Part shown: in pieces, positions 1-64,000 of the stretch
Numbering within the stretch: the first letter of the stretch is position 1
How the letters are laid out: each line of letters starts with the position of its first letter
Assembly: GCA_951802195.1 (NCBI GenBank)
Contig: OX637623.1
Coordinates: 1,538,626 to 1,602,625 of the forward strand
Length of the DNA: 64,000 bases
From: Tausonia pullulans
Taxonomy: Eukaryota > Basidiomycota > Tremellomycetes > Cystofilobasidiales > Mrakiaceae
Reading direction: 5' to 3'
Notes under the pieces: model-generated
Told to the model about the DNA's origin: nothing
Database searches by the model: none
What the model saw: the letters and a program-made list of their open reading frames with translations, nothing else
Position numbers and translations under genes: made by a program

Positions 1-2459
1 GAGAGTGCGAGGGAGAGAGGAAGCGCGGCACGAACCAGTGGCGATAAAGTCGAGCGTCGCCATCTTGTCTGAAGGGGTGATGTGACAAGCAGCGATGGTC
101 AGTCTGACATCATGGAGATCGAGATTAAGAACCACCCACAGGTCTTGGAAAGAACGAGATTCTCGCCGTTGAGCTTAAGCGAGATGAGGCGGCTAAGAAT
201 CGAAGCGTCAGAACAAAAAACCTTTCAGCTTTAGACAGAGAGCGAGGGACCCACCTTCCGATGGGATTGTTAGGATTGTGGATCGCCTCGATGCCCTTGG
301 AGACCTGGATCGTCGACGTGATGAGGACGCCGGCCGAGTTAACCTTGCTGAAGACGCCCTCGAACAGGGCCCAAATTTGCTCGCCGGTGAGCGAGACGTC
401 GACGACGGACTGCACCACGGGAAAATCGTCAGCAGGAGACACATCGGGACACAGTAGCAGGGATGTTGCATTCACGTTGCCGAAGGGGAACGCCGTAAGG
501 ACCGATCCTTGGGTGATATCCGGAGCCTCAATTGTTGCCCGAATGCCCCCCGAATTGTGCATTGCGAAATCGACCTGCCCCGCTCGGCTAGCGAGCATCG
601 AGTCCGTTACGGCGTTGCCAAGCGTGCATTCCTGAGTCCTGCAGAGCAGCTGATCGAGGTCCGTGGCGGTCCGACCGATGACGACCTTGCCGAACTCGTC
701 GAACGGCTTGCGCCACTCGGTGACTTGTTTCTGGAACTTGGTGTCCTGCTTGACGGTTGCGTCGAGGATGTCTGCAGGAGAGTGGGAGGGCTGTGAGACT
801 TGATTCGGGCGACAGTCGAGAGACGGACGCACGAGGAGTACCGGTGGTGGCAAGGACCTTGCCCGAGTCTTTCTCGAACGCAATCTCAATCTCACCCAGG
901 TGCTGACCCCAGCGGTAAGCGGTGACCTTGAGGAAAGTTCTCGATTAGTTGAAGAAAAAACATGTGGGTAAGCGCCCGAGCCAGCCAGGCAGTATTCACA
1001 ATGAAGACTTCCTCGCCATCGAGATTCTTGACAATCGTCGGGTACTTGCCCTGAGCGTACGACATATTGCCGAGCGGGGTGTGTGAGTGTCCACCGATGA
1101 TGAGGTGGAGGTTGCGCGAGTTCTGAGCGAGCTTGATGTCCTCGTCGTAGCCGATGTGAGTGAGCGCGACGACACGCTTGACCTTGGACTTGCCCTTGGA
1201 GTTGCCTTTGAGGAGCCGGTCGACCGTCTCTTGGACACCGAGGACTGGGGAGAACGTCGTCCCGTTGCCTGGTTTGGAGATGTCTGGCGTGGATTCGGTC
1301 GTGACGGCGACGATGGCGAGGTCGTGCTTGGGGACGATAAGGAAAGGCTTGAGTTGCTTCTGGAGGGGCTTATACGTCGACTTCACGTTGGTGGAGATCT
1401 GAGAAGCCAGCGCCTGCATCAGCACTAGGCCATGATCCGTCAATTTGGGAAGAAGCCCACCGTCGGGAATGTGAGGTTGTTGAGGAAATCGGCGAGAAGC
1501 TCGTCGCCTCCGTCGAACTCGTGGTTTCCGAGCGTGAAAGCGGTGAAGCCCATCTGATTGAGCGTCTCGGAGATCTTCCAGCCCTTGTAGAAGGTCTGCG
1601 TGTCCAGATGGGAGGGCAGTAAGTTGAGTCAATCGCAGATGTCTCCGCCGCCACCGCTCATCGGACGAAGAGGATCAAAACCCACGTAGAAGAGAGTCTG
1701 TACACCATTGGGCCACAGTCAGCTACGCTCTTGAAAAAGACAACTGCCCTAATACTCACTCCCTGGAACTCGTCTCCGGCGTTGAGAAAGAGCGAGTGCT
1801 TGACGCGCTTCCGGATCTCTTTGACCTTGGTCAGCACACGGGCGTAACCGCCGAAGCAAGCGGTCATCGGTAGGCCCGTCGTCGTGTTGAAGGAGCAGTC
1901 GATACCGGACGAGCGGAACTGGTCAAGATGGGCGTCTGAAAGTTGGGCGAGTGGAGGCAGAGGGAATTAAGGAACGTGTTTCGGGATCCTAATCTGTGGG
2001 GGGAGCTGTGGTGAGATCGAGAGTTAAAGGAAGGCACTCACGGACATCATTGATGTCTGAGTATCGGGGCAAGCAGAGAGGACGAGGAAATTCAGCAATA
2101 AGACAGACTAGAGTGGCCACTATCGTCCAAAAATCCAACGCACGAAGGAAGGACACGTTCTGGGGGGAGGATGAAACGTGGACGGTCCAGTTAGCTAGCT
2201 TCCTTGCTGGGTCGGATCTGGCACCCGCTCGCTCGCCTTCGCCACTCACGTGCGTCTGGGGCAATTTGCTCTTATATCCACCGTCGTTGTCCCTCCTGCC
2301 GAGGAAAGACGAGTCGGCGAGGCTCCTCGAGACAAGATGAACTGGCTCGAGCGAGGTGGGGTGCTCGCGCTCCGCGAGGCGGTTGAGGCTGCTTTCCCCG
2401 GATGCAGAGGCAGCCGCGACGGACGAGAGAAGGAGGGCCGCGAACGGGGGCAGAATCAT
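1..2459 (-). CDS. Secreted 5'-nucleotidase / metallophosphoesterase, 3' end beyond the left edge
   Basis: Family role: hydrolysis of nucleotide 5'-phosphates or UDP-sugars outside the cell by a two-metal calcineurin-like domain followed by a substrate-binding C-terminal domain. Seen: ATG at 2459 opens a hydrophobic signal-like stretch (MILPPFAALLLSSVAAASA). Later exons, read on the minus strand, give the metal-site motifs in the right order: INDVHAHLD (about 2060 joined to 1935), LNAGDEFQG (about 1770), LGNHEFDGGDE (about 1500) and GGHSHTPLG (about 1080). Below 895 the C-terminal domain appears with CTLGNAVTDSML, HNSGGIRATI and FPFGNVN. Several GT-AG introns interrupt the frame, for example between NDV and HAHLD. 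The joins within the first 400 nt of the gene are not fully resolved. The last exon near 1-60 reads KMATLDFIATG and then leaves the window. Divergence from the next gene leaves 864 bp between them. Alternative: a closely related UDP-sugar hydrolase. Confidence 0.85.
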
Positions 2460-3323
2460 CTCGCAGGGTGGGAAAGAGGTGGGTGGGTGTTAGTTGACAG
2501 GGAAGAGAGAGAAAAAAAAAAAGCGAGAGAAAGCAAAAGGGCAGGTAAGATCTGGTGAAGTGTCAAGCCGTTGAGTCGGAGGAGATCTGCGCGAACTTCG
2601 ACGGAATCAGCTCGCCTGTGATATGCACGCGTGGACCCGGCTGGACTGAGACCGGATCTCTTGGCGCTTCGTTAGCACCAGAGGGAGATTCGGAGAGTTC
2701 ATTACTGGGCACACAGAGGGGCCAAGAGGAAGGAAGGAAGAGGGGTGGCAGCCAAATTTCTGAGATTCCAGCTGCACGTTCAAGGAAGAAGGAGGTAAAC
2801 GAAGGCCCAAGTTGCGGGCGGGGGGGGGGCAGGAGGGCTAGTCACATACATGCGCGCGTTACGCAATCACCGAGGGGGGGATGCAGGGCAGAGCACGCTG
2901 GAAAGAATGGCAAAACGCTGAGGCGGGCTGAGAACGTCGATCATGCATCATCCGACTCCGCCAACAGGGCGGTGTCCGTTCTCTTGGGACCTTCTTCGAC
3001 CATGTGTTCCCCGCCTCACTTTGCTCGCGGTCAGTCGGTCGGTTGACACCGATAAGGAAACGGTAAGGTGGAGAAAGAATAAGACTCGGCCGAGGACGAT
3101 AAACAAAGAGAGAAAGAGAGTAGACATGAAGCCGATGGACAGATATGGGGGTGACCAGCCAAGGAACACTGGTGGATTCTCTGACCCCTTGCTCGCCCGA
3201 TGACATGAGATTCCCCTCCTCTTTCAACTAACCTCGAAGAATAGGGCGAGGACCTCGCAATTCGTTCAGAATAGCAGGGGGGACCAGGAGAGAAAGAGAG
3301 AGGGGATGAGTACGCGCGAACCA
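2460..3323. other. Intergenic region between 5'-nucleotidase and the TXNDC9-like gene
   Basis: Holds the upstream region of the leftward 5'-nucleotidase gene and the 3' flank of the next leftward gene. A 10-base G run lies near 2819-2829 and purine-rich tracts near 2500-2540. Reading frames here lack protein-like composition, and I see no RNA gene. Confidence 0.5.
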
Positions 3324-4497
3324 TCATCGATCATCACCATTCTCGCTGCCACTGTCATCGCCCGCCCGCCCCTGCCTGATCTTCCTTGCACCTCCACTGG
3401 GGCCTCCTCGGCTTGAAAATGTTGTATTGGTGAAATTGAAGTTGGGCGTCTGCTGCTGGCCGGGGAGGACGTCTCCCGGCTTGGGGATGACGCCTGAAAA
3501 GAAGGAAGTCGGCGTCGGAGACAGAGCCGGATCTTCATCGCCCAGGCACACGCACCAGAGTGTTTCAATCGCAGCTCGAGCGTGCCCGTCTTGAAATCAT
3601 CCTCCTTCCCCTCGACGGGAGAAAAGTCCTCGAACCCAACGATCCTGGGAAATCGCCGTGGGGTCAGATGCGGGTTCCTCGCTCGCGTGTCCCAACCACT
3701 CACTTGTCCTTGGCTGCGCCTCCGACGAAGCAGATGACGCAGGGAAGAACCTTGACCTGCATCTTCTCAACGAGCCAGGGAGCGTTGGAGACATCCACCT
3801 TGAGGAAGAGCGTTGCTTGATGCAAGGGTGCGAGCGCCTGCGGAACGCGCGACACGTCAGCCTGAGAAAACAGGCCAGAGCTATATACATAGAAGAAAAA
3901 AAAAAAGAGACGGCAACGGACCTCGAGATGCTTGTCCATGATCTTGCATCGACGAAAGTCGCGATGCGAAAAGTGGATCACGACGTATGACTCCTTCCTG
4001 TTCAGTCGGTCGAGAGAGGGAGAAGGGCAGATGTCAGGCTTGCCATTCCCTCTCCTTACCATACGCACCAACCCGTCGAACGTACGAGGCCGTCGTGATG
4101 AGCTCCTTTTCGTTCTTGATCTCATTGTACCGGCCGTGGCCCGTCTGCTTCATGACGTTCATCCGGTCGGCCCTAGGATGCATCGTACTGTCAGTCCAGC
4201 CCGACCAGAGAGGGCGACGACACCCGCCAGCGCCAGCGACTCACTCCTCTCGGAGCTGGCGCATGCGCTCCTCGCGGAAGCCGCCCCAGTCAAAGTCCTC
4301 CTCCTCGGCCTCAAGCTGCTCAAGGAGCTCGCCGTCGGACGCGTCCCCTGAAGAGAGGGACGTGGCGGACGCGGATCGTCGGAGGGGGAGCGCGGAGGGC
4401 ACCGTCCGCGGGTTCGTGTCGAGACTGGGACGGACGTCAGCGCGACCTGAGCGACGAGGGCTCGGGCTCGGGCTCGGGCTCACCCATCGTCGGACAT
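3324..4497 (-). CDS. PLP1: Phosducin-like thioredoxin-fold protein, TXNDC9/Plp1 type
   Basis: Family role: cytosolic co-chaperone working with the CCT/TRiC chaperonin on tubulin and actin folding. Seen: the start exon is tiny (MSDDG, ATG at 4497) and a GTGAGC splice donor follows. Next come an acidic segment ending EEEDFDWGGFREERMRQLREE, then DRMNVMKQTGHGRYNEI and KNEKELITTA. The thioredoxin-like core reads VVIHFSHRDFRRCKIMDKHLE and, after an intron with a T-rich tract, FLKVDVSNAPWLVEKMQVKVLP, CVICFVGG and IVGFEDF...DDFKTGTLELRL. The final intron joins LKHSG to VIPKPGDVLPG and the frame stops at 3324. As is usual in this family the CxxC active site is absent (only one Cys, in FRRCKIM). At least five introns. 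It shares a 428-bp divergent promoter with the AMPK beta gene. Confidence 0.9.
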
Positions 4498-4925
4498 GGT
4501 GAGAGCGTGCGGGTCGCGTCGTGGTTGCTGGCTGGCAGGCCCGAGGCGCGTCGTCTCCGCCGAGAGAGGGCGAGAGCGGCAGGGGGTCGCGGCGCGCGCG
4601 CGCGGACCGCCCCGCCTCGACGCACGGCATGCTGGACGGGCACGACGCAGGCGATGCCGAGTCGGTTGCTGTCTGTGCTGCCCTGGTCGCGCCACCGCTG
4701 TGCCCGGGCCTGCCTGTCTGTCCGTGGGTGCCCCCCCCCAGGCCCGGGTCTGGCTTCCCCACGGCCGCCGGCGTCGCTGAGGCGGGCAGCGGGCGGCGAC
4801 TCGGTTGCCTGCAGCTGCTGACTCGCCGCGCATCGCGATTTCCTCGGCCAGTCGCTCCCCGACGGCCATCTCCAGACGGCTAGCAACGACCCCTCGACCC
4901 CTCATCCAACACACCCCCTTCCACC
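4498..4925. promoter_or_regulatory. Divergent promoter between PLP1-like and AMPK beta genes
   Basis: The two start codons at 4497 (-) and 4926 (+) face away from each other across 428 bp of very GC-rich sequence, so both 5' regions must lie here. I see no clear TATA box. A run of eight C at about 4731 and a CG-rich block at 4590-4620 stand out. Long reading frames on both strands here are GC-composition artefacts. Confidence 0.55.
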
Positions 4926-7133
4926 ATGGGCAACGGCCAGTCCTCGCCCACGAATCTGCACCCGGTCGCGGCGACGCCCAAGCCGACAACGACCCACCGC
5001 GAGCGGGCGCCCTCGCCCGGAGCGGCCAAGGACACGAGCCGACGACGCAAGTCGCTCGAGCTGCCGGATCTCGCCTCCCTCACGTTCACCAACACCTCGA
5101 GCCCGGCGTCGTCCACGTCGGGCACGCCCAGCACCAACGGCACAGGCGCCGGCGTCGGCGGGTCGACGACAACGCCCAAGGCCAACGTGCGCGGCCTGCC
5201 GCCTGCGCTCTCCTCCCGGAAGCGACCGTCCCCTCTTGCGCCCTCGCTCCATACGTCCCCGCTTTCGCCCATCTCGACCAAGACGGACCGGACGCAGCCG
5301 GCGCCGGCGGCCTTGCCGGCGTCCCACAACCCGTACTTCCCGTCTTCGTCGACGGCCGCGCCCGTCCCGATACCGGCGAGCGTGTCCATCTCGGGTGGCG
5401 GGCTGCCCAACTACGACTCGATGACCTACCGCGACCACCCGTCGCACCTGTCGTCGTCCCCGCCAGACCGGCCCCAGCTTCAGCAGGTCTTTCAGCAGCC
5501 ATCGACGGCCTCGGCTGGGGCAGCGGGCGCTGAGAACACTGCCCGCCCGCTGCTCGGGGCCGAGCCCCCGTATCCGGCGTCGACGACCTCGCCGAGCGAA
5601 CCCCCACCAGCGCTGCCGTCAAAGGTCCTCCAGCAGGCGGCGATGGCGCCGCCTGCCCGCGCCCAGCCGACGGTCAAGAAGGCCCGGATAGCGCCCGAGG
5701 CCGTCGAGGCCAAGGCGGCGAGCTCGTCGACATGCGCCAGCACGGCTACGGGTGAGGGCGGCTCGACGACGCCCGTCTACTCGCCTCCGGTCCAGACGGA
5801 CGATCCGAGTCAACAGCACCTTCGGCTCCAGCAGGGCTCGTTGGGCGGCAGCGGCATTGAGGAGGAATCGTACATCCGGAGTTCGCTGCCCCTCGGGGGC
5901 GAGGTGCCTCTTTCTGTTGGAGTGCCCGCCCGACCAACGCTGGCGTCACCTTCGTCCGCCTCGTCGTCGAAGCACCGTCGCGCCGTCGACGATGGCCGGC
6001 GCGAGGTCGCCGTCGAAGCTCAGCGCGGGGTGCCGACAATCATCAACTGGACGGGTGGCGGGAAGGAGGTCTTTGTGTGCGGGACGTTTGCGAAGAACTG
6101 GAAGGAGCGCATCAAGATGAACAAGAGGTCGGTCGGTCAGGCGCGCCGGGCGGCGTCGTCGTCGTCGTCGACTCTGCTCAGAGACTAATATACCCTCTTC
6201 CCTTTCCTTCAACTCAGCACGCACGACTTTTCGCTAGTCCTCAACCTACCGCCAGGTCCGCACCGGCTCAAATTCATCGTCGACGAGAGCTGGCGCTGCT
6301 CGGACGACCTCGCCACGGCAACCGACGCCGACGGCTCCCTCGTCAATTACCTCGAGGTTGAGCCCGAGGCCAAGGATGGTGACGTCAAGACCGACTGGGG
6401 TACTGAGTGGGACACGCAGATGGGGGGTGTGGAGCCTGGCGAGTGCTGCCCCTGCGTCCGTGCTTCTTCTGCTCTCGCTGACGTCTGTTTCGTTTCATCC
6501 AGAACACGAGTCGCTCTGGACCTCTGAGATCCCCGCAGCTCTTGTCTCGGCTCAAGCGCTCGAGGAGTCGCACCTTGCCCACATCGCCACCCTCGCCCCG
6601 GCGAACCGCCAGCCAGGGTCGGCTGCGCTCCAGAACCCGCCGGGCCTGCCGAATCCGCCGAGCCTGCCTCGGCACTTGGAGAAGGTGATCCTCAACAATC
6701 CGCCGAAGGACGGTGGGCAAGTGGGAGTCACGGCAGGGAGCACAAGCACGGGCGAGAAAGAGGGGAGCCGACCGATTAACCCGGGGGCGGCCGCTTGCTG
6801 TGAGCCGGAGGAAATTGATCGCGAATAACGTGCTCCCACGGAGACTGACATCCGGGTTCCCTCTCTTTTCCCTCAGGGACCGCAACGCCGGACGACAACT
6901 CAATTCTCCCGATCCCGAATCACGTCGTCCTCAACCATCTCACGGCGAGCGCCATCCGAAACGGCACTCTCGCCGTGGGCACGACGACGCGGTACAAGCG
7001 CAAGGTGCGCTGTTGCCCTCTTTTTATTCTTTCTTTTTTTCTTTTCTCTTGTCTCTGTCCGAGCTCACTCTTTATCCCTCATCGTCCCTCACAGTATATC
7101 AGCACGCTGCTTTACAAGCCCGTCGAGATCTGA
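4926..7133 (+). CDS. GAL83: AMPK/SNF1 kinase beta subunit (Gal83/Sip family)
   Basis: Scaffold of the SNF1/AMPK complex: binds the kinase alpha subunit and gamma subunit through its C-terminal ASC domain and glycogen-type glucans through a CBM48 domain. Exons fit 4926-6127, 6218-6399, 6503-6712, 6877-7004 and 7095-7133, which sum to 586 codons plus stop and keep frame at every join. The N-terminus MGNGQSS is a good N-myristoylation signal, as expected for beta subunits. A long Ser/Pro-rich region follows (about residues 10-360). The CBM48 core reads INWTGGGKEVFVCGTFAKNW, then FSLVLNLPPGPHRLKFIVD and LVNYLEVEP. The ASC domain has IPAALVSAQ, LPRHLEKVILN, NHVVLNHLTASAI and the end STLLYKPVEI. 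The symbol follows the yeast orthologue group; the exact paralogue (Gal83, Sip1 or Sip2) cannot be told. Confidence 0.93.
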
Positions 7134-7864
7134 GGCGCGCTCTATCTCCTTCATCCTGTCTGTCCCCACCGCCGTTTGGTGGTACCCCCGCTTCGGTCCT
7201 CCCATTCCGTTCTTGTCCCCAACCGTGCCACTCTATCTCCCTCCTATGCTGGTCTTCCTTGCTGCTTCAACGCTTTTGTCTACGTCGTCCATGCCCGTCC
7301 TTCCCCCCTCCCGCCCTCCTCCTTCGTATCTTCTCCCCTACCCCGGCTTCCTTGATACCCTTTGCCCCGACTCCCTCCGCAATCGTCCCCTCTGTGTCTA
7401 TTCCTCTCTCGCACTGTGTGCTGTTGTTCCTCTCCACTTTTCACGCTCGACTATGAAGTGTCTACTCGCCCATGAACCGCCGTTGTTGGCTTGCGCCCGG
7501 TCCACTCATCTCCTTGGCTGGGCTTGCTCGCGCCGGAAGCCGCGCTGTCCCTTGCACTCGTCTCCTCTCGATTCGACCGACAACCTCCAAGTCCTCCCTT
7601 TGCCCACTTCTCGGCCTTCCTCACTTCCGCTCTCTCTACGTGCGTCGTAGAAACGGAGCAGCCAACAGGGTCCTTGCCTCAGTATTGACGACGATTCCGT
7701 CCCGTTTTGCGTGCGGCCTCTCACAGCGCCCTTCTCTCGCTCGCGTCTGGCCGGCACGCAACTCCCAGCTCCCTTCGCGTTCTCTCTCGTCTTCTCTCTC
7801 TCTTCAGTGAATCGCCCGCTGCCTTTCTCTCTCATCCTCCTTTGCCTCGGCTGATATCTCTCAA
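7134..7864. other. C/T-rich gap after AMPK beta
   Basis: About 730 bp of strongly pyrimidine-rich sequence on the plus strand, typical of a fungal 3' UTR followed by the 5' region of the next rightward gene. Open frames exist only because of composition bias. It may hold an upstream exon of the next gene, which lacks a clear in-frame ATG. Confidence 0.4.
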
Positions 7865-8501
7865 GTGTCCGGCCGCCGCCTCGCCTCCGTCCTCCGCTCC
7901 CGGACGCCCTCCGTCCTCGACCTCCCGATCGTTGTCCCCGAGAAGACGCACGTCCTTTCGTACAAGCGTTCCTACCCCTCGGGCCCTCAGGTCCAGCAGG
8001 TTCGCCTCAGATACCCTTACATGGCCGCTCAGACGTTGGCGGACTCGATCGCGACGAACGCGGACAAGGCCAAGACGAGCGCCGTGTTTCAGCAGTTGTC
8101 GCAGGCTATGGGTGAGGTTGGGACGGGGAGAAATGCGAGGCCCGTGACGGGTATTGATGTCAAGGTCAACGGAGTAACCCACACGGAGGATGTAAGTCGG
8201 CGGCTCCCTTGGTGATTAACGCGCGCGCGGTCTTACTTGCACGCTTGGACGCGTCTGACTCTTCTCTTGACATCCGCCTTCTCAGCTCAAGTCGACAACC
8301 GTCATTTACCGACGTGGCAACATCAACCACGGCCACCGCGAGCACAAGATGCGTGTCATCAACGGCAAGAACGGCTCCCGTTGCACGCAAGTCAAGCTCT
8401 GCTCTGCTCCGTCGGTGAGTGCCTCCTTCCTTCGTTTGGGTGCGCACGAGTGTGGCAGACACTGACGTGGGATCATGGGCTTTTCTGAGCAGCCATTCTA
8501 G
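7865..8501 (+). CDS. Small protein of unknown function, three or more exons
   Basis: I do not recognise the family. A coding-like frame from about 7865 reads SGRRLASVLRSRTPS and PEKTHVLSYKRSYP, then MAAQTLADSIATNADKAKT. It ends at a GTAAGT donor after THTED (about 8188). The next exon, after TTCTCAG at about 8285, gives LKSTTVIYRRGNINHGHREH and RVINGKNGSRCTQVKLC to a GTGAGT donor. The last exon after GAGCAG is just Pro-Phe-stop (8493-8501). The basic, Ser-rich N-terminus could be a mitochondrial presequence. There is no in-frame ATG upstream before a stop, so the start is either the internal ATG near 8021 or lies in an upstream exon (AAG|TGTCC near 7865 could complete a split A|TG). Intron sites support a real gene; function is open. 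Confidence 0.5.
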
Positions 8502-9690
8502 ATGAATGTATACTTTGAAAGACTGGGCAGAGAAGGACGAGACAGAGAATGCGTCTGGTCGTTCCTTCGCAGACGCTCCTCTCGCCCGGAGTTGCCGGAA
8601 CCTTTGGGCGGCACACACTGAGCACACGTTTGGACCTTGTTCATGCGTCTCGCCTTAGCAGCTTTCGGGGGCGAGGTTAAGTACTGACGAAGCCAGCCTG
8701 CGAGAGAGGAAGGGAGGGCGCGCGGCGCGCTGTGTTTCTTCTGGCTGCTTGCACGACTCATTCAGAACAACGGCGGCTCGAGAAGTCATCTTTTGTTTTC
8801 TCTTGGGAAGATGTGAGCCTGGCCATCAAAAGGAGACAGCCCTCTCTCACGGCAGCCTTGCCAACCGTGAACGCTACGCGTCCTTCCGAAGACGAGACAA
8901 GCCGAAGTCTTTGTATCTTACTCCCTCGCCCAGAACGCAACTCGCTCTCTTTACCTTTGCACTGTAAAGGGGTTGTTGGTGAGAGAACACGCTCGCCCGT
9001 GACAACCATGTAGCCAAGAATGACGACGCAGTCGGAACGCGGACAGGAGAACAGCGAAGCGTCCGACGCGAGCGATCCCGTTCTTCGTCTCTACCGACCC
9101 CGAACCACCATACCCTCTCGCACTTTCCTGGCCACTCTCACTTGCTTGCGACCTTGGGCGCGCGCATAGTCTCGCTAGCTTGCCCTTAAAAAAGTCTTCT
9201 CTCCCGCACTTCCGTCGCTGTTGCTTCTTTCGATAACTGGACAGGTAGCGTCGCCTCATCGCCCCGCTCAAGGGCCCTCAGCTGGTGTAACTCTTACCTC
9301 GTCGCTCCAAGGTGAGTCGCTCAGAGCTGTCTCTTCCATCATTCTTGGAGCGGAGCTGCCTACAAAATGGGGTTGAGCAGATGTGTCAAAGGTGGATGAG
9401 GGAGGCTATTGTGCCTTCGACATTTGGTGGGGTCAGCCTCCTTCGCTCGTCCATTACTTGAGCTTGCCGAGCCTGCTTTGCTACCCCTCCTCAGCAATGC
9501 TGAACAACCATCTTGTGGTAAACATCTGGGCGAGCGGGCAGGCGTTCTGTCACGTCGCACGCTTCCGGTCGGACCTCCTTCCGCGCGTCCTCGACCGCCT
9601 CTCTCCTTTACATTCGGAGAAGGATGTGGCATGGCGCGCCTTACTGACCACCCGGCCGCCAGACTTTCACGACCAACAACGACCACGACC
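8502..9690. other. Gene-free stretch before the glycosyltransferase
   Basis: Nearly 1.2 kb with no convincing protein or RNA gene. It should contain the 3' end of the preceding gene and the promoter and 5' UTR of the rightward glycosyltransferase. GTGAGT at about 9311 and several CAG sites leave room for a 5' UTR intron. Confidence 0.4.
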
Positions 9691-11323
9691 ATGATGCTCC
9701 CCGCCCATTCACGTCGTCAAGGGATTCAGCCTTCGTCCATCAACCCCTCAATATCCCTCTCATCAGCTTTCCGCTCCAACACGCCCGACTCGCCCGCTTA
9801 CCGGTCGTTCAAGAGCCGACGGCGGCGATGGCATCGCTGGCTCGTGCCTGTCGTTGAAAACTGGGGGCCCAATCTGTGGTCTCTCGTCCGGGTCGTGGTC
9901 GCAGTCGCACTCATCACGCTCGTCCTCTTCAGATGGGTATGGGAGGTCCAGGTCGAGTTATCCGTCTACCGGCGGGAATGGGTCAAGAAAGAGATCCTTT
10001 CGCTCGAGCACCCGCATATTGATCTCGCCGCGACATGCTTCTCGCCCCAGGCGCTCGCCACGGCGCCCGCACTCTCCAGCTGGAACTACTCCCTCTCGAC
10101 GGGTCACTCGCCCCTGCACGTCTCGCTGCAGTCCACGCTCGCCCTCACGCACGAGGGCGACTGCTTCGCCTTCTCGGACTCAATCCGGCCGAGCCCCGAG
10201 GTCCCCATCGCCAAGATTACCTACTATCACTCGTACTGGCGGGCCGACCTCCTCCCTTTCGGCGCTCGGCAAGCCTGGACGCTCAAGACGTTCCTCGCCA
10301 CTCAGCCGCTGGCTTCATCCGTCTTCGTTCTTTGGTCAAACGGAGACCTCGCGCGGAACAGCCCCGCCCTCACCGAGCTGATCCGACTCTACCCGCGCAA
10401 TATTGAGATACGTCGCGTCGATCTCAACGAGCTCGCCCGCGGGACGGCCCTCGAGGGTCGGGCGGACCTGTTGGGCGGCGCGGGGGCGAGGGATCACCTC
10501 GCTTGGATCGACGGTGATCTCGTGAGGCTCCTTGTTCTCTGGAAGATTGGCGGCGTCTGGGCCGATATGGATATGCTCTTTGTCCGAGACCTTCACGTTC
10601 TGCTCGAGGTCGAGTGGGTAACGCAGTGGGACTGCTACAGTAGGTTGCCCTTGCGTATCCTCTCTGTCGCTCTTTCTTCTCCTGATCTCCTTACACCACC
10701 AACAGACAAGCCTTACCAGTCCCTCAACGGCGCTCTTCTCCACTTCCACCGCCAGTCGCCCTACCTCTGCACCCTCCTCACCCTATTGGCGACTTCCCCT
10801 CCTCCGCACCCAGCCTCGACCGACTGGGGCGCGACCCTCTACCTCAAAGCCTTCCGGAGACTCCTCCATCAGGGGATCGTGCCCTTCCAGGTCCTGCCGT
10901 GGTGTTTGGCGGACCCAAGGAACTGTCGGACGGACAAGCGGGTCCCGGACCCGTTCAAAAGCGATCCCGGATGGTGGGGTGGGTCCAAGTGGTCCAAGGG
11001 CGGGGAGGAGCAGCTGAGGGTGAGATCTGTCACACGTTCGGGTTGACTTTACGACGACGCTGACGTTGCACTCTTTCGAGTTTCAGCGCACCCTCGACTG
11101 GCAGCGGGACCGAGGTGTCTTTACACTCCACCTCCACAACCAGTGGAATAAGGACTTTCCGACGAACGGTTGGGTTCGGCGGCTGCTCCTCGATCCGATG
11201 GACGCTCACCTCGAGACGAAGCGGCGCAAGATGGCCGCGGGCAGGACGCGCTGGAAGGATGACCCTCGAGGAGAGGACTGGGAAGACAGCGGCGAGATGA
11301 AGGGCTCAGATGGGGGAAAATGA
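9691..11323 (+). CDS. Type II membrane glycosyltransferase with DXD motif (GT32 / sugar-binding DXD family)
   Basis: Probable Golgi glycosyltransferase transferring a sugar from a nucleotide-sugar donor. Exons 9691-10639, 10706-11019 and 11087-11323 sum to 499 codons plus stop and splice in frame (the first join gives DCY-N-KPYQS). A basic cytoplasmic tail (about residues 41-50, KSRRRRWHRW) precedes one membrane span at about 62-82 (LVRVVVAVALITLVLF). The lumenal part has the family pattern WKIGGVWADMDMLFV, with the metal-binding D292-x-D294, preceded by DHLAWIDGDLVRLLVL and followed by LNGALLHFHRQS. A HLHNQWNKDF segment lies near the C-terminus. The start at 9691 (ATGATG) leaves a short tail typical of type II proteins. 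Acceptor and donor specificity cannot be read from sequence. Confidence 0.85.
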
Positions 11324-11431
11324 TGGGAATGGCAAGACATGAGGAAAATTAAATCTATGTAAGGGAAGGAAAGGAAAGCATGAACAGCAAGTCCATCGAG
11401 TACCCTCCCCCCCCCCCCCCCCCCTTCGCTC

Positions 11432-14400
11432 TCACTCTTGGATCTCCTCACCCTCCTTTTCGAGATCCTCAAAGTCTGGCAACCATCTCTCTCCGCGTCG
11501 CTCCCACTCTCTCTTCAACCGCTCCTCACTGCCATCCCACCCGACGCTCCCACCGTTCGCATCGACGCGTGACTTGCGCCGCCGTTGAGCGGCGAGTCGG
11601 GCGAGATAGCTCGCTGCGAAGGGGCCACCGAGTTCCATGGACTCTTGAAGGATTTGGAAGGTGAACGTCTGGAGCGGGAGGGCGCCCTCTAGCAGAGAAG
11701 AGGTCGGTCAGCGTCGTAAGAGAAAGGTCAAAAGGAGAGAGGACGACGACCGCACCGTGTTGCCCGAACGGATCCGAAAGACCCTCGCCGATGGAGTCGA
11801 CCCCGAGGAAACAGAACGCCGCGATGGCCGTCACGGGGACCGTCCACTTGCCCAGCGATGGTGCCAGCTGGGGCGGGATCGAAAGCAGGAGAAGGGCGAG
11901 CATTTGGTGGAGGTGGATGCTGAGTGCAAGTGGAATGGGCGCTGGGTTGGAGAGAGGCATCGTTAGGGCAGAAAGGAGGGAAAGAGAGAGAGAGAGAAAG
12001 AGCGAAAAAGTAACGCGCACTGTCGCGGATGGACTCGGCTTGGCCAAGCGAGACATTGAACTTGTCGACGAGCCCAAAGCAGCGCTCTCGCGCGCCCTCA
12101 CTCAGACCGTCCTTGCTCGGCCCAAGGGCAGCGAGGCCCTCGAGGTAGGCATGCAGCAGCCGGAGGATGCTCAGCGGGAGGTTGCTGGGCATCGGCGGGG
12201 CGAGCGCGCTCTTGGCCGCGGACAGCCCGTAGGCCGACGAGGTGCTCGCGGTGCGAACGCCCATCCTTGGTCGTCGGGGAAGGTTGCCGAGCGGGTCAAG
12301 GCTGTTTGAGCCGGACGTATTAAGAAAGGCCTCCTGTTTCGACGCCTCGTCGAGAGGACCGCTGCTGAACGAAGTCGACGTCGGCGATGGCGGGTCCGGG
12401 TCGGGGAAGACGGTCGACGCCTTGGGAAGAGGCAACATCTCGACGGAAGATCTCCGCGAGTCGATGGCCGGAATCTGGGTGATGAGAGGGTGGGGCGCGA
12501 AGCGGACAGAGGAGGGAGCCCGGCGAAGGGATTGGATGTCTGCGATAGAGGCGTTGAGTCAGACCGTATGAGGGAATAATCAAGGGCAAGGCCTTACAGT
12601 CACGAGGTAGCAAGCCATCGAGATCCAGGTGCGAGATGCCCTTCTCTCCGCGAAGGTGATGGCTGGACGAGAGGTCAGCGTGGGCGCGCACGCAAGAGAC
12701 ATAGACGACCCACCTCAAAGTCATGGGGAAGGCGACAACAAGACCGAGAACGTCCTCAATCTTCTCTCGAGCCAAATCGGGCGTGGCATCTGTCACAGGC
12801 AAAGAGATGGAGAGCTGTCAAGAGCGAGGGGGGTCAGCGCGTGCCCTCGATCAGTCGGAAGGGGTCGATCATGCGAGACGCGTCCGAGCTCTCCAACTCT
12901 GATCAACGACAACGACGAGAGGGAACGCCATGCATGCCTCGAGTCTGCACGCCTCCCAGACCCTCATCGACGTTTTCTCTTCATGATCTTGCGCATCGAC
13001 GAGCATCGGCTGAAGGCTCCGGATCGGAGTCGGCCGGAGATCGAGTCCCGGCCAATGAAGCAGCAGCACCCTCAAGTCTGGTGACACAAGAGATCACCGG
13101 GCAAGCAGGACAAGCGCCTTTGATAGAGCTGCAGCCCGAGCTGTGAGGTGAACGAGAAGTTGAGCGCCGTCATAGGTGTCTGAGACACTCCGCGAGCGAA
13201 GCGAAGGAGAAGGAGGGGCAGCCCCACCTTCCCCTCGCGGCTGGAGTGACAAGCAGGACGGCAGAAGCTCTCCGCCCGCATACGGATCCCACTCACAGCT
13301 CGAATAAGACCGCGGGTGGTCGTCTGGACGTCCTCCCAGACCACGCGGGCTTCCCTCCACCGCGCGTTGGACGACTCGCTCCGGAAGCTGACCATGAGGC
13401 CGGTGACCATGGAAAGGATCCCGGCCATAGCGGTCCCGAGCGGGCCGAAACCATCGGTTGATATCCGGGGCGACTGGACGGCGAGGACAACGACGTATGC
13501 GTAGAGGGCGAACACCGCGACGCGGGCGAGCACGGAGGGGAAGGCGGACCGATGGACCTGGAGCGCGAGGGGGACGCGCGCGCCGCGGGGTGGTGTAAGG
13601 GGCGGAGGGAGGAACGTCACGCCGGGCGCTGAGGCGGAGGGTGATGCTGCCGAGATGCCTGCCATGGAAGGTCGAGACCGTTTGAAGGCGGAGGGCGGCG
13701 GCGTGACTGGGGTCGTGACGGTCGGGGGGAAGGTATATGCCCTCGGCGGCGAGTCCGGGACGCTGCTGTCCTCGCTCGCGTCGTCGTCCGACCGCATCGA
13801 CCTCTCGTTGGACGCCCCCATCCGGAGAGAGGCCACAGGCACGCTGCCGGCGTTCGAGTCTGACCACCGGAGCCGCGGATTGGAGGCGAGCGAAGAGGAG
13901 GCCGAAGGACGAGGTCGCAGCCGGCGGGGATTCGGTCTTGGGCGGACACGCTGGCGCTCCGGGCTGCTCGTTGTCCCGCCGCCGCCCGCACTGCTGAGGT
14001 CGAGCAGGGGCATGCTGTCCGCCTCATCGTCCGTCGTCTCGAGCAGGGACCGGGCGGCGATGCTTGGGCTCGATGCCTGCGAGAGCGCTGGCCCGCGGTA
14101 CTCGATGATGAGGGCGAGTCGGATCGTGACGGGGTGACGCAACCTCGGCCGAGGGCGAAGACGAGCCACTGGCGGCGCCGTACCACCTGCGATCTTGATG
14201 GGGGCCGTTCCCGGTGGGGTGAGTCCATCGCTGTCGTTGTCATCGTCATCGTCGTCCCAGGAGAGTTCGCTCGGGACGAGGGACCCATCCGAGGCCGAGT
14301 CGAGCGGGCCCGAAGAGAAGAAGGCGATGGCCTCCCTGAGATCGCCGTCTGTCTTGAGAGCGGTCTCGTCGCCGTCGTCGTCGGTCCACGCGAGGTGGAA

Positions 14401-14598
14401 CGCGCCGTCCGAGAGAGAGAAGAGCCGGGAGACCTGGCAAGAAAGGTGTTAGAGATGTGGTTCTGCCTGCGGCCCAGATCCCGGACGCACGCTCTTCCAG
14501 AGACCCTCGCACGAGCAGAGGTCTGCCCTCGGGAACGTCACCCGGCGGAGATCGCGACCGAGGGAGATCTTGAAGACGACGGGCGCCGAGTCGTCCAT
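11432..14598 (-). CDS. PB1 domain fused to a bestrophin-like (UPF0187) membrane channel domain
   Basis: Family knowledge: bestrophin-like proteins form anion channels; PB1 domains make head-to-tail protein contacts. Seen: ATG at 14598 begins MDDSAPVVFKISLGRDLRRV, a PB1 first strand with the conserved Lys, up to GLWKS. A GTGCGT...CAG intron joins VSRLFSLSDG, then FHLAWTDDDGDETAL and DGDLREAI, the acidic OPCA motif. The same frame stays open from about 14437 through a Ser/Pro-rich linker into the membrane part: LALQVHRSAFPSVLARVAVF, then TAMAGILSMVTGLMVSFRSE and SSNARWREARVVWEDVQ, the bestrophin signature region. Later exons give LVVAFPMTLR, HLRGEKGISHLDLDGLLP, LRLLHAYLEGLAALGPS, LALSIHLHQMLALLLLSIPP and VTAIAAFCFLGVDSIGEGL. 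The frame ends at 11432 after a charged tail. The PB1 part is joined by one intron only, so fusion is read directly. A C run lies just beyond the stop. Confidence 0.85.
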
Positions 14599-14755
14599 GG
14601 CCGGCTGGGTGTGTGTTCTGGTGACGGTGGTCGTTGAGGAGAGCCAGGCGACGATGGGTTGCGGCGAGACAGGAGAGGGCAGTCCTCGGGTCCATGCGAA
14701 ACGGGTCTGTCCTCCTGGGCCTCCACTTCTCGTCCTCCCCCCGACCACGACGATC
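14599..14755. promoter_or_regulatory. Short divergent promoter, PB1-bestrophin / TFIIE alpha
   Basis: Only 157 bp separate the two divergent start codons (14598 on minus, 14756 on plus), so the two genes share one regulatory interval. No TATA box is evident. Confidence 0.6.
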
Positions 14756-16710
14756 ATGAGCAGCCAGTTTGACGAGCCAGACCGGGCCATCCTCAGAACC
14801 CTTGTCCGGACCGTCGCTCGCTCGTTCTACGACCACCCGCAGATCATCCTCCTCGACCAACTCATCAAAAAGGACGCGTGCGTCCCTCTCACGCTCCGGA
14901 GGCGCGTCTCGACGACGCTGACATCCTCGTTCTGCCAGCATCCGGGACGATGGGCTGGCTGCCATGGTGGGCACGACCATCAAGGACATGAACAAGGTCG
15001 CTGGCCCGCTCGTCTATGCCCGTCTCATCCACACGTGAGGGCGTCCCTCGCGACTCGTCCTCCTCTCACTGCTGAAACCACGCCCGAAGCATGACCCGCC
15101 CTGAGCACCGCGAGGGCCCCATCATGCCACACGCTCGCCCAGTCAACAAGACTTACTACTGGATCGATTACAAGGACTTTTGCGACGTCGTCCGCTGGCG
15201 AATGGACGCCCTCTACCGCTCACTTGACACGAAGCTCAGAACCGTGCGCACACCTCCCTCGACAAGTCGTCCTGGCCTTCTCCTGATGATGTACGCTTCG
15301 ACAGGAGAACGAAAACAAGGGTTATGTCTGCACGCACTGTCAGAAGGCGTACCTCGCCCTCGACGTCGACAAGCTTTTCACCCCCGACGGCTTCATGTGC
15401 GACGCCTGCGGCAGCGAGGTCGTCGACTTTGTCGAGCAGGCCCTCGAGTCCGGCGCTGGGGGAGACGATAAGATGGCGAGCTTCAACTCACAGACGGCCT
15501 GGATCCAGGAAGGGCTGAGAAAGACGGCGGAGATCGTGTTTCCTCAGTGCGTGGGGCCGTCTTCCCTTATCGCCCGCCTCAGTCGCTCACCTTTCCTCCC
15601 CTCCTTCAGCTTCGACATCAAGCTCTGGCTCGCAGCCAACACGACCCAAGGAGAAGCCGACGCGTCTGCGACGGCTGTGCGCGTCGATGTGCGCGTAAGC
15701 GGTGATGATGAGCGCAAGGCAAAGGAGCTCGAGCGTCTTGCGGCGGAGCAGAGGTGCGCTCTTGCTCGTTCAAGAACAAGGGGGGCGTCTCTCACTAACC
15801 TTCCGCCCTTACTTACAGGAGCGCCAACGTGCTGCCGGAGTGGCATCTCACCTCAACTATTTCGGGCCAGCAGACAGCGCTCGGCATCAGCCACGCCGCC
15901 CACCTCGCCAAGACCTCGGGGTCGTTCGTCGCATCCAACGACGATGATCGGGGAGTCATTGACGAACGGCACATCAGCGGTAAGTCCTCCCTGTGACTCC
16001 AGCAAGCCCCCACGTCTGATCGCCCTCACTCCCCAGGTCTCGATGATTACTACGCTCAGCAGGAGGCCGAGCAGACGACTGCGGCCACTCCCTCTGCCAT
16101 CTTGTCGCCCATCGTCAAAGCTGAGGCCACCTCGTCCGACTCGGAGGGCGAGAGCAACCTCCCGGCACCGCCGCGCTCGACAATCGCCACGTCGACCGCC
16201 TCAACGCCCTCATCTTTGTCGTCTGGTCTCGGCCTCAAGAGACCATGGACAGGCAGTGACTCGCCTCTGCTGCCAGGGATCCCCCTGCCGACACTCACAC
16301 CGGCCAACACGACGGCTGCGCCATCGCCGGCGCTCTCGTCTGCATCCTCCTCGGCATTATACGTGCCCGCGAGCTCAGTGCTGCCCTCAGCCACTGCGAG
16401 TCCTGTGCCGCCGCCTTCACCAAACCTGGGAGATTCAGCCTTGGTCTCGGGGGAATCAGGGCCACAATTAAAACCGGTGTCTGGTGCGTTGGATCTCTCT
16501 CTTACTGCATCCTGTTCGCTCTAATACGCCTCTCTCCCACAGTCGCTGGCGTAATGAAGCCATTTGCGGACGTGACGGACGAGGACCAGGAGGCGATGAC
16601 GCCGGACGAGTACACGGTGAGCACGCTGGCCTGTATTTCGCTGTGGCTTCGCTAATGGCTGATGTGTTCGTCAGGCGTACTACGAGATTTGGGAGGTTGT
16701 GAATTTATGA
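14756..16710 (+). CDS. TFA1: Transcription initiation factor TFIIE alpha subunit
   Basis: General RNA polymerase II factor that recruits and regulates TFIIH in the pre-initiation complex. Seen: ATG at 14756 starts MSSQFDEPDRAILRTLVRTV, the winged-helix region. Introns follow KKDA and the helix reading DDGLAAMVGTTIKDMNKVAG. The conserved KTYYWIDYKDFCDVVRWRMD comes next, and then the C4 zinc ribbon: YVCTHCQKAY, 18 residues or so, and FMCDACGSEVVDF (about 15330-15430). The C-terminal half is acidic and low in complexity. It ends with VAGVMKPFADVTDEDQEAM and a last exon AYYEIWEVVNL, stop at 16710. The order winged helix, zinc ribbon, acidic tail matches the family. Five or more short introns. Confidence 0.92.
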
Positions 16711-16928
16711 CGAGTTTCCATGGAGACCAGGTTGGCGAAAGAAGAACCACCCGAAGGAGGAGGAGATGGCCGATCGATGACGTCTCCCCATGGATTGTCG
16801 ATTCGGCTCGCACTTTCGCTCTTTCCCTCTTACACCTACAACCCGCTTCATCTCCTTCCCTCGCTTCACTCTTCCTTGACATATTTTCTATCATGGGGCC
16901 GCCTTTCTCTCTCGCCAGCGCTCAGTGG

Positions 16929-18086
16929 ATGACCGTTGGTTCGGCGAGTGCGTCTTGCTCTTCGTCGATCTCACCTGCTTGATCCTCATCGTTGACGGCC
17001 TCCCACCAAGTCTACAACTTCGCCGCCCAGGTTTACGGTATGACATCCTCGCCCAACATGAAACAGATCTCGGACTCGCATGTCGCCGCGTTCTCGCCGC
17101 ACCCGATGTCCATCGCCTGTGGGTCCGGGAGGGCGCTGCTCAGCCGATCTCGTCAAGCTGACTCTCCTCGCAGACTTCTTTTCCCCCCAGCAGCTCCTCC
17201 AGCTTTACTGGCTCTCGCGCTTCTTTCGATCTAACACCAAGAACGACCAAGAGGCGCTCAATTACGCGCCATACTACGTGGTAAACTTGAGCCGATTGGT
17301 CGCCGGTTGAATCGGACCTGATGTATCTCGCTTCTCAGCTCGGCAACGTCATGATCGGCACTTGGATGTTCTTCTGGAGTTCATCGAACTTCAAGGGTGC
17401 CGACGTCTTTGTGTGCAGTGCGTAGAGCGCCTTCTGACCTTCTGGCGCTGCCGCTGACCCTTTATCGCAGTTAACTCGCTCGCCCAGGTCTACTATGTTT
17501 ACACGCAGATGCCTGCATCGTCGCCTGCGAATCGGGCTACTCGCCTTGTCGCGCAGACCTTTGCCGGTGAGTTCTCTCCCAATGGATGAGCGGCAAAACG
17601 CTGATTTTGGATCTCAGGCATCGGCGTTCTCGACTTTCTCCACAACACCTCCGTCGCCTTCTTCGAGGGCGTCCCGCCGAACCTCCTCACCAAGGTCGCC
17701 ACCGCCGGTTTCTTTCCTCTCGCAGCGTTCTTTTCACAGCCCATTATGGGTGCATGTCTCTCTTACTGCGCTGGGGGCCTCTACCTTGGCCAGAGGAACT
17801 ACAACGGTGTGTCTGGTCCGGATGTTGACTGCTTTTCAAGCTGATGGATGGCGTCTTGCCAGTCGGCGGTTCCGGGTGGACCAACCTCCTCTTGATAACT
17901 GCGGGCGTCTCGGCTGTTGCTGTCGTTGCGCGTGTGGGTCTGAACTTGCGTATTCATTGTACCCCTAGATGATATCTTGACTGATTCCTTCTTGCGCTAA
18001 CAGAGAACATAGCAGAAACCAAGCGCGATTTTGGGACGGGCCTAGGAGGTGAGAAGCGTAGCCTGCTTGATGGAGAGGGCAATTGA
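16929..18086 (+). CDS. Multi-pass membrane protein of unknown function
   Basis: Not recognised as a named family. Proposed start ATG 16929 with a GTGCGT donor after 16947 and acceptor at 17010 gives MTVGSAIYNFAAQVYGM. Further exons, joined by introns of about 55 nt, give YFFSPQQLLQLYWLSRFF, then LNYAPYYV, LGNVMIGTWMFFWSSSNFKG, NSLAQVYYVYTQMP, LVAQTFAGIGVLDFLHNTSV, FFPLAAFFSQPIMGACLSYC and WTNLLLITAGVSAVAVVARV. About six hydrophobic segments are visible. I end it after an intron at about 17950-18003, which adds a hydrophilic tail (QNIAETKRDFGTGLGGEKRS) and stops at 18086. If that intron is not used the frame stops at 17972. An LTR remnant begins 88 bp downstream. Localisation and role are unknown. 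Confidence 0.65.
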
Positions 18087-18173
18087 GCTTCGAGTGATTA
18101 TGTATACTTTTGGTGTTTCTTTTCTGTAGCCACCCCATCGCTCTGTCATCAGCTCCCCACTCCCTCTCTCTCA

Positions 18174-18576
18174 TGTTAGGATTGGGAGGGTCAAAGGCTG
18201 AGGAGAGGGGGGCGTAGGTGGTGAAGTGGAATTGAGGTGGGGGAGGTGGTGTGGGCTCGCTTCGGGGCTTTGGCAGGTTTGTCGAGTCAAAATGATAGTC
18301 AGAGTGCGGAACAAGATCTACGGCGGACTGAGCGTTTCACGGACGAGGGTTGGGAACATTGGAGGGGTTGAGAAGGAGGAGAAAGCGAAGAGCGTGGTAC
18401 AGGTGACGAACGAGAAGAGAGGGAAGAATAATGAAGTATGGAGTGTTGGTCGATGTGTCAAATAAGGAACGAAGGGTTGGGAACGTCGAGTCAGCAAGGG
18501 AAATGCTACACCGGCGTCGGGTTGGCCAGGCGAAGGCCCGAGGTGGCAAACCCGGGAGCTCCGGAAGATCCTGAAA
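18174..18576 (-). repeat. Solo LTR remnant, Ty3/gypsy family of this window
   Basis: Read on plus it starts TGTTAGGATTGG and ends near GATCCTGAAA, the complement of the family ends TGTCAGGATC...CCTAACA. The internal landmark AAGCGAGCC..., here as GGGCTCGCTTCGGGGCTTTGG, matches the other copies. The degraded 3' end and lack of a target duplication mark it as old. Confidence 0.75.
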
Positions 18577-19585
18577 CCACGCCGCTCTAGTCGCAGAGTC
18601 ACAACACGTCAGGAGAAAAGTTTACCTCTGGTTAATAGACTGCACTCGGAACAACGCGGGTAATGTGTTGCCACCTTGGAAGAGAGTACTGAAGCCCAGG
18701 GGGTGGACGAAGCTGGCATCAATCGGTTTTGAAGCACGCCGATTCCCGTGGTGGGGAACTTTAAGACGGAAGCAAAAAGCAAATGAATGAGTCAAGAAGA
18801 ATAGATGGCAGATAGCCCAACCAATGTTTGCCTTGCCATAGCTGGGTACCAGTGAAGGACCCTGTCGAGTTCCCCCAAGACGACAGAGTTTAATCACAAC
18901 GCATCTAGAAATACAGATATTGCCGCCCTGGTCGTCAAACAGATGCCCGAATAGAGTATTCTTGAAAAAGGGGAGCACCCTCACAAGGCTGAAGACAAGT
19001 AGATCCCGTCCTCCGGAAAGTACCTCCGCATCGGGACTCGACATGTGGTTGTCTATCCTTGTGGGTGCGTCCCTCTTTTATCGACTCTAAGGACTGCACT
19101 CCTCGAGCCGACCTGGACTCTGAGATAACAGAGGTCGGCATGGAGCTCATCTATAATTACCCATCAATGGCCATGACGTGAAAAACGGAGTTCATGTCTT
19201 AACCATTTCGACACGAAACCCGGTAAAGGGCACTTAATCGAATCGCAAGAGACCCGATTGCATGGAATTCAGTAGCCAAGGGCGGAACTGGAGCGTGATT
19301 CTGACACTTGAAGCTTATCTTAAGATTCGGTCGTCCGCTGGCAGTGCACTCGAGCGTCCATAATCACATAGCATCGGCGGGACCAGCCAGCTTCGTTCGC
19401 GAGCATCAAATGTCACGACCTGTATAGCCATTGCTGCTCTTCAATACCTATCAATTCAAACTCGATGATTCTCGAAAGCAAGGAAAGTCTTCGTGCAAGG
19501 CTTATAACATAGTGCAACTACAAAGTGCTAGAGCTACAGCACAGATGATTCACTCAAGCGGAGGGGATACCTGTTGCGAAACCTG
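18577..19585. other. Gene-poor stretch with a dispersed repeat
   Basis: No convincing gene. The frame at 18622-19044 (-) has no family resemblance and an odd composition. The stretch carries the 19187-19307 repeat described separately. Confidence 0.4.
19187..19307 (+). repeat. Dispersed repeat, copy 1 (about 120 bp)
   Basis: Clearly related to 41430-41550. Both contain TTAACCATTTCGACAC, TTGCATG...AGTAGCCAA and end at GGAGCGTGAT(T/C)CTGACAC. Many substitutions separate the copies. The common end suggests a mobile or LTR-like origin, not proven. Confidence 0.6.
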
Positions 19586-20459
19586 TTATACCTCCGCGCC
19601 GTGCTTGTACTTAAGGTCGTCGACGTACTCTCGACCCTGGATGGATGTAAAGATCTTGTCGTGCATCTTGGACTGAAGCGCGGCGGCCTTGTGGAGCATT
19701 CCACCGGACTGAGGGGCGAGGGGGTGAGGTCGCTCGGGAGCGGCCTTCCGCGCAAGGAGGAAATTTCTAGCCTCCTTATCATTCTCCTCGGCGGACAGCT
19801 TGGCGATCAGCTGCGGTAGCTGATCATTCTCCTCCTCCTCGGCGTGGGTGATGAAGGCGTTGGCGGCCCGGTTGAGGATTTCTGAGTAGTTTTCGTTTGA
19901 GTAGAGCGTAGTGTCGGCCTTGTACGCAAGTTGCTTGATGGTGTGGTGCTCGTCGAGGTCGTGGTCTACGAGCGCAGAGAGGCCGCAGTTTCGGAAGACG
20001 TTGTAGGCAGAAACCTAGGAGTAAGGAAGTAGGTTAAATCCTATGCTATGCGATCTCGGGTTGGGACCGCTATGTAGAGCACGAAGACGCACCTCTTCGG
20101 CATCTCCATGAACAGCCATTTCTCGGATGAGGGTCGATGCGAGCGCCTTCTTCAACTCGTCGTCGGTAGAAGTGTTGTATCTCTGAAGGAGGTCTCGAAC
20201 GTTGTCGTGGTCCTGTAGATGGAACAGTTCTCGTCAGTCTTAGCTTGATCTCAATCTAGGAGAGTTGCATCGGGAGCGAGCTGGAGAAGAAGAGATGCAC
20301 GATCTTGATCTCCTTAGCAAGATCGAGCATGCCAGACTTCTTGTTGATCATCTCGGCCGTGGAAGAGGTGGACATGATGGTGAAGGAGCGCAGGGAGATA
20401 GGTCGGAGCGTGTGCCGGGCAAATGTGTTGGTAGAGTTGAGCAGGGTGTTCTTTAACAT
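19586..20459 (-). CDS. Hemerythrin-like HHE-domain protein
   Basis: HHE proteins bind a di-iron or other metal centre in a four-helix bundle; in fungi they are linked to iron, oxygen or stress handling. Seen: ATG at 20459 gives MLKNTLLNSTNTFARHTLRP, a basic Ser/Thr-rich start that could be a mitochondrial presequence. Exon 1 ends LAKEIKI at a GTGCAT donor. After CTACAG comes DHDNVRDLLQRYNTS (first HHE motif), and then LASTLIREMAVHGDAEE. A third exon has YNVFRNCGLSALVDHDLDEH, HTIKQLAYKA and FITHAEEEENDQLPQL (second His cluster with HAEEEE). The frame ends DDLKYKHGAEV, stop at 19586. Two introns. Metal ligands H-E/H-E-E-E are present; substrate or physiological role is not known. Confidence 0.85.
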
Positions 20460-21409
20460 TGAGCGGTGTGTGATGGTGAGAGATGGAAAGCATACTATGG
20501 GCCACATGCCTTCTCAAAAGGGTCTCGGACTGGGCCAATAAGTTGGCGCCAGCTATGACCCTCTACAGTGGCACTCTGCGGGATCGACTTCCCGGTGCAA
20601 AAGTAAGCACGCCGAGAAAAGAGCCAATGGCATGACGTGCGATGCACTTTCATGTGCACGGCAGCTTCACGGGGTCAGCGGGACTGGACTGCAGACCGGC
20701 AGGAGGGGGATAGGTTGGGCCGGTGTTGGGGCTCTGAAAACGGCCAGGTTCACCTGAGCAGATCCCGGATCCTTTCCCGCCGCCGCTCCACGTCATGGCT
20801 CTTCCGTCCTCGATCTCCTACCGGCTCCCAACCTCGTCCCTAATGAAGCTTCTCCAGACTTCAAGCGGGCAGTCAAGGCTGCCCACTCCCGCCTTCGGAT
20901 GCCCTCCCCGTTCGGGAATGCGATCCAGCGTCATTCTCACTGGTTTATGGAGGGTTTGTTTCTATCCCCTTCCCTTCGTCACGCCCACCCAACATTTATC
21001 AAACTTCAGTGCGTTCCCTGACCTAGCTCAGCTCAGCCTGCAGCTTTAGATGAACGTTTTTCAAGAATTCCTTTACCAGGTCCCTGGCGTCGACCCACGG
21101 TGCGCAAAGATTCTATTTATTTTGTACAGTCGTACAGTCCCGCTTCTCTCCTCTGTCGTCATCGAATCGATTGAGTCACTGATGCTTTGGCTCTCGCTGG
21201 GGAATTACGGCTATGATGAACGATAGACCTGCTTCGACTGCCGCCCGCATCACTGGCCTCATCCAAAGAAGGACGCGATAGACGATTCGTCCATCTACAC
21301 TCCAAACTTCGACCAAGTCCTGCCCGACCCAGTTCATGTACTGCGTGTACATTCTAAGTTCGACTCCGCCATGGGAAGATGCTTCGGGAGGGTATGACCG
21401 TATCGATTA
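20460..21409. other. Intergenic region, possible decayed coding sequence near 20770-21010
   Basis: Contains the promoter of the leftward HHE gene. Between about 20770 and 21010 (+) a frame with protein-like text (LLPAPNLVPNEASPDFKRAV and HSRLRMPSPFGNAIQRHSHW) stays open, but it has no clear start, splice sites or known family. It may be a gene relic. Confidence 0.3.
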
Positions 21410-22075
21410 TCACTGCTTTACCTGAGACTTTGTCTCCCCACCAAGCTCTTGCTGAATCTCCTCCTTCTCCCCCTTCCGTGTGTTCATACCCGCTACAAGG
21501 TCTTTCAGCAATTCCACCATCTCCCCCTCATACGCCCTCACCACCTCTTCATTCCCCTTCAACCTCTTCTCCGTCCTAATATACTCTCCTGGATAAACGA
21601 CCTCCACCCCCTTCCCCTCCCCCACTAGACTCATCTTCAATCCTCCACCCATTATCTCCTTCAACTGCAAACGGCATTTGCCCCCTCCCCTGGCACCGGC
21701 CGTCACGATCCCAGCCGGCATCCCCACCCATTCGCTGAACAGATGATCGAACGCGTTCTTCAGCGCTGCAGGGGGACCCCAATTGTATTGCGGCGTGACG
21801 ATCAGAACACCATCCCACCCGAGCACTGTCGAGGACCAAGCGCGGGTAGCAGGGAGAGCGTAGATGTCCGGTAGTTGGAAAAGTGCGTAGGAAGCGGGGA
21901 TGACGTCGTCGGTTTGAAGTGGGAGCGGGTGACCGGAGGAGGTTTGCAGGTTGACGAGCTCCACATGGATGGAGGGGTGATGAATGGAGATCAGGGTTTG
22001 AAGGTAGGTGACTAGGGCGGAGGTGTTTGAATGAACACGGACGGAGCCGAGGATGATACCGAGTTTAAGCGACAT
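21410..22075 (-). CDS. NADPH-dependent FMN reductase, flavodoxin-like fold
   Basis: Reduces quinones, azo dyes, chromate or similar acceptors with NAD(P)H through bound FMN; cytosolic. Single exon of 221 residues, which is normal for the family. The N-terminus MSLKLGIILGSVRVHSNT is the first beta strand plus the FMN-phosphate loop (GSxR). GVLIVTPQYNWGPPAALKNA carries the conserved PxYN segment, and HLFSEWVGMPAGIVTAGARG is the following core strand. A charged C-terminal helix ends the protein. It lies convergent to nothing close: an uncharacterised gap follows, and its start at 22075 faces the LTR cluster. Confidence 0.88.
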   Translation of the reverse strand: MSLKLGIILGSVRVHSNTSALVTYLQTLISIHHPSIHVELVNLQTSSGHPLPLQTDDVIPASYALFQLPDIYALPATRAWSSTVLGWDGVLIVTPQYNWGPPAALKNAFDHLFSEWVGMPAGIVTAGARGGGKCRLQLKEIMGGGLKMSLVGEGKGVEVVYPGEYIRTEKRLKGNEEVVRAYEGEMVELLKDLVAGMNTRKGEKEEIQQELGGETKSQVKQ

Positions 22076-22806
22076 GGTTGGAGCAGTAGATGGGAGTTTC
22101 GTAGTGGAGTTGACTGTGAGAGTTGGGTAAGAACGAGCTCGAAGGCTTTGGGAGCTTCATATCTTTGTGGTGGGGATGCAGTCTATTTATATCCAAAAGT
22201 GTCCTTACCGTGATGTTGACAATGAGCAGTAATAGCTGCATCGGATCAGCAGCTGTTTTCGGCCATTCCCTGGAGTTCGGCATTCATCTTCGGCGATAAG
22301 GACGCTGAACCATCACGCCCGCCCCCCGCGCCCAGCGTGACGCCTACGCGGCTCTCCATCGACCTCCACGAGCACAATTTGAAGAACTTTTGAACTATTA
22401 TCACTAACTTCTCCGACTCAGCTTGGTCCGCTCTTGAGTTTGACGATGGTGGCAAAAAGGCTAATCTTAAGAACGAAAACTTCGGCTCAATTATTTCGCT
22501 CTTCAGACATGACATCTGCCTGTTCTACGCCATTTTGCGCATGAAGCATTGAGGTTGAACTGTGCTGGTCACTATAAACTCTTCTAAACGAGCCCCAGGC
22601 GTTCGTCAAAGCACAGTACACGTTCTCTACTGTTGACTACCCCTGCAGCCATTCTGCCTAGAGAGGGAGGAAGAGAGAAAAGAGCTGCAGCGACCGCCCT
22701 TGCTGATCCAGTTTAGCCCGGACGACACTGAAACAAGCTGATAGACATGGTAGAATGCTGTACAAGTTCAAATCTGGGATGGGCTGAGCAACCAGAGCAG
22801 CGGTTG
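22076..22806. other. Intergenic region upstream of the FMN reductase
   Basis: About 730 bp with no recognisable gene. A frame near 22300-22510 (-) shows no family features. Most likely promoter sequence plus unassigned DNA. Confidence 0.4.
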
Positions 22807-23208
22807 TGTTAGGATTGACCCAAGGGGCAATGGCAGAGAAGATTGGGCGAGGAGGGGAACGTTGGCGATGAAGTGTACTGAGGGCGGTGGCGGGTGAGGA
22901 AAGGGAACTGAAGTGATGGAGGTGACACGGGCTCGCTTAAGGGTCTTGGGCAAGTTTGTCGGGTCCAAATGATAGTCAGAGTGCAGAACAAAATCTACGA
23001 TGAAATGAGCGTTTTATGGACGAGTGGTGAGAACAAGGGAGTGATGAGAATAAGGAAGTTATGAGAAAGTTTAGAAATCAAAGAGTGTGGGACAGATGAG
23101 GCAACAAAGGGATAAAGGAACGGGAATGCTGATCAAGCAAGGGAAAGGCTATTGGCGCCGCGTTGGCCAGGCGCGGGGTCGAGGTAGCCAGTCCGCTAGA
23201 TCCTGACA
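22807..23208 (-). repeat. Solo LTR with target duplication
   Basis: 402 bp, on plus TGTTAGGATTGACCC...TAGATCCTGACA. It is flanked on both sides by GGTTG (22802-22806 and 23209-23213), an exact 5-bp target duplication, so this is a complete solo LTR left by recombination between the LTRs of one element. Confidence 0.88.
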
Positions 23209-23269
23209 GGTTGGCCCTATTGATTTGTAACTTCAGTCGTCTCGTCCCCATCCGTCCGCGCCTCACGTC

Positions 23270-23649
23270 TGTCAGGATCTAGAGAGTCTCCCGGATTTGC
23301 GGATCTCCCAGATTTACCATCTCGGTCCTGCTCCTGGCCAACTCGGTGTCTGTGTAAATTCCTCCCTGATCACTCAGCATTTCCGTTTTTTCGGTCCTTA
23401 ATTTATCTCGTCAGCCATACATTCCTTTTTCTGTGGTCCTTCCCATCCACCTTGTTCTCGCTCCCTTCCATAAAGCGCGCAGTTTATCGTACCCTCTGTT
23501 CTGCACTCCGACTATCATTGGATTCGACAAATTTGCCTAAGACCTCGAATCGAGCCTGTGTTACTGCTAGCACTTCAGTCTACTACACCACCTAGGTTCC
23601 TCTTCTCATCCATCCTCCTCTGCCCTTGACCCTTGGGCCAAACCTAACA
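23270..23649 (+). repeat. LTR, subfamily with CTCCTGGCCAACTCGG block
   Basis: Starts TGTCAGGATC and ends CTTGGGCCAAACCTAACA. Carries CCATAAAGCGC and the CACTCCGACTATC start-region motif. No matching target duplication is visible. The 5' part closely matches the truncated LTR at 31543-31721. It ends 34 bp from the stop of the aldo/keto reductase. Confidence 0.83.
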
Positions 23650-23682
23650 ATACCCGTCCTCGGCGACTGCAGCTTAATCAAA

Positions 23683-25185
23683 TTATTCTTTTACGGGCCG
23701 GATGGCCTGTTCGGCCTTGACCCACTGAAGGAGGGCAGAAGCGTTGATGAGCATGTTCTCGGTCTTGCCTGTTATGCGCGAGTCTTGCCCAAACGTGTTG
23801 AAAGGGAAGCCGAAATCGAAGGGGTAGATGTTTTCGAGGGCAGCCATCTGTTCGCCGGTCAGGTCATGTTTGAGGGCGTTAATGTTGTCGTGCAGGTGGT
23901 TGATCTTGCGTCCACCGACTGTCAATGCGAAGACATGGTTAGTCAAAACTTCATTTGTCACGACCAAGCGGGGAGTGCACACACTGATTGGGAATACGTA
24001 AGGATATTTGAGCAGAGCCCAAGCGATGGCGACTGAGGTAACGGTTGCGCCGTCTCCGATCTCCTTTGCAATGTCTTCCAGCGCGTGTGACATCTTGAGG
24101 TCCTTCTCGCTCAACTCGCCAGCGCCGCCTCGGAATCGATCGCCTTTACTGACTCGCTCGTCGATTTGAGCCTGCGACATCCACTTGCCCTGACCGATGA
24201 CTCCCCAAGGCGCGATCCCCATGCCCTCCTTGAGGCACATGGCTGGAGAAAGAAGAGGAAAAAAAGCGTGCGAACACGAGAGTGCATCATCAGGACACCC
24301 TCCTTACTGATAAAGAGACTGTCGGTCACTCACGAATGATTTCGCGCTCAAGATCACGAACACTCAAGTTCCATTTCCCCTGGTAGAGGACAAACGGCGA
24401 AAGCGAATTCTGCCTCGCGAAGCAGTTGGCCTCTGCAGCAATCTGCGAACACATGGCGATCAGCCTGCGAGTGTTCGGAGGCGAACCAAGGGGCATGGCT
24501 TACCCAAGCAGGAGTGTCGGACACCGCTGGGTACAAGATTTCGCCCTTCATGACGTGCTTGTGCAGTCCGCGCATGACCTCCTCGACTGAAGTTGTGTAC
24601 TCCCTGTAGCAAATAAACCGACAAGGGCGAGATCAGTAGTCCGTCACATCAACGCCCCCGCAGAAACCCGTCATCTGCACACACCAGAAGTGGACATAGA
24701 AGACGTCGATGTAATCAGTGCGTAGTCTCTTGAGGCTCTCGCGGACGCCGAGAGCCATGCTCTTGAGGTGATTGCCCATCGAGTTGATCTCCTTATCTGG
24801 ACCGTCGTTGAAGCCCGAGTACTTGGTCGCGAGGACAATCTTGTCCCGATTTCCCCTTTGTTGCATCCACTCGCCCACCCACTCTTCACTCTCCCCTTCG
24901 TGGTAAAGGTTGGCAACATCGATGAAGTTGCCTCCAGCTTCGAAGAAAGCGTCGAGAAGGGCAAATCCCTCTTCCTTTGTGATCTCACCGGTGTTGCCTG
25001 GAAAAAGACCAAGATCGATGTCAGTCAGTCGAGACGGAAACAGCAGTCAGTTTATGTTGCTCACCTGCCCATTTCCTTCCAAGGGACATGCCGCCCAGGC
25101 ACAAAGGGGAGACCCTAATTCCAGCGGTGGGAGAGAGGAGTCGACGATAGCCGAGGGGAGTCTTGGGAAGGGCAGCCTGTTGCAT
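23683..25185 (-). CDS. Aldo/keto reductase, aryl-alcohol dehydrogenase type
   Basis: NADPH-dependent reduction of aldehydes such as aryl aldehydes in the cytosol (TIM barrel). ATG at 25185 gives [20 protein letters not shown], and then [12 protein letters not shown]. Later exons carry the catalytic tetrad segments: [20 protein letters not shown] (Asp and Tyr), [11 protein letters not shown] (Lys) and [12 protein letters not shown] (His). [15 protein letters not shown] and [20 protein letters not shown] follow, then [14 protein letters not shown]. The C-terminal cofactor-binding part reads [19 protein letters not shown] and [20 protein letters not shown]. Stop at 23683. At least four short introns. 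Its 3' end touches an LTR (23270-23649). Confidence 0.87.
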
Positions 25186-26188
25186 CGTTGACCGAATCGA
25201 GCGGAGGTATTTCGTAGTGTATTGGAAGATGTTGGTTTGCAAGGAGGGAAGAGGTCGCTTTCAGCAGCCGTGAACACTATTTAACGTGTTCGAGGACGTC
25301 CGGAGGGGTGGAGGAGTGAAGGGTGGAGAGGTGGAGAGGTGGAGGAGTGGAGGAGTGAAGGGTGGAGGGATGACGACATCCGTCAGGGTGGAGTAAAGTG
25401 GAAACTCCGCCTCTTCGACTGCAGCAGTAGAATTGAGCATACTCGTGTATTCGGAGCTGTTCTCCGTCCCTATTCATGCAATCACATCCCTATTACCCTC
25501 TCGACTTGCGTTTAATGTCCCAGCGGCGAAGATATGGCTCGAGTGAACCTTCCAGTGAAGACTGCAGATATCGAGGTTGCCGCGAACGAAGAATTATCCT
25601 GATTCGCCTTCAATCTGACCTCGGCATTCTTGCAGCGGCGGAGCCCCGAGTCTTCGACGGTCTTCCAGTCTGATCAGGCTGTGTAGGGTGGTCTTCAATG
25701 ATGGGCTTATGTTCCTTCATTCTTCCGCTTAAGGGACTGGAAGCGGCAAGACAGCGGAAGAATGAAGGCAGGGCAGAGTAAGCACTTGGACGACAAGCAC
25801 TAGACTGCTACTCCTCGCCAGAGGCCCTTTGTGGATTGTGGTATTCACCACAAGGCGAAATTTGGAGGATACAAATGGACCAAATCCGCTGGGGAGGGGA
25901 AGACATCAAGTGCAGGGCAACATGGAGTCATGGGCTACTCGCTTATCGCACGGTCGACACCTGAACATGCGACTCACTCCTCAAGGCAGAACGAGGAGAT
26001 ACGAAGCGAAGGGCGCTACCAGTTTTACCGATGCAAGGTCCACTGGCACTATGTTGATAGCGGCCCAACACAGTCAGCCTTTAGGACCACCAATCAAAAC
26101 TTAGTACGATTCGATGGAATGAAAACGAACCCAGAGGTCACGTTGACCTTCTCCTCTAGTCATCTGTGTGATAATCCCTTGCGCTTTA
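25186..26188. other. Gap upstream of the aldo/keto reductase
   Basis: Includes the reductase promoter and a purine-rich minisatellite (25301-25371). Frames from 25476 to 26150 have no recognisable family or splice pattern. Confidence 0.4.
25301..25371 (+). repeat. GGTGGAG-type minisatellite
   Basis: Imperfect tandem GGTGGAG/AGTGGAGG/AGTGAAGG units over about 70 bp, strictly purine plus T on the plus strand. Confidence 0.7.
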
Positions 26189-26547
26189 TGTCAGGTTTTC
26201 ACTTCTTTACCACATAGGCTCTGCGCCTATGTGGCTGCAGAATCTCGCGGACCCGCCACCTCGGCTCCGCGTCTGTGTAGCATCGCCCTTAGTTGCTCAG
26301 CTTCCATATTTTTAGCCTCTCTTCAGCCACACTGTCACACACTCTTTGTTTTCTTACTCTTAGCCCATAAGACGCTCACTTCATCGTACCTTTTGTTCTA
26401 CACTCTGACTAGCATTTGGATTCGACAAACCTGCCCAAAACCTCGAAGCGAGCCTGTGTCACTGCTAGCACTTCAGTCTACTACACCACCTAGGTTCCTC
26501 TCCTCATCCATCCTCCTCAGCCCTTGACGCTTGGGCCAATCCTAACA
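26189..26547 (+). repeat. Solo LTR with near-perfect target duplication
   Basis: 359 bp, TGTCAGGTTTTC...GGGCCAATCCTAACA, the same length and landmarks as the LTRs of the intact element. Flanks are CTTTA (26184-26188) and TTTTA (26548-26552), a 5-bp duplication with one mismatch. Confidence 0.85.
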
Positions 26548-26990
26548 TTTTAGCAAAGGCATCGCCCCAGGTGACACGGCCATTAGCGATAGGCGAGATG
26601 AAGTTAGCAGGGGTGCCGGCCCCCCGGTGGAGGTCGACGACGCCGGAATGCAAGGACGATGAGTTGCCGGCGTTGGTCTACCGTTCGAAGATGTTGCGCT
26701 GGGGTTAGTACGGACTGCGAGCGGCTTCTGCCGACTGAAATAGGATAATTGACTAGTCGACGAGAAGGAGGGGGAGAAGATCATGTAATGCAGAGGGGCG
26801 TGAAGGAAGGGGGAGAGTAGTAGCGAGAAAGGAGATGTGACGTTTGAGTTAAAAAGCAACCGAGAGTAGACCTGTCTTTTTGAGGCGCGCATTCGGTCGC
26901 GATTTCACCGACGCTGTTTACTTTAAGGAACGACTCAACATTTTATTTCTGCCTCATTTTTCTTCTTCTTTTTTTGTCGGTACTCGGATC
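26548..26990. other. Unassigned sequence next to an LTR
   Basis: On minus, 26550-26690 has a protein-like stretch (GVVDLHRGAGTPANFISPIA, then VTWGDAFAK) that runs straight into the LTR boundary and is preceded by a stop. It may be a gene remnant cut by the insertion; I do not recognise the family. Confidence 0.3.
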
Positions 26991-27804
26991 AAGGAAGGAT
27001 CGATGGAGAGTTGCAGGAAGGGGGCGTGCAGAGATGGGGTAAACAGTGCGCAGGCCAAATATGACCCGGGTCCCTCACCGGGAATTTTGCCTGCACTGCT
27101 CTAGATTTAAATTGATGAGACAACAAAAGTATGAAGACTGTCAAGCAACTCCATCAGAAGCAGGTAGAGCAGGGCTGGCTAATGGCTGAGATCGTCACCT
27201 TCTTAGCTCCATTCAAGCGAAACCCCACCAGATGCGCAGGTGTGAGAGAGGCTGAGAGCTAAAACGACAGTTTCGGACCTCGGGCCGGCATTTTTGACCG
27301 CGGCACCTGTGCAAACCCCGGCGCCAGGCAGGCTGGACAAAAGTCACATCAGTAGACGGTCCTGAAATTCGCCGAGCTGGTCAGATGGCGAGCTCGAGTT
27401 GTTGTCGTTAGGGCAGCGAGAGCAAGTTCTCTTTCGCAGGTCCTCAAACCAAGGAAGGACTGATGAAAAAACTGGAAGAGGGTGGCGCGCAGAGATGAGG
27501 GCATCAGAGTGGACAGGGCAAACACAATCTGGATCCCTCGCCAGAGATGTGGTCTGCGCGTCTTTCCATGACTACTGAAGTCGATGAGATTACAACAATT
27601 CTATCTTTGTCCGAGGAAAACTTCGTCAGATGAGTAGGTGGTCGAGACGACCGAGGCTGATACGCCAGGTTCGGACCTTAGGCCGGTGATTTTCCACTAC
27701 GGCATCAGTTGCAAACGACGCTCGGAAAACTGGACAAAGCCTCATCAGTAGATAGTTCTGAAATTCGCCGAGGTGGTAAGATGACAAATCCAAGTTGTTC
27801 GGCT
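26991..27804 (+). repeat. Two diverged direct repeats of about 350-420 bp
   Basis: Copy 1 is about 26991-27412 and copy 2 about 27451-27804. Shared blocks occur in the same order: AAGGAAGGA(T/C), TGCAGAGATG/CGCAGAGATG, GTCCCTCACCG/ATCCCTCGCCAG, TTCGGACCT(C/T)GGGCCGG-like, GACAAA(A/G), CATCAGTAGA(C/T)(G/A)GT, CTGAAATTCGCCGAG. The copies differ by many substitutions and indels and have no open frame. Confidence 0.75.
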
Positions 27805-28476
27805 GGCTTCCCGGAGAGTCCCAACAGGTGTTGGGGAGCGAGTGATATGGGCAATGTGAAAAAGCTGGCCGGAGAGGGGTATCGATGCCAGTTGTCCCAC
27901 CAATGACTTAAAATTTGGAGAGCCGAAAGATCAGGGGTGGTACGCGCGCACTGAATCCTTTCGCCACGCTCACCCTTCGAGGTTAGGCTGGGTGGCATAA
28001 CCTTACCTGCCCTTCTCTGCAAGTACAGCACTAAAACAGGGGGAGATGCACAGGGCCTTTCTATTCAAAGAATGGTTATAATCAGCTACCTACAGCGGTG
28101 TCTGGATATCGCCGACTCGCCACCTCGGCTCTGCACCACCTGGCCATTGCTTCTCTGTGTCCATCGTGGGTATTTGGAAGGCGTCCGTCAACTCCCACCC
28201 ATCCCCCCGCCTTGTAAAACGAGGACCCCGACATCAAGACTCGGACCTCGCCTTGCCCCTCTCTGTCCCCTTTCTGCCCCTCATTAGTACGAGAAGCGTC
28301 CCACATTCTCTTCTCCTCCAACACCATCTTGCCCCTCACTTGCCCCACCAGCAGCCCCACCGCATCCTCTCCCTCGCCTTCCCTCACGTCTTTCGCTTCG
28401 AGTCTACGTATCCCGTGGAGGCAAACCACACATCAACTCTCCTAGCACCCCTACCACACTTCTTTACCGCTTAACA
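27805..28476. other. Promoter region of the hexose transporter
   Basis: No gene. From 28240 to the start codon the plus strand is very C/T-rich, typical of a strong fungal promoter and 5' UTR. A short GACTCGCCACCTCGGCTCTGC at about 28109 resembles the 5' part of the local LTRs, possibly a relic. Confidence 0.45.
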
Positions 28477-31209
28477 ATGGTCAGTCCAGAAGCTTCTTCT
28501 CATAGCCTGGCGCGCTCCTTTCTCAGGAGCATAAAAGCTAAACAGCCTTCTTGCTCAATTCCCCCCTCCCCCCCTTCTTGCCAATCCGGGTCCACTTGTC
28601 ACGATCTTTGTTCTTGCTCTCTGCCTTCTCTTTCCGCCACTTTGCCACTCCTCACTCCCATTGAAACTTCAGGCTGGCGGACCCGGAGGAACCGGAACTG
28701 GAGTCAACTCCTCTTCCATGACCATGACCATTCTCCTCGCGGCATTCGCTGCTTTCGGAGGTGCGTCTCTATTTCTCTGTGCTGAGCTGGTCAGCCCTTG
28801 TACTGTGAACAAGTCGTTAGAGCTGGCGGGGGCGGACACGCGCGCACATACGCGGCCGCGCCGCACCGTCATCCCTGTCCTTGTCGTTCTTGTCCGCGCT
28901 CGCGGCAGATCGCCTTCAAGAATCAATCCATCAGCTCATGACCCGCTCGTCTCTCCTTGGTTCGCTCCCTTCATTCCTCTTCCGTTCACTACCCTTCCTG
29001 CCCGCAACCTTGCATCGTCTCTATCCTCCATTATCAGGTGTCCTCTACGGATACGACACTGTGCGTAAACGTTTAAACCAAGTTTGTTTGTGGTTCTTTC
29101 TGCGCGGTCTCCTGACTTCCGTCTCTCGTTATCTTTCGTCTCCTTAGGGAACCATTTCCGGTCTGATCGAAATGGAGCCTGTGAGCATCATTCCACTCCG
29201 TCTCCCATCATCTCATGTGGGTCATTGCTGAGGCCACATCTTTCGGAATCTCAGTGGCTTCAGCAGTTCGGAACCTACGGAGTCGGACCCAGTGGTGCGG
29301 AGGAGTACTACCTCCCCACCAAGGACTCTTCCCTTGTCGTCTCTATTCTCAGTGCCGGTCCGTTCCATTTCCTGTAACCTTGCTCGTCTTACAATCGTCT
29401 ATCCTGACACTGAAATGCCCATTAGGTACCTTCTTCGGAGCTCTCCTCGCTTATCCGGTCGGAGACTTCCTTGGACGCAAGTACGGTATCATGGCCGCCT
29501 GCGCCGTCTTCTGCGTCGGCGTCGGCATGCAGCTCGACACCACCTTCGGTGTCTTTGTCGCCGGACGTGTCATCGCCGGACTCGGTGTCGGAATCGTCTC
29601 CTGCCTGGTTCCGATGTACCAGTCCGAGTGCTCGCCCAAGCAGTACCGTGGTGCCATCGTCGGTCTCTATCAGTGGGCCATCACTATCGGTCTTCTCCTT
29701 GCCGCCATCGTTAACAACTCTATGAGTTCGAAGACCAACAACACCGGATGGCGCACCGTTATTGCCATTCAGTTCGCTTGGGCTGCCATACTCTCTGGTG
29801 GCATGTTCTTCCTCCCTGAGTCGCCCCGCTACCTTCTCCTCAAGGGCAAGGACGTCCAGGCCCGCAGAGCGCTTGGCATCCTTACACGCCGCCCGGGTGG
29901 CGTGAGTCTTGAAACTTGGCCTTCTTGTGCATTGCGTGACTCATAAAAACCCCTCTATTCTTGCCAGTCTCCCGAGGTCGACCAGGAGTGCCTCGACATT
30001 ACCATGGCTCTCCAGGCTGAGCTCGCCCTTGGCAAGACCTCGTACATCGACTGCTTCAGGTCTGGCGAGGCTCGCAACTCGCTCCGCATGTGGACCGGTC
30101 TCCTCATTCAAGGATGGCAGCAGCTCACCGGAATCAACTTCATCTTCTGTCCGTCCCTTCTGTTCGCCGTATCTACTTGCCATCCTACTTTGCTGACTCC
30201 TCGCCTACAGACTACGGAACCACCTTTTTTAAGTCGTCCGGAATCTCCAATGCTTTCGTTATCACCATCAGTGCGTCTCATCCCATTTGGGTTGCCCTTT
30301 CCGTCTCGCAAGCTCGTTTCTGATCGTATTCTCGTACTTCCTCAAGTCACTAACGTCGTCAACGTCGTTATGACCATCCCCGGAATCCTTGTCATTGACA
30401 AGTTCGGTCGCCGTAACATGCTCCTCTTTGGGTACGTATGACTCCACTACTTTTGACTCCACTACTTTTGACAATGCCGACCTTGTTCTGACGTTCCTAC
30501 CGCCCTTCGAAATCCAACAGAGCCGCGGTCATGTGCGTCTGCGAGCTTATTGTTGCCGTCGTCGGAGTCACTGTCGGCCAGGTCCCCGACACCACGGATG
30601 TGGCAGCCGCCACCGCCGCCGGTCTCATCGACCTCACCGCCCAGCGTGTCCTCATCGCCTTCGTCTGCATCTACATCGCCGCCTTTGCCTCTACCTGGGG
30701 ACCTCTCGCCTGGGTTGTCACCGGAGAGATCTTCCCTCTTGCCATCCGTGCCAAGGCGATGTCGATGTCGACGGCCTCGAACTGGCTCTGGAACTTTGGC
30801 ATCGGATACGCCACCCCTTACCTTGTCAACAAAACGACGACTGGCCCCAACGGAGTCAAGGCCGCCGGCCTCAGAGTCAAGGTCTTCTTCATCTGGGCTG
30901 GAACTTGCCTCGGATGCCTTCTTTTCACCTAGTGCGTTTGCTTCTCTTCTCTCCTCTGCTGCTTGCCACTATCTGACCTGAGCCTCCCTCAACTCCAGCT
31001 TCTTTATTCCGGAGACCAAGGGTCTCTCCCTCGAGCAGGTCGACCTCCTTTACCGCGAGTCGACCATCATCAAGTCCAACGCCTACCGCCGTGAGATGCT
31101 CGCTCGCGACGAGACTTTCATCCATCGCCAGGGCACTGTCAAGCACAGCGAGAAGCACGAGTTCGTCGAGGACACCAAGGTTCATTGCGACACCCCTTCT
31201 CCAGTTTAA
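28477..31209 (+). CDS. MFS hexose transporter, sugar porter family
   Basis: Plasma-membrane uptake of hexoses by a 12-TM sugar porter. Exon 1 is the bare ATG (28477-28479) at a GTCAGT donor; after CTTCAG at 28672 the frame continues AGGPGGTGTGVNSSSMTMTI and LLAAFAAFGG. Next exons give VLYGYDTGTISGLIEM and WLQQFGTYGV. Family motifs: YPVGDFLGRKYGIMAACAVF (G-R-K loop), VAGRVIAGLGVGIVSCLVPM, then YQSECSPKQYRG, FLPESPRYLLLKGKD (PESPR), LIQGWQQLTGINFIFY (QQ-x3-N), IDKFGRRNMLLFG, WVVTGEIFPLAIRAKAMS and FIPETKGLSLEQVD (PETKG). Stop at 31209 after a charged tail. About eight introns. The alternative start is the internal MTMTI. Confidence 0.92.
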
Positions 31210-31542
31210 GAGTGACCACTCTTTTGCGACTACTTTCGACTTTGCCTTTGTGCTCTCCTCGTATCCCCCTCTCTTCCCCCTGTTTCTTTTGTTTCTCTTG
31301 TAAATTTCCGTCCGTCTCCTGCCGTGTGAGCCAGGTTTTTGCCCAATTAATCCGAGACCCATCGTCCAACATGTTTGGAAAACGAGCTGGTCAACTTGAG
31401 CTGGTACATTGCCATTAGCATGTTTCTTTGGCGCCGATCTGCATGATCTTGCTAATGTGGATATTGTCGATGAATTTTAATGCGAATTTACACCTGTTGG
31501 CAGGCTTGAATTAGATATTTTCAGACTCTTCTGCAATGGGGA

Positions 31543-31721
31543 TGTCAGGATCTTCCGGATCTCCTGATTTACCATCTCTGTCCTGCTCCTGGCCAACTCG
31601 GTGTCTGTGTAAATTCCTCCCTGATCACTCAGCATTTTCGTTCCTTCGTTCCTTAATTTATCTCATCAGCCATACATTCCTTTCTCTGAGATCCTTCCCA
31701 TCCACCTTGTTCTCGCTCCCT
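31543..31721 (+). repeat. Truncated LTR, 5' part only
   Basis: TGTCAGGATCTTCCGG through TTCTCGCTCCCT matches the first half of the LTR at 23270-23649 and then breaks where the next LTR starts at 31722. The missing 3' half is not found at the far end of the composite element, so a further rearrangement or deletion is implied. Confidence 0.75.
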
Positions 31722-32138
31722 TGTCAGGATCTCGCGGACTTGCCACGTCAGCTCTGCGCTTGCCCTTCCCTTGCTTGCTCCACATTCCCTCATCTTGGAC
31801 CATTCTTTCGCCACATTGGCTCACGCTCCTTGTCTCATTGCGCTTTCTTCTCTTTTATTTCATCATCTGCCCTACACTCTTTGCGTTCTCGCACTTCTCA
31901 TCCCCTCCCTTGTTCTTACCCCTGGTCTATAAAACGCTCATTTCATCGTAGTTTTGTTCTGCACTCTGACTATCATTTGTACACGACAAACTTGCCCAAG
32001 ACCCTTAAGCGAGCCTGTGTTACCTCCATCACTACAGTTCCATCTCATCACCCGCCTTTGTTCTCAGTACACTTCGTCACCGACGTCCCTCTCCTCGCCC
32101 AATCTTCTCTGCCATCGACCCTTGGGCCAATCCTAACA
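31722..32138 (+). repeat. LTR at the left end of copy A
   Basis: 417 bp, TGTCAGGATCTCGCGG...GGGCCAATCCTAACA. It has a canonical TATAAAA (about 31928) some 35 bp before GCACTCTGACTATC, so transcription probably begins near that motif. AGTCAGAGTCACC directly follows the LTR, as in copy B. Confidence 0.85.
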
Positions 32139-32207
32139 TCAGTCAGAGTCACCCTCCGTCACCCGCTCGCTTATCGCAACCCAAACATCAACACCGCCCT
32201 GTTCAAC

Positions 32208-32925
32208 ATGGACAATCCTGACGCCTCTCCGCCAGTCCCTCAAACTGCCACCGAGTTTGCCCTCGCAAGCCAGGTTGAACAACTATGGTCCGCTTTCCAA
32301 GCTTTCCAACAGCAACAGCAACAGCAACAGCAACAACAACAGTCATCGATTATCGCCCCGCACCCCAACGTCAAGGAATACCACGGCCCTACTCCCCCCA
32401 CCTTCAGCGGCAAGAGATCGGACTCGGAAACCTTCGTCCTCAAGCTCGACAACGTCTTCAGCCTACAATCCGTGTCCCACGGAACCGAAGAAAAGAAATT
32501 CAGTATGCAATCTCGCTCCTCACGGATGACGCCTTCAATTGGATCCGCCCTCACCTCCTCACCGACATCTCCGACCGCCTTGACTGGTTCGCCACCTGGC
32601 CACAATTCAAGGCTCGCCTGCTCAAGGACTTCGGAGACATCGATCGCATCGAAACCGCTCGTCGTGCCCTCAAGGATCTTCGCCAAACAACCTCGGCCTC
32701 CAACTACGCCTTCGAATACAAACGCCACATGTTCATCCTCGACTTTGGCGATCAGTACCATCGTTTCAACTTCTTCGACGGTCTCAAGCTTGATGTCAAA
32801 GAACGCATCGTCCGTGCTCAGAATTATGACAACCTCGACGACCTCATCGATGCCGCCATCAAGTGGGACAACGCCCTCGTTGATTTCCGTCACGCCCATG
32901 CACCCCGCAACGTCAACCGCCCTAC
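32208..32925 (+). pseudogene. gag, 5' part of copy A, frameshifted
   Basis: ATG at 32208 gives MDNPDASPPVPQTATEFALA, a run of about 12 Gln (CAACAG repeats), then the capsid region HPNVKEYHGPTPPTFSGKRS. A one-base deletion near 32500 (compared with copy B) moves the frame; the rest (SLLTDDAFNWIRPHLLTDIS, FNFFDGLKLDVKERIVRAQN) continues in another frame to HAPRNVNRPT at the LTR junction. Confidence 0.85.
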
Positions 32926-33287
32926 TGTTAGGATTGGCCCAAGGGTCAAGGGCGGAGGAGGATGAGTGAGGGGAGGGGCGTCGATGGAACAGTAGACTGA
33001 AGAGCTGGTAGTGACACAGGCTCGTTTGGGGTCTTGGGCAGGTTTATCGTATCCAAATGATAGTCAGAGTGTAGAACAAAGGGTACGATGAACTAAGCGT
33101 CTTATGGAATAAAGGGAAATAAACAAAGAGTGTGGGACAGTGTGGCTGAAGAGAGGCTAAGAATATGGAAGCTGAGCAATTAAGGGGGATCGATGTACGC
33201 AAGCGCGGAGCCAAGGTGGCGGGTCCGCGAGAACCTGACAGCAACATAGGCGCGGAGCCCATGTGATAAATCTGTGAGATCCTGACA
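32926..33287 (-). repeat. LTR at the left inversion breakpoint of copy A
   Basis: 362 bp. Its 5' neighbour (in element sense) is the polypurine-like GCCGGGGGCTCC (33288-33299), as for a genuine 3' LTR. Its other end abuts gag at CCTAC. It is the same length as the LTR at 37702-38063 and nearly identical to it except one block of about 35 bp. Confidence 0.88.
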
Positions 33288-36200
33288 GGAGCCCCCGGCT
33301 ATGGCCCGATCTCCTGAGAGGGCGATTGACTTGAGGCCTAGGTGTTATGGCGACGAGAACGGCGAGAAGGGCGACGGATAGTACGGCGCGATGGCTTGGG
33401 AAGGTCAGGATGGGCGCGGTGGAAGGCCTTGAGGAGGCGAAGATGAGCAACGTGATCGTACGGTTCCCATGTGTCCTCCTCGTCGCGGTAGCCTTGCCAG
33501 TGAACGAGGTAGAAGTGATTGCCGTCGCGGACGTCCATCTTGATGATGCGTTCGACGACGTACAGCTCTGGGTCGGCGGCGTTGACTGGCGGTGCGGCAG
33601 GCTGGTGTTGACCGGGGTGTCCGGGGGCGTGTGGCAAGAGGAGCGAGGCATGGAAAACAGGATGGACCGGGACTGTGGGAGGCAAGTCGAGCTCGAAAGA
33701 GACGTCCGAGAGTACACGGATGATCCGGAAGGGGCCGAGGTGTTTGACATCGAGTTTGAGCGAGGGCCGATCGGTGGTAATGTTGCGACGGTTGAGCCAG
33801 ACGAGATCTCCGGCCTTGGAAGATCGGAGGGGGAGGATCCTCGCCGTCTTCTTCCCTTGGAAAGGTGGTAGGACGACGGGATTAATCAGCGGAGATCTTG
33901 TAAGAGCGTTGGGCAGCGAGGATGTGTTCTCGGATCTCGGTATGAAGAGCGCGAAGCTTGGCAACGGTGGCACCGGCGGCGGGATTGTGCGAGGTGGAGG
34001 CGGCGAGGAGGTCAGATGAAGAGAGAGGGTGGTAACCGTGCTTGGCGAAGAAAGGCGTGTGCTGGATGGCGACCGCTAGCGAGTTGTTGAGAGCGAACTC
34101 GCAGGAGGTGAGGAGCGAGACCCAGTCGTCTTGATGGTGGTTGCAGAAGATCCGAAGGAAGGTCTCGACGACGGCATTAGCACGCTCGGTTTGGCCGTTG
34201 GCCGCGGGGTGGAAGGCGGTAGTGAAATGAGGGGCGGTGCCGATGAGAGAGAGGAAGGAGCGCCAGAAAGCGGAGGTGAAGGTCGATCCGCGGTCCGAGG
34301 TGATGTTTGTCTGAAAACCGTGGTGCCGGACAACGTGGTCGAGGTACATCCGAGCGAGCTCGGGAGCCGCGAAGCCGGCTTCACAGTACGGGACGAGACG
34401 AACCATCTTGGTGAATCGATCGATGAAGACTTGAATGCAGTCGAGGCCGTCGGAGGTCGGGAGCTTGACGATGCCGTCCATGGAGATCATCGTCCAAGGG
34501 CGTGTCGGTGGCGGGAGTGGTTGGAGGAGGCCGAAGGGTGCGCGCCGATTTGTCTTGTTGCGGACACAAAGGTCGCAGCCGGAGGTGTAGGTTTGGACAA
34601 ATGTATGGTCAGAGGGGAAAGTAAATGAGCGTCGAAGGAGGTCGTGGGTCTTGCGAGCGCCAAGGTGCCCAGCGAGCCGAGGCTCGTGGCAGGCGCGGAC
34701 GAGGTCGAGGCGTAGCTGGTGATCGTCCGGAACGAGGACGAGGCCGCGCGCGAGAAGGAGGTCTGTAGGGTGGGGCGAGAGACCCTGGAGAGCCTTGACA
34801 TCGTCGGGAGAGCGAGGGCGGTCCGGATGACGGAGGAGATCAATGAGGGGAGCGAGTGATGGGTCGGCGAGTTGTGCGGTGAGGAGACGAGGAAGGAGCT
34901 TGGGGCCAGGGTCGAGGTCGGGAATGAGATCCGGAGGTTCCGAGTCAATGGGTCCGAAGGGCGCGGGGATGTTGCCAATCATATCGAGGGGAGCTTGAGC
35001 GAGGGGAGCGGCAGCGGCCGAGGGATGGGATCTGAGGTTGGCGGCAATGATGTACTGGTCGGGTTTGAGAAGGCGCCTGGGTGTTTGGTCCGAAGGGCGA
35101 CTCCCCTCCGAAAGGTCCTGTCGCCTCGACAGGGCATCGGCGACGGTATTGCGTCCTCCAGGGCGATAGATAACGACAAAGTTGAAACCAGAGAGAAACT
35201 CGGCCCAGCGGGACTCACGGCGGGAGAGGGCTTTGGAGGTGGTAAAGTACTGGAGCGACTCGTGATCGGTGTAGATGGTAAGAGGCGAAGGGTGCCCTTC
35301 GCAGTAATGGCGCCACTCCTTGAGGCACTCGATGATCGCTAACATTTCCTTGTCGTGGATCTCGTAGTTGAGTTCGGCCGGCTTGAGTTTGCGCGAGTAG
35401 AAGGCGATCGGGCGGAGTGGCGAGCGCGGGGCGACGGCGCGTTGCGAGAGAACGCCGGCAACGGCGAAGTCGGATGAGTCCGTCTCGAGGACGAGGGGAA
35501 GCGAGGGAACAAAGACAGTGAGGACCGCGGAGGAGGTGAACTTGGACTTGAGGGTCTCGAAAGCGGCGAGTTGATCCGGTCCGAAGTGGAAGGGGACGCC
35601 TTTCTTGAGGAGGGACGTAATGGGGGCGACGACTTTTGAGAATCGGTGGACGAAACGGCGGTAGAAGTTGGCGAATCCGAGGAAGGACTGGATTTGTCTG
35701 ACCGAGGTGGGTGCCGGCCAGTCTGTGACGGCTGAGATCTTGGAGGGATCCATCTTGATGCCTAGAGCGCTGACGATATAGCCGAGGAAATCGACCTCAT
35801 TCTGGTGAAAGGCGCACTTCTCCGGTTTGACCCAGAGGCGCGCTGTCAGGAGGCGCTCGAGGACAGTGGCAACGTGTTGGCGATGTGTGTCGAGGGTGGG
35901 GGAAAATATGAGGATATCATCTAAATAGACGATGACGGAGATGTCGAGGAGGTCGCGGAGGGTGTCGTTCATAAAGTGCTGGAATGTAGCTGGTGCGTTC
36001 GTCAGCCCAAATGGCACAACCTTGTACTCGAACAGCCCGTAGCGACAGCGGAAGGCAGTCTTCCATTCATCACCCGGGGCGATCCGAACGAGGTTGTAGG
36101 CGCCTCGAAGGTCGAGTTTGGTGAAGAACTTGGCAGTGGCCAGCCGGTCAAGGGAGGTTGGATTCCGAGATGAGTGGGAGCGGGTACCGATTCTTGATGG

Positions 36201-37701
36201 TGATAGCATTGAGACGGCGGTAGTCGACGCAGAGGCGGAGAGATTCGTCCTTCTTCTTGACGAAAAGGATAGGAGCAGCGGCAGGTGATTTCGAGGGGAC
36301 GATGAAACCTTTGGCGAGGTTCTCGTCGAGGAACTCACGAAGAGCGCCGAGTTCGACCGATGAGAGACCATAGATTGGCCCGAAGGGTGGCTGCGTGTTG
36401 CCCTTGAGAGTGATGGCATGGTCATATGGCCGATGAGGGGGTAGTTCCGAGGCTGAGGACTTCTCGAGAACCTTGAGGTAGGCGTGGTACTCCGGTGGGA
36501 CGATGGCGGGAACGTCGACCTCCGAGGGCGAAGGTTCGCGGTCCGGGGGGTCGAGCGGGTCCGTAGGCGGGATAACAGAGAAGTAAGGCGAAGACCGAAT
36601 GGCGGAGATGACGGCAGGGAGGAGTGGACGCAGGCTGACGGGCTTGGGCGAGGGCAAGGGCGAGGACGAGAGCGGGGATGACGAAACGGTGTGAGGAGTA
36701 GGTGAAGGAGCTTGACTGAGGGATTTGGCTGTGGTGAGGGGTTCTCGTGAGAGACCGGAACTCAGGCAGTACTGCGAATCGAAGACGAGGTGATGCGCTG
36801 GCCAGTCGATTGAAGGATCGTGTCGTTTGAGCCAGGGGATACCGAGGATGATCGGATAGTGGCCAAGGGAGGTGACGTCGAAAGAGAGGGATTCGGTGTG
36901 TCGATGCCTAGAGATGGTGAGGGCCAGTGGAGAGGTATGATGCGTGACGGCTCCCGATGCGATCGGGCGGCCGTCAACGACCTCGAGGGCGCGAGGGACG
37001 TTCTTGACAACGAGTGGAATCGAGTGTGCATCGACGAGGGACGAGTCGATGAAGTTGGAGGTGGCACCGCTGTCGAGAAGTGCATAGGTGTTGAACGAGG
37101 TGGATTCGAAGGCGATGGAGAGGGGTAGGACGACGTGATCTTCCTCGTGAAAGGAAGCCGTGGGGATGTCGTCGGTGGAAAGGCAGTGGAACGGGTTGGA
37201 GGATAGTGGGAAGCGGTCGACCGGGGGGGGCATGGGAGGACCGTGAGGTGATATTTTGGTGTTCTGAATAAAAAAGGAGTAAAGAGGGGGTCCAGAAACG
37301 TTATCGAAAAGCGAGGATCCATTGGCAGGTGAAGAAGATAAAGTTGGTGAGTCGGGGCACTTGGCTAGTCACGTTGCGTCTTGATCGTTGAGGATCTCCT
37401 TGATGGTGGCCGAACGAGAGGCGCCGTCGGCGGTATTGGTGGCCGAGATAGCCGAGACGTAGAAGGATCGGCGAGGGGCAGGGGCAATAGGGCAGTTGAT
37501 GACTTGGTGGTCCTTGCTGGCGCAGTACAGGCAGAGGCCGTCACGTCTCCGACGCTCCTTCTCTGCGTCGGAGAGAGGGCCGCGTGGGCGAGAGGTGGCA
37601 TCGACCTCCATGGGAACGGGGCCGGTGAATGAGGTTCTGCCCATAGGGGTGACTGGGATAAAGGTACGGCGAGCGGGAGGGACGACTGGGACGACGGTAG
37701 G
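33288..37701 (-). pseudogene. gag 3' part and pol of copy A, inverted and broken
   Basis: Reads leftward. The gag end has the CCHC knuckle (CLYCASKDHQVINC) and stops at TGA 37369-37371, followed directly by CTAG. The frame then stays open 45 codons to the pol Met at 37233. Protease [13 protein letters not shown] follows. A 7-bp insertion (36155-36161, against copy B) breaks the frame just before [22 protein letters not shown] (VYLDDILIFS), RNase H and integrase follow in one frame to a nonsense TAA at 33882-33884, where copy B has CAA. A further indel shifts the chromodomain end (YVVERIIK, DEEDTWEPYDHV). Clearly non-autonomous. Confidence 0.9.
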
Positions 37702-38063
37702 TGTCAGGATCTCACAGATTTATCACATGGGCTCCGCGCCTATGTTGCTGTCAGGTTCTCGCGGACCCGCCACCTTGGCTCCGCGCTTGCGTACATCGAT
37801 CCCCCTTACTTACTTGGCTCCCGCACCTTCGGTCACTCTTCAGCCACACTGTCCCACACTCTTTGTTTATTTCCCTTTATTCCATAAGACGCTTAGTTCA
37901 TCGTACCCTTTGTTCTACACTCTGACTATCATTTGGATACGATAAACCTGCCCAAGACCCCAAGCGAGCCTGTGTCACTACCAGCTCTTCAGTCTACTGT
38001 TCCATCGACGCCCCTCCCCTCACTCATCCTCCTCCGCCCTTGACCCTTGGGCCAATCCTAACA
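37702..38063 (+). repeat. LTR at the right end of copy A
   Basis: 362 bp, TGTCAGGATCTCACAG...CCAATCCTAACA. GTAGG precedes it (complement of the left CCTAC). The flanking sequence after it is another, oppositely oriented LTR piece, not a match to the left flank TCCCT. Confidence 0.88.
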
Positions 38064-38392
38064 CGCGGGCTCGCTTCAAGGTCTTGGGCAGGTTTTTCGG
38101 GTCCAAATGATAGTCAGATTGCAGAACAAAAACTACGATGAACTGAGCGTTTTATGGACGGGGGGTGGGAATAAGGGAGGGGATGAGAAGGGTGAGAAAG
38201 CAAAGTGGAACAGATGATGAAAGAAGGCATCAAGAAGAGGGGAGCTGAGCAGGCAAGGAAGAAGCTGCGCGGGCAAACCGGGCAAATCATCCGAAACACG
38301 TGGAGTCAAAAGACAAGGTCGGAGGCGCAGTAGCCCAGAAGCTGAAGTAGCCAGGCGCAGAGTCGAGGTGGCGAGTCCACAAGATTCTGACA
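38064..38392 (-). repeat. Truncated LTR, minus orientation
   Basis: Begins inside the LTR at GCGGGCTCGCTTCAAGGTC and runs to the family end GATTCTGACA at 38392; the 3' quarter of the LTR is missing where copy A begins. Confidence 0.75.
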
Positions 38393-39046
38393 GGTGTCCA
38401 GATGACTAGGTGGTGGTGGTCGGCGGTCATCTTTTTATATCCAAGTCGTGGTGCAAGCGTAAAGGACGGTCTGACCCTATGAGAGACAGCGTGGGGAAGG
38501 AAGGGGAGAGAGCATCTAGCTGGGGAGGGAGGGAGGGGAGTGTATCGATGGGGAGCGGGAGGGGATGAGAGGGCAAAAATGTCTATGGTAGCGAGAGCGG
38601 AGGGAGGGAGAGGAGGAAGGAGTAATAAAGTACAACAGGGAGGAGGGAAGGGGGGAGTGAGGAAGAAGACGGTGGAGAGGAAAGGTGAAAAGAAAAGACC
38701 AAAGTCACACGCCGACCGTCCGCACGGCCACCGCTATCCTTTCCCGGGCTCCTCAGCCCTCAGCCATTGCCGCCATTGCCACCACCATCATTACCATCAT
38801 CCCCTTGATTACCACCAGCGTTACTCCCAGCGCCAGTGTGTTGACCTTCCCACCACATCGTGTCCGTCGGCCGATGGTTGGGTCGGATGGTCAATGCAAC
38901 CATTCGAATCTCCTCGTCCTTGACATTGCCGAGATTCTTAAGCTTGCTGCATTTTCGGCTGCGGAGAAGGCGCTATGCGATACGTTTCGACGATGCGACG
39001 GACACATGGGGCGAGCCACCATGATCAGGGGCTTGTACTCCTGCTC
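38393..39046. other. Purine-rich spacer before the tRNA
   Basis: 38500-38700 is almost pure G/A on plus, followed by mixed sequence with no gene. No terminator or RNA seen other than the tRNA that follows. Confidence 0.4.
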
Positions 39047-39193
39047 GTCTGGATGGTGTAGCGGTATCACGCCATGTTAGGGTGCCTGACACATGGCTGT
39101 GGATCATCGAATCGATCTCGATCGAACCGGTTTTTCACAGCCAGTCAAACCTGCGCTTCATGGAGGTCCTCGGTTCAATCCCGGGTTCGGACC
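39047..39193 (+). tRNA. tRNA-Pro(AGG): tRNA-Pro (anticodon AGG) with a 75-nt intron
   Basis: Acceptor GTCTGGA (39047-39053) pairs with TTCGGAC (39186-39192), with two G-U pairs. The A box is TGGTGTAGCGG and the B box GGTTCAATCC. The anticodon stem CCATG (39072-39076) pairs with CATGG (39159-39163). The loop is TT-AGG-G, placing anticodon AGG at 39079-39081. The intron is 39083-39157, at the canonical position after base 37. The T stem CTCGG pairs with CCGGG, and CCTTTT after the gene is a Pol III terminator. The AGG loop matches known eukaryotic tRNA-Pro (TTAGGGT). Confidence 0.87.
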
Positions 39194-40099
39194 CTTTTGA
39201 CCCCTCAGCTGAGAAGAATTTCCCGCCGCAACTCCTCCTGCAAGCTGCAAGGTATCGGCAGGATCGACACGCCCTCGACTGGATGCGTGTTGATGTGAAG
39301 TCCCTGCCAGAGCGGCACGGTCTGCTCCAAGCCAAGAACCTGTCCATGCATGCCCCCGCGTCTGCCTTATTCCTCCCCCGCGGCCGATCCCGGGCCGAAG
39401 GTCGCGCGATCGCAAGGTCAACAATGTCGTGGGCAGAAGAAGGGTTACCCATGTCCTCCGGCGCACGCTCGCCCACGGACAGCAGTTCTTCTATTTTTTC
39501 TGCTGACTGCCTTTCAAGCACATTCCTTGTCACACTCACCACTATTCCTCCTTTGCGTGGAATCCACGAGAGGAGAGCGTGGGCGTTGGCAATTGCGAGC
39601 ATTGAACGTTCGAGGCTTTCCTCAGTCTTCAGGTTCCACTGCGCGCCAGCGCGCGCACACTGCCGCGCCGTCAGCCGTGTAATCTTTGCCTGCCACCTCG
39701 TGAGCAAAGCAGACCAGTCCATACAACGAGATATTGAACACAATCGCTTCTCCTTTCGCAAACCCGAGTCGGTGGAATTGCTCGGTCGTGCCGGCCAACC
39801 TAAAAGCTGAAGCTGGAGGGTCGCCGCTGGCAACTGTCCAGCTTGTTGTCCCATCGATCGCCACGCTTTGACCGTCCTCGCCTGATCCGATGGCCATGTA
39901 GAAGCGGCCAGGGCTGCCCAAGGGGACAAAGCGTGAAGCTGAGGGAGCATTGGGTGCATGTCTTCTCCCTGGCTTCTGGGCCCAGCGGGGCTGGTTTGAC
40001 CTTGCTCGCTCCCCTCTTGCCATAGTGGCGTTTTCGCGCTTGTCCTGCTCCCCTCATCCCAACCACATCCCCCTCCCTGCCTTCCATCAACTCTCTGCC
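39194..40099. other. Spacer with an uncertain minus-strand frame
   Basis: On minus, 39622-40023 is open and has some protein-like text (FYMAIGSGEDGQSVAI, then FAKGEAIVFNISLYGLVCFA and a C-terminal VCARWRAVEPED). Its end loosely resembles the end of the secreted protein to the right (ACQMAVTWTFVEGL), so it may be a decayed divergent paralogue. No start or splice site is convincing. The larger frame at 39135-40112 overlaps the tRNA and is rejected. Confidence 0.3.
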
Positions 40100-41346
40100 A
40101 TGCACTACTCACGCTTCTCTCTGGCCCTCCTCCTCCCCTTCCTCGTGGCCCCGGCTACGGCCGTTCCTGCCGCATCTCAGGCCCCTGGCTTCGACAACGC
40201 TCGTCAGCTTGGAGCTGAGGGACTTGTCCTCCCTCCCGCTCCTGCCCCAGTCCCAGCCGCGGTCGAGCTGTTCACGAACGGAGAGAGGTTCAAGAAGGGT
40301 CTCCCGCCGGCCGCGCCCAAAAAGCGCGCCTTCCGAGCTCTTGGTATGCAGGATTGGCATGCGCGCTCCTCGCTCGTTCATTCATCCTTGTTCGATCATT
40401 CGCTGATTGTCCATCGATCCATCACTTCCTGCTCTCCCCCGCACCACTTCTTGCTTCTCCATCCACCGCTTTCTGCTCCTTCATTCCATTCTCCAGCTCC
40501 TCGCTCCTCTCCAGTTGCGCCTCGAACCGGACGAATTCGCATCAACAAAGTGTCCGACGACTCCCTCATCGGCTACGGTTCGTGGGATATAACTGAGATG
40601 ATCAAAGAGAGAAGGGAATTCTTTCCATCATCCTGATCGATTCTCCAAACAGTGGGTCCGAGCATCTCGGCGTCAAGTTTCGTCGTGGGGGCGAAAGGAA
40701 CAGGCTCGACCAACTCATTTGGCCTTTCGATTTCTGCGGCGGAGGGCACCACCCAAACCGAGATTTTTATTGTCTCTGTAGGTCTTCACAGACTCCAGCC
40801 ACTATCATCTCATTTCGGACCGTGACTGATCACCTCCGCGCCTTTGATCAGACACCCAATTCGGTGTACAGTAACCTCTTCCTGGGCGGTGCGGGCGAAG
40901 ACATGATTTCTCCCGCCAACACGTGAGCGGCGATTACCTCATTCGCCTTGATTGTGCCCCCAGCAGCTGGCTCAGGTGCCCACTATTTCCAATTGCAGCC
41001 GCAACCTCCTCGCGGGAGTCGCGCACACTACCCCTGGTTCGACATCTCAGCCGTTCACGACCACGTATAACTCTAAGAGGGTCGAGTCGTCGATCTTTAC
41101 AATTAAACCCAATGGCGCACTCACAGCTACGTGGATCAACACGAATGGAGGTTGGTGCTCGTTCACCAGATGTCGCAGTATCAGTGACGCCACTCAGTGA
41201 CTGATGCCGTCTGTCCTGTCTGCCTGCCAGTCAGCCAGCCCACCTTTCTTTGTTATCTCGAGACCAACGACTATCTTACGCTGGCATCCAACAGTGGGTC
41301 GGCCTGTCAGATGGCCGTCACTTGGACGTTCGTCGAAGGGCTGTAG
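40100..41346 (+). CDS. Small secreted protein of a basidiomycete surface-protein type
   Basis: No enzyme function is visible. ATG at 40100 starts a clear signal peptide (MHYSRFSLALLLPFLVAPAT, AVPA). A short Pro/Ala region ends at KKRAFRAL before a GTATGC donor. Later exons read GRIRINKVSDDSLIGY, VGPSISASSFVVGAKGTGST, SVYSNLFLGGAGEDMISPAN, RVESSIFTIKPNGALTATWI (then NTNGG), and PTFLCYLETNDYLTLASNSG, with AVTWTFVEGL at the end and stop at 41346. The pattern of 'IGY', '(Y/F)LGG', 'S-I/W-x3-N-G-x-LT-x2-WIN' resembles a secreted family of unknown role in basidiomycetes; that comparison is from memory. About five introns; joins not all fixed. Confidence 0.7.
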
Positions 41347-41429
41347 TAGTAGCTTTTCGCCGTAGATACAAGTTCCGACGAGATGACTCCCGGATACTTT
41401 GCTCGCACGGCTCACTTGCTGTGAGGAAT

Positions 41430-41550
41430 GGATTTCATGCTTTAACCATTTCGACACTTATCTTAGTAAAAGGCACTAAATCGGATCGCGAATGACCCAA
41501 TTGCATGAGACTAAGTAGCCAATGGCGAAACAGGAGCGTGATCCTGACAC
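41430..41550 (+). repeat. Dispersed repeat, copy 2 (about 120 bp)
   Basis: Partner of 19187-19307. It ends at GATCCTGACAC and is followed at once by an LTR fragment. Confidence 0.6.
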
Positions 41551-41673
41551 CGTGTCACCTCCGCCACTTCAGTTCCATCTCATCACCCACCTCCGCTCTC
41601 AGTACACTTCGTCACCAACGTCCCTCTCCTCGCCCAATCTTCTCTGCCCTTCACCCTTGGGCCAATCCTAACA
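41551..41673 (+). repeat. LTR 3'-end fragment
   Basis: GTGTCACCTCCGCCACTTCAG through CCCTTGGGCCAATCCTAACA matches the last quarter of the local LTRs, closest to the one at 31722-32138 (CAGTACACTTCGTCACC). Confidence 0.75.
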
Positions 41674-42338
41674 GGTCCTCTCTTTCGAGTCCCTTGTGAA
41701 AGAGGAGTGCTGACCTATCGCGCAACATCGACTCGTATGATCGGCTCGCAGAATTTGCGGTCCCTCTTCAGGATGCGTTGGAGGTATCTCGCGGAGTGAC
41801 AGCGGGACGGCTGACTTGCTTGCAGGCGGCCGCATAAGGAAATCCCGAATTCAACAACTAGGGGAATCGGCTCAGACTCCTCCGCAAGGGCGTCGGCTTC
41901 ATGAGGTCGGAGAGGGCTCCTTCATCGTTTCCACTCGCCCCTATTAGCTAGCCCATCTTGAACTATCGCAGCTTCGACCATATCCCACGACGACCAACAA
42001 GACCGACGGCTGGGCCAACCACTTATTCGGACACTCGCTCAAGCGGGCCTGGACGGAGATCTTCCGATGCACCGACTCTGAGCCGTTGGACTATTGACAG
42101 GGAAATATGTGGGTGGAACAACTGTCATTGCGAGGATCTCAATAATTGATTGTTCCTAATCGGCTTTGTCAAGGGAAGCGAGCGAGTTGCTGCGCGCACG
42201 CCTGTATTTACACGACTTGTCGCCTTGGCTGCGCGCTGGTCAACGAGAGCCGGCAGCCTGTGCCGGGCGGGCGGGCGGGCGGAGGGGTCGCGCGTCCGGC
42301 TCAGTGTCTGTCACTGAACGTGAACCTTGCTCAACGGA
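41674..42338. other. Gene-free stretch
   Basis: No gene or RNA seen. GC-rich GGGCGGGCGGGCGG tract at about 42270. Confidence 0.4.
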
Positions 42339-42736
42339 TGTCAGGATTTTACGGGTTCACCACATAGGCTCCGCGCTTATGTGCTTATGTGGCTGCAGAA
42401 TCTCGCGGACCCGCCACCTCGGCTCCTCGTCTTTGTAGCATCGCCCTTAATTGCTCAGCTTCCATATTTTTAACCTCTCTTCGGCCACACTGTCCCACAC
42501 TCTTTGTTTTCTTACCCGTAGCCCATAAGACGCTTAGTTCATCGTACCTTTTGTTCTGCACTTTGACTACCATTTGGATTCGACGAACTTGCCCAAGACC
42601 TTGAACCGAGCCTGTGTCACCACCTCCACCCTCTGCAGTTTCCACTCCATCACCCGCCTCCGCTCTCAGTCCACTCAATCAACAACGCTCCTTACCCATC
42701 CTCCTTTTCCCTTGACCATTTGGGCCAATACTAACA
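42339..42736 (+). repeat. LTR, full length
   Basis: TGTCAGGATTTTACGGG...TTGGGCCAATACTAACA; contains a small internal duplication (CTTATGTGCTTATGTGG). Flanks ACGGA and CTAGG do not match, so no target duplication. It lies 147 bp downstream of the reductase stop. Confidence 0.82.
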
Positions 42737-42883
42737 CTAGGAGCACGCTTCGTCATCTCGAAGCGGCAGTTATAATTCATTTCTTTCCTAGTTCTTAGTT
42801 CAATCCATGACCTTCTCCAACGGACGCGCGTTGCTTGCCCAAGCCTACCAACCTCGAGCCTTGAGTGACTGGTACACTGGTGA

Positions 42884-45800
42884 TCATTCTAATGAGTCAG
42901 CTTGTTGCAAATAGCCTCTGGTTTGGACTAGAGGGAACAACGCACTGTCTCGGGCGCTCTCCTCTACACTCTTGTACCTAATACCCAATTCCTTTTCCGC
43001 CTTGACACCGTAACTCGTGTTGATCTTCAACAAATTGTTGGCCTCCTCTACAGCCCCTTTCTCGCCTTTGGGCACACCGGGAGAGTTCGGAGCGACGGAG
43101 AGGATCGTTTCAGTGAGCTGCTGAGTGCACCATGGACCGGCCGAGATCACGAAACGACCCTGGGCCTCAGGTTTGGTGAGAGCGAGAACATGCGCGTCGG
43201 CGACTTAGGTGAAAGCGAGATGGTGAGACATGTCAGTAGACTGGTAAGTCTCCTCTAGAAGTAGGAGTGATGAGCACCGTTCCGGACGTCAACGAAGTCC
43301 CCATTTCCCCCTCCAGGCAAGTCTGATTCTTTGAATTGACCATTTAGCGCCCTCCAAAAGATAGCGACGGACGTGTTGAGGCTCTCCGGATTGTCGACCT
43401 CGTGGAGAATAGGACCGAAGACGATGGAAGGGTTCTGACGGCATGAGAACTGATCAGCGATGATCTCGCACTCTGGTGTGGTAGGTGGACTTACGATCGT
43501 GACAAGCGGGATGTTGTGCTCCTTGCTGTACGTCCAGGCGGCCTTCTCCGCAAGAGCCTTGCTGGCCTTGTATTTGTGGTGATTTTCTGCATCGGCACCC
43601 TTCTCCTCTATCTCACGGATCGAGAACTCATTGAAGTCCTTCTCGGTGAAGTGGTAGGGAGGGTTTTGGGGGTTCGAGATAGCGGCAACAGAAGAGGTGC
43701 TGTAATGGCCGAGTGGGTTGGGAGACAACAAGAACCTCAGCTCACAACATGAGGCACCAGACACCAATCAAGCGATAGACTCGCACGACGACTCGTTTCA
43801 CCGAGGGGTTGTTTTTGTGGATAGACTCAAGGATGCCAACAGTCCCATTCACAGCTGGTCTGACCAGCTCCTCAGGGTCTGTGACATTTAAGTGGAAGGG
43901 CGAGGCCTGCATCATCCGTCGTAGTAGCAAGCATCAGCCGAGGGTTGAGAGTGACAGAGCATAGGGAAACAGAGAACGGACCGTGTGGGCAACTCCCTCA
44001 ACTCCCTTGACAGCTTCGTCGAAAGCTCCCTTCTTCCCTATGTCCTCTACGATGGTGTATTCGAAAGGCTTTCCCGCGAACTGCTTCTTGATATACTCTC
44101 CCTGCCAACACCTGGAAGGTTAGCACTGTGCTCGTTGAAGGATCAGAGCGGACGAGCAGAGTCAACGCGCCCACCTTGGAGGCAGACCGGACAGTCCCGA
44201 CAACCCTGAAACCAGCGTCTAAGAAGGATTTGACGACCCAGATTCCGATGAAACCTGAGGTTCCGGAGACGAGGATCTACTCCCATCAGTCAGAAGAAAA
44301 TCGTCAGTACTGGATACTGGACGGCGAAGGGGTGAGTGGACCCGCAAAAGCCAGGCAGCCTAGTGTCAGGATCTTACGGTTCACTACATAGGCTCTGTGC
44401 TTATGTGGCTGCAGAATCTCGCGGACCCGCCACCTCGGCTCCTCGTCTGTGTAGCATCGCCCTTAATTGCTCAGCTTCCATTTTTAGCCTCTCTTCAGCC
44501 ACACTGTCACACACTCTTTGTTTTCTCACCCTTAGTCCATAAGACACTCAGTTCATCGTACAATTTGTTCTACACTCTGACTACCATTTGGATTCGACAA
44601 ATTTGCCCAAGACATCGAAGCGAGCCTGTGTCACTGCCCGCACTTCAGTCTACTATTCCACACACGCCCTCCCCTTAGCACCCGTCATCCTCAGCCCTTG
44701 ACCCTTGGGCCAATCCTAACATCAGTCAGAGTCACCGTCTGTCACCCGCTCGCTCCTAGTGGTCTCCACCTCGACACTGTCCTAGCCAACATGGATAATC
44801 CCAACGCAGACCCTCGAATCGTTACCGAACTTGCTCTTGCAAGACAGCAAGTTGACCGTCTAAGGACCGCCCTTAAAAATCTCCGACAACAACAACAACA
44901 ACAGACAGAGGTTATCACCTCGCATCCCGAAGTCAAAGACTACCACGGACCTACTCCCCACGCCTTCAGTGGCAAGAGATCAGAATCGGAGACCTTCGTC
45001 CTCAAGCTTGATAACATTTTTCGCCTGCAACCCGTGTCCCTCGGAACGGACGACATGAGGATTCAATACGCGATCTCACTCCTTACGGATGACGCTTTCA
45101 ACTGGGTCCGCCCTTACCTCCTCGTCGATGATTCCGACCGTCCGGACTGGTTCGACAGCTGGCCACGTTTCAGGGCCCGCCTCCTCAAAGACTTCGGAGA
45201 AATCGACCGCGTCGAAACCGCTCGGCGCGCTCTCAAGGATCTTCGTCAAACGACCACAGTTTCCATCTACGCCTTCGAGTACAGACGCCACAAACTCCTC
45301 CTTGACTTTGGCGATCAGTATCATCGTTTTAACTTCTTCGACGGTCTCAAGCTTGATGTCAAGGAACGTCTCGTCCGTGCTCAAAACTATGCCAACCTCG
45401 ACGATCTTATCGACGCCGCCATCGAATGGGACAACGCCCTCACCGACTTTCGCCACGCTCATGCACCCCGCAACGTCAGCCGTCCAACCGTCGCCACAGT
45501 CGTCCCTCCCGCTCGTCGTACCTTCTTCCCGTTCGTACCCGTGACCAACACCTCAGCCTCATCATCCGGCCCCGTCCCCATGGAGGTCGACGCCACCTCT
45601 CGGCCTCGTGGCCCCCTCTCCGACGCGGAAAGGGAGCGCCGCCGACGCGACGGCCTCTGCCTATACTGCGCCAGCAAGGACCACCGAGTTATCAACTGTC
45701 CCATCGCTCCTCGTCGATTCTTCAATATCTCGGCTATCTCGGCCACCAATACCGCCAATGGCGTCCCTCGTTCAGCCACAATCAAGGAGATTATCAACGA

Positions 45801-48800
45801 TCAAGACTCAGCGTGACTAGCCGACCCGTCCGACCCGACGGGTTCGCCTTCGTCTGCCAACGGCCCCTCGCTTTTCGACAACGTTTCTGGACCCCCTCTT
45901 TACTCCTTTTTTATTCAAAACACCAAAGAATCACTTCGCGGTCCTCCCATGCTCCCCCCGGTCGACCGTTTTTCGCTACCCTCTAACCCATTCCATTGCC
46001 TTTCCACCGACGACATCCCCACGGCTTCCTTTCATGAGGAAGATCACGTCGTCCTGCCCCTCTCCATCGCCTTCGGATCCACCTCCTTCGACACATACGC
46101 ACTGATCGACAGCGGTGCCACATCCAACTTCATCGACTCGTCCCTCGTCGACAAGCATTCGGTTCCACTCGTGGTAAAGAACGCCCCTCGCGCCCTCGAG
46201 GTCGTCGACGGTCGCCCGATTGCATCGGGAGCCGTCACGCATCACACCTCTCCCCTGGCCCTCACCGTACCTAGGCATCGACACACCGAATCCCTCTCTT
46301 TCGACGTCACCTCCCTTGGTCACTATCCGATCATCCTCGGTATTCCCTGGCTCAAACGACACAATCCCTCGATCGACTGGCCAGCGCATTACCTCGTTTT
46401 CGATTCGCAGTACTGCCGGAGCTCCTGCCTCTCACGAGAAACTCCCACCCTAGCCAAACCCCTCAGTCAAGTCCCACCATCGTCTTTCAACGAGGCTTCA
46501 TCGCCCTCGTCCCCGCCCTTGTCCTTGTCCTCGCCCAAGCCCTCGTCCTCGCCCAAGCCCTCGTCCTCGCCCAAGCCCTCGTTCTCGCCCAAGCCCTCGT
46601 CCTCGCCCAAGCCCTCGTCCTCGCCCAAGTCCTCGTCCTCGCTCAGGTTCAAGTTCAAGTCCTCGTCCTCGCCCAAGCCCTCGCCCAAGCCCTCGCCCAA
46701 GCCCTCGTCCTCGCCCAAGCCCTCGTTCTCGCCCAAGCCCTCGTCCTCGCCCAAGCCCTCGTCCTCGCCCAAGTCCTCGTCCTCGCTCAGGTTCAAGTTC
46801 AAGTCCTCGTCCTCGCCAGTCAGCCACCGATCGCTCCTCCCTGCCGTCATCTCCGCCACCCGGTCTTCGCCTTACTTCTCTGTTATCCCGCCTACGGACC
46901 CGCTTGACCCCCCGGACCGTGAGCCTTCACCCCCGGAGATTAATGTACCCGCCATCGTCCCACCGGAGTATCACGCCTACCTCAAGGTTTTCGAGAAGTC
47001 CTCAGCCTCGGAACTACCTCCTCATCGGCCATACGACCATGCCATCACTCTCAAGGACAACACGCAGCCACCCTTCGGGCCAATCTATGGTCTCTCATCG
47101 GTCGAACTCGGCGCTCTTCGTGAGTTCCTCGACGAGAACCTCGCCAAAGGTTTCATCGTCCCCTCGAAATCACCTGCCGCTGCTCCCATCCTTTTCGTCA
47201 AGAAGAAGGACAAATCTCTCCGCCTCTGCGTCGACTACCGCCGTCTCAATGCTATCACCATCAAGAATCGGTACCCGCTCCCACTCATCTCGGAATCCCT
47301 TGACCGGCTGGCCACTGCCAAGTTCTTCACCAAACTCGACCTTCGAGGCGCCTACAACCTCGTTCGGATCGCCCCGGGTGATGAATGGAAGACTGCCTTC
47401 CGCTGTCGCTACGGGCTGTTCGAGTACAAGGTTGTGCCATTTGGGCTGACGAACGCACCAGCTACATTCCAGCACTTTATGAACGACACCCTCCGCGACC
47501 TCCTCGACATCTCCGTCATCGTCTATTTAGATGATATCCTCATATTTTCCCCCACCCTCGACACACATCGCCAACACGTTGCCACTGTCCTCGAGCGCCT
47601 CCTGACAGCGCGCCTCTGGGTCAAACCGGAGAAGTGCGCCTTTCACCAGAATGAGGTCGATTTCCTCGGCTATATCGTCGGCGCTCAAGGCATCAAGATG
47701 GATCCCTCCAAGATCTCAGCCGTCACAGACTGGCCGGTACCCACCTCGGTCAGACACATCCAGTCCTTCCTCGGATTTGCCAACTTCTACCGCCGTTTCG
47801 TCCACCGGTTCTCAAAAGTCGTCGCTCCCATTACGTCCCTCCTCAAGAAAGGTGTCCCCTTCCACTTCGGACCGGAGCAACTCGCCGCTTTCAAGACCCT
47901 CAAGTCCAAGTTCACCTCGTCTGCCGTCCTCACCGTCTTCGATCCCTCGCTTCCCCTCGTCCTCGAGACGGACTCATCCGATTTCGCCGTTGCCGGCGTC
48001 CTCTCGCAACGCGCCGTTGCCCTTCGCTCGCCACTCCGCCCGATCGCCTTCTACTCGCGCAAGCTCAACCCGGCCGAACTCAACTACGAGATCCACGACA
48101 AGGAAATGTTGGCGATCATCGAGTGCCTCAAGGAGTGGCGCCATTACTGCGAAGGACACCCATCACCTCTCACCATCTACACCGATCACGAGTCGCTCCA
48201 GTACTTTACCACCTCCAAAGCCCTCTCCCGCCGTGAGTCCCGCTGGGCCGAGTTCCTCTCTGGTTTCAACTTTGTCGTTATCTACCGCCCTGGAGGACGC
48301 AATACCGTCGCCGATGCCCTGTCGAGGCGACAGGACCTTTCGGAGGGGAGTCGCCCTTCGGACCAGACACCCAGACGCCTTCTCAAACCCGACCAGTACA
48401 TCATTGCCGCCAACCTCAGGTCCCGTCCTTCGGCCGCTGCCGCTCCCCTCAATCAAGCTCCCCTCGATCAAACTTCCTTCAATACTATCGGCAACATCCC
48501 TGCGCTCTTCGAACCCATTGACTCGGAACCTCCGGAACCCATTCCCGACCTCGATCCTCGCCCCAAGCTCCTTCCTCGTCTTCTCACCGCACAACTCGCC
48601 GACCCATCACTCGCCCCCCTCATTGACCTCCTCCGTCATCCGAATCGCCCTCGCTCTCCCGACGATGTCAAGGCTCTCCAGGGTCTCTCGCTCCACCCTA
48701 CAGACCTCCTTCTCTCGCGCGGCCTCGTCCTCGTTCCGGACGATCACCAGCTACGCCTCGACCTCGTCCGCGCCTGCCACGAGCCTCGCCTCGCTGGGCA

Positions 48801-50576
48801 CCTTGGCGCTCGCAAGACCCACGACCTTCTTCGACGCTCGTTCACTTTCCCCTCTGATTACACGTTCGTTCAGACCTACACCTCCGGCTGCGACCTTTGC
48901 GTCCGCAACAAGACAAATCGGCGCGCACCCTTCGGCCTCCTCCAACCGCTTCCGCCACCGACACGCCCTTGGACGATGATCTCCATGGACGGCATCGTCA
49001 AGCTCCCAACCTCCGACGGCCTCGACTGCATTCAAGTTTTCATCGATCGATTCACCAAGATGGTTCGTCTCGTCCCGTACTGTGAAGCCGGTTTCGCGGC
49101 TCCCGAGCTCGCTCGGATGTACCTCGACCACGTTGTCCGGCACCACGGTTTCCAGACAGACATCACCTCGGATCGCGGATCGACCTTCACCTCCGCTTTC
49201 TGGCGATCTTTCCTCTCTCTCATCGGCACTGCCCCTCATTTCACTACCGCCTTCCACCCCGCGGCCAACGGCCAAACCGAGCGTGCTAATGCCGTCGTCG
49301 AGACCTTCCTTCGGATCTTCTGCAACCACCATCAAGACGACTGGGTCTCGCTCCTTCCCTCCTGCGAGTTCGCTCTCAACAACTCGCTAGCGGTCGCCAC
49401 CCAGCACACGCCTTTCTTCGCCAACCACGGTTTCCACCCTCTCTCGTCATCTGACCTCCTCGCCGCCTCTACCTCGCACAATCCCGCCGCCGATGCCACA
49501 GTTGCCAAGCTTCGCGCTCTTCATACCGAGATCCGAGATCACATCCTCGCTGCCCAACGTTCATACAAGACCTTCGCTGATCAATCCCGTCGTCCTACCA
49601 CCTTTCTAGGGGAAGACGGCAAGGATCCTTCCCCTCCGATCTTCAAGACCGGCGATCTGGTCTGGCTCAATCGTCGCAACATTACTACCGATCGGCCCTC
49701 GCTCAAACTCGATGTCAAACACCTCGGCCCTTTCCGGATCCTCCGTGTGCTCTCGGACATCTCCTTCGAGCTCGACTTGCCTCCCACAGTCCCGGTCCAT
49801 CCTGTTTTCCACGCCTCGCTCCTCTTGCCACACGCCCCCGGACACCCCGGTCAACACCAGCCTGCCGCGTCTCCAGTCAACGCCGCCGACCCAGAGCTGT
49901 ACGTCGTCGAACGCATCATCAAGATGGACGTCCGCGACGGCAAGCACTTCTACCTCGTTCACTGGCAAGGCTATCGCGACGAGGAGGACACATGGGAGCC
50001 GTACGATCACGTTGCTCATCTTCGCCTCCTCAAAGCCTTCCACCGCGCCCATCCTGATCTTCCCAAGCCATCGCGTCGAATAATCCGTCGTCCTTCTCGC
50101 CGTCCTCGTCGCCGTAACCCCTAGCTCTCAGGTCCTTTGCCCTCTCAGGAGTTCGGGCCTTAGCCGGGGGCTCCTGTCAGGATCTTACGGTTCACTACAT
50201 AGGCTCTGTGCTTATGTGGCTGCAGAATCTCGCGGACCCGCCACCTCGGCTCCTCGTCTGTGTAGCATCGCCCTTAATTGCTCAGCTTCCATTTTTAGCC
50301 TCTCTTCAGCCACACTGTCACACACTCTTTGTTTTCTCACCCTTAGTCCATAAGACACTCAGTTCATCGTACAATTTGTTCTACACTCTGACTACCATTT
50401 GGATTCGACAAATTTGCCCAAGACATCGAAGCGAGCCTGTGTCACTGCCCGCACTTCAGTCTACTATTCCACACACGCCCTCCCCTTAGCACCCGTCATC
50501 CTCAGCCCTTGACCCTTGGGCCAATCCTAACACCTAGGCTGACCTTTGACCCTGCAGAAGGGACGGTGGCGGACAT
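42884..50576 (-). CDS. NAD(P)-dependent reductase (extended SDR, dihydroflavonol/methylglyoxal reductase type) with a retrotransposon in intron 1
   Basis: Cytosolic NADPH-dependent reduction of carbonyl compounds, as in yeast Gre2. Exon 1 is 50544-50576 (MSATVPSAGSK) and ends at GTCAGC. Exon 2 (44175-44276) begins after GGGAGTAG and reads ILVSGTSGFIGIWVVKSFLD, the Rossmann G-x2-G-x2-G motif (GTSGFIG), in frame with exon 1. Exon 3 (43982-44101) gives GEYIKKQFAGKPFEYTIVED to GVEGVAHT. Exon 4 starts at 43906 (ASPFHLNVTDPEELVRPAVN). A likely GC-AG intron then joins KRVVV to TSSVAAISNP. The catalytic Y-x3-K is YKASK within HHKYKASKALAEKAAW. Later: NPSIVFGP, VADAHVLALTKPEAQGRFVI, and stop at 42884. 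The 6,169-bp element B plus its 5-bp duplication lies within intron 1; without it the intron is roughly 100 nt. Confidence 0.85.
44364..44721 (+). repeat. 5' LTR of copy B
   Basis: TGTCAGGATCTTACGG...CCAATCCTAACA. CATAAG at 44538 lies about 30 bp before ACACTCTGACTACC (44572), the probable transcript start. Confidence 0.95.
44722..44738 (+). promoter_or_regulatory. Putative primer-binding site, possibly self-primed
   Basis: TCAGTCAGAGTCACC follows the LTR directly. AGTCAGAGT (44724-44732) is the exact complement of ACTCTGACT (44574-44582) near the presumed transcript start. Copy A has the same pair. Confidence 0.5.
44791..45816 (+). CDS. gag: Gag polyprotein of copy B
   Basis: Structural protein of the retrotransposon particle; 341 residues from ATG 44791 (MDNPNADPRIVTELALARQQ). 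A short Gln run is followed by the capsid-like domain (FSGKRSESETFVLKLDNIFR, ISLLTDDAFNWVRPYLL, FNFFDGLKLDVKERLVRAQN). Near the end a CCHC zinc knuckle (C290, C293, H298, C303; CLYCASKDHRVINC) binds RNA. The stop is TGA 45814-45816 with CTAG immediately after, and the same frame stays open into pol. Confidence 0.95.
   Translation: MDNPNADPRIVTELALARQQVDRLRTALKNLRQQQQQQTEVITSHPEVKDYHGPTPHAFSGKRSESETFVLKLDNIFRLQPVSLGTDDMRIQYAISLLTDDAFNWVRPYLLVDDSDRPDWFDSWPRFRARLLKDFGEIDRVETARRALKDLRQTTTVSIYAFEYRRHKLLLDFGDQYHRFNFFDGLKLDVKERLVRAQNYANLDDLIDAAIEWDNALTDFRHAHAPRNVSRPTVATVVPPARRTFFPFVPVTNTSASSSGPVPMEVDATSRPRGPLSDAERERRRRDGLCLYCASKDHRVINCPIAPRRFFNISAISATNTANGVPRSATIKEIINDQDSA
45814..45820 (+). promoter_or_regulatory. 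UGA-CUAG stop-codon readthrough site between gag and pol
   Basis: TGA CTA G at the end of gag; the following 44 codons up to the pol Met at 45949 contain no stop, so one suppressed UGA gives a Gag-Pol fusion. The same TGA CTA G is found in copy A at 37365-37371. Confidence 0.75.
45949..50124 (+). CDS. pol: Pol polyprotein of copy B: protease, RT, RNase H, integrase, chromodomain
   Basis: 1,391 residues counted from the first Met; translation probably starts upstream by readthrough from gag. Aspartic protease DSGATSN at 54-60. A Ser/Pro/Lys repeat region (nucleotides about 46531-46815) lies between protease and RT. RT: LDLRGAYNLVRI, the palm motif YLDD at 526-529, and FLGFANFYRRFVHRFSKVV. RNase H: LETDSSDFAVAGVLSQ through NTVADALSRR. 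Integrase: HHCC zinc finger region (GHLGARKTHDLLRRS, CDLC), then catalytic D1014 (SMDGIVKL), D1075 (SDRGSTF) and E1111 (GQTERAN), a D-D-35-E. The C-terminal chromodomain at about 1318-1370 (YVVERIIKMDVRDGKHF, VHWQGY, DTWEPYDHV) should tether integration to modified chromatin. No frame damage seen. Confidence 0.96.
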   Translation: MLPPVDRFSLPSNPFHCLSTDDIPTASFHEEDHVVLPLSIAFGSTSFDTYALIDSGATSNFIDSSLVDKHSVPLVVKNAPRALEVVDGRPIASGAVTHHTSPLALTVPRHRHTESLSFDVTSLGHYPIILGIPWLKRHNPSIDWPAHYLVFDSQYCRSSCLSRETPTLAKPLSQVPPSSFNEASSPSSPPLSLSSPKPSSSPKPSSSPKPSFSPKPSSSPKPSSSPKSSSSLRFKFKSSSSPKPSPKPSPKPSSSPKPSFSPKPSSSPKPSSSPKSSSSLRFKFKSSSSPVSHRSLLPAVISATRSSPYFSVIPPTDPLDPPDREPSPPEINVPAIVPPEYHAYLKVFEKSSASELPPHRPYDHAITLKDNTQPPFGPIYGLSSVELGALREFLDENLAKGFIVPSKSPAAAPILFVKKKDKSLRLCVDYRRLNAITIKNRYPLPLISESLDRLATAKFFTKLDLRGAYNLVRIAPGDEWKTAFRCRYGLFEYKVVPFGLTNAPATFQHFMNDTLRDLLDISVIVYLDDILIFSPTLDTHRQHVATVLERLLTARLWVKPEKCAFHQNEVDFLGYIVGAQGIKMDPSKISAVTDWPVPTSVRHIQSFLGFANFYRRFVHRFSKVVAPITSLLKKGVPFHFGPEQLAAFKTLKSKFTSSAVLTVFDPSLPLVLETDSSDFAVAGVLSQRAVALRSPLRPIAFYSRKLNPAELNYEIHDKEMLAIIECLKEWRHYCEGHPSPLTIYTDHESLQYFTTSKALSRRESRWAEFLSGFNFVVIYRPGGRNTVADALSRRQDLSEGSRPSDQTPRRLLKPDQYIIAANLRSRPSAAAAPLNQAPLDQTSFNTIGNIPALFEPIDSEPPEPIPDLDPRPKLLPRLLTAQLADPSLAPLIDLLRHPNRPRSPDDVKALQGLSLHPTDLLLSRGLVLVPDDHQLRLDLVRACHEPRLAGHLGARKTHDLLRRSFTFPSDYTFVQTYTSGCDLCVRNKTNRRAPFGLLQPLPPPTRPWTMISMDGIVKLPTSDGLDCIQVFIDRFTKMVRLVPYCEAGFAAPELARMYLDHVVRHHGFQTDITSDRGSTFTSAFWRSFLSLIGTAPHFTTAFHPAANGQTERANAVVETFLRIFCNHHQDDWVSLLPSCEFALNNSLAVATQHTPFFANHGFHPLSSSDLLAASTSHNPAADATVAKLRALHTEIRDHILAAQRSYKTFADQSRRPTTFLGEDGKDPSPPIFKTGDLVWLNRRNITTDRPSLKLDVKHLGPFRILRVLSDISFELDLPPTVPVHPVFHASLLLPHAPGHPGQHQPAASPVNAADPELYVVERIIKMDVRDGKHFYLVHWQGYRDEEDTWEPYDHVAHLRLLKAFHRAHPDLPKPSRRIIRRPSRRPRRRNP
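46531..46815 (+). repeat. In-frame SSPKPS minisatellite inside pol
   Basis: 18-bp units (encoding SSPKPS) fill two similar blocks, each closing with SSSSLRFKFKSSSSP, so a block of over 100 bp was duplicated. Copy A has only a short Ser/Pro linker here. Confidence 0.9.
50175..50532 (+). repeat. 3' LTR of copy B
   Basis: Same sequence as the 5' LTR; preceded by GCCGGGGGCTCC and followed by the CCTAG duplication. Confidence 0.95.
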
Positions 50577-50774
50577 TGTTTGTGAGTCTGGAGCGGATGG
50601 GTAGGTGGTGGTGGGCTTCAAGTAAAGTAAATCATAACCTCCTCTCCAGTAGGTGAGATGGCGGGGGGGGGGGGGGGGGGGCAGGTGGAGGGTCGCAAGC
50701 AAGCACAGTGGAGGTTGAGTGGAGGGCCAGGTTGGCGAGTTAGGGTGGCCCTCCTGTTGCGCTCCTCCTCTGCT

Positions 50775-51197
50775 TGTCAGGATCTCCCGGATCTTCCGGA
50801 TTTGCGCATCTCCCGGAACTACCACCTCAGCTCTGTGTCAGAATCTCCCCGATTTGCCACCTCGGTCCTGCGCCTGGCCGACTCGGCGCCGTCGTAGCTT
50901 TTCCCTTGCTCACTCAGCATTTCCATTCTTGGTTCCTTATTTTGTCTCATCCGTTCCACACTCCTTGCTTCTGCTCCTTCTCGACCCCTCCCTCGTGTTC
51001 CCCCCCCCCCCTGGTCCATACAACGCTCAAATCAGCGTAGACTTTTGTTCTGCACTCTGACAATCAGTTGGATTCGACAAACCTGCTAAGACCTTTAAGC
51101 GAGCCTGTGCCACTGCCAGCGCTTCAGTCCACTCCTCCACCTACGCCCCTCCCTCACTCATCCTCCTCATTCCTCGACCCTTTGGCCAATCCTAACA
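50775..51197 (+). repeat. LTR, CTCCTGGCC-like subfamily
   Basis: TGTCAGGATCTCCCGG...TTTGGCCAATCCTAACA, 423 bp, with a second TGTCAGAATCTCC 60 bp inside, suggesting a small duplication of the 5' end. No target duplication (CTGCT / ATTCG). A long G run at about 50667-50682 lies just upstream. Confidence 0.8.
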
Positions 51198-51251
51198 ATT
51201 CGTGCCTTGCCCGCCTGCGGTCGCGGCTGCGGCTGCGGCTTCACCGATAGT

Positions 51252-51711
51252 TACCTGGTTGATCCTGTCAGAAGTCGTATGCTTGTCTCAAAGATTAAAG
51301 CCATGCATGTCTAAGTATAAACAAATTCATACTGTGAAACTGCGAATGGCTCGTTGAATCAGTTATAGTTTATTTGATAGTATCTCACATACGTGGATGA
51401 CTGTGGTAATTCTAGAGCTAATACATGCTGAAAGCCCCGACTTCTGGAAGGGGTGTTTTTATCAGATTAAGAACCAACGCTGGAAACAGCTCCCTTGGTG
51501 ATTCATAATAACTTCTCGAATCGCATGGCCTTGTGCCGGCGATGCTTCATTCAGATATCTGTCCTATCAACTCTCGATGGCAGGATAGAGACCTACCATG
51601 GTTTCAACGGGTAACGGGAAATCAGGGTTTGGTTGCGGAAAGGGAACCTGAGAAACGGCCACCACATCCAAGGAAGGCAGCAGGCGCGCAAATCACCCAA
51701 TCCCGACACGG
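51252..51711 (+). rRNA. Fragment of 18S (SSU) rRNA, first about 460 nt, not functional
   Basis: Begins TACCTGGTTGATCCTG, the conserved mature 5' end, and continues through ATTAAAGCCATGCATGTCTAAG, GGCTCGTTGAATCAG, GGTAATTCTAGAGCTAATACATG, GGGTAACGGG, AAACGGCCACCACATCCAAGG to CCCGACACGG, and then leaves SSU homology abruptly. The start CTGTCAGAAGTCGTATGC departs from the nearly universal CTGCCAGTAGTCATATGC. No rDNA spacer or later SSU sequence follows, so it is an isolated, decayed piece. It begins 54 bp after an LTR end. Confidence 0.92.
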
Positions 51712-51798
51712 TTCGGTGAGCGGTCGGCCTCCTTCCCATCGAGGCGCTGCTGCCGCCGGAGAACTCGGCTGACCTGCCTCTTCCGTCTGCCCGCAGGT

Positions 51799-51968
51799 CA
51801 AGTGCGACGGGGCGACGGTTCCTCCTCCTGCAACGCCAAGAGCACACGGAGATGGCACTTCCTCCGAGTCTCATCAAAGTTCGGACAAGTGCGACGGAGC
51901 GACGCTCGCTCTCCCCCTGCAGCGCCAACAGCACGGGGATGGCACTTCCTCCCGAGCCTCATCTAAGT
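51799..51968 (+). repeat. Two direct repeats of about 82 bp, period 87
   Basis: 51799-51880 and 51886-51968 share CAAGTGCGACGG, GCGACG, CCTGCA(A/G)CGCCAA, GATGGCACTTCCTCC and CTCATC(A/T)AAGT. They lie between the rRNA fragment and the beta-glucosidase start; function unknown. Confidence 0.8.
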
Positions 51969-52150
51969 CAGGATGGAGCCGAGTCCGGAGGGCCAGATCT
52001 CGGTCAGTCATACCGTACGTTCCTTTGCCAGGCTGAGCTGGTGCTCAGTCGTCTCCCCCAAAGGCTGACTGAGACTTCTCTCGCATCACTTCTCCAAGAC
52101 GTTCATCCACCGCCTTCTTCCACCGCTCCTCGAGCAGATCCTCAACCAAC

Positions 52151-55100
52151 ATGTCGACTCCTGCAGTTCCCCTACTCACCCATGCATCCCTCGACCCAGA
52201 GGCCATCCTCAAGCAGCTCACCCTGGACGAGAAGATCAGCCTCTTGTCGGGAGTCGACATGTACGCCAGCTTCCCTCTCCTTGTCTTGCGAGTCAAACAG
52301 CAGGGCTGAACCTCTGGCCTTCTGCAGGTGGAACACGTATCCGATCGAGCGTCTGGGCGTCCCGTCCGTCCGCGTGGGCGATGGACCCAACGGTGCGCAT
52401 TGTTCCCGCTCCCGCCCCCCCCCCCCCCCGAACCTCCGCCCTGACAAGCACTGCTGGTCGCTGCCCTCAGGTGTTAGAGGAACTCGTCTGTTCAATGGAG
52501 TGCCTGGTGAGCTCCTTCTATTGCCCTCGAGCCTGCTTAATGTGTGTTTAGAGATTGAAGTCCTGTCGTTTCTCTCGGCAGCGTCATGCTTCCCCTGCGC
52601 GTCCGGCCTCGGATCCACCTTCGACTTGGACCTCATCAACCGAGTCGGCGCCGCCATGGGAGACGAAGCGATCGCAAAAGGAGCGGCATGTGTACTAGGA
52701 CCAAGTGAGTCGCGAGCCTTTGGCCGTGGAAAGGCCGCTGACGGACCCAGCGCGCGTTCCTCCCTTCAGCCTGTAACATCCAGCGCAATCCCCTTGGTCT
52801 GTCCTACGTGTTCTCCAGACGTGTTTCGCTGTTGGTCTGACGTCTCTACAGGTGGTCGTGGGTTCGAGTCGTACTCCGAAGACCCTTTGCTGTCCGGAAA
52901 GATGTCAGCGGCGTTCATCAACGGTGAGCGTCTTTCTCTAGTTCCGCATTAGACGCCTCGCTGATCGGCTTCGCCCTTCTTATCTTCCCTAGGCCTGCAA
53001 TCCAGGGGTGTCGCGGCGGCCATCAAGCACTTTGTCGCCAACGACTCCGAAACGTTGAGGAACTCGATGTCGAGCGAGATCCAGGACCGCGCTCTTCGAG
53101 AGGTACGCCCTTAACCGCGACTCTACACCGTGCGGGCACTGTGCTGACCCAACCACGCTGCTGCTTGCAGATTTACCTTCGGCCCTTCGAGATCGCCGTC
53201 CGAGAAAGCAAGCCGCTCAGCTTCATGACTTCCTACAATCGCCTTAACGGCCTTCATTGCTCGGAGAACAAGGATCTACTGGACACCGTCCTGCGCAAGG
53301 AATGGGGATGGGAGGGGATGATTATGTCGGACTGGTCAGGCTCTCCTACACTGCCAACTTACTGATGTCATTCTCTTACTGACGATTTGACTACGCATCT
53401 CGGTGTGCAGGTGGGGAGTCTACGTGAGTGTTTGATTTCCACTCGTGCTTTCTCTGCCTCTCTGCCTTCCTTCTCATAGTCAGTCACTGACTTAGTTTAT
53501 TCATCGGTCGTGCAGAGCACGGACTTGGCCATTGAAGCGGGTCTCGACATTGAGTTCCCTGGACCCTCCAAGCACCGCGGCGATACCCTCTCCGGCTACG
53601 TCACGCATTCCAAGAAGATCCTCCCCTCGGTCATCGATGCTCGCGCTCTGGCCGTTCTCAAGTTCGTCAAGGCCTGCTTGAAGGCGCCGATATCTTATCC
53701 CGAGAAGCCGGAGCGTGGAATCGACACTCCGGAGACTCGAGACCTCCTTCGGACGGCGGCTCGGGAGAGCATCGTCCTGTTGAAAAACGACGACGGGGTC
53801 CTTCCTGTCTCTCTAGGTACGTCGACCTCTATAGGCTCAAGAAGCGGCAACTCTGGCTGATCTTCGAAACCCTTGTTTGAGCAGACGACGAGAAGATTCG
53901 TAAAATCGCGGTCATCGGGCAGAACGCGGGCAGGGCCCAGATTTTTGGCGGAGGATCGGCCTCGATGCGGCCCACCCGAGCCATCAGTCCTCTTCAGGGC
54001 ATCCGAGATTTCGTCGGGCAGGACGTCGAAGTGGTGTACTCGGTCGGAGCTTACGCTGTGAGTACCTCTCACCTTCCGTCTTTCGTGCTGCTCCTCACTG
54101 AAATCTTCCCTGCTTTCTCGCTCGTAGCACAGGCTCTTGCCTCCCATCGGACCGCTCTTGAAAACTCCTTCCAGCGGGGGGACCAAGACCGGCTTCGATC
54201 TGAACATCTACAACGACCCTCCCTTCGACTCGCCAAGCTCTACAACCCTTCGTCCTCAAGCTGAGGTCATCAAGACCATCCAAACGGAAGAGAGTGAGTG
54301 CAAGCTTTCCTCCCTTGTCGGAAGGCGTCCGCTGACCTGCCACACCATCTCCACACAGGTACCGCTTTTATGGCGCTGGACACGATCGGGGACGGCGTCG
54401 TGGACAAGGGAGCGTACATGCAGCTGAGCGGCCTCTTCACTCCGGACTCCGATGGCGACTACGAATTCGGCTTGGCGTGCTGCGGCCAGGGAATGCTCTT
54501 TGTGGACTCGGAGCTTTTGATCGACAACTGGCACCATCAAACCGCCGGAGAGTGAGTCCGTTAACGGGATTTGCAACTTAGGAGGATGCTGACCTGGACA
54601 ACCCTTCTTCCCCTGCCAGTGTCTTCTTTGGGACTGGAGTAGGTCAAACTCAAAAATCGAGCTTCTCTACCTTTAGGTTCTGATGCGCCACGTTCATCTT
54701 TGCTCAGACGATTGAGGAGATCGGACGAAAGCACCTCACGAAGGGACGGACCTACTCCATCAAGCTCAACTTTCGAGGAGGTCAGGAGAATGGCCCTTCT
54801 TTCGGCAGAGCCAATGGCGCATTTCGTCTTGGAGTCGCGAGGGTCTGTCTCTGCGCCATTTTGGGCCTCGGGTAACGATCACTGACAGCAGACTCCGTGT
54901 TGTGTTCCCAGGTCATCGACGAGGAAGAGGAGGTGCGGATCGCGTGCAAGTCGGCGGAGACGGCGGACGTGGTCGTGCTCGTCTGCGGTCTGAACTCCGA
55001 GTGGGAGAGTGAAGGTACTTGTTGCTGCCGCCGCATCCATGCTCCTTCCCTGCCCAGAGTTGACGACGTCTTCTCGACTGCAGGCTTCGACCGCAAGGAC

Positions 55101-56078
55101 ATGAACCTTCCCCCCTCCTTCAACAAGCTCATCAACGCCGTCCTCGACGTCAATCCCCGAGCCATCATCGTCAACCAGTCGGGAACGCCGGTCGAGATGC
55201 CCTGGATTGCCAAGGCCTCTACGGTCCTGCAAGCGTGGTACGGCGGCAACGAGCTGGGTGAGTCCCTCGCCCGTCTCACTGAAAATCTCTCAGAACTCTT
55301 CATTGAGACTCCCTGATGCTCTTCCAGGCGGAGGTCTTGCGGACATCATCTTCGGAAAGAGCAATCCTGCAGGCAAGCTCGCCCAGACCTTCCCTCGGAT
55401 CATGCAGGACTCGCCAGGCTTCCTCGGTTTCCCGTGAGCCCCACCTAACTCTTCGTCCTTCTCGCCCCCTTCTCTGGACTGACCCTGGCTCTTTCGTTCT
55501 CTCAGAGGCGAGAACGGCAAGTTGTACTACAACGACGGGATCTTCGTTGGCTACCGCGGGTTTGACGAGTACAAGTGCGTGCCTTGCATCTGCATCCCTC
55601 CTGATCCCTTGTTGATGTGAACGCTGCCCATAGGCGTGAACCCCTCTTCTCCTTTGGACACGGCCTCTCCTACTCCACCTTCTCACTGGACTCTCTCTCT
55701 ATCCCGTCGGCAACCTTCCTTCCTCCTTCTCCCGATGGGTCGGTGATGGTCACCGTGTCCCTGTCGAACACCTCGACCATCAAGGGCGCGGAGACGGTGC
55801 AGCTCTACATCACCCCGCCCAAGACCACTGCACTCGTCCGGCCCAAGAAGGAGCTCAAGGGCTTCAAGAAGGCCTTCCTCGCCGGTGGAGAGACAAAAGA
55901 ACTCATGTTCATTCTCGACAAGTGCGCCCTGGGCTACTGGGACGACGCGAAGAGGTGCTGGGTCGCTGAGGCTGGCGAGTACGGAGTTCAAGTCTGGGCC
56001 AGCGCAGCGGCCGGGGAGACGGCTCGGCTCGAGTCGAGCTTTGCCCTCAACCAGGGTTTCTCCTGGACCGGGCTTTAG
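52151..56078 (+). CDS. GH3 beta-glucosidase with PA14 and fibronectin-III-like domains
   Basis: Hydrolyses terminal beta-glucosides; without a signal peptide it is probably intracellular. ATG 52151 gives MSTPAVPLLTHASLDPEAIL and KQLTLDEKISLLSG. Exons then read WNTYPIERLGVPSVRVGDGP, GVRGTRLFNGVP, CASGLGSTFDLDLINRVGAA, GGRGFESYSEDPLLSGKMSA, VAAAIKHFVANDSE (KHF), and MTSYNRLNGLHCSENKDLLD to WGWEGMIMSDW, in which Asp of SDW is the nucleophile. The (alpha/beta)6 sandwich has RESIVLLKNDDGVLPVSL and KIAVIGQNAGRAQIFGGGSA. The PA14 insert is MQLSGLFTPDSDGDYEFGLA to VDSELLIDNW. Later: VVVLVCGLNSEWESEGFDRK, FSFGHGLSYSTF, and the Fn3-like end ETVQLYITPPKTTALVRPKK, stop at 56078. More than ten short introns. 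The domain order matches yeast BGL-type enzymes. Confidence 0.93.
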
Positions 56079-56224
56079 AGTAGATGTATTCGCACGTCTG
56101 TTAAATTTTCATGCTCATTCTCCATGTTCGCCGACATTTTGTAGCCATGCTCGTCGAAAAAGGCAGGCCCATGGCGTCCAACGGTGAAAGCAACACGAGG
56201 GCACATATCAGCGACTCTCCCCAT

Positions 56225-56564
56225 TGTCAGGATCTCGCAGAGTTACCGCCTCGGCTCCACATTTGTGTAGCATCTCCCTTGCTTGCTCGGCTCCCATATG
56301 CTCGCCTTTTTTCCGCTACACTGTTCCACACTCTTTGCTTTCTAACCCTTCTCGTCCCTTTCTCATGATCACCCCTCGTCCTTTAACGCTCAGATCATCG
56401 TAGACTTTCGTCCTGCACTCTGACTACCGTTTGGACTAGACAAATCTGCCAAAGACCTCGAAGTGAGCCTGTGACATTTCGGCCACTCCAATCCTGCTCC
56501 TCGATCGATAGCCCTCTCCTCACCCATCCTCCTCAGCCCCTTGACCCTTGGGCCAATCCTAACA
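56225..56564 (+). repeat. LTR between convergent genes
   Basis: TGTCAGGATCTCGCAG...TTGGGCCAATCCTAACA, 340 bp, in the short space between the GH3 stop and the MFS stop. Flanks CCCAT and CACGT do not match. Confidence 0.82.
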
Positions 56565-56722
56565 CACGTCGGGCTGGCAAAATCTCCTTGCTTCTTCCTG
56601 GAGGCAGACGTGTTTCTAGCTTGCAATACATCGATACAACGCGTCTCTTCTTGGAGACGGACTTGGGACTGGCGCAGCTTGTGTTCCTGCGCGATGTCCA
56701 AGCTCTATTACTACAGCGAGAC

Positions 56723-58431
56723 TCAGTGCGCCGACGAGTGAGGTCGGGCCTCGGCGGGGGAGGTGCTGTTGCGGGGCCGAATAAGACCGTCGGCTGTCGC
56801 GACGACTGCTGCGCCATGACGTCCTCCGATGGGCGGCGGCGGGAGGGGATCCTGGAAGAACGCGAGGGTAAGGAGGGCGATGACGACCGTGCACGACATA
56901 GAAAATAAGAGCGAGCTCTGATAGCCCCTCCATGAGGGGACGGAGGGGTCTGCGGCGGAGGGGAAGGAGACCTGGAGCGCGGTAGCAATGGACAGGCCAA
57001 CCGAAGCGCCCAGCTGAAGGGAGGAGTTGAAGACTCCGCCTGCGACCCCAGAGTGCTCCGGTGGGACAGATAGTATCAGGGCGACATTGCTGGAGACATA
57101 TACGAGCGCCATGGACGCGGAGCCGATGAGGAGTCCCGGGAAGATGAGCGGCCAGTACCAGCGCTTCTCCGAGGCGAAGGCAAGAAGGAGTGTACCGATG
57201 GTCGCGCCAACCGAGCCAACGACGATGCGCCACTTGAGGGTGAACCAGTCGGGCAGGAGGCCGTTGAACATGATGACGACGCCACCAGCGATTCCGTTCA
57301 CGAAGAGATAGACTGCTACCATGATGGCGGATGTGCCCCACTCCTTCTGGAAGAGGTCCGAGAAGACCACCTGGTTTAGGAACCACCAGAAGTATGGGAC
57401 GAGGCTGAGGACAACGAGGAGGGCAAAGTTCTTGATCCTCCAGGTGGCCGGGTTGATGAGCGCGTCGATCGGGTCCATCCTCGTCTCCCAGAAGAAGAAG
57501 ACCGGGAAGAGGAGCGCACCGAGGACGAAAGGTACCAGCGTCTGAGCGTGAACCCAACCTTCGACGTTGCCATTGCTGAGACCGAAGATGAGGAGGACGA
57601 TAGCGGCGGTGAGGAAGAGGAGGCCAAAGTAGTCCATCTTGGGCTTCCTATGGGCGGCGACGACCTGTGCGGGTCCGTCGATGGACTTCTCCTCGACGTC
57701 GCCGTGCGTTTCTCCGACGGAGCTGGCGTGCGAGGGGATAAGGAAGGCGGCGAGGATAGAGAGAGGGACGGCGAAGATGGTGACGAGGAAAAATATGTAC
57801 GACCAGTGAGCGAGGAGCAGGATCGCTCCGAGGACGAGGCCGAGGACGTTGGCGAGGGCGCCTGCTCCACCGAAACTGAGGAAAGGAAGCGTCGCGACTG
57901 GTCAGCATGAGGATTGGGAGGACGGAAGCGCTATCACAGACCCACATCGATATGGCCCGGGCCTGCTCTCGCTCTTCGGGGAAGAGGTGGACAATCAGGT
58001 TCAAGGCTGCAGGGATGGTGGCCGCCGCACCGATGCCAGACAGAGCGCGGAGGACGATCATGGTGACCTTGTCCTTAGTGAAGCCGATGCCCAAGGAGAA
58101 CAACGCCAGCCATAGGAAGCCGACGAGAAAGGTCCACTTGGGGGAGAGCAGGTCGCTGACACGGCCGGCTGCGAGAAGGAAGGCGGCCAGAGTAAGGGAG
58201 TAGGCATTGACGTTCCAAGTCGACTCGGCGGAGGACATCTTCAGGTCGTCTGCTATGCTCGGGAGCGCCGTGAAGATGGCCGAGCTGGAGTAAATGCTGA
58301 TCAAGGAAGGGCAGACGTTGAGTCAAAACAAGGGGGTAAGGAAGGACCGCTCGAGAAGGATCGACATACTCAAAGAACTGAGCGCAGCAGAAGATGACGA
58401 GTAGGAGGTAGCGCCTGAGATTGGAAGGCAT
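56723..58431 (-). CDS. MFS transporter, 14-TM drug/efflux type
   Basis: Plasma-membrane proton-coupled transporter, likely exporter of small molecules. ATG 58431 gives MPSNLRRYLLLVIFCCAQFF. An intron with a GTATGTC donor joins DIYSSSAIFTALPSIADDLK and then WNVNAYSLTLAAFLLAAGRV, LLSPKWTFLVGFLWLALFS, and ALSGIGAAATIPAALNLIVH (motif region G-x3-G-P-like). A second intron leads to FGGAGALANVLGLVLGAILL, WSYIFFLVTIFAVPLSILAA, MDYFGLLFLTAAIVLLIFGL, and, in the second half, LVVLSLVPYFWWFLNQVVFS, WGTSAIMVAVYLFVNGIAGG, IVVGSVGATIGTLLLAFASE, VYVSSNVALILSVPPEHSGV and GASVGLSIATALQV. The charged tail stops at 56723. Substrate unknown. Transcribed toward the GH3 gene. Confidence 0.88.
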
Positions 58432-59344
58432 CGAAGGGGAAGACTCATTTTCTGCCCTAAAGCCGGCTCTGAGTGTCAATGACTGAAATAATATGCTTTC
58501 TTCCTGCCTCGATTTGACCCCTATATCGAGCTTAACCGAAAGGCACACGCTTTCGCGCCAGGGGGGCAGAAAGTGATTGAAGCGCACCTTGGCTGGGCAG
58601 TACGAGCGACAGGGCGGCCTTCCATTTTCGATTCCAGGCCGAGGGCGCACAATATGCTTGAGCTGCCAGACGCAGCGGGTTGGATATCGGCGGACATGAG
58701 GGAAGGGGAGGGATGTGGAAGAAGTACGACGATAACGGTGGCCCGGGGTTTGTATGTGTCGGTGTCTCGTTCGAGTTGAGTCCAAAGCTGGCATACAGCT
58801 GCAGCCTAGTAGAGGGATGCTGACCAGGGTCAAGAAGAAAGGCTTGGAAAGTGTACCGGGTCGTCGGATGTTTGGACTTCCTGCGGGGGAGAAGCCATTT
58901 CCGCGTCAGTGATGCCTAAGCAGAGAACCGCGTACCGCGGGGGAGTGAGCCTTGGGACCTTGATTTTATCACCATTTCGATACCAGGCTGGCCCACTAGA
59001 TGTAAGACAATCAGCGGCAGTGCATGTCTGTCAGCGACCTGATTTTGGGGTGAATGTTGGTTGTCAGAGTTGAACAGTGCGTCGTCGTAGGTCGTCGTCC
59101 CTGCGTGGTTGCATTGATTGGATTTTAGTGAGGTGACCGGCGTGCACCTCAACAAGGTCAACCCTAACCCTTGCCTGACCTCATCTGCGTCTGCTAGAGG
59201 AGGTAATCAAGCCCAGGTTCGCTTCAGGTTGGGGGCCTTCACCACTGTTTCACCTAAGCTCTTATCGGTTTCCGCCTCGACCCTTTCGATATCCTTTGGA
59301 CCTCAGTCCGCAGGCTTGGGCAGACCAGGGCTCTCCACCTCATC
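58432..59344. other. Intergenic region upstream of the MFS gene
   Basis: Promoter side of the leftward MFS transporter; no gene recognised. Confidence 0.4.
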
Positions 59345-59862
59345 CGACAGACGTTTTCACGTCACGAGAGCCTGCCGTGATTGCCATTCGAGAAGCATAA
59401 GTTTCGGCTGTCCGCTACGGAATTTCTCGTTTCGTACTACGCCTGCGCTGTGCCGATCCAAGCTGGGCAGCCTGCCATACTTTGCTTCGCACAGGCGTGC
59501 TACAACGGAGATTCCCCTGCTCGCAATGCCATCAGAGGAGGCTCGAGTGCGTGTGCGAGGTAGACGGTCGGAAGCAGTGAGTGGTCTTCTGAGATGCCTG
59601 CTTCGAGTCTTGTCTGCCATAGGCTGACGTCTTCTTCATTCACCAACGTGCTCGACCGACCGCAGCAACTCAACTAGCAAGGGTTTTGACAAGCTCAGGA
59701 GTCGCATCGAATTCCTGCGCGCTCTGTTGCGTGAGCATGCGATCGAAGAAGATAGCGGTCAAGCGCCCGGATTAGCCTCTACCCCGGCCGACACCGGGTC
59801 GGACAAGGATGACTTGAAGGTGTCGTCGACAGGCTCGAACGGGCGACCAGTCGTCGACCAAG
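59345..59862 (+). pseudogene. Possible decayed zinc-cluster transcription factor, N-terminal part
   Basis: ACRDCHSR at about 59369 resembles the first half of a fungal Zn2Cys6 finger. At about 59675 the stretch STSKGFDKLRSRIEFLRALL (then REHAIEEDSG) looks like the linker and coiled coil that follow such fingers. In-frame stops and a missing second half of the finger make it non-functional as read, and an LTR cuts it at 59863. A weak protein-like frame (YLEWAEVDLLQRLFIDFDAH) continues after the LTR at about 60285. Family assignment is tentative. Confidence 0.35.
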
Positions 59863-60226
59863 TGCCAGGCTCTCATGGATCTACCACATAGGGTTCCCCA
59901 CCTATGTGTATGGCTGTCAGAACCTCGCGGACCTGCCACCTCGGCTCCGCGCCTGTGTAGCATCGCCCTTGCTCACTCGGCTCCCACACCTTCGGCCTCT
60001 CTTCAGTCACACTGTCCCACACTCTTTGTTTTCTCACCTTCATTCCATAGAGCGCTTAGATCATCGTACCTTTTGTTCTGCACTTTGACTATCGTTTAGA
60101 CTTGACAAACCTGCCCAAGACCTCGAAGCGAGCCTGTGTCTGCCATCATTTCAGTTCCACTCCGTCACCGACGCCCCTCTCCTCATCCATCCTCCGCAAC
60201 CCTTAACCCGTGGCCCAATCCAAACA
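59863..60226 (+). repeat. LTR, diverged ends
   Basis: Starts TGCCAGGCTCTCATGG and ends GGCCCAATCCAAACA; the whole inside aligns with the other LTRs (ACCACATAGGGTTCC, CGCGGACCTGCCACC, CCTTTTGTTCTGCACTTTGACTATC). Changes at both termini mark it as old. Confidence 0.8.
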
Positions 60227-61268
60227 TTCAGTGTCTCCTCGCCTTGTTGTAGACATCATCGTGCCGCGAGAACCAGCCTTTGCAAAGCCTATCTGGAATG
60301 GGCGGAGGTTGATCTCTTGCAGCGTCTTTTTATCGACTTCGACGCTCATGGTGCGGCTTTCCGTCTCCTAACCATCGCAGATCTGGCAAGGCGAGAGTGG
60401 TCTGAACCTTGAGCACCTCAAGAAGGATCAGAAGGAGGCTCAGACTCACGAAGTACTTCATTTCAGCAGTGACACCTTTTTCCTGGAGACCCTTGATGTG
60501 GCTGGAGGCCATGCATTCAGGGAGAACTGGATGCTCGGCAGAGTTCTGTGCCGGCGCGGTGGATCATCAGCATGGATTAACCAGAGTGCTGAGATTGCGC
60601 CTACTCGCCTCAAAATCGCGGCCATTTAGGGACGACCTATGGATATTGACAGTCATTCCAAGTAGAGCCTAGGCTGACTCGGAGCGAGACTCCTCTGCGA
60701 GCGCGGCACTGACGGCCAGGGCAGCGCCGTGTCGAAGGTGGCAGCGAGACAGCTCTCAGCAAGGAAAGAGGCCCCGACACGCCGCTGACAAATCTTGATC
60801 TCTAGATGCTTGAAAACTAGCCCGAAGTTATCAGCGGGAGCGCTCCCTCACTCTGTCCTCAATCTAGGGCCAGCTGACCTCGCGCCGATCGCTGATAACC
60901 TGCAGTCCGTCCGGGGTACCGAGTCAGGGCACGCCGCTGAGCCTCCAGAAGTCCGTTCCATGAAGTCCAGTGCAGGTCTCAGGTCCTCAGGAGATCACAA
61001 TTCCGGTTCCTAGCGAGGGCGATAAAAAAGGCCTCGTTTTCGTCGTCCTGGTCACCTGACTCCCTCCTTTTCCGGACCGCCAGCTCACACCTGGCCACCT
61101 TCTTGACCTCCAAGAAGGAAAAGGTATTTCCTTACAACATGTCCAAGTAGGGACAGCAGCATAAAGGGGAGCCACCTGTCGCCTCCTCAGTCTCGCCTCT
61201 TTCTCCCTCAACCGTATCCCAGCTTCTCCCTTTCCATCGCCCACAGCAAGATCCTCACAACGTTCAAC
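60227..61268. other. Intergenic region upstream of the sugar transporter
   Basis: About 1 kb, mostly the transporter promoter; the first part may contain the tail of the decayed regulator. No gene supported. Confidence 0.4.
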
Positions 61269-63625
61269 ATGACGACCGACAGCAAGCACGAAGGCGATAT
61301 CGAGAAGGTCGACATCTCGGTGAATACCACCGTGGAGGTCCTGGACGGCGGAGATCATTCCAAGCTCTCGCTCTGGCAGTACATCAAAGCCAACCGTCGC
61401 TCGTTCGGGTGGAGTATCTACCTCCTCATGTGAGTCCACATCCCTTCGTCCACATAAAAAAACTGAGCTGACGGTCAACCTTTGACTCTTTCGTTCAGGA
61501 ACATGGTCAAGTGAGACAATCGTCTTTCAGTCCGCGTTTTGGACTGCGCGTGCTGATCGAGGTCCTGTCAAAGTTATGGCTTCGATGGTCTCCTCACCGG
61601 ATCGCTCGTCGGCATCCCCTCCTTTCAACAGCACTTCGGCTATTATGATGAGACGTCTGGCCAGTACATCATCTCCGCCCTGTGGCAGTCGCTCTGGACG
61701 GCCATCACCTCCATTATGATCATGGTCGGCGCGCTCCTCGCCGGTCAGCTTAATGGTCGGGTCGGTCTTCGACTCAGTCTCGTCGTTGCGATGGTCTTTA
61801 CCGTCGGAGGCATCATCTTTGAGCAGCTTTGCAACGGACCTGCCGAGTTTTTGGGCGCCAAGGTCATTGCTGGTGTCGGCTACGGACTACAGACGGCCCT
61901 GTGCATCATGTCGCTCCCAGCCTACGCCCCGTCCCGTCTTCGTGGTCCGCTCGGAGCGTGCCTGAACACCTTCATCCTTTTGTGAGACTTTTCGTTTGGT
62001 ACCCGACCTGCACGTCTTACTGATATCGGGGCATGTCTTCCAGCGGCGGCTGGCTGGCTCAGGGAACCTTGACCGGCACGGGAAGCGCCTACTTGAACTC
62101 CACCAAGGCCTACCAGATCCCTTTCGCACTGCAATACATGTAAGCCCCTCTCTTCAACCTTTTTCAACCTGATCTGACAAGGATTTCGCGTTTTGCCGCT
62201 TCTAGTTTTGTTGGAATCATCGTTACCGGCCTCCCTTTCCTCCCCGAGTCGGCCGACTTCCATCTTCGACGAAACGACGTCGAAGGCGCCCGGGGAGCCC
62301 TCATCCGACTCCACGGTCCCTCCCGCATGCCCACCGTCGAGCTTGAACTTCATCTAGCTACCGTATCGCGCCAGCTCGACCTAGCCCAATCGAACGGGCG
62401 GACGAGCGTCTCTGCTTGGGAGCCCTTGCGTAAGGTACGCACGCATGCTCCACCGAACGTCTGCTCTCCACCTCGAGACTGATGCACAAGTCTTTCCTTC
62501 ACAGGCAAACATCAAGAGGACAATGGTCAGCGCTGGGCTGCTCGGCTTTCAGCAACTCGTGGGCGCGACCTTCGTGAGTCATGCGTCGCCTGTTCTACAA
62601 GACCATTTGCTGACGATGTTCGAGTTGTCAGGTCACGTCCTACCTCACATACTTCTTGTGAGTAGTCATTTCAGAGGTCTCTTAACATTGTGCCTCTCTG
62701 ACTCATCCTCTCTTTCATATTCAGCCAAGTCGCAGGAACCCCTGTTCGCCTCTCGCTTGCTCTGGGCGAGATGTCCTTCTCAGTCCAAGTGGTGGGCAAC
62801 CTTGTCAGGTCAGTTTAGATCCTCATCTTCACATTAACCGAAGGAGTACCGAACCCAATCTTTCTCGTTCCAGTTGGTATGCCATTGATAAGCTGGGTCG
62901 ACGAGCGTGCCTGGTAGGAGGCCTCGGTTCGATGACCGTCATTCTCCTCATCATCGGGATCACGTGGGCGGTACGGACGGCCGCTTCGCTTTGGGTCATG
63001 GTTGCCTTTATGAGTGAGTTCTGATTTTATAGATCAGCTTTGAGCGAGACTGACTTGCGGGCTTTCGTGCAGCGCTCTGGGCCTTCTTCTACCAAGGATC
63101 TATCGGAGCTTGTGGTGAAGCCTCCTCCTCTCATCAATTGCTGTCAAGACATAAAGTTGATGGAGTTTCGACGTTTGATTCTCTGTCGCAGGCTATTCTG
63201 TCGCTGCCGAGACCCCCAGCCCTCGACTGCGATCTTCTACCATCGCAATTGCTCAAGCTTTCGGTCAAGTTTGCGCCTGGGTGATGGGTTTTGCAACTCC
63301 CTACGTCAGTTCTCTTTGCTCTCTGCCTTCCGCTAGTTGCAGACATGAGAAGAGCTCACACTGTCCTTCGTCCACTATCCAGATGATCAACCCCGACGAG
63401 GCCAATCTCGGAGGCTACGTCGGCTTTGTCTTTGCAGGTCTCTGCGGCCTCGCCACCGTCTGGACCTTCTTTTCGATCCCCGAGACGGCCAGTCGAACGA
63501 TAGCTGAGATCGACGAGATGTGGGCTGATAAGGTACCCGTCCGCAACTGGAAAGGGCACATGTGCCGCGTGACTACCGAAGCGTCTAGTCACGAGTCATC
63601 CTGCGAGGGCGGTTTGGACCCTTAG
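61269..63625 (+). CDS. MFS sugar transporter, maltose-permease / sugar porter type
   Basis: Proton-linked uptake of a hexose or alpha-glucoside across the plasma membrane. ATG 61269 (MTTDSKHEGDIEKVDISVNT), then LWQYIKANRRSFGWSIYLLM. Exons carry YGFDGLLTGSLVGIPSFQQH, SIMIMVGALLAGQLNGRVGL, GAKVIAGVGYGLQTALCIMS (no GR, A-G-V-G-x-G variant), and LPFLPESADFHLRRNDVEGA (PES). The second half has VSAGLLGFQQLVGATFVTSY (QQ motif), SWYAIDKLGRRACLVGGLGS (DKLGRR) and AFFYQGSIGACGYSVAAETP, which has an AE-x-P like loop, then SPRLRSSTIAIAQAFGQV and FFSIPETASRTIAEID (PETxxR). Stop at 63625. About nine introns of 50-80 nt. Substrate cannot be fixed from sequence. Confidence 0.9.
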
Positions 63626-63808
63626 TAGCGATACTTCAAAAGCGGGGGATCAAGCGATCCTTGCTCACTATTTTTTCCTTCGCACAATAACCTCGCTTCA
63701 TTTATAGGCCCGTTTGAAATTTGTATGTGGTTTCTTTTTTGGCAACGAACATATCTGTTCCATCGACGGGCTTGACGTAAAGCCAAGTATCGTCTTTGCC
63801 CGGAACCA

Positions 63809-64000
63809 GGTTGGGTCGGTCGGTAGGTTGGGTCGGTAGGTTGGGTCGGTAGGTTGGTAGGTTGGGTCGGTAGGTTGGGTCGGTAGGTTGGGTCGGTAGG
63901 TTGGGTCGGTTGGGTCGGTAGGTTGGGTCGGTAGGTTGGGTCGGTAGGTTGGGTCGGTAGGTTGGGTCGGTAGGTTGGGTCGGTAGGTTGGTCTAGGTTG
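63809..64000 (+). repeat. G-rich 13-bp tandem repeat at the right edge
   Basis: Units of GGTTGGGTCGGTA, about 14 copies with a few shorter variants (GGTTGGTA), running to the window end. Strong G bias on the plus strand toward the end. Confidence 0.92.

Follow-up and report, generated by a model that had tools for sequence, protein, structure and literature searches.

The window, a stretch of 64,000 nucleotides of the Tausonia pullulans genome, carries an LTR retrotransposon whose gag frame ends in UGA, is followed by CUAG and continues open in the same frame into pol. Readthrough of this UGA, giving a Gag-Pol fusion, is very probably how the element makes its Pol, judging from the comparison of its junction with other genomic copies and with related elements. 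A reading made earlier from the sequence alone had proposed the same explanation; it is the one best supported by layout, relatives and precedent, but its argument from selection on the linker protein proved weak.

Layout of the element and its proposed expression

The features of the window element, and of the junction of a decayed copy in the same window (copy A), are listed below.

44359..44363, + strand: target-site duplication CCTAG, left copy; CCTAG precedes the 5' LTR and also follows the 3' LTR
44364..44721, + strand: 5' LTR, 358 bp, TG...CA; exact repeat at offset 5811 (the 3' LTR)
44574..44582, + strand: putative self-primer ACTCTGACT within the 5' LTR; 9-base complement of bases just past the LTR
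44724..44732, + strand: putative self-priming primer-binding site AGTCAGAGT; complement of 44574-44582
44791..45816, + strand: gag ORF (coding 44791-45813), 341 aa plus UGA; Retrotrans_gag domain
45658-45699, + strand: CCHC knuckle of Gag
45814..45820, + strand: gag stop UGA (45814-45816) with downstream CUAG
45817..45948, + strand: in-frame linker of 44 codons, from the gag UGA to the first pol AUG
45949..50124, + strand: pol, 1391 aa counted from its first AUG, stop UAG at 50122-50124; protease motif, RT, RNase H, integrase and chromodomain
50175..50532, + strand: 3' LTR, 358 bp, identical to the 5' LTR
50533..50537, + strand: target-site duplication CCTAG, right copy
37234..37371, - strand: junction of decayed copy A; UGACUAG and a 45-codon open linker, with an out-of-frame AUG 49 bases downstream of the UGA start

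Both junctions are as the sequence-only reading had described them: the coordinates, the frame, the UGA, the CUAG and the 44 open codons to AUG 45949 hold for the window element, and UGACUAG at 37371-37369 on the minus strand with 45 open codons holds for copy A.

Four pol domains score above the Pfam cut-offs (RVT_1, RT_RNaseH, Integrase_H2C2 and Chromo), rve falls under its cut-off, and the best PDB match of pol is the Ty3 Gag-Pol. RT, RNase H and integrase stand in Ty3 order and are followed by a C-terminal chromodomain, as expected of a chromovirus (Ty3/gypsy), and the 9-base complementarity of 44574-44582 with 44724-44732, which identifies a putative primer from sequence only, is the self-priming signature of Tf1/sushi elements. 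Given that both LTRs are identical, the window copy moved recently. We therefore place the window element among the chromoviruses, assign it by its self-priming signature to the Tf1/sushi type, and regard it as having been active recently in its fungal host. Among the 120 matches listed for an isomerase-like host protein, P0123, the named sequences come mostly from ascomycetes, at about 50-56%, and rank below the best matches, which gives the host a fungal look.

An 18-base tandem repeat lies in the protease-RT interval of pol (window 46463-46876), and open-frame lengths vary among copies, perhaps via this repeat. A piece of eukaryotic 18S rRNA, 426 bases long (window 51293-51718, model positions 42-466), sits about 760 bases beyond the 3' LTR, and two 43-base pieces in window 51044-51197 are 84-86% like parts of the LTR, being probably another LTR remnant.

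Under the proposed mechanism, one mRNA would be translated mainly into Gag, with termination at the UGA. Because the UGA-CU(AG) context makes for a weak stop, a minor share of ribosomes would insert an amino acid there and continue in the same frame across the 44-codon linker, yielding a Gag-linker-Pol fusion that the element's own protease would then cut. The occurrence and rate of readthrough, the inserted amino acid and the processing are what we infer here.

According to the available text of the source, UGA-CU(A) leads to readthrough in reporters tested in Ustilago maydis, and higher levels need downstream sequences (PMC4207609). No such readthrough-raising sequences were identified downstream at the element junction, which counts against the proposal. 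When stretches of the window junction were folded and compared with shuffles, 45790-45860 presented a z of -2.1 (better than shuffles), 45814-45948 a z of -0.1, and 45814-45893 a z of -0.4, and two stretches of copy A folded worse than shuffles, with z of +2.0 and +2.6. A 3' stem-loop was rejected as part of the signal, the two copies folded having no structure common to the two linker types. Given this, the signal is probably the short UGA-CU(AG) context.

The same UGA-CU(A) stop context is found in fungal and animal metabolic genes, where, in the available text of the source, readthrough yields peroxisomal isoforms of host enzymes, unlike the polyprotein of the window element (PMC4207609). 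The one host gene examined, a triosephosphate isomerase gene, lacks the UGA-CU context and ends in TAA; hence, as far as one gene goes, host readthrough is not supported from cellular genes.

The junction across genomic copies

Searches of the element's own genome yielded 41 matches for the junction, 74 for RT and 68 for Gag, fragments included. The junction script used the pattern TGACTA, then A or G, then C. Since scoring in the junction search covered 40 of 57 candidates, the counts of junction places are lower bounds (at least 55 places). Among the 55 distinct places found, 50 have UGACUAG, one has UGACUAA (L037), and four have lost the stop region, three of these being LTR-linker fusions and one being joined to an LTR-like stretch. 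The codon preceding TGA is GCG, GTG, ACG or GCA, and one junction sequence of 300 bases is identical in 20 copies, overlapping loci being counted once. That gag and pol share one frame and UGACUAG stands at 50 of the 55 places supports readthrough.

Five lineages were found with an open gag and a long open pol, and in four of them the linker is in frame: the window's, L029, L034 and L038. The last three have open gag frames (in L038, the first Met of the stretch examined is codon 253) and linkers of 43, 45 and 43 codons, respectively, open to the long pol frame. Given these lengths, their linker indels are multiples of three.

The fifth lineage, L031/L033, counts against this explanation. Its gag of 340 codons and its pol are open (in L033, pol runs for about 1288 codons from its AUG), yet a non-triplet indel shifts the linker frame, and simple readthrough of the UGA therefore cannot fuse the two. 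The lineage may be recently dead, or it may speak against fusion being strictly required. Stops or non-triplet linker indels in other copies had been named in the sequence-only reading as evidence that would speak against readthrough, and L031/L033, with gag and pol otherwise open, goes part of the way there. Of the five haplotypes whose linker has a non-triplet indel, four belong to copies whose gag or pol is broken as well, which speaks for readthrough.

Two further structures were observed. On contig C15 (about 186949-199500), L060 and L061 form tandem units of about 4534 bases each, in which an LTR end (at 187350, 191884 and 196419) is fused straight to the linker, at the base following UGACUAG. 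The units have neither gag nor primer-binding site, their pol frames are long and open (1416, 1416 and 1103 codons), and units one and two are 98.7% alike; insertion of the element into its own linker with subsequent recombination would account for this structure. In addition, pairs with the same junction in opposite orientations lie on one contig (L027/L028, L029/L030, L042/L043, L064/L065 and others), which suggests inverted duplications.

Constraint on the linker and alternative explanations

The linker presents a dN/dS of about 0.65 (11 haplotypes with open linker) versus 0.19 in pol, over its first 150 codons; the gag value was set aside because the copies used had damaged gag. Substitutions were counted on a tree of 18 haplotypes, that is, 22 minus four that were truncated or heavily decayed. 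At codon positions 1/2/3 the linker has 27/19/40 changes, a third-position lean (40 of 86, binomial p 0.008), early pol has 20/9/44, and the last 20 gag codons have 11/12/14. When only the four haplotypes representing lineages in which gag, linker and pol are all open are considered, the excess is not significant (16/9/19 variable columns, p 0.11). Hence, these values weakly suggest that the linker may be selected as protein.

The sequence-only reading had made more of this region. Its claim that linker changes fall mainly at third positions was not confirmed, nor was its constant stretch of 20 residues: among open-linker copies the core is LFDN(V/I/F)SGPPLYS, with one position variable, and the sequence after the core varies. 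Moreover, another forward frame, one of the two others, is also open across the linker, so 44 open codons are not telling alone. In comparison with UGA-CUAG readthrough genes, the stop context is present and constraint on the extension is weak, on the dN/dS and the p value of 0.11 given above; such a dN/dS counts against readthrough, as does the unexceptional conservation of the heptamer within the family. UGACUAG shows one change, and 37 of the 189 seven-base windows in the gag end and linker show at most one; given that such windows are common, conservation of the heptamer in a young family is weak evidence alone. At window 45884-45905, within the linker, every seven-base window shows at most one change across the 18 haplotypes, and the RNA or DNA itself may be under a second constraint there.

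The alternative that survives best, and which we nevertheless consider improbable, is that gag terminates normally and Pol is made separately, by reinitiation or internal initiation at AUG 45949. The weak linker constraint and the open gag and pol of L031/L033 would fit such a scheme, as would the pol AUG itself, kept in all 18 aligned haplotypes. However, this AUG has C at -3 and +4, a weak context, whereas the gag AUG, with A at -3 and G at +4, has a strong one, and reinitiation is made less likely by the length of gag, 341 codons. The second linker type occurs in 19 copies: in 12 of them an out-of-frame AUG stands ahead of the pol AUG, 49 bases downstream of the UGA start, where scanning ribosomes would reach it earlier (in four copies the AUG is in frame after a deletion, and three are cut short). 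These 12 include L034, in which gag and pol are open. In L083, a related element discussed below, the first AUG lies 16 residues before the D of DSG, likely inside the protease fold.

That the UGA is a chance disabling mutation of a single-ORF element is very unlikely, and already disfavoured. Many genomic copies are decayed, which speaks for it, but the stop is present in all 51 of the 55 junction places that retain the region, it is kept both by the 20 identical-junction copies and by divergent lineages with open gag and pol, and the identical LTRs indicate recent movement of the window copy.

Removal of the UGA by an intron, leaving a single gag-pol frame in the spliced mRNA, is barely credible: CUAG does offer an AG 3' splice site right after the UGA, but gag has no GTRNGT donor, the sole weak donor found (GCAAGT at 44847) joins out of frame to the AG of CUAG by arithmetic, and none of the junction copies inspected lacks precisely such an intron. 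Splicing was rejected for want of a suitable donor in gag. It is just as hard to believe that the host generally reads UGA as a sense codon, for which no supporting evidence was found and against which stands the absence of UGA from the 341 gag and 1435 linker-plus-pol codons, together with the TAA of the one host gene examined, a weak test.

Related elements and the origins of UGA-CU

A scan of contigs of prokaryote genomes yielded 17 loci (L074-L090). These are eukaryotic retroelement contigs in prokaryote assemblies, mostly MAGs, evidently present as contaminants. Nine have the -1 frameshift layout, with gag and pol overlapping (L075, L076, L077, L079, L080, L081, L084, L089 and L090). Three have an in-frame UGA-CU: UGACUC in L082, and UGACUU in L083 and its close relative L086. 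In two (L087 and L088) the CCHC knuckle shares its frame with either the protease motif or RT, and the layout of the remaining three (L074, L078 and L085) is unreadable. The two related families with in-frame UGA-CU have a protease DSG motif 34-36 codons past the stop, which further supports readthrough in the window element.

Besides the window element, the 48 rows of an RT tree comprised 13 of these 17 loci, another three loci and 31 hits chosen by hand from 116 protein hits; no sequence named Tf1, Tj1 or similar was among them. The UGA elements occupy two places in this tree, and a single clade of the four UGA rows is rejected (p-AU 0.0014, with two long-branch rows removed). Losses from one UGA ancestor are possible. 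No further clear UGA family was found among 30 loci taken from 100 matches in eight contaminant-bearing genomes, that of L080 excluded, and no relatives were found in the scans of viral contigs. An in-frame TGACTTG in L109 was not counted, as this copy is decayed and the motif falls within its protease region.

The -1 frameshifting Tf1/sushi elements have related RT and domain order, and share their layout with the nine frameshift relatives found here, but their gag and pol overlap in different frames, unlike those of the window element. Tca2 of Candida albicans, a fungal LTR element of the Ty1/copia class, offers another comparison. According to the available text of the source, it has a gag-UGA-pol arrangement like that of the window element, differs by a putative 3' pseudoknot, and its junction alone directed no readthrough in S. 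cerevisiae (PMC2194720), a result that counts against readthrough in the window element.

The closest precedents are Schizosaccharomyces japonicus Tj1, Tcry1 and Tosmo1-3, which, as far as the available text of the sources describes them, resemble the window element in chromodomain, in-frame TGA-CT and self-priming (putative here). These fission-yeast elements have a common GAA-TGA-CT at the in-frame gag stop, and Tf1/sushi elements, which self-prime, use predominantly -1 frameshifting in other species (PMC10085805, available text). Tj1 also makes a 5-bp target duplication, as the CCTAG of the window element is (PMC10085805, PMC4600332), and without its gag stop shows virtually no transposition (PMC4600332), again in the available text of the sources. 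In the same texts, the fission-yeast elements differ in having no CCHC knuckle, which the window Gag has (CLYCASKDHRVINC), and in strictly sharing eight bases, GAATGACT, where the copies studied here have GCG, GTG, ACG or GCA before TGA; Tj1 pol has no AUG, whereas the window pol has one 44 codons past the stop.

Given the fission-yeast precedents, the readthrough mechanism and its use by chromoviruses are already known. That a UGA-suppression element is unusual in fungi, as the sequence-only reading had put it, must therefore be tempered by Tj1, Tcry1 and Tosmo1-3, as described in the available sources, and by two further families with in-frame UGA-CU. The new part is the CCHC-bearing UGA-CU lineages outside fission yeasts; in the titles and abstracts listed by searches of open-licence literature, no report of UGA-CU readthrough in a chromovirus outside fission yeasts was found. 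We regard the case as evenly balanced that fungal chromoviruses turned to UGA-CU readthrough several separate times (in the window family, in the L082/L083/L086 lineage and in the fission-yeast clade), as an easy alternative to -1 frameshifting, perhaps by context only, with no fixed RNA structure.

UGA-CU readthrough, known from fission-yeast elements, would thus also be used by CCHC-bearing chromoviruses in other fungi, which suggests that the strategy arose more than once. Because the family is very young and present in high copy, its ratio of Gag to Gag-Pol should be easily measurable in the host by ribosome profiling or mass spectrometry.
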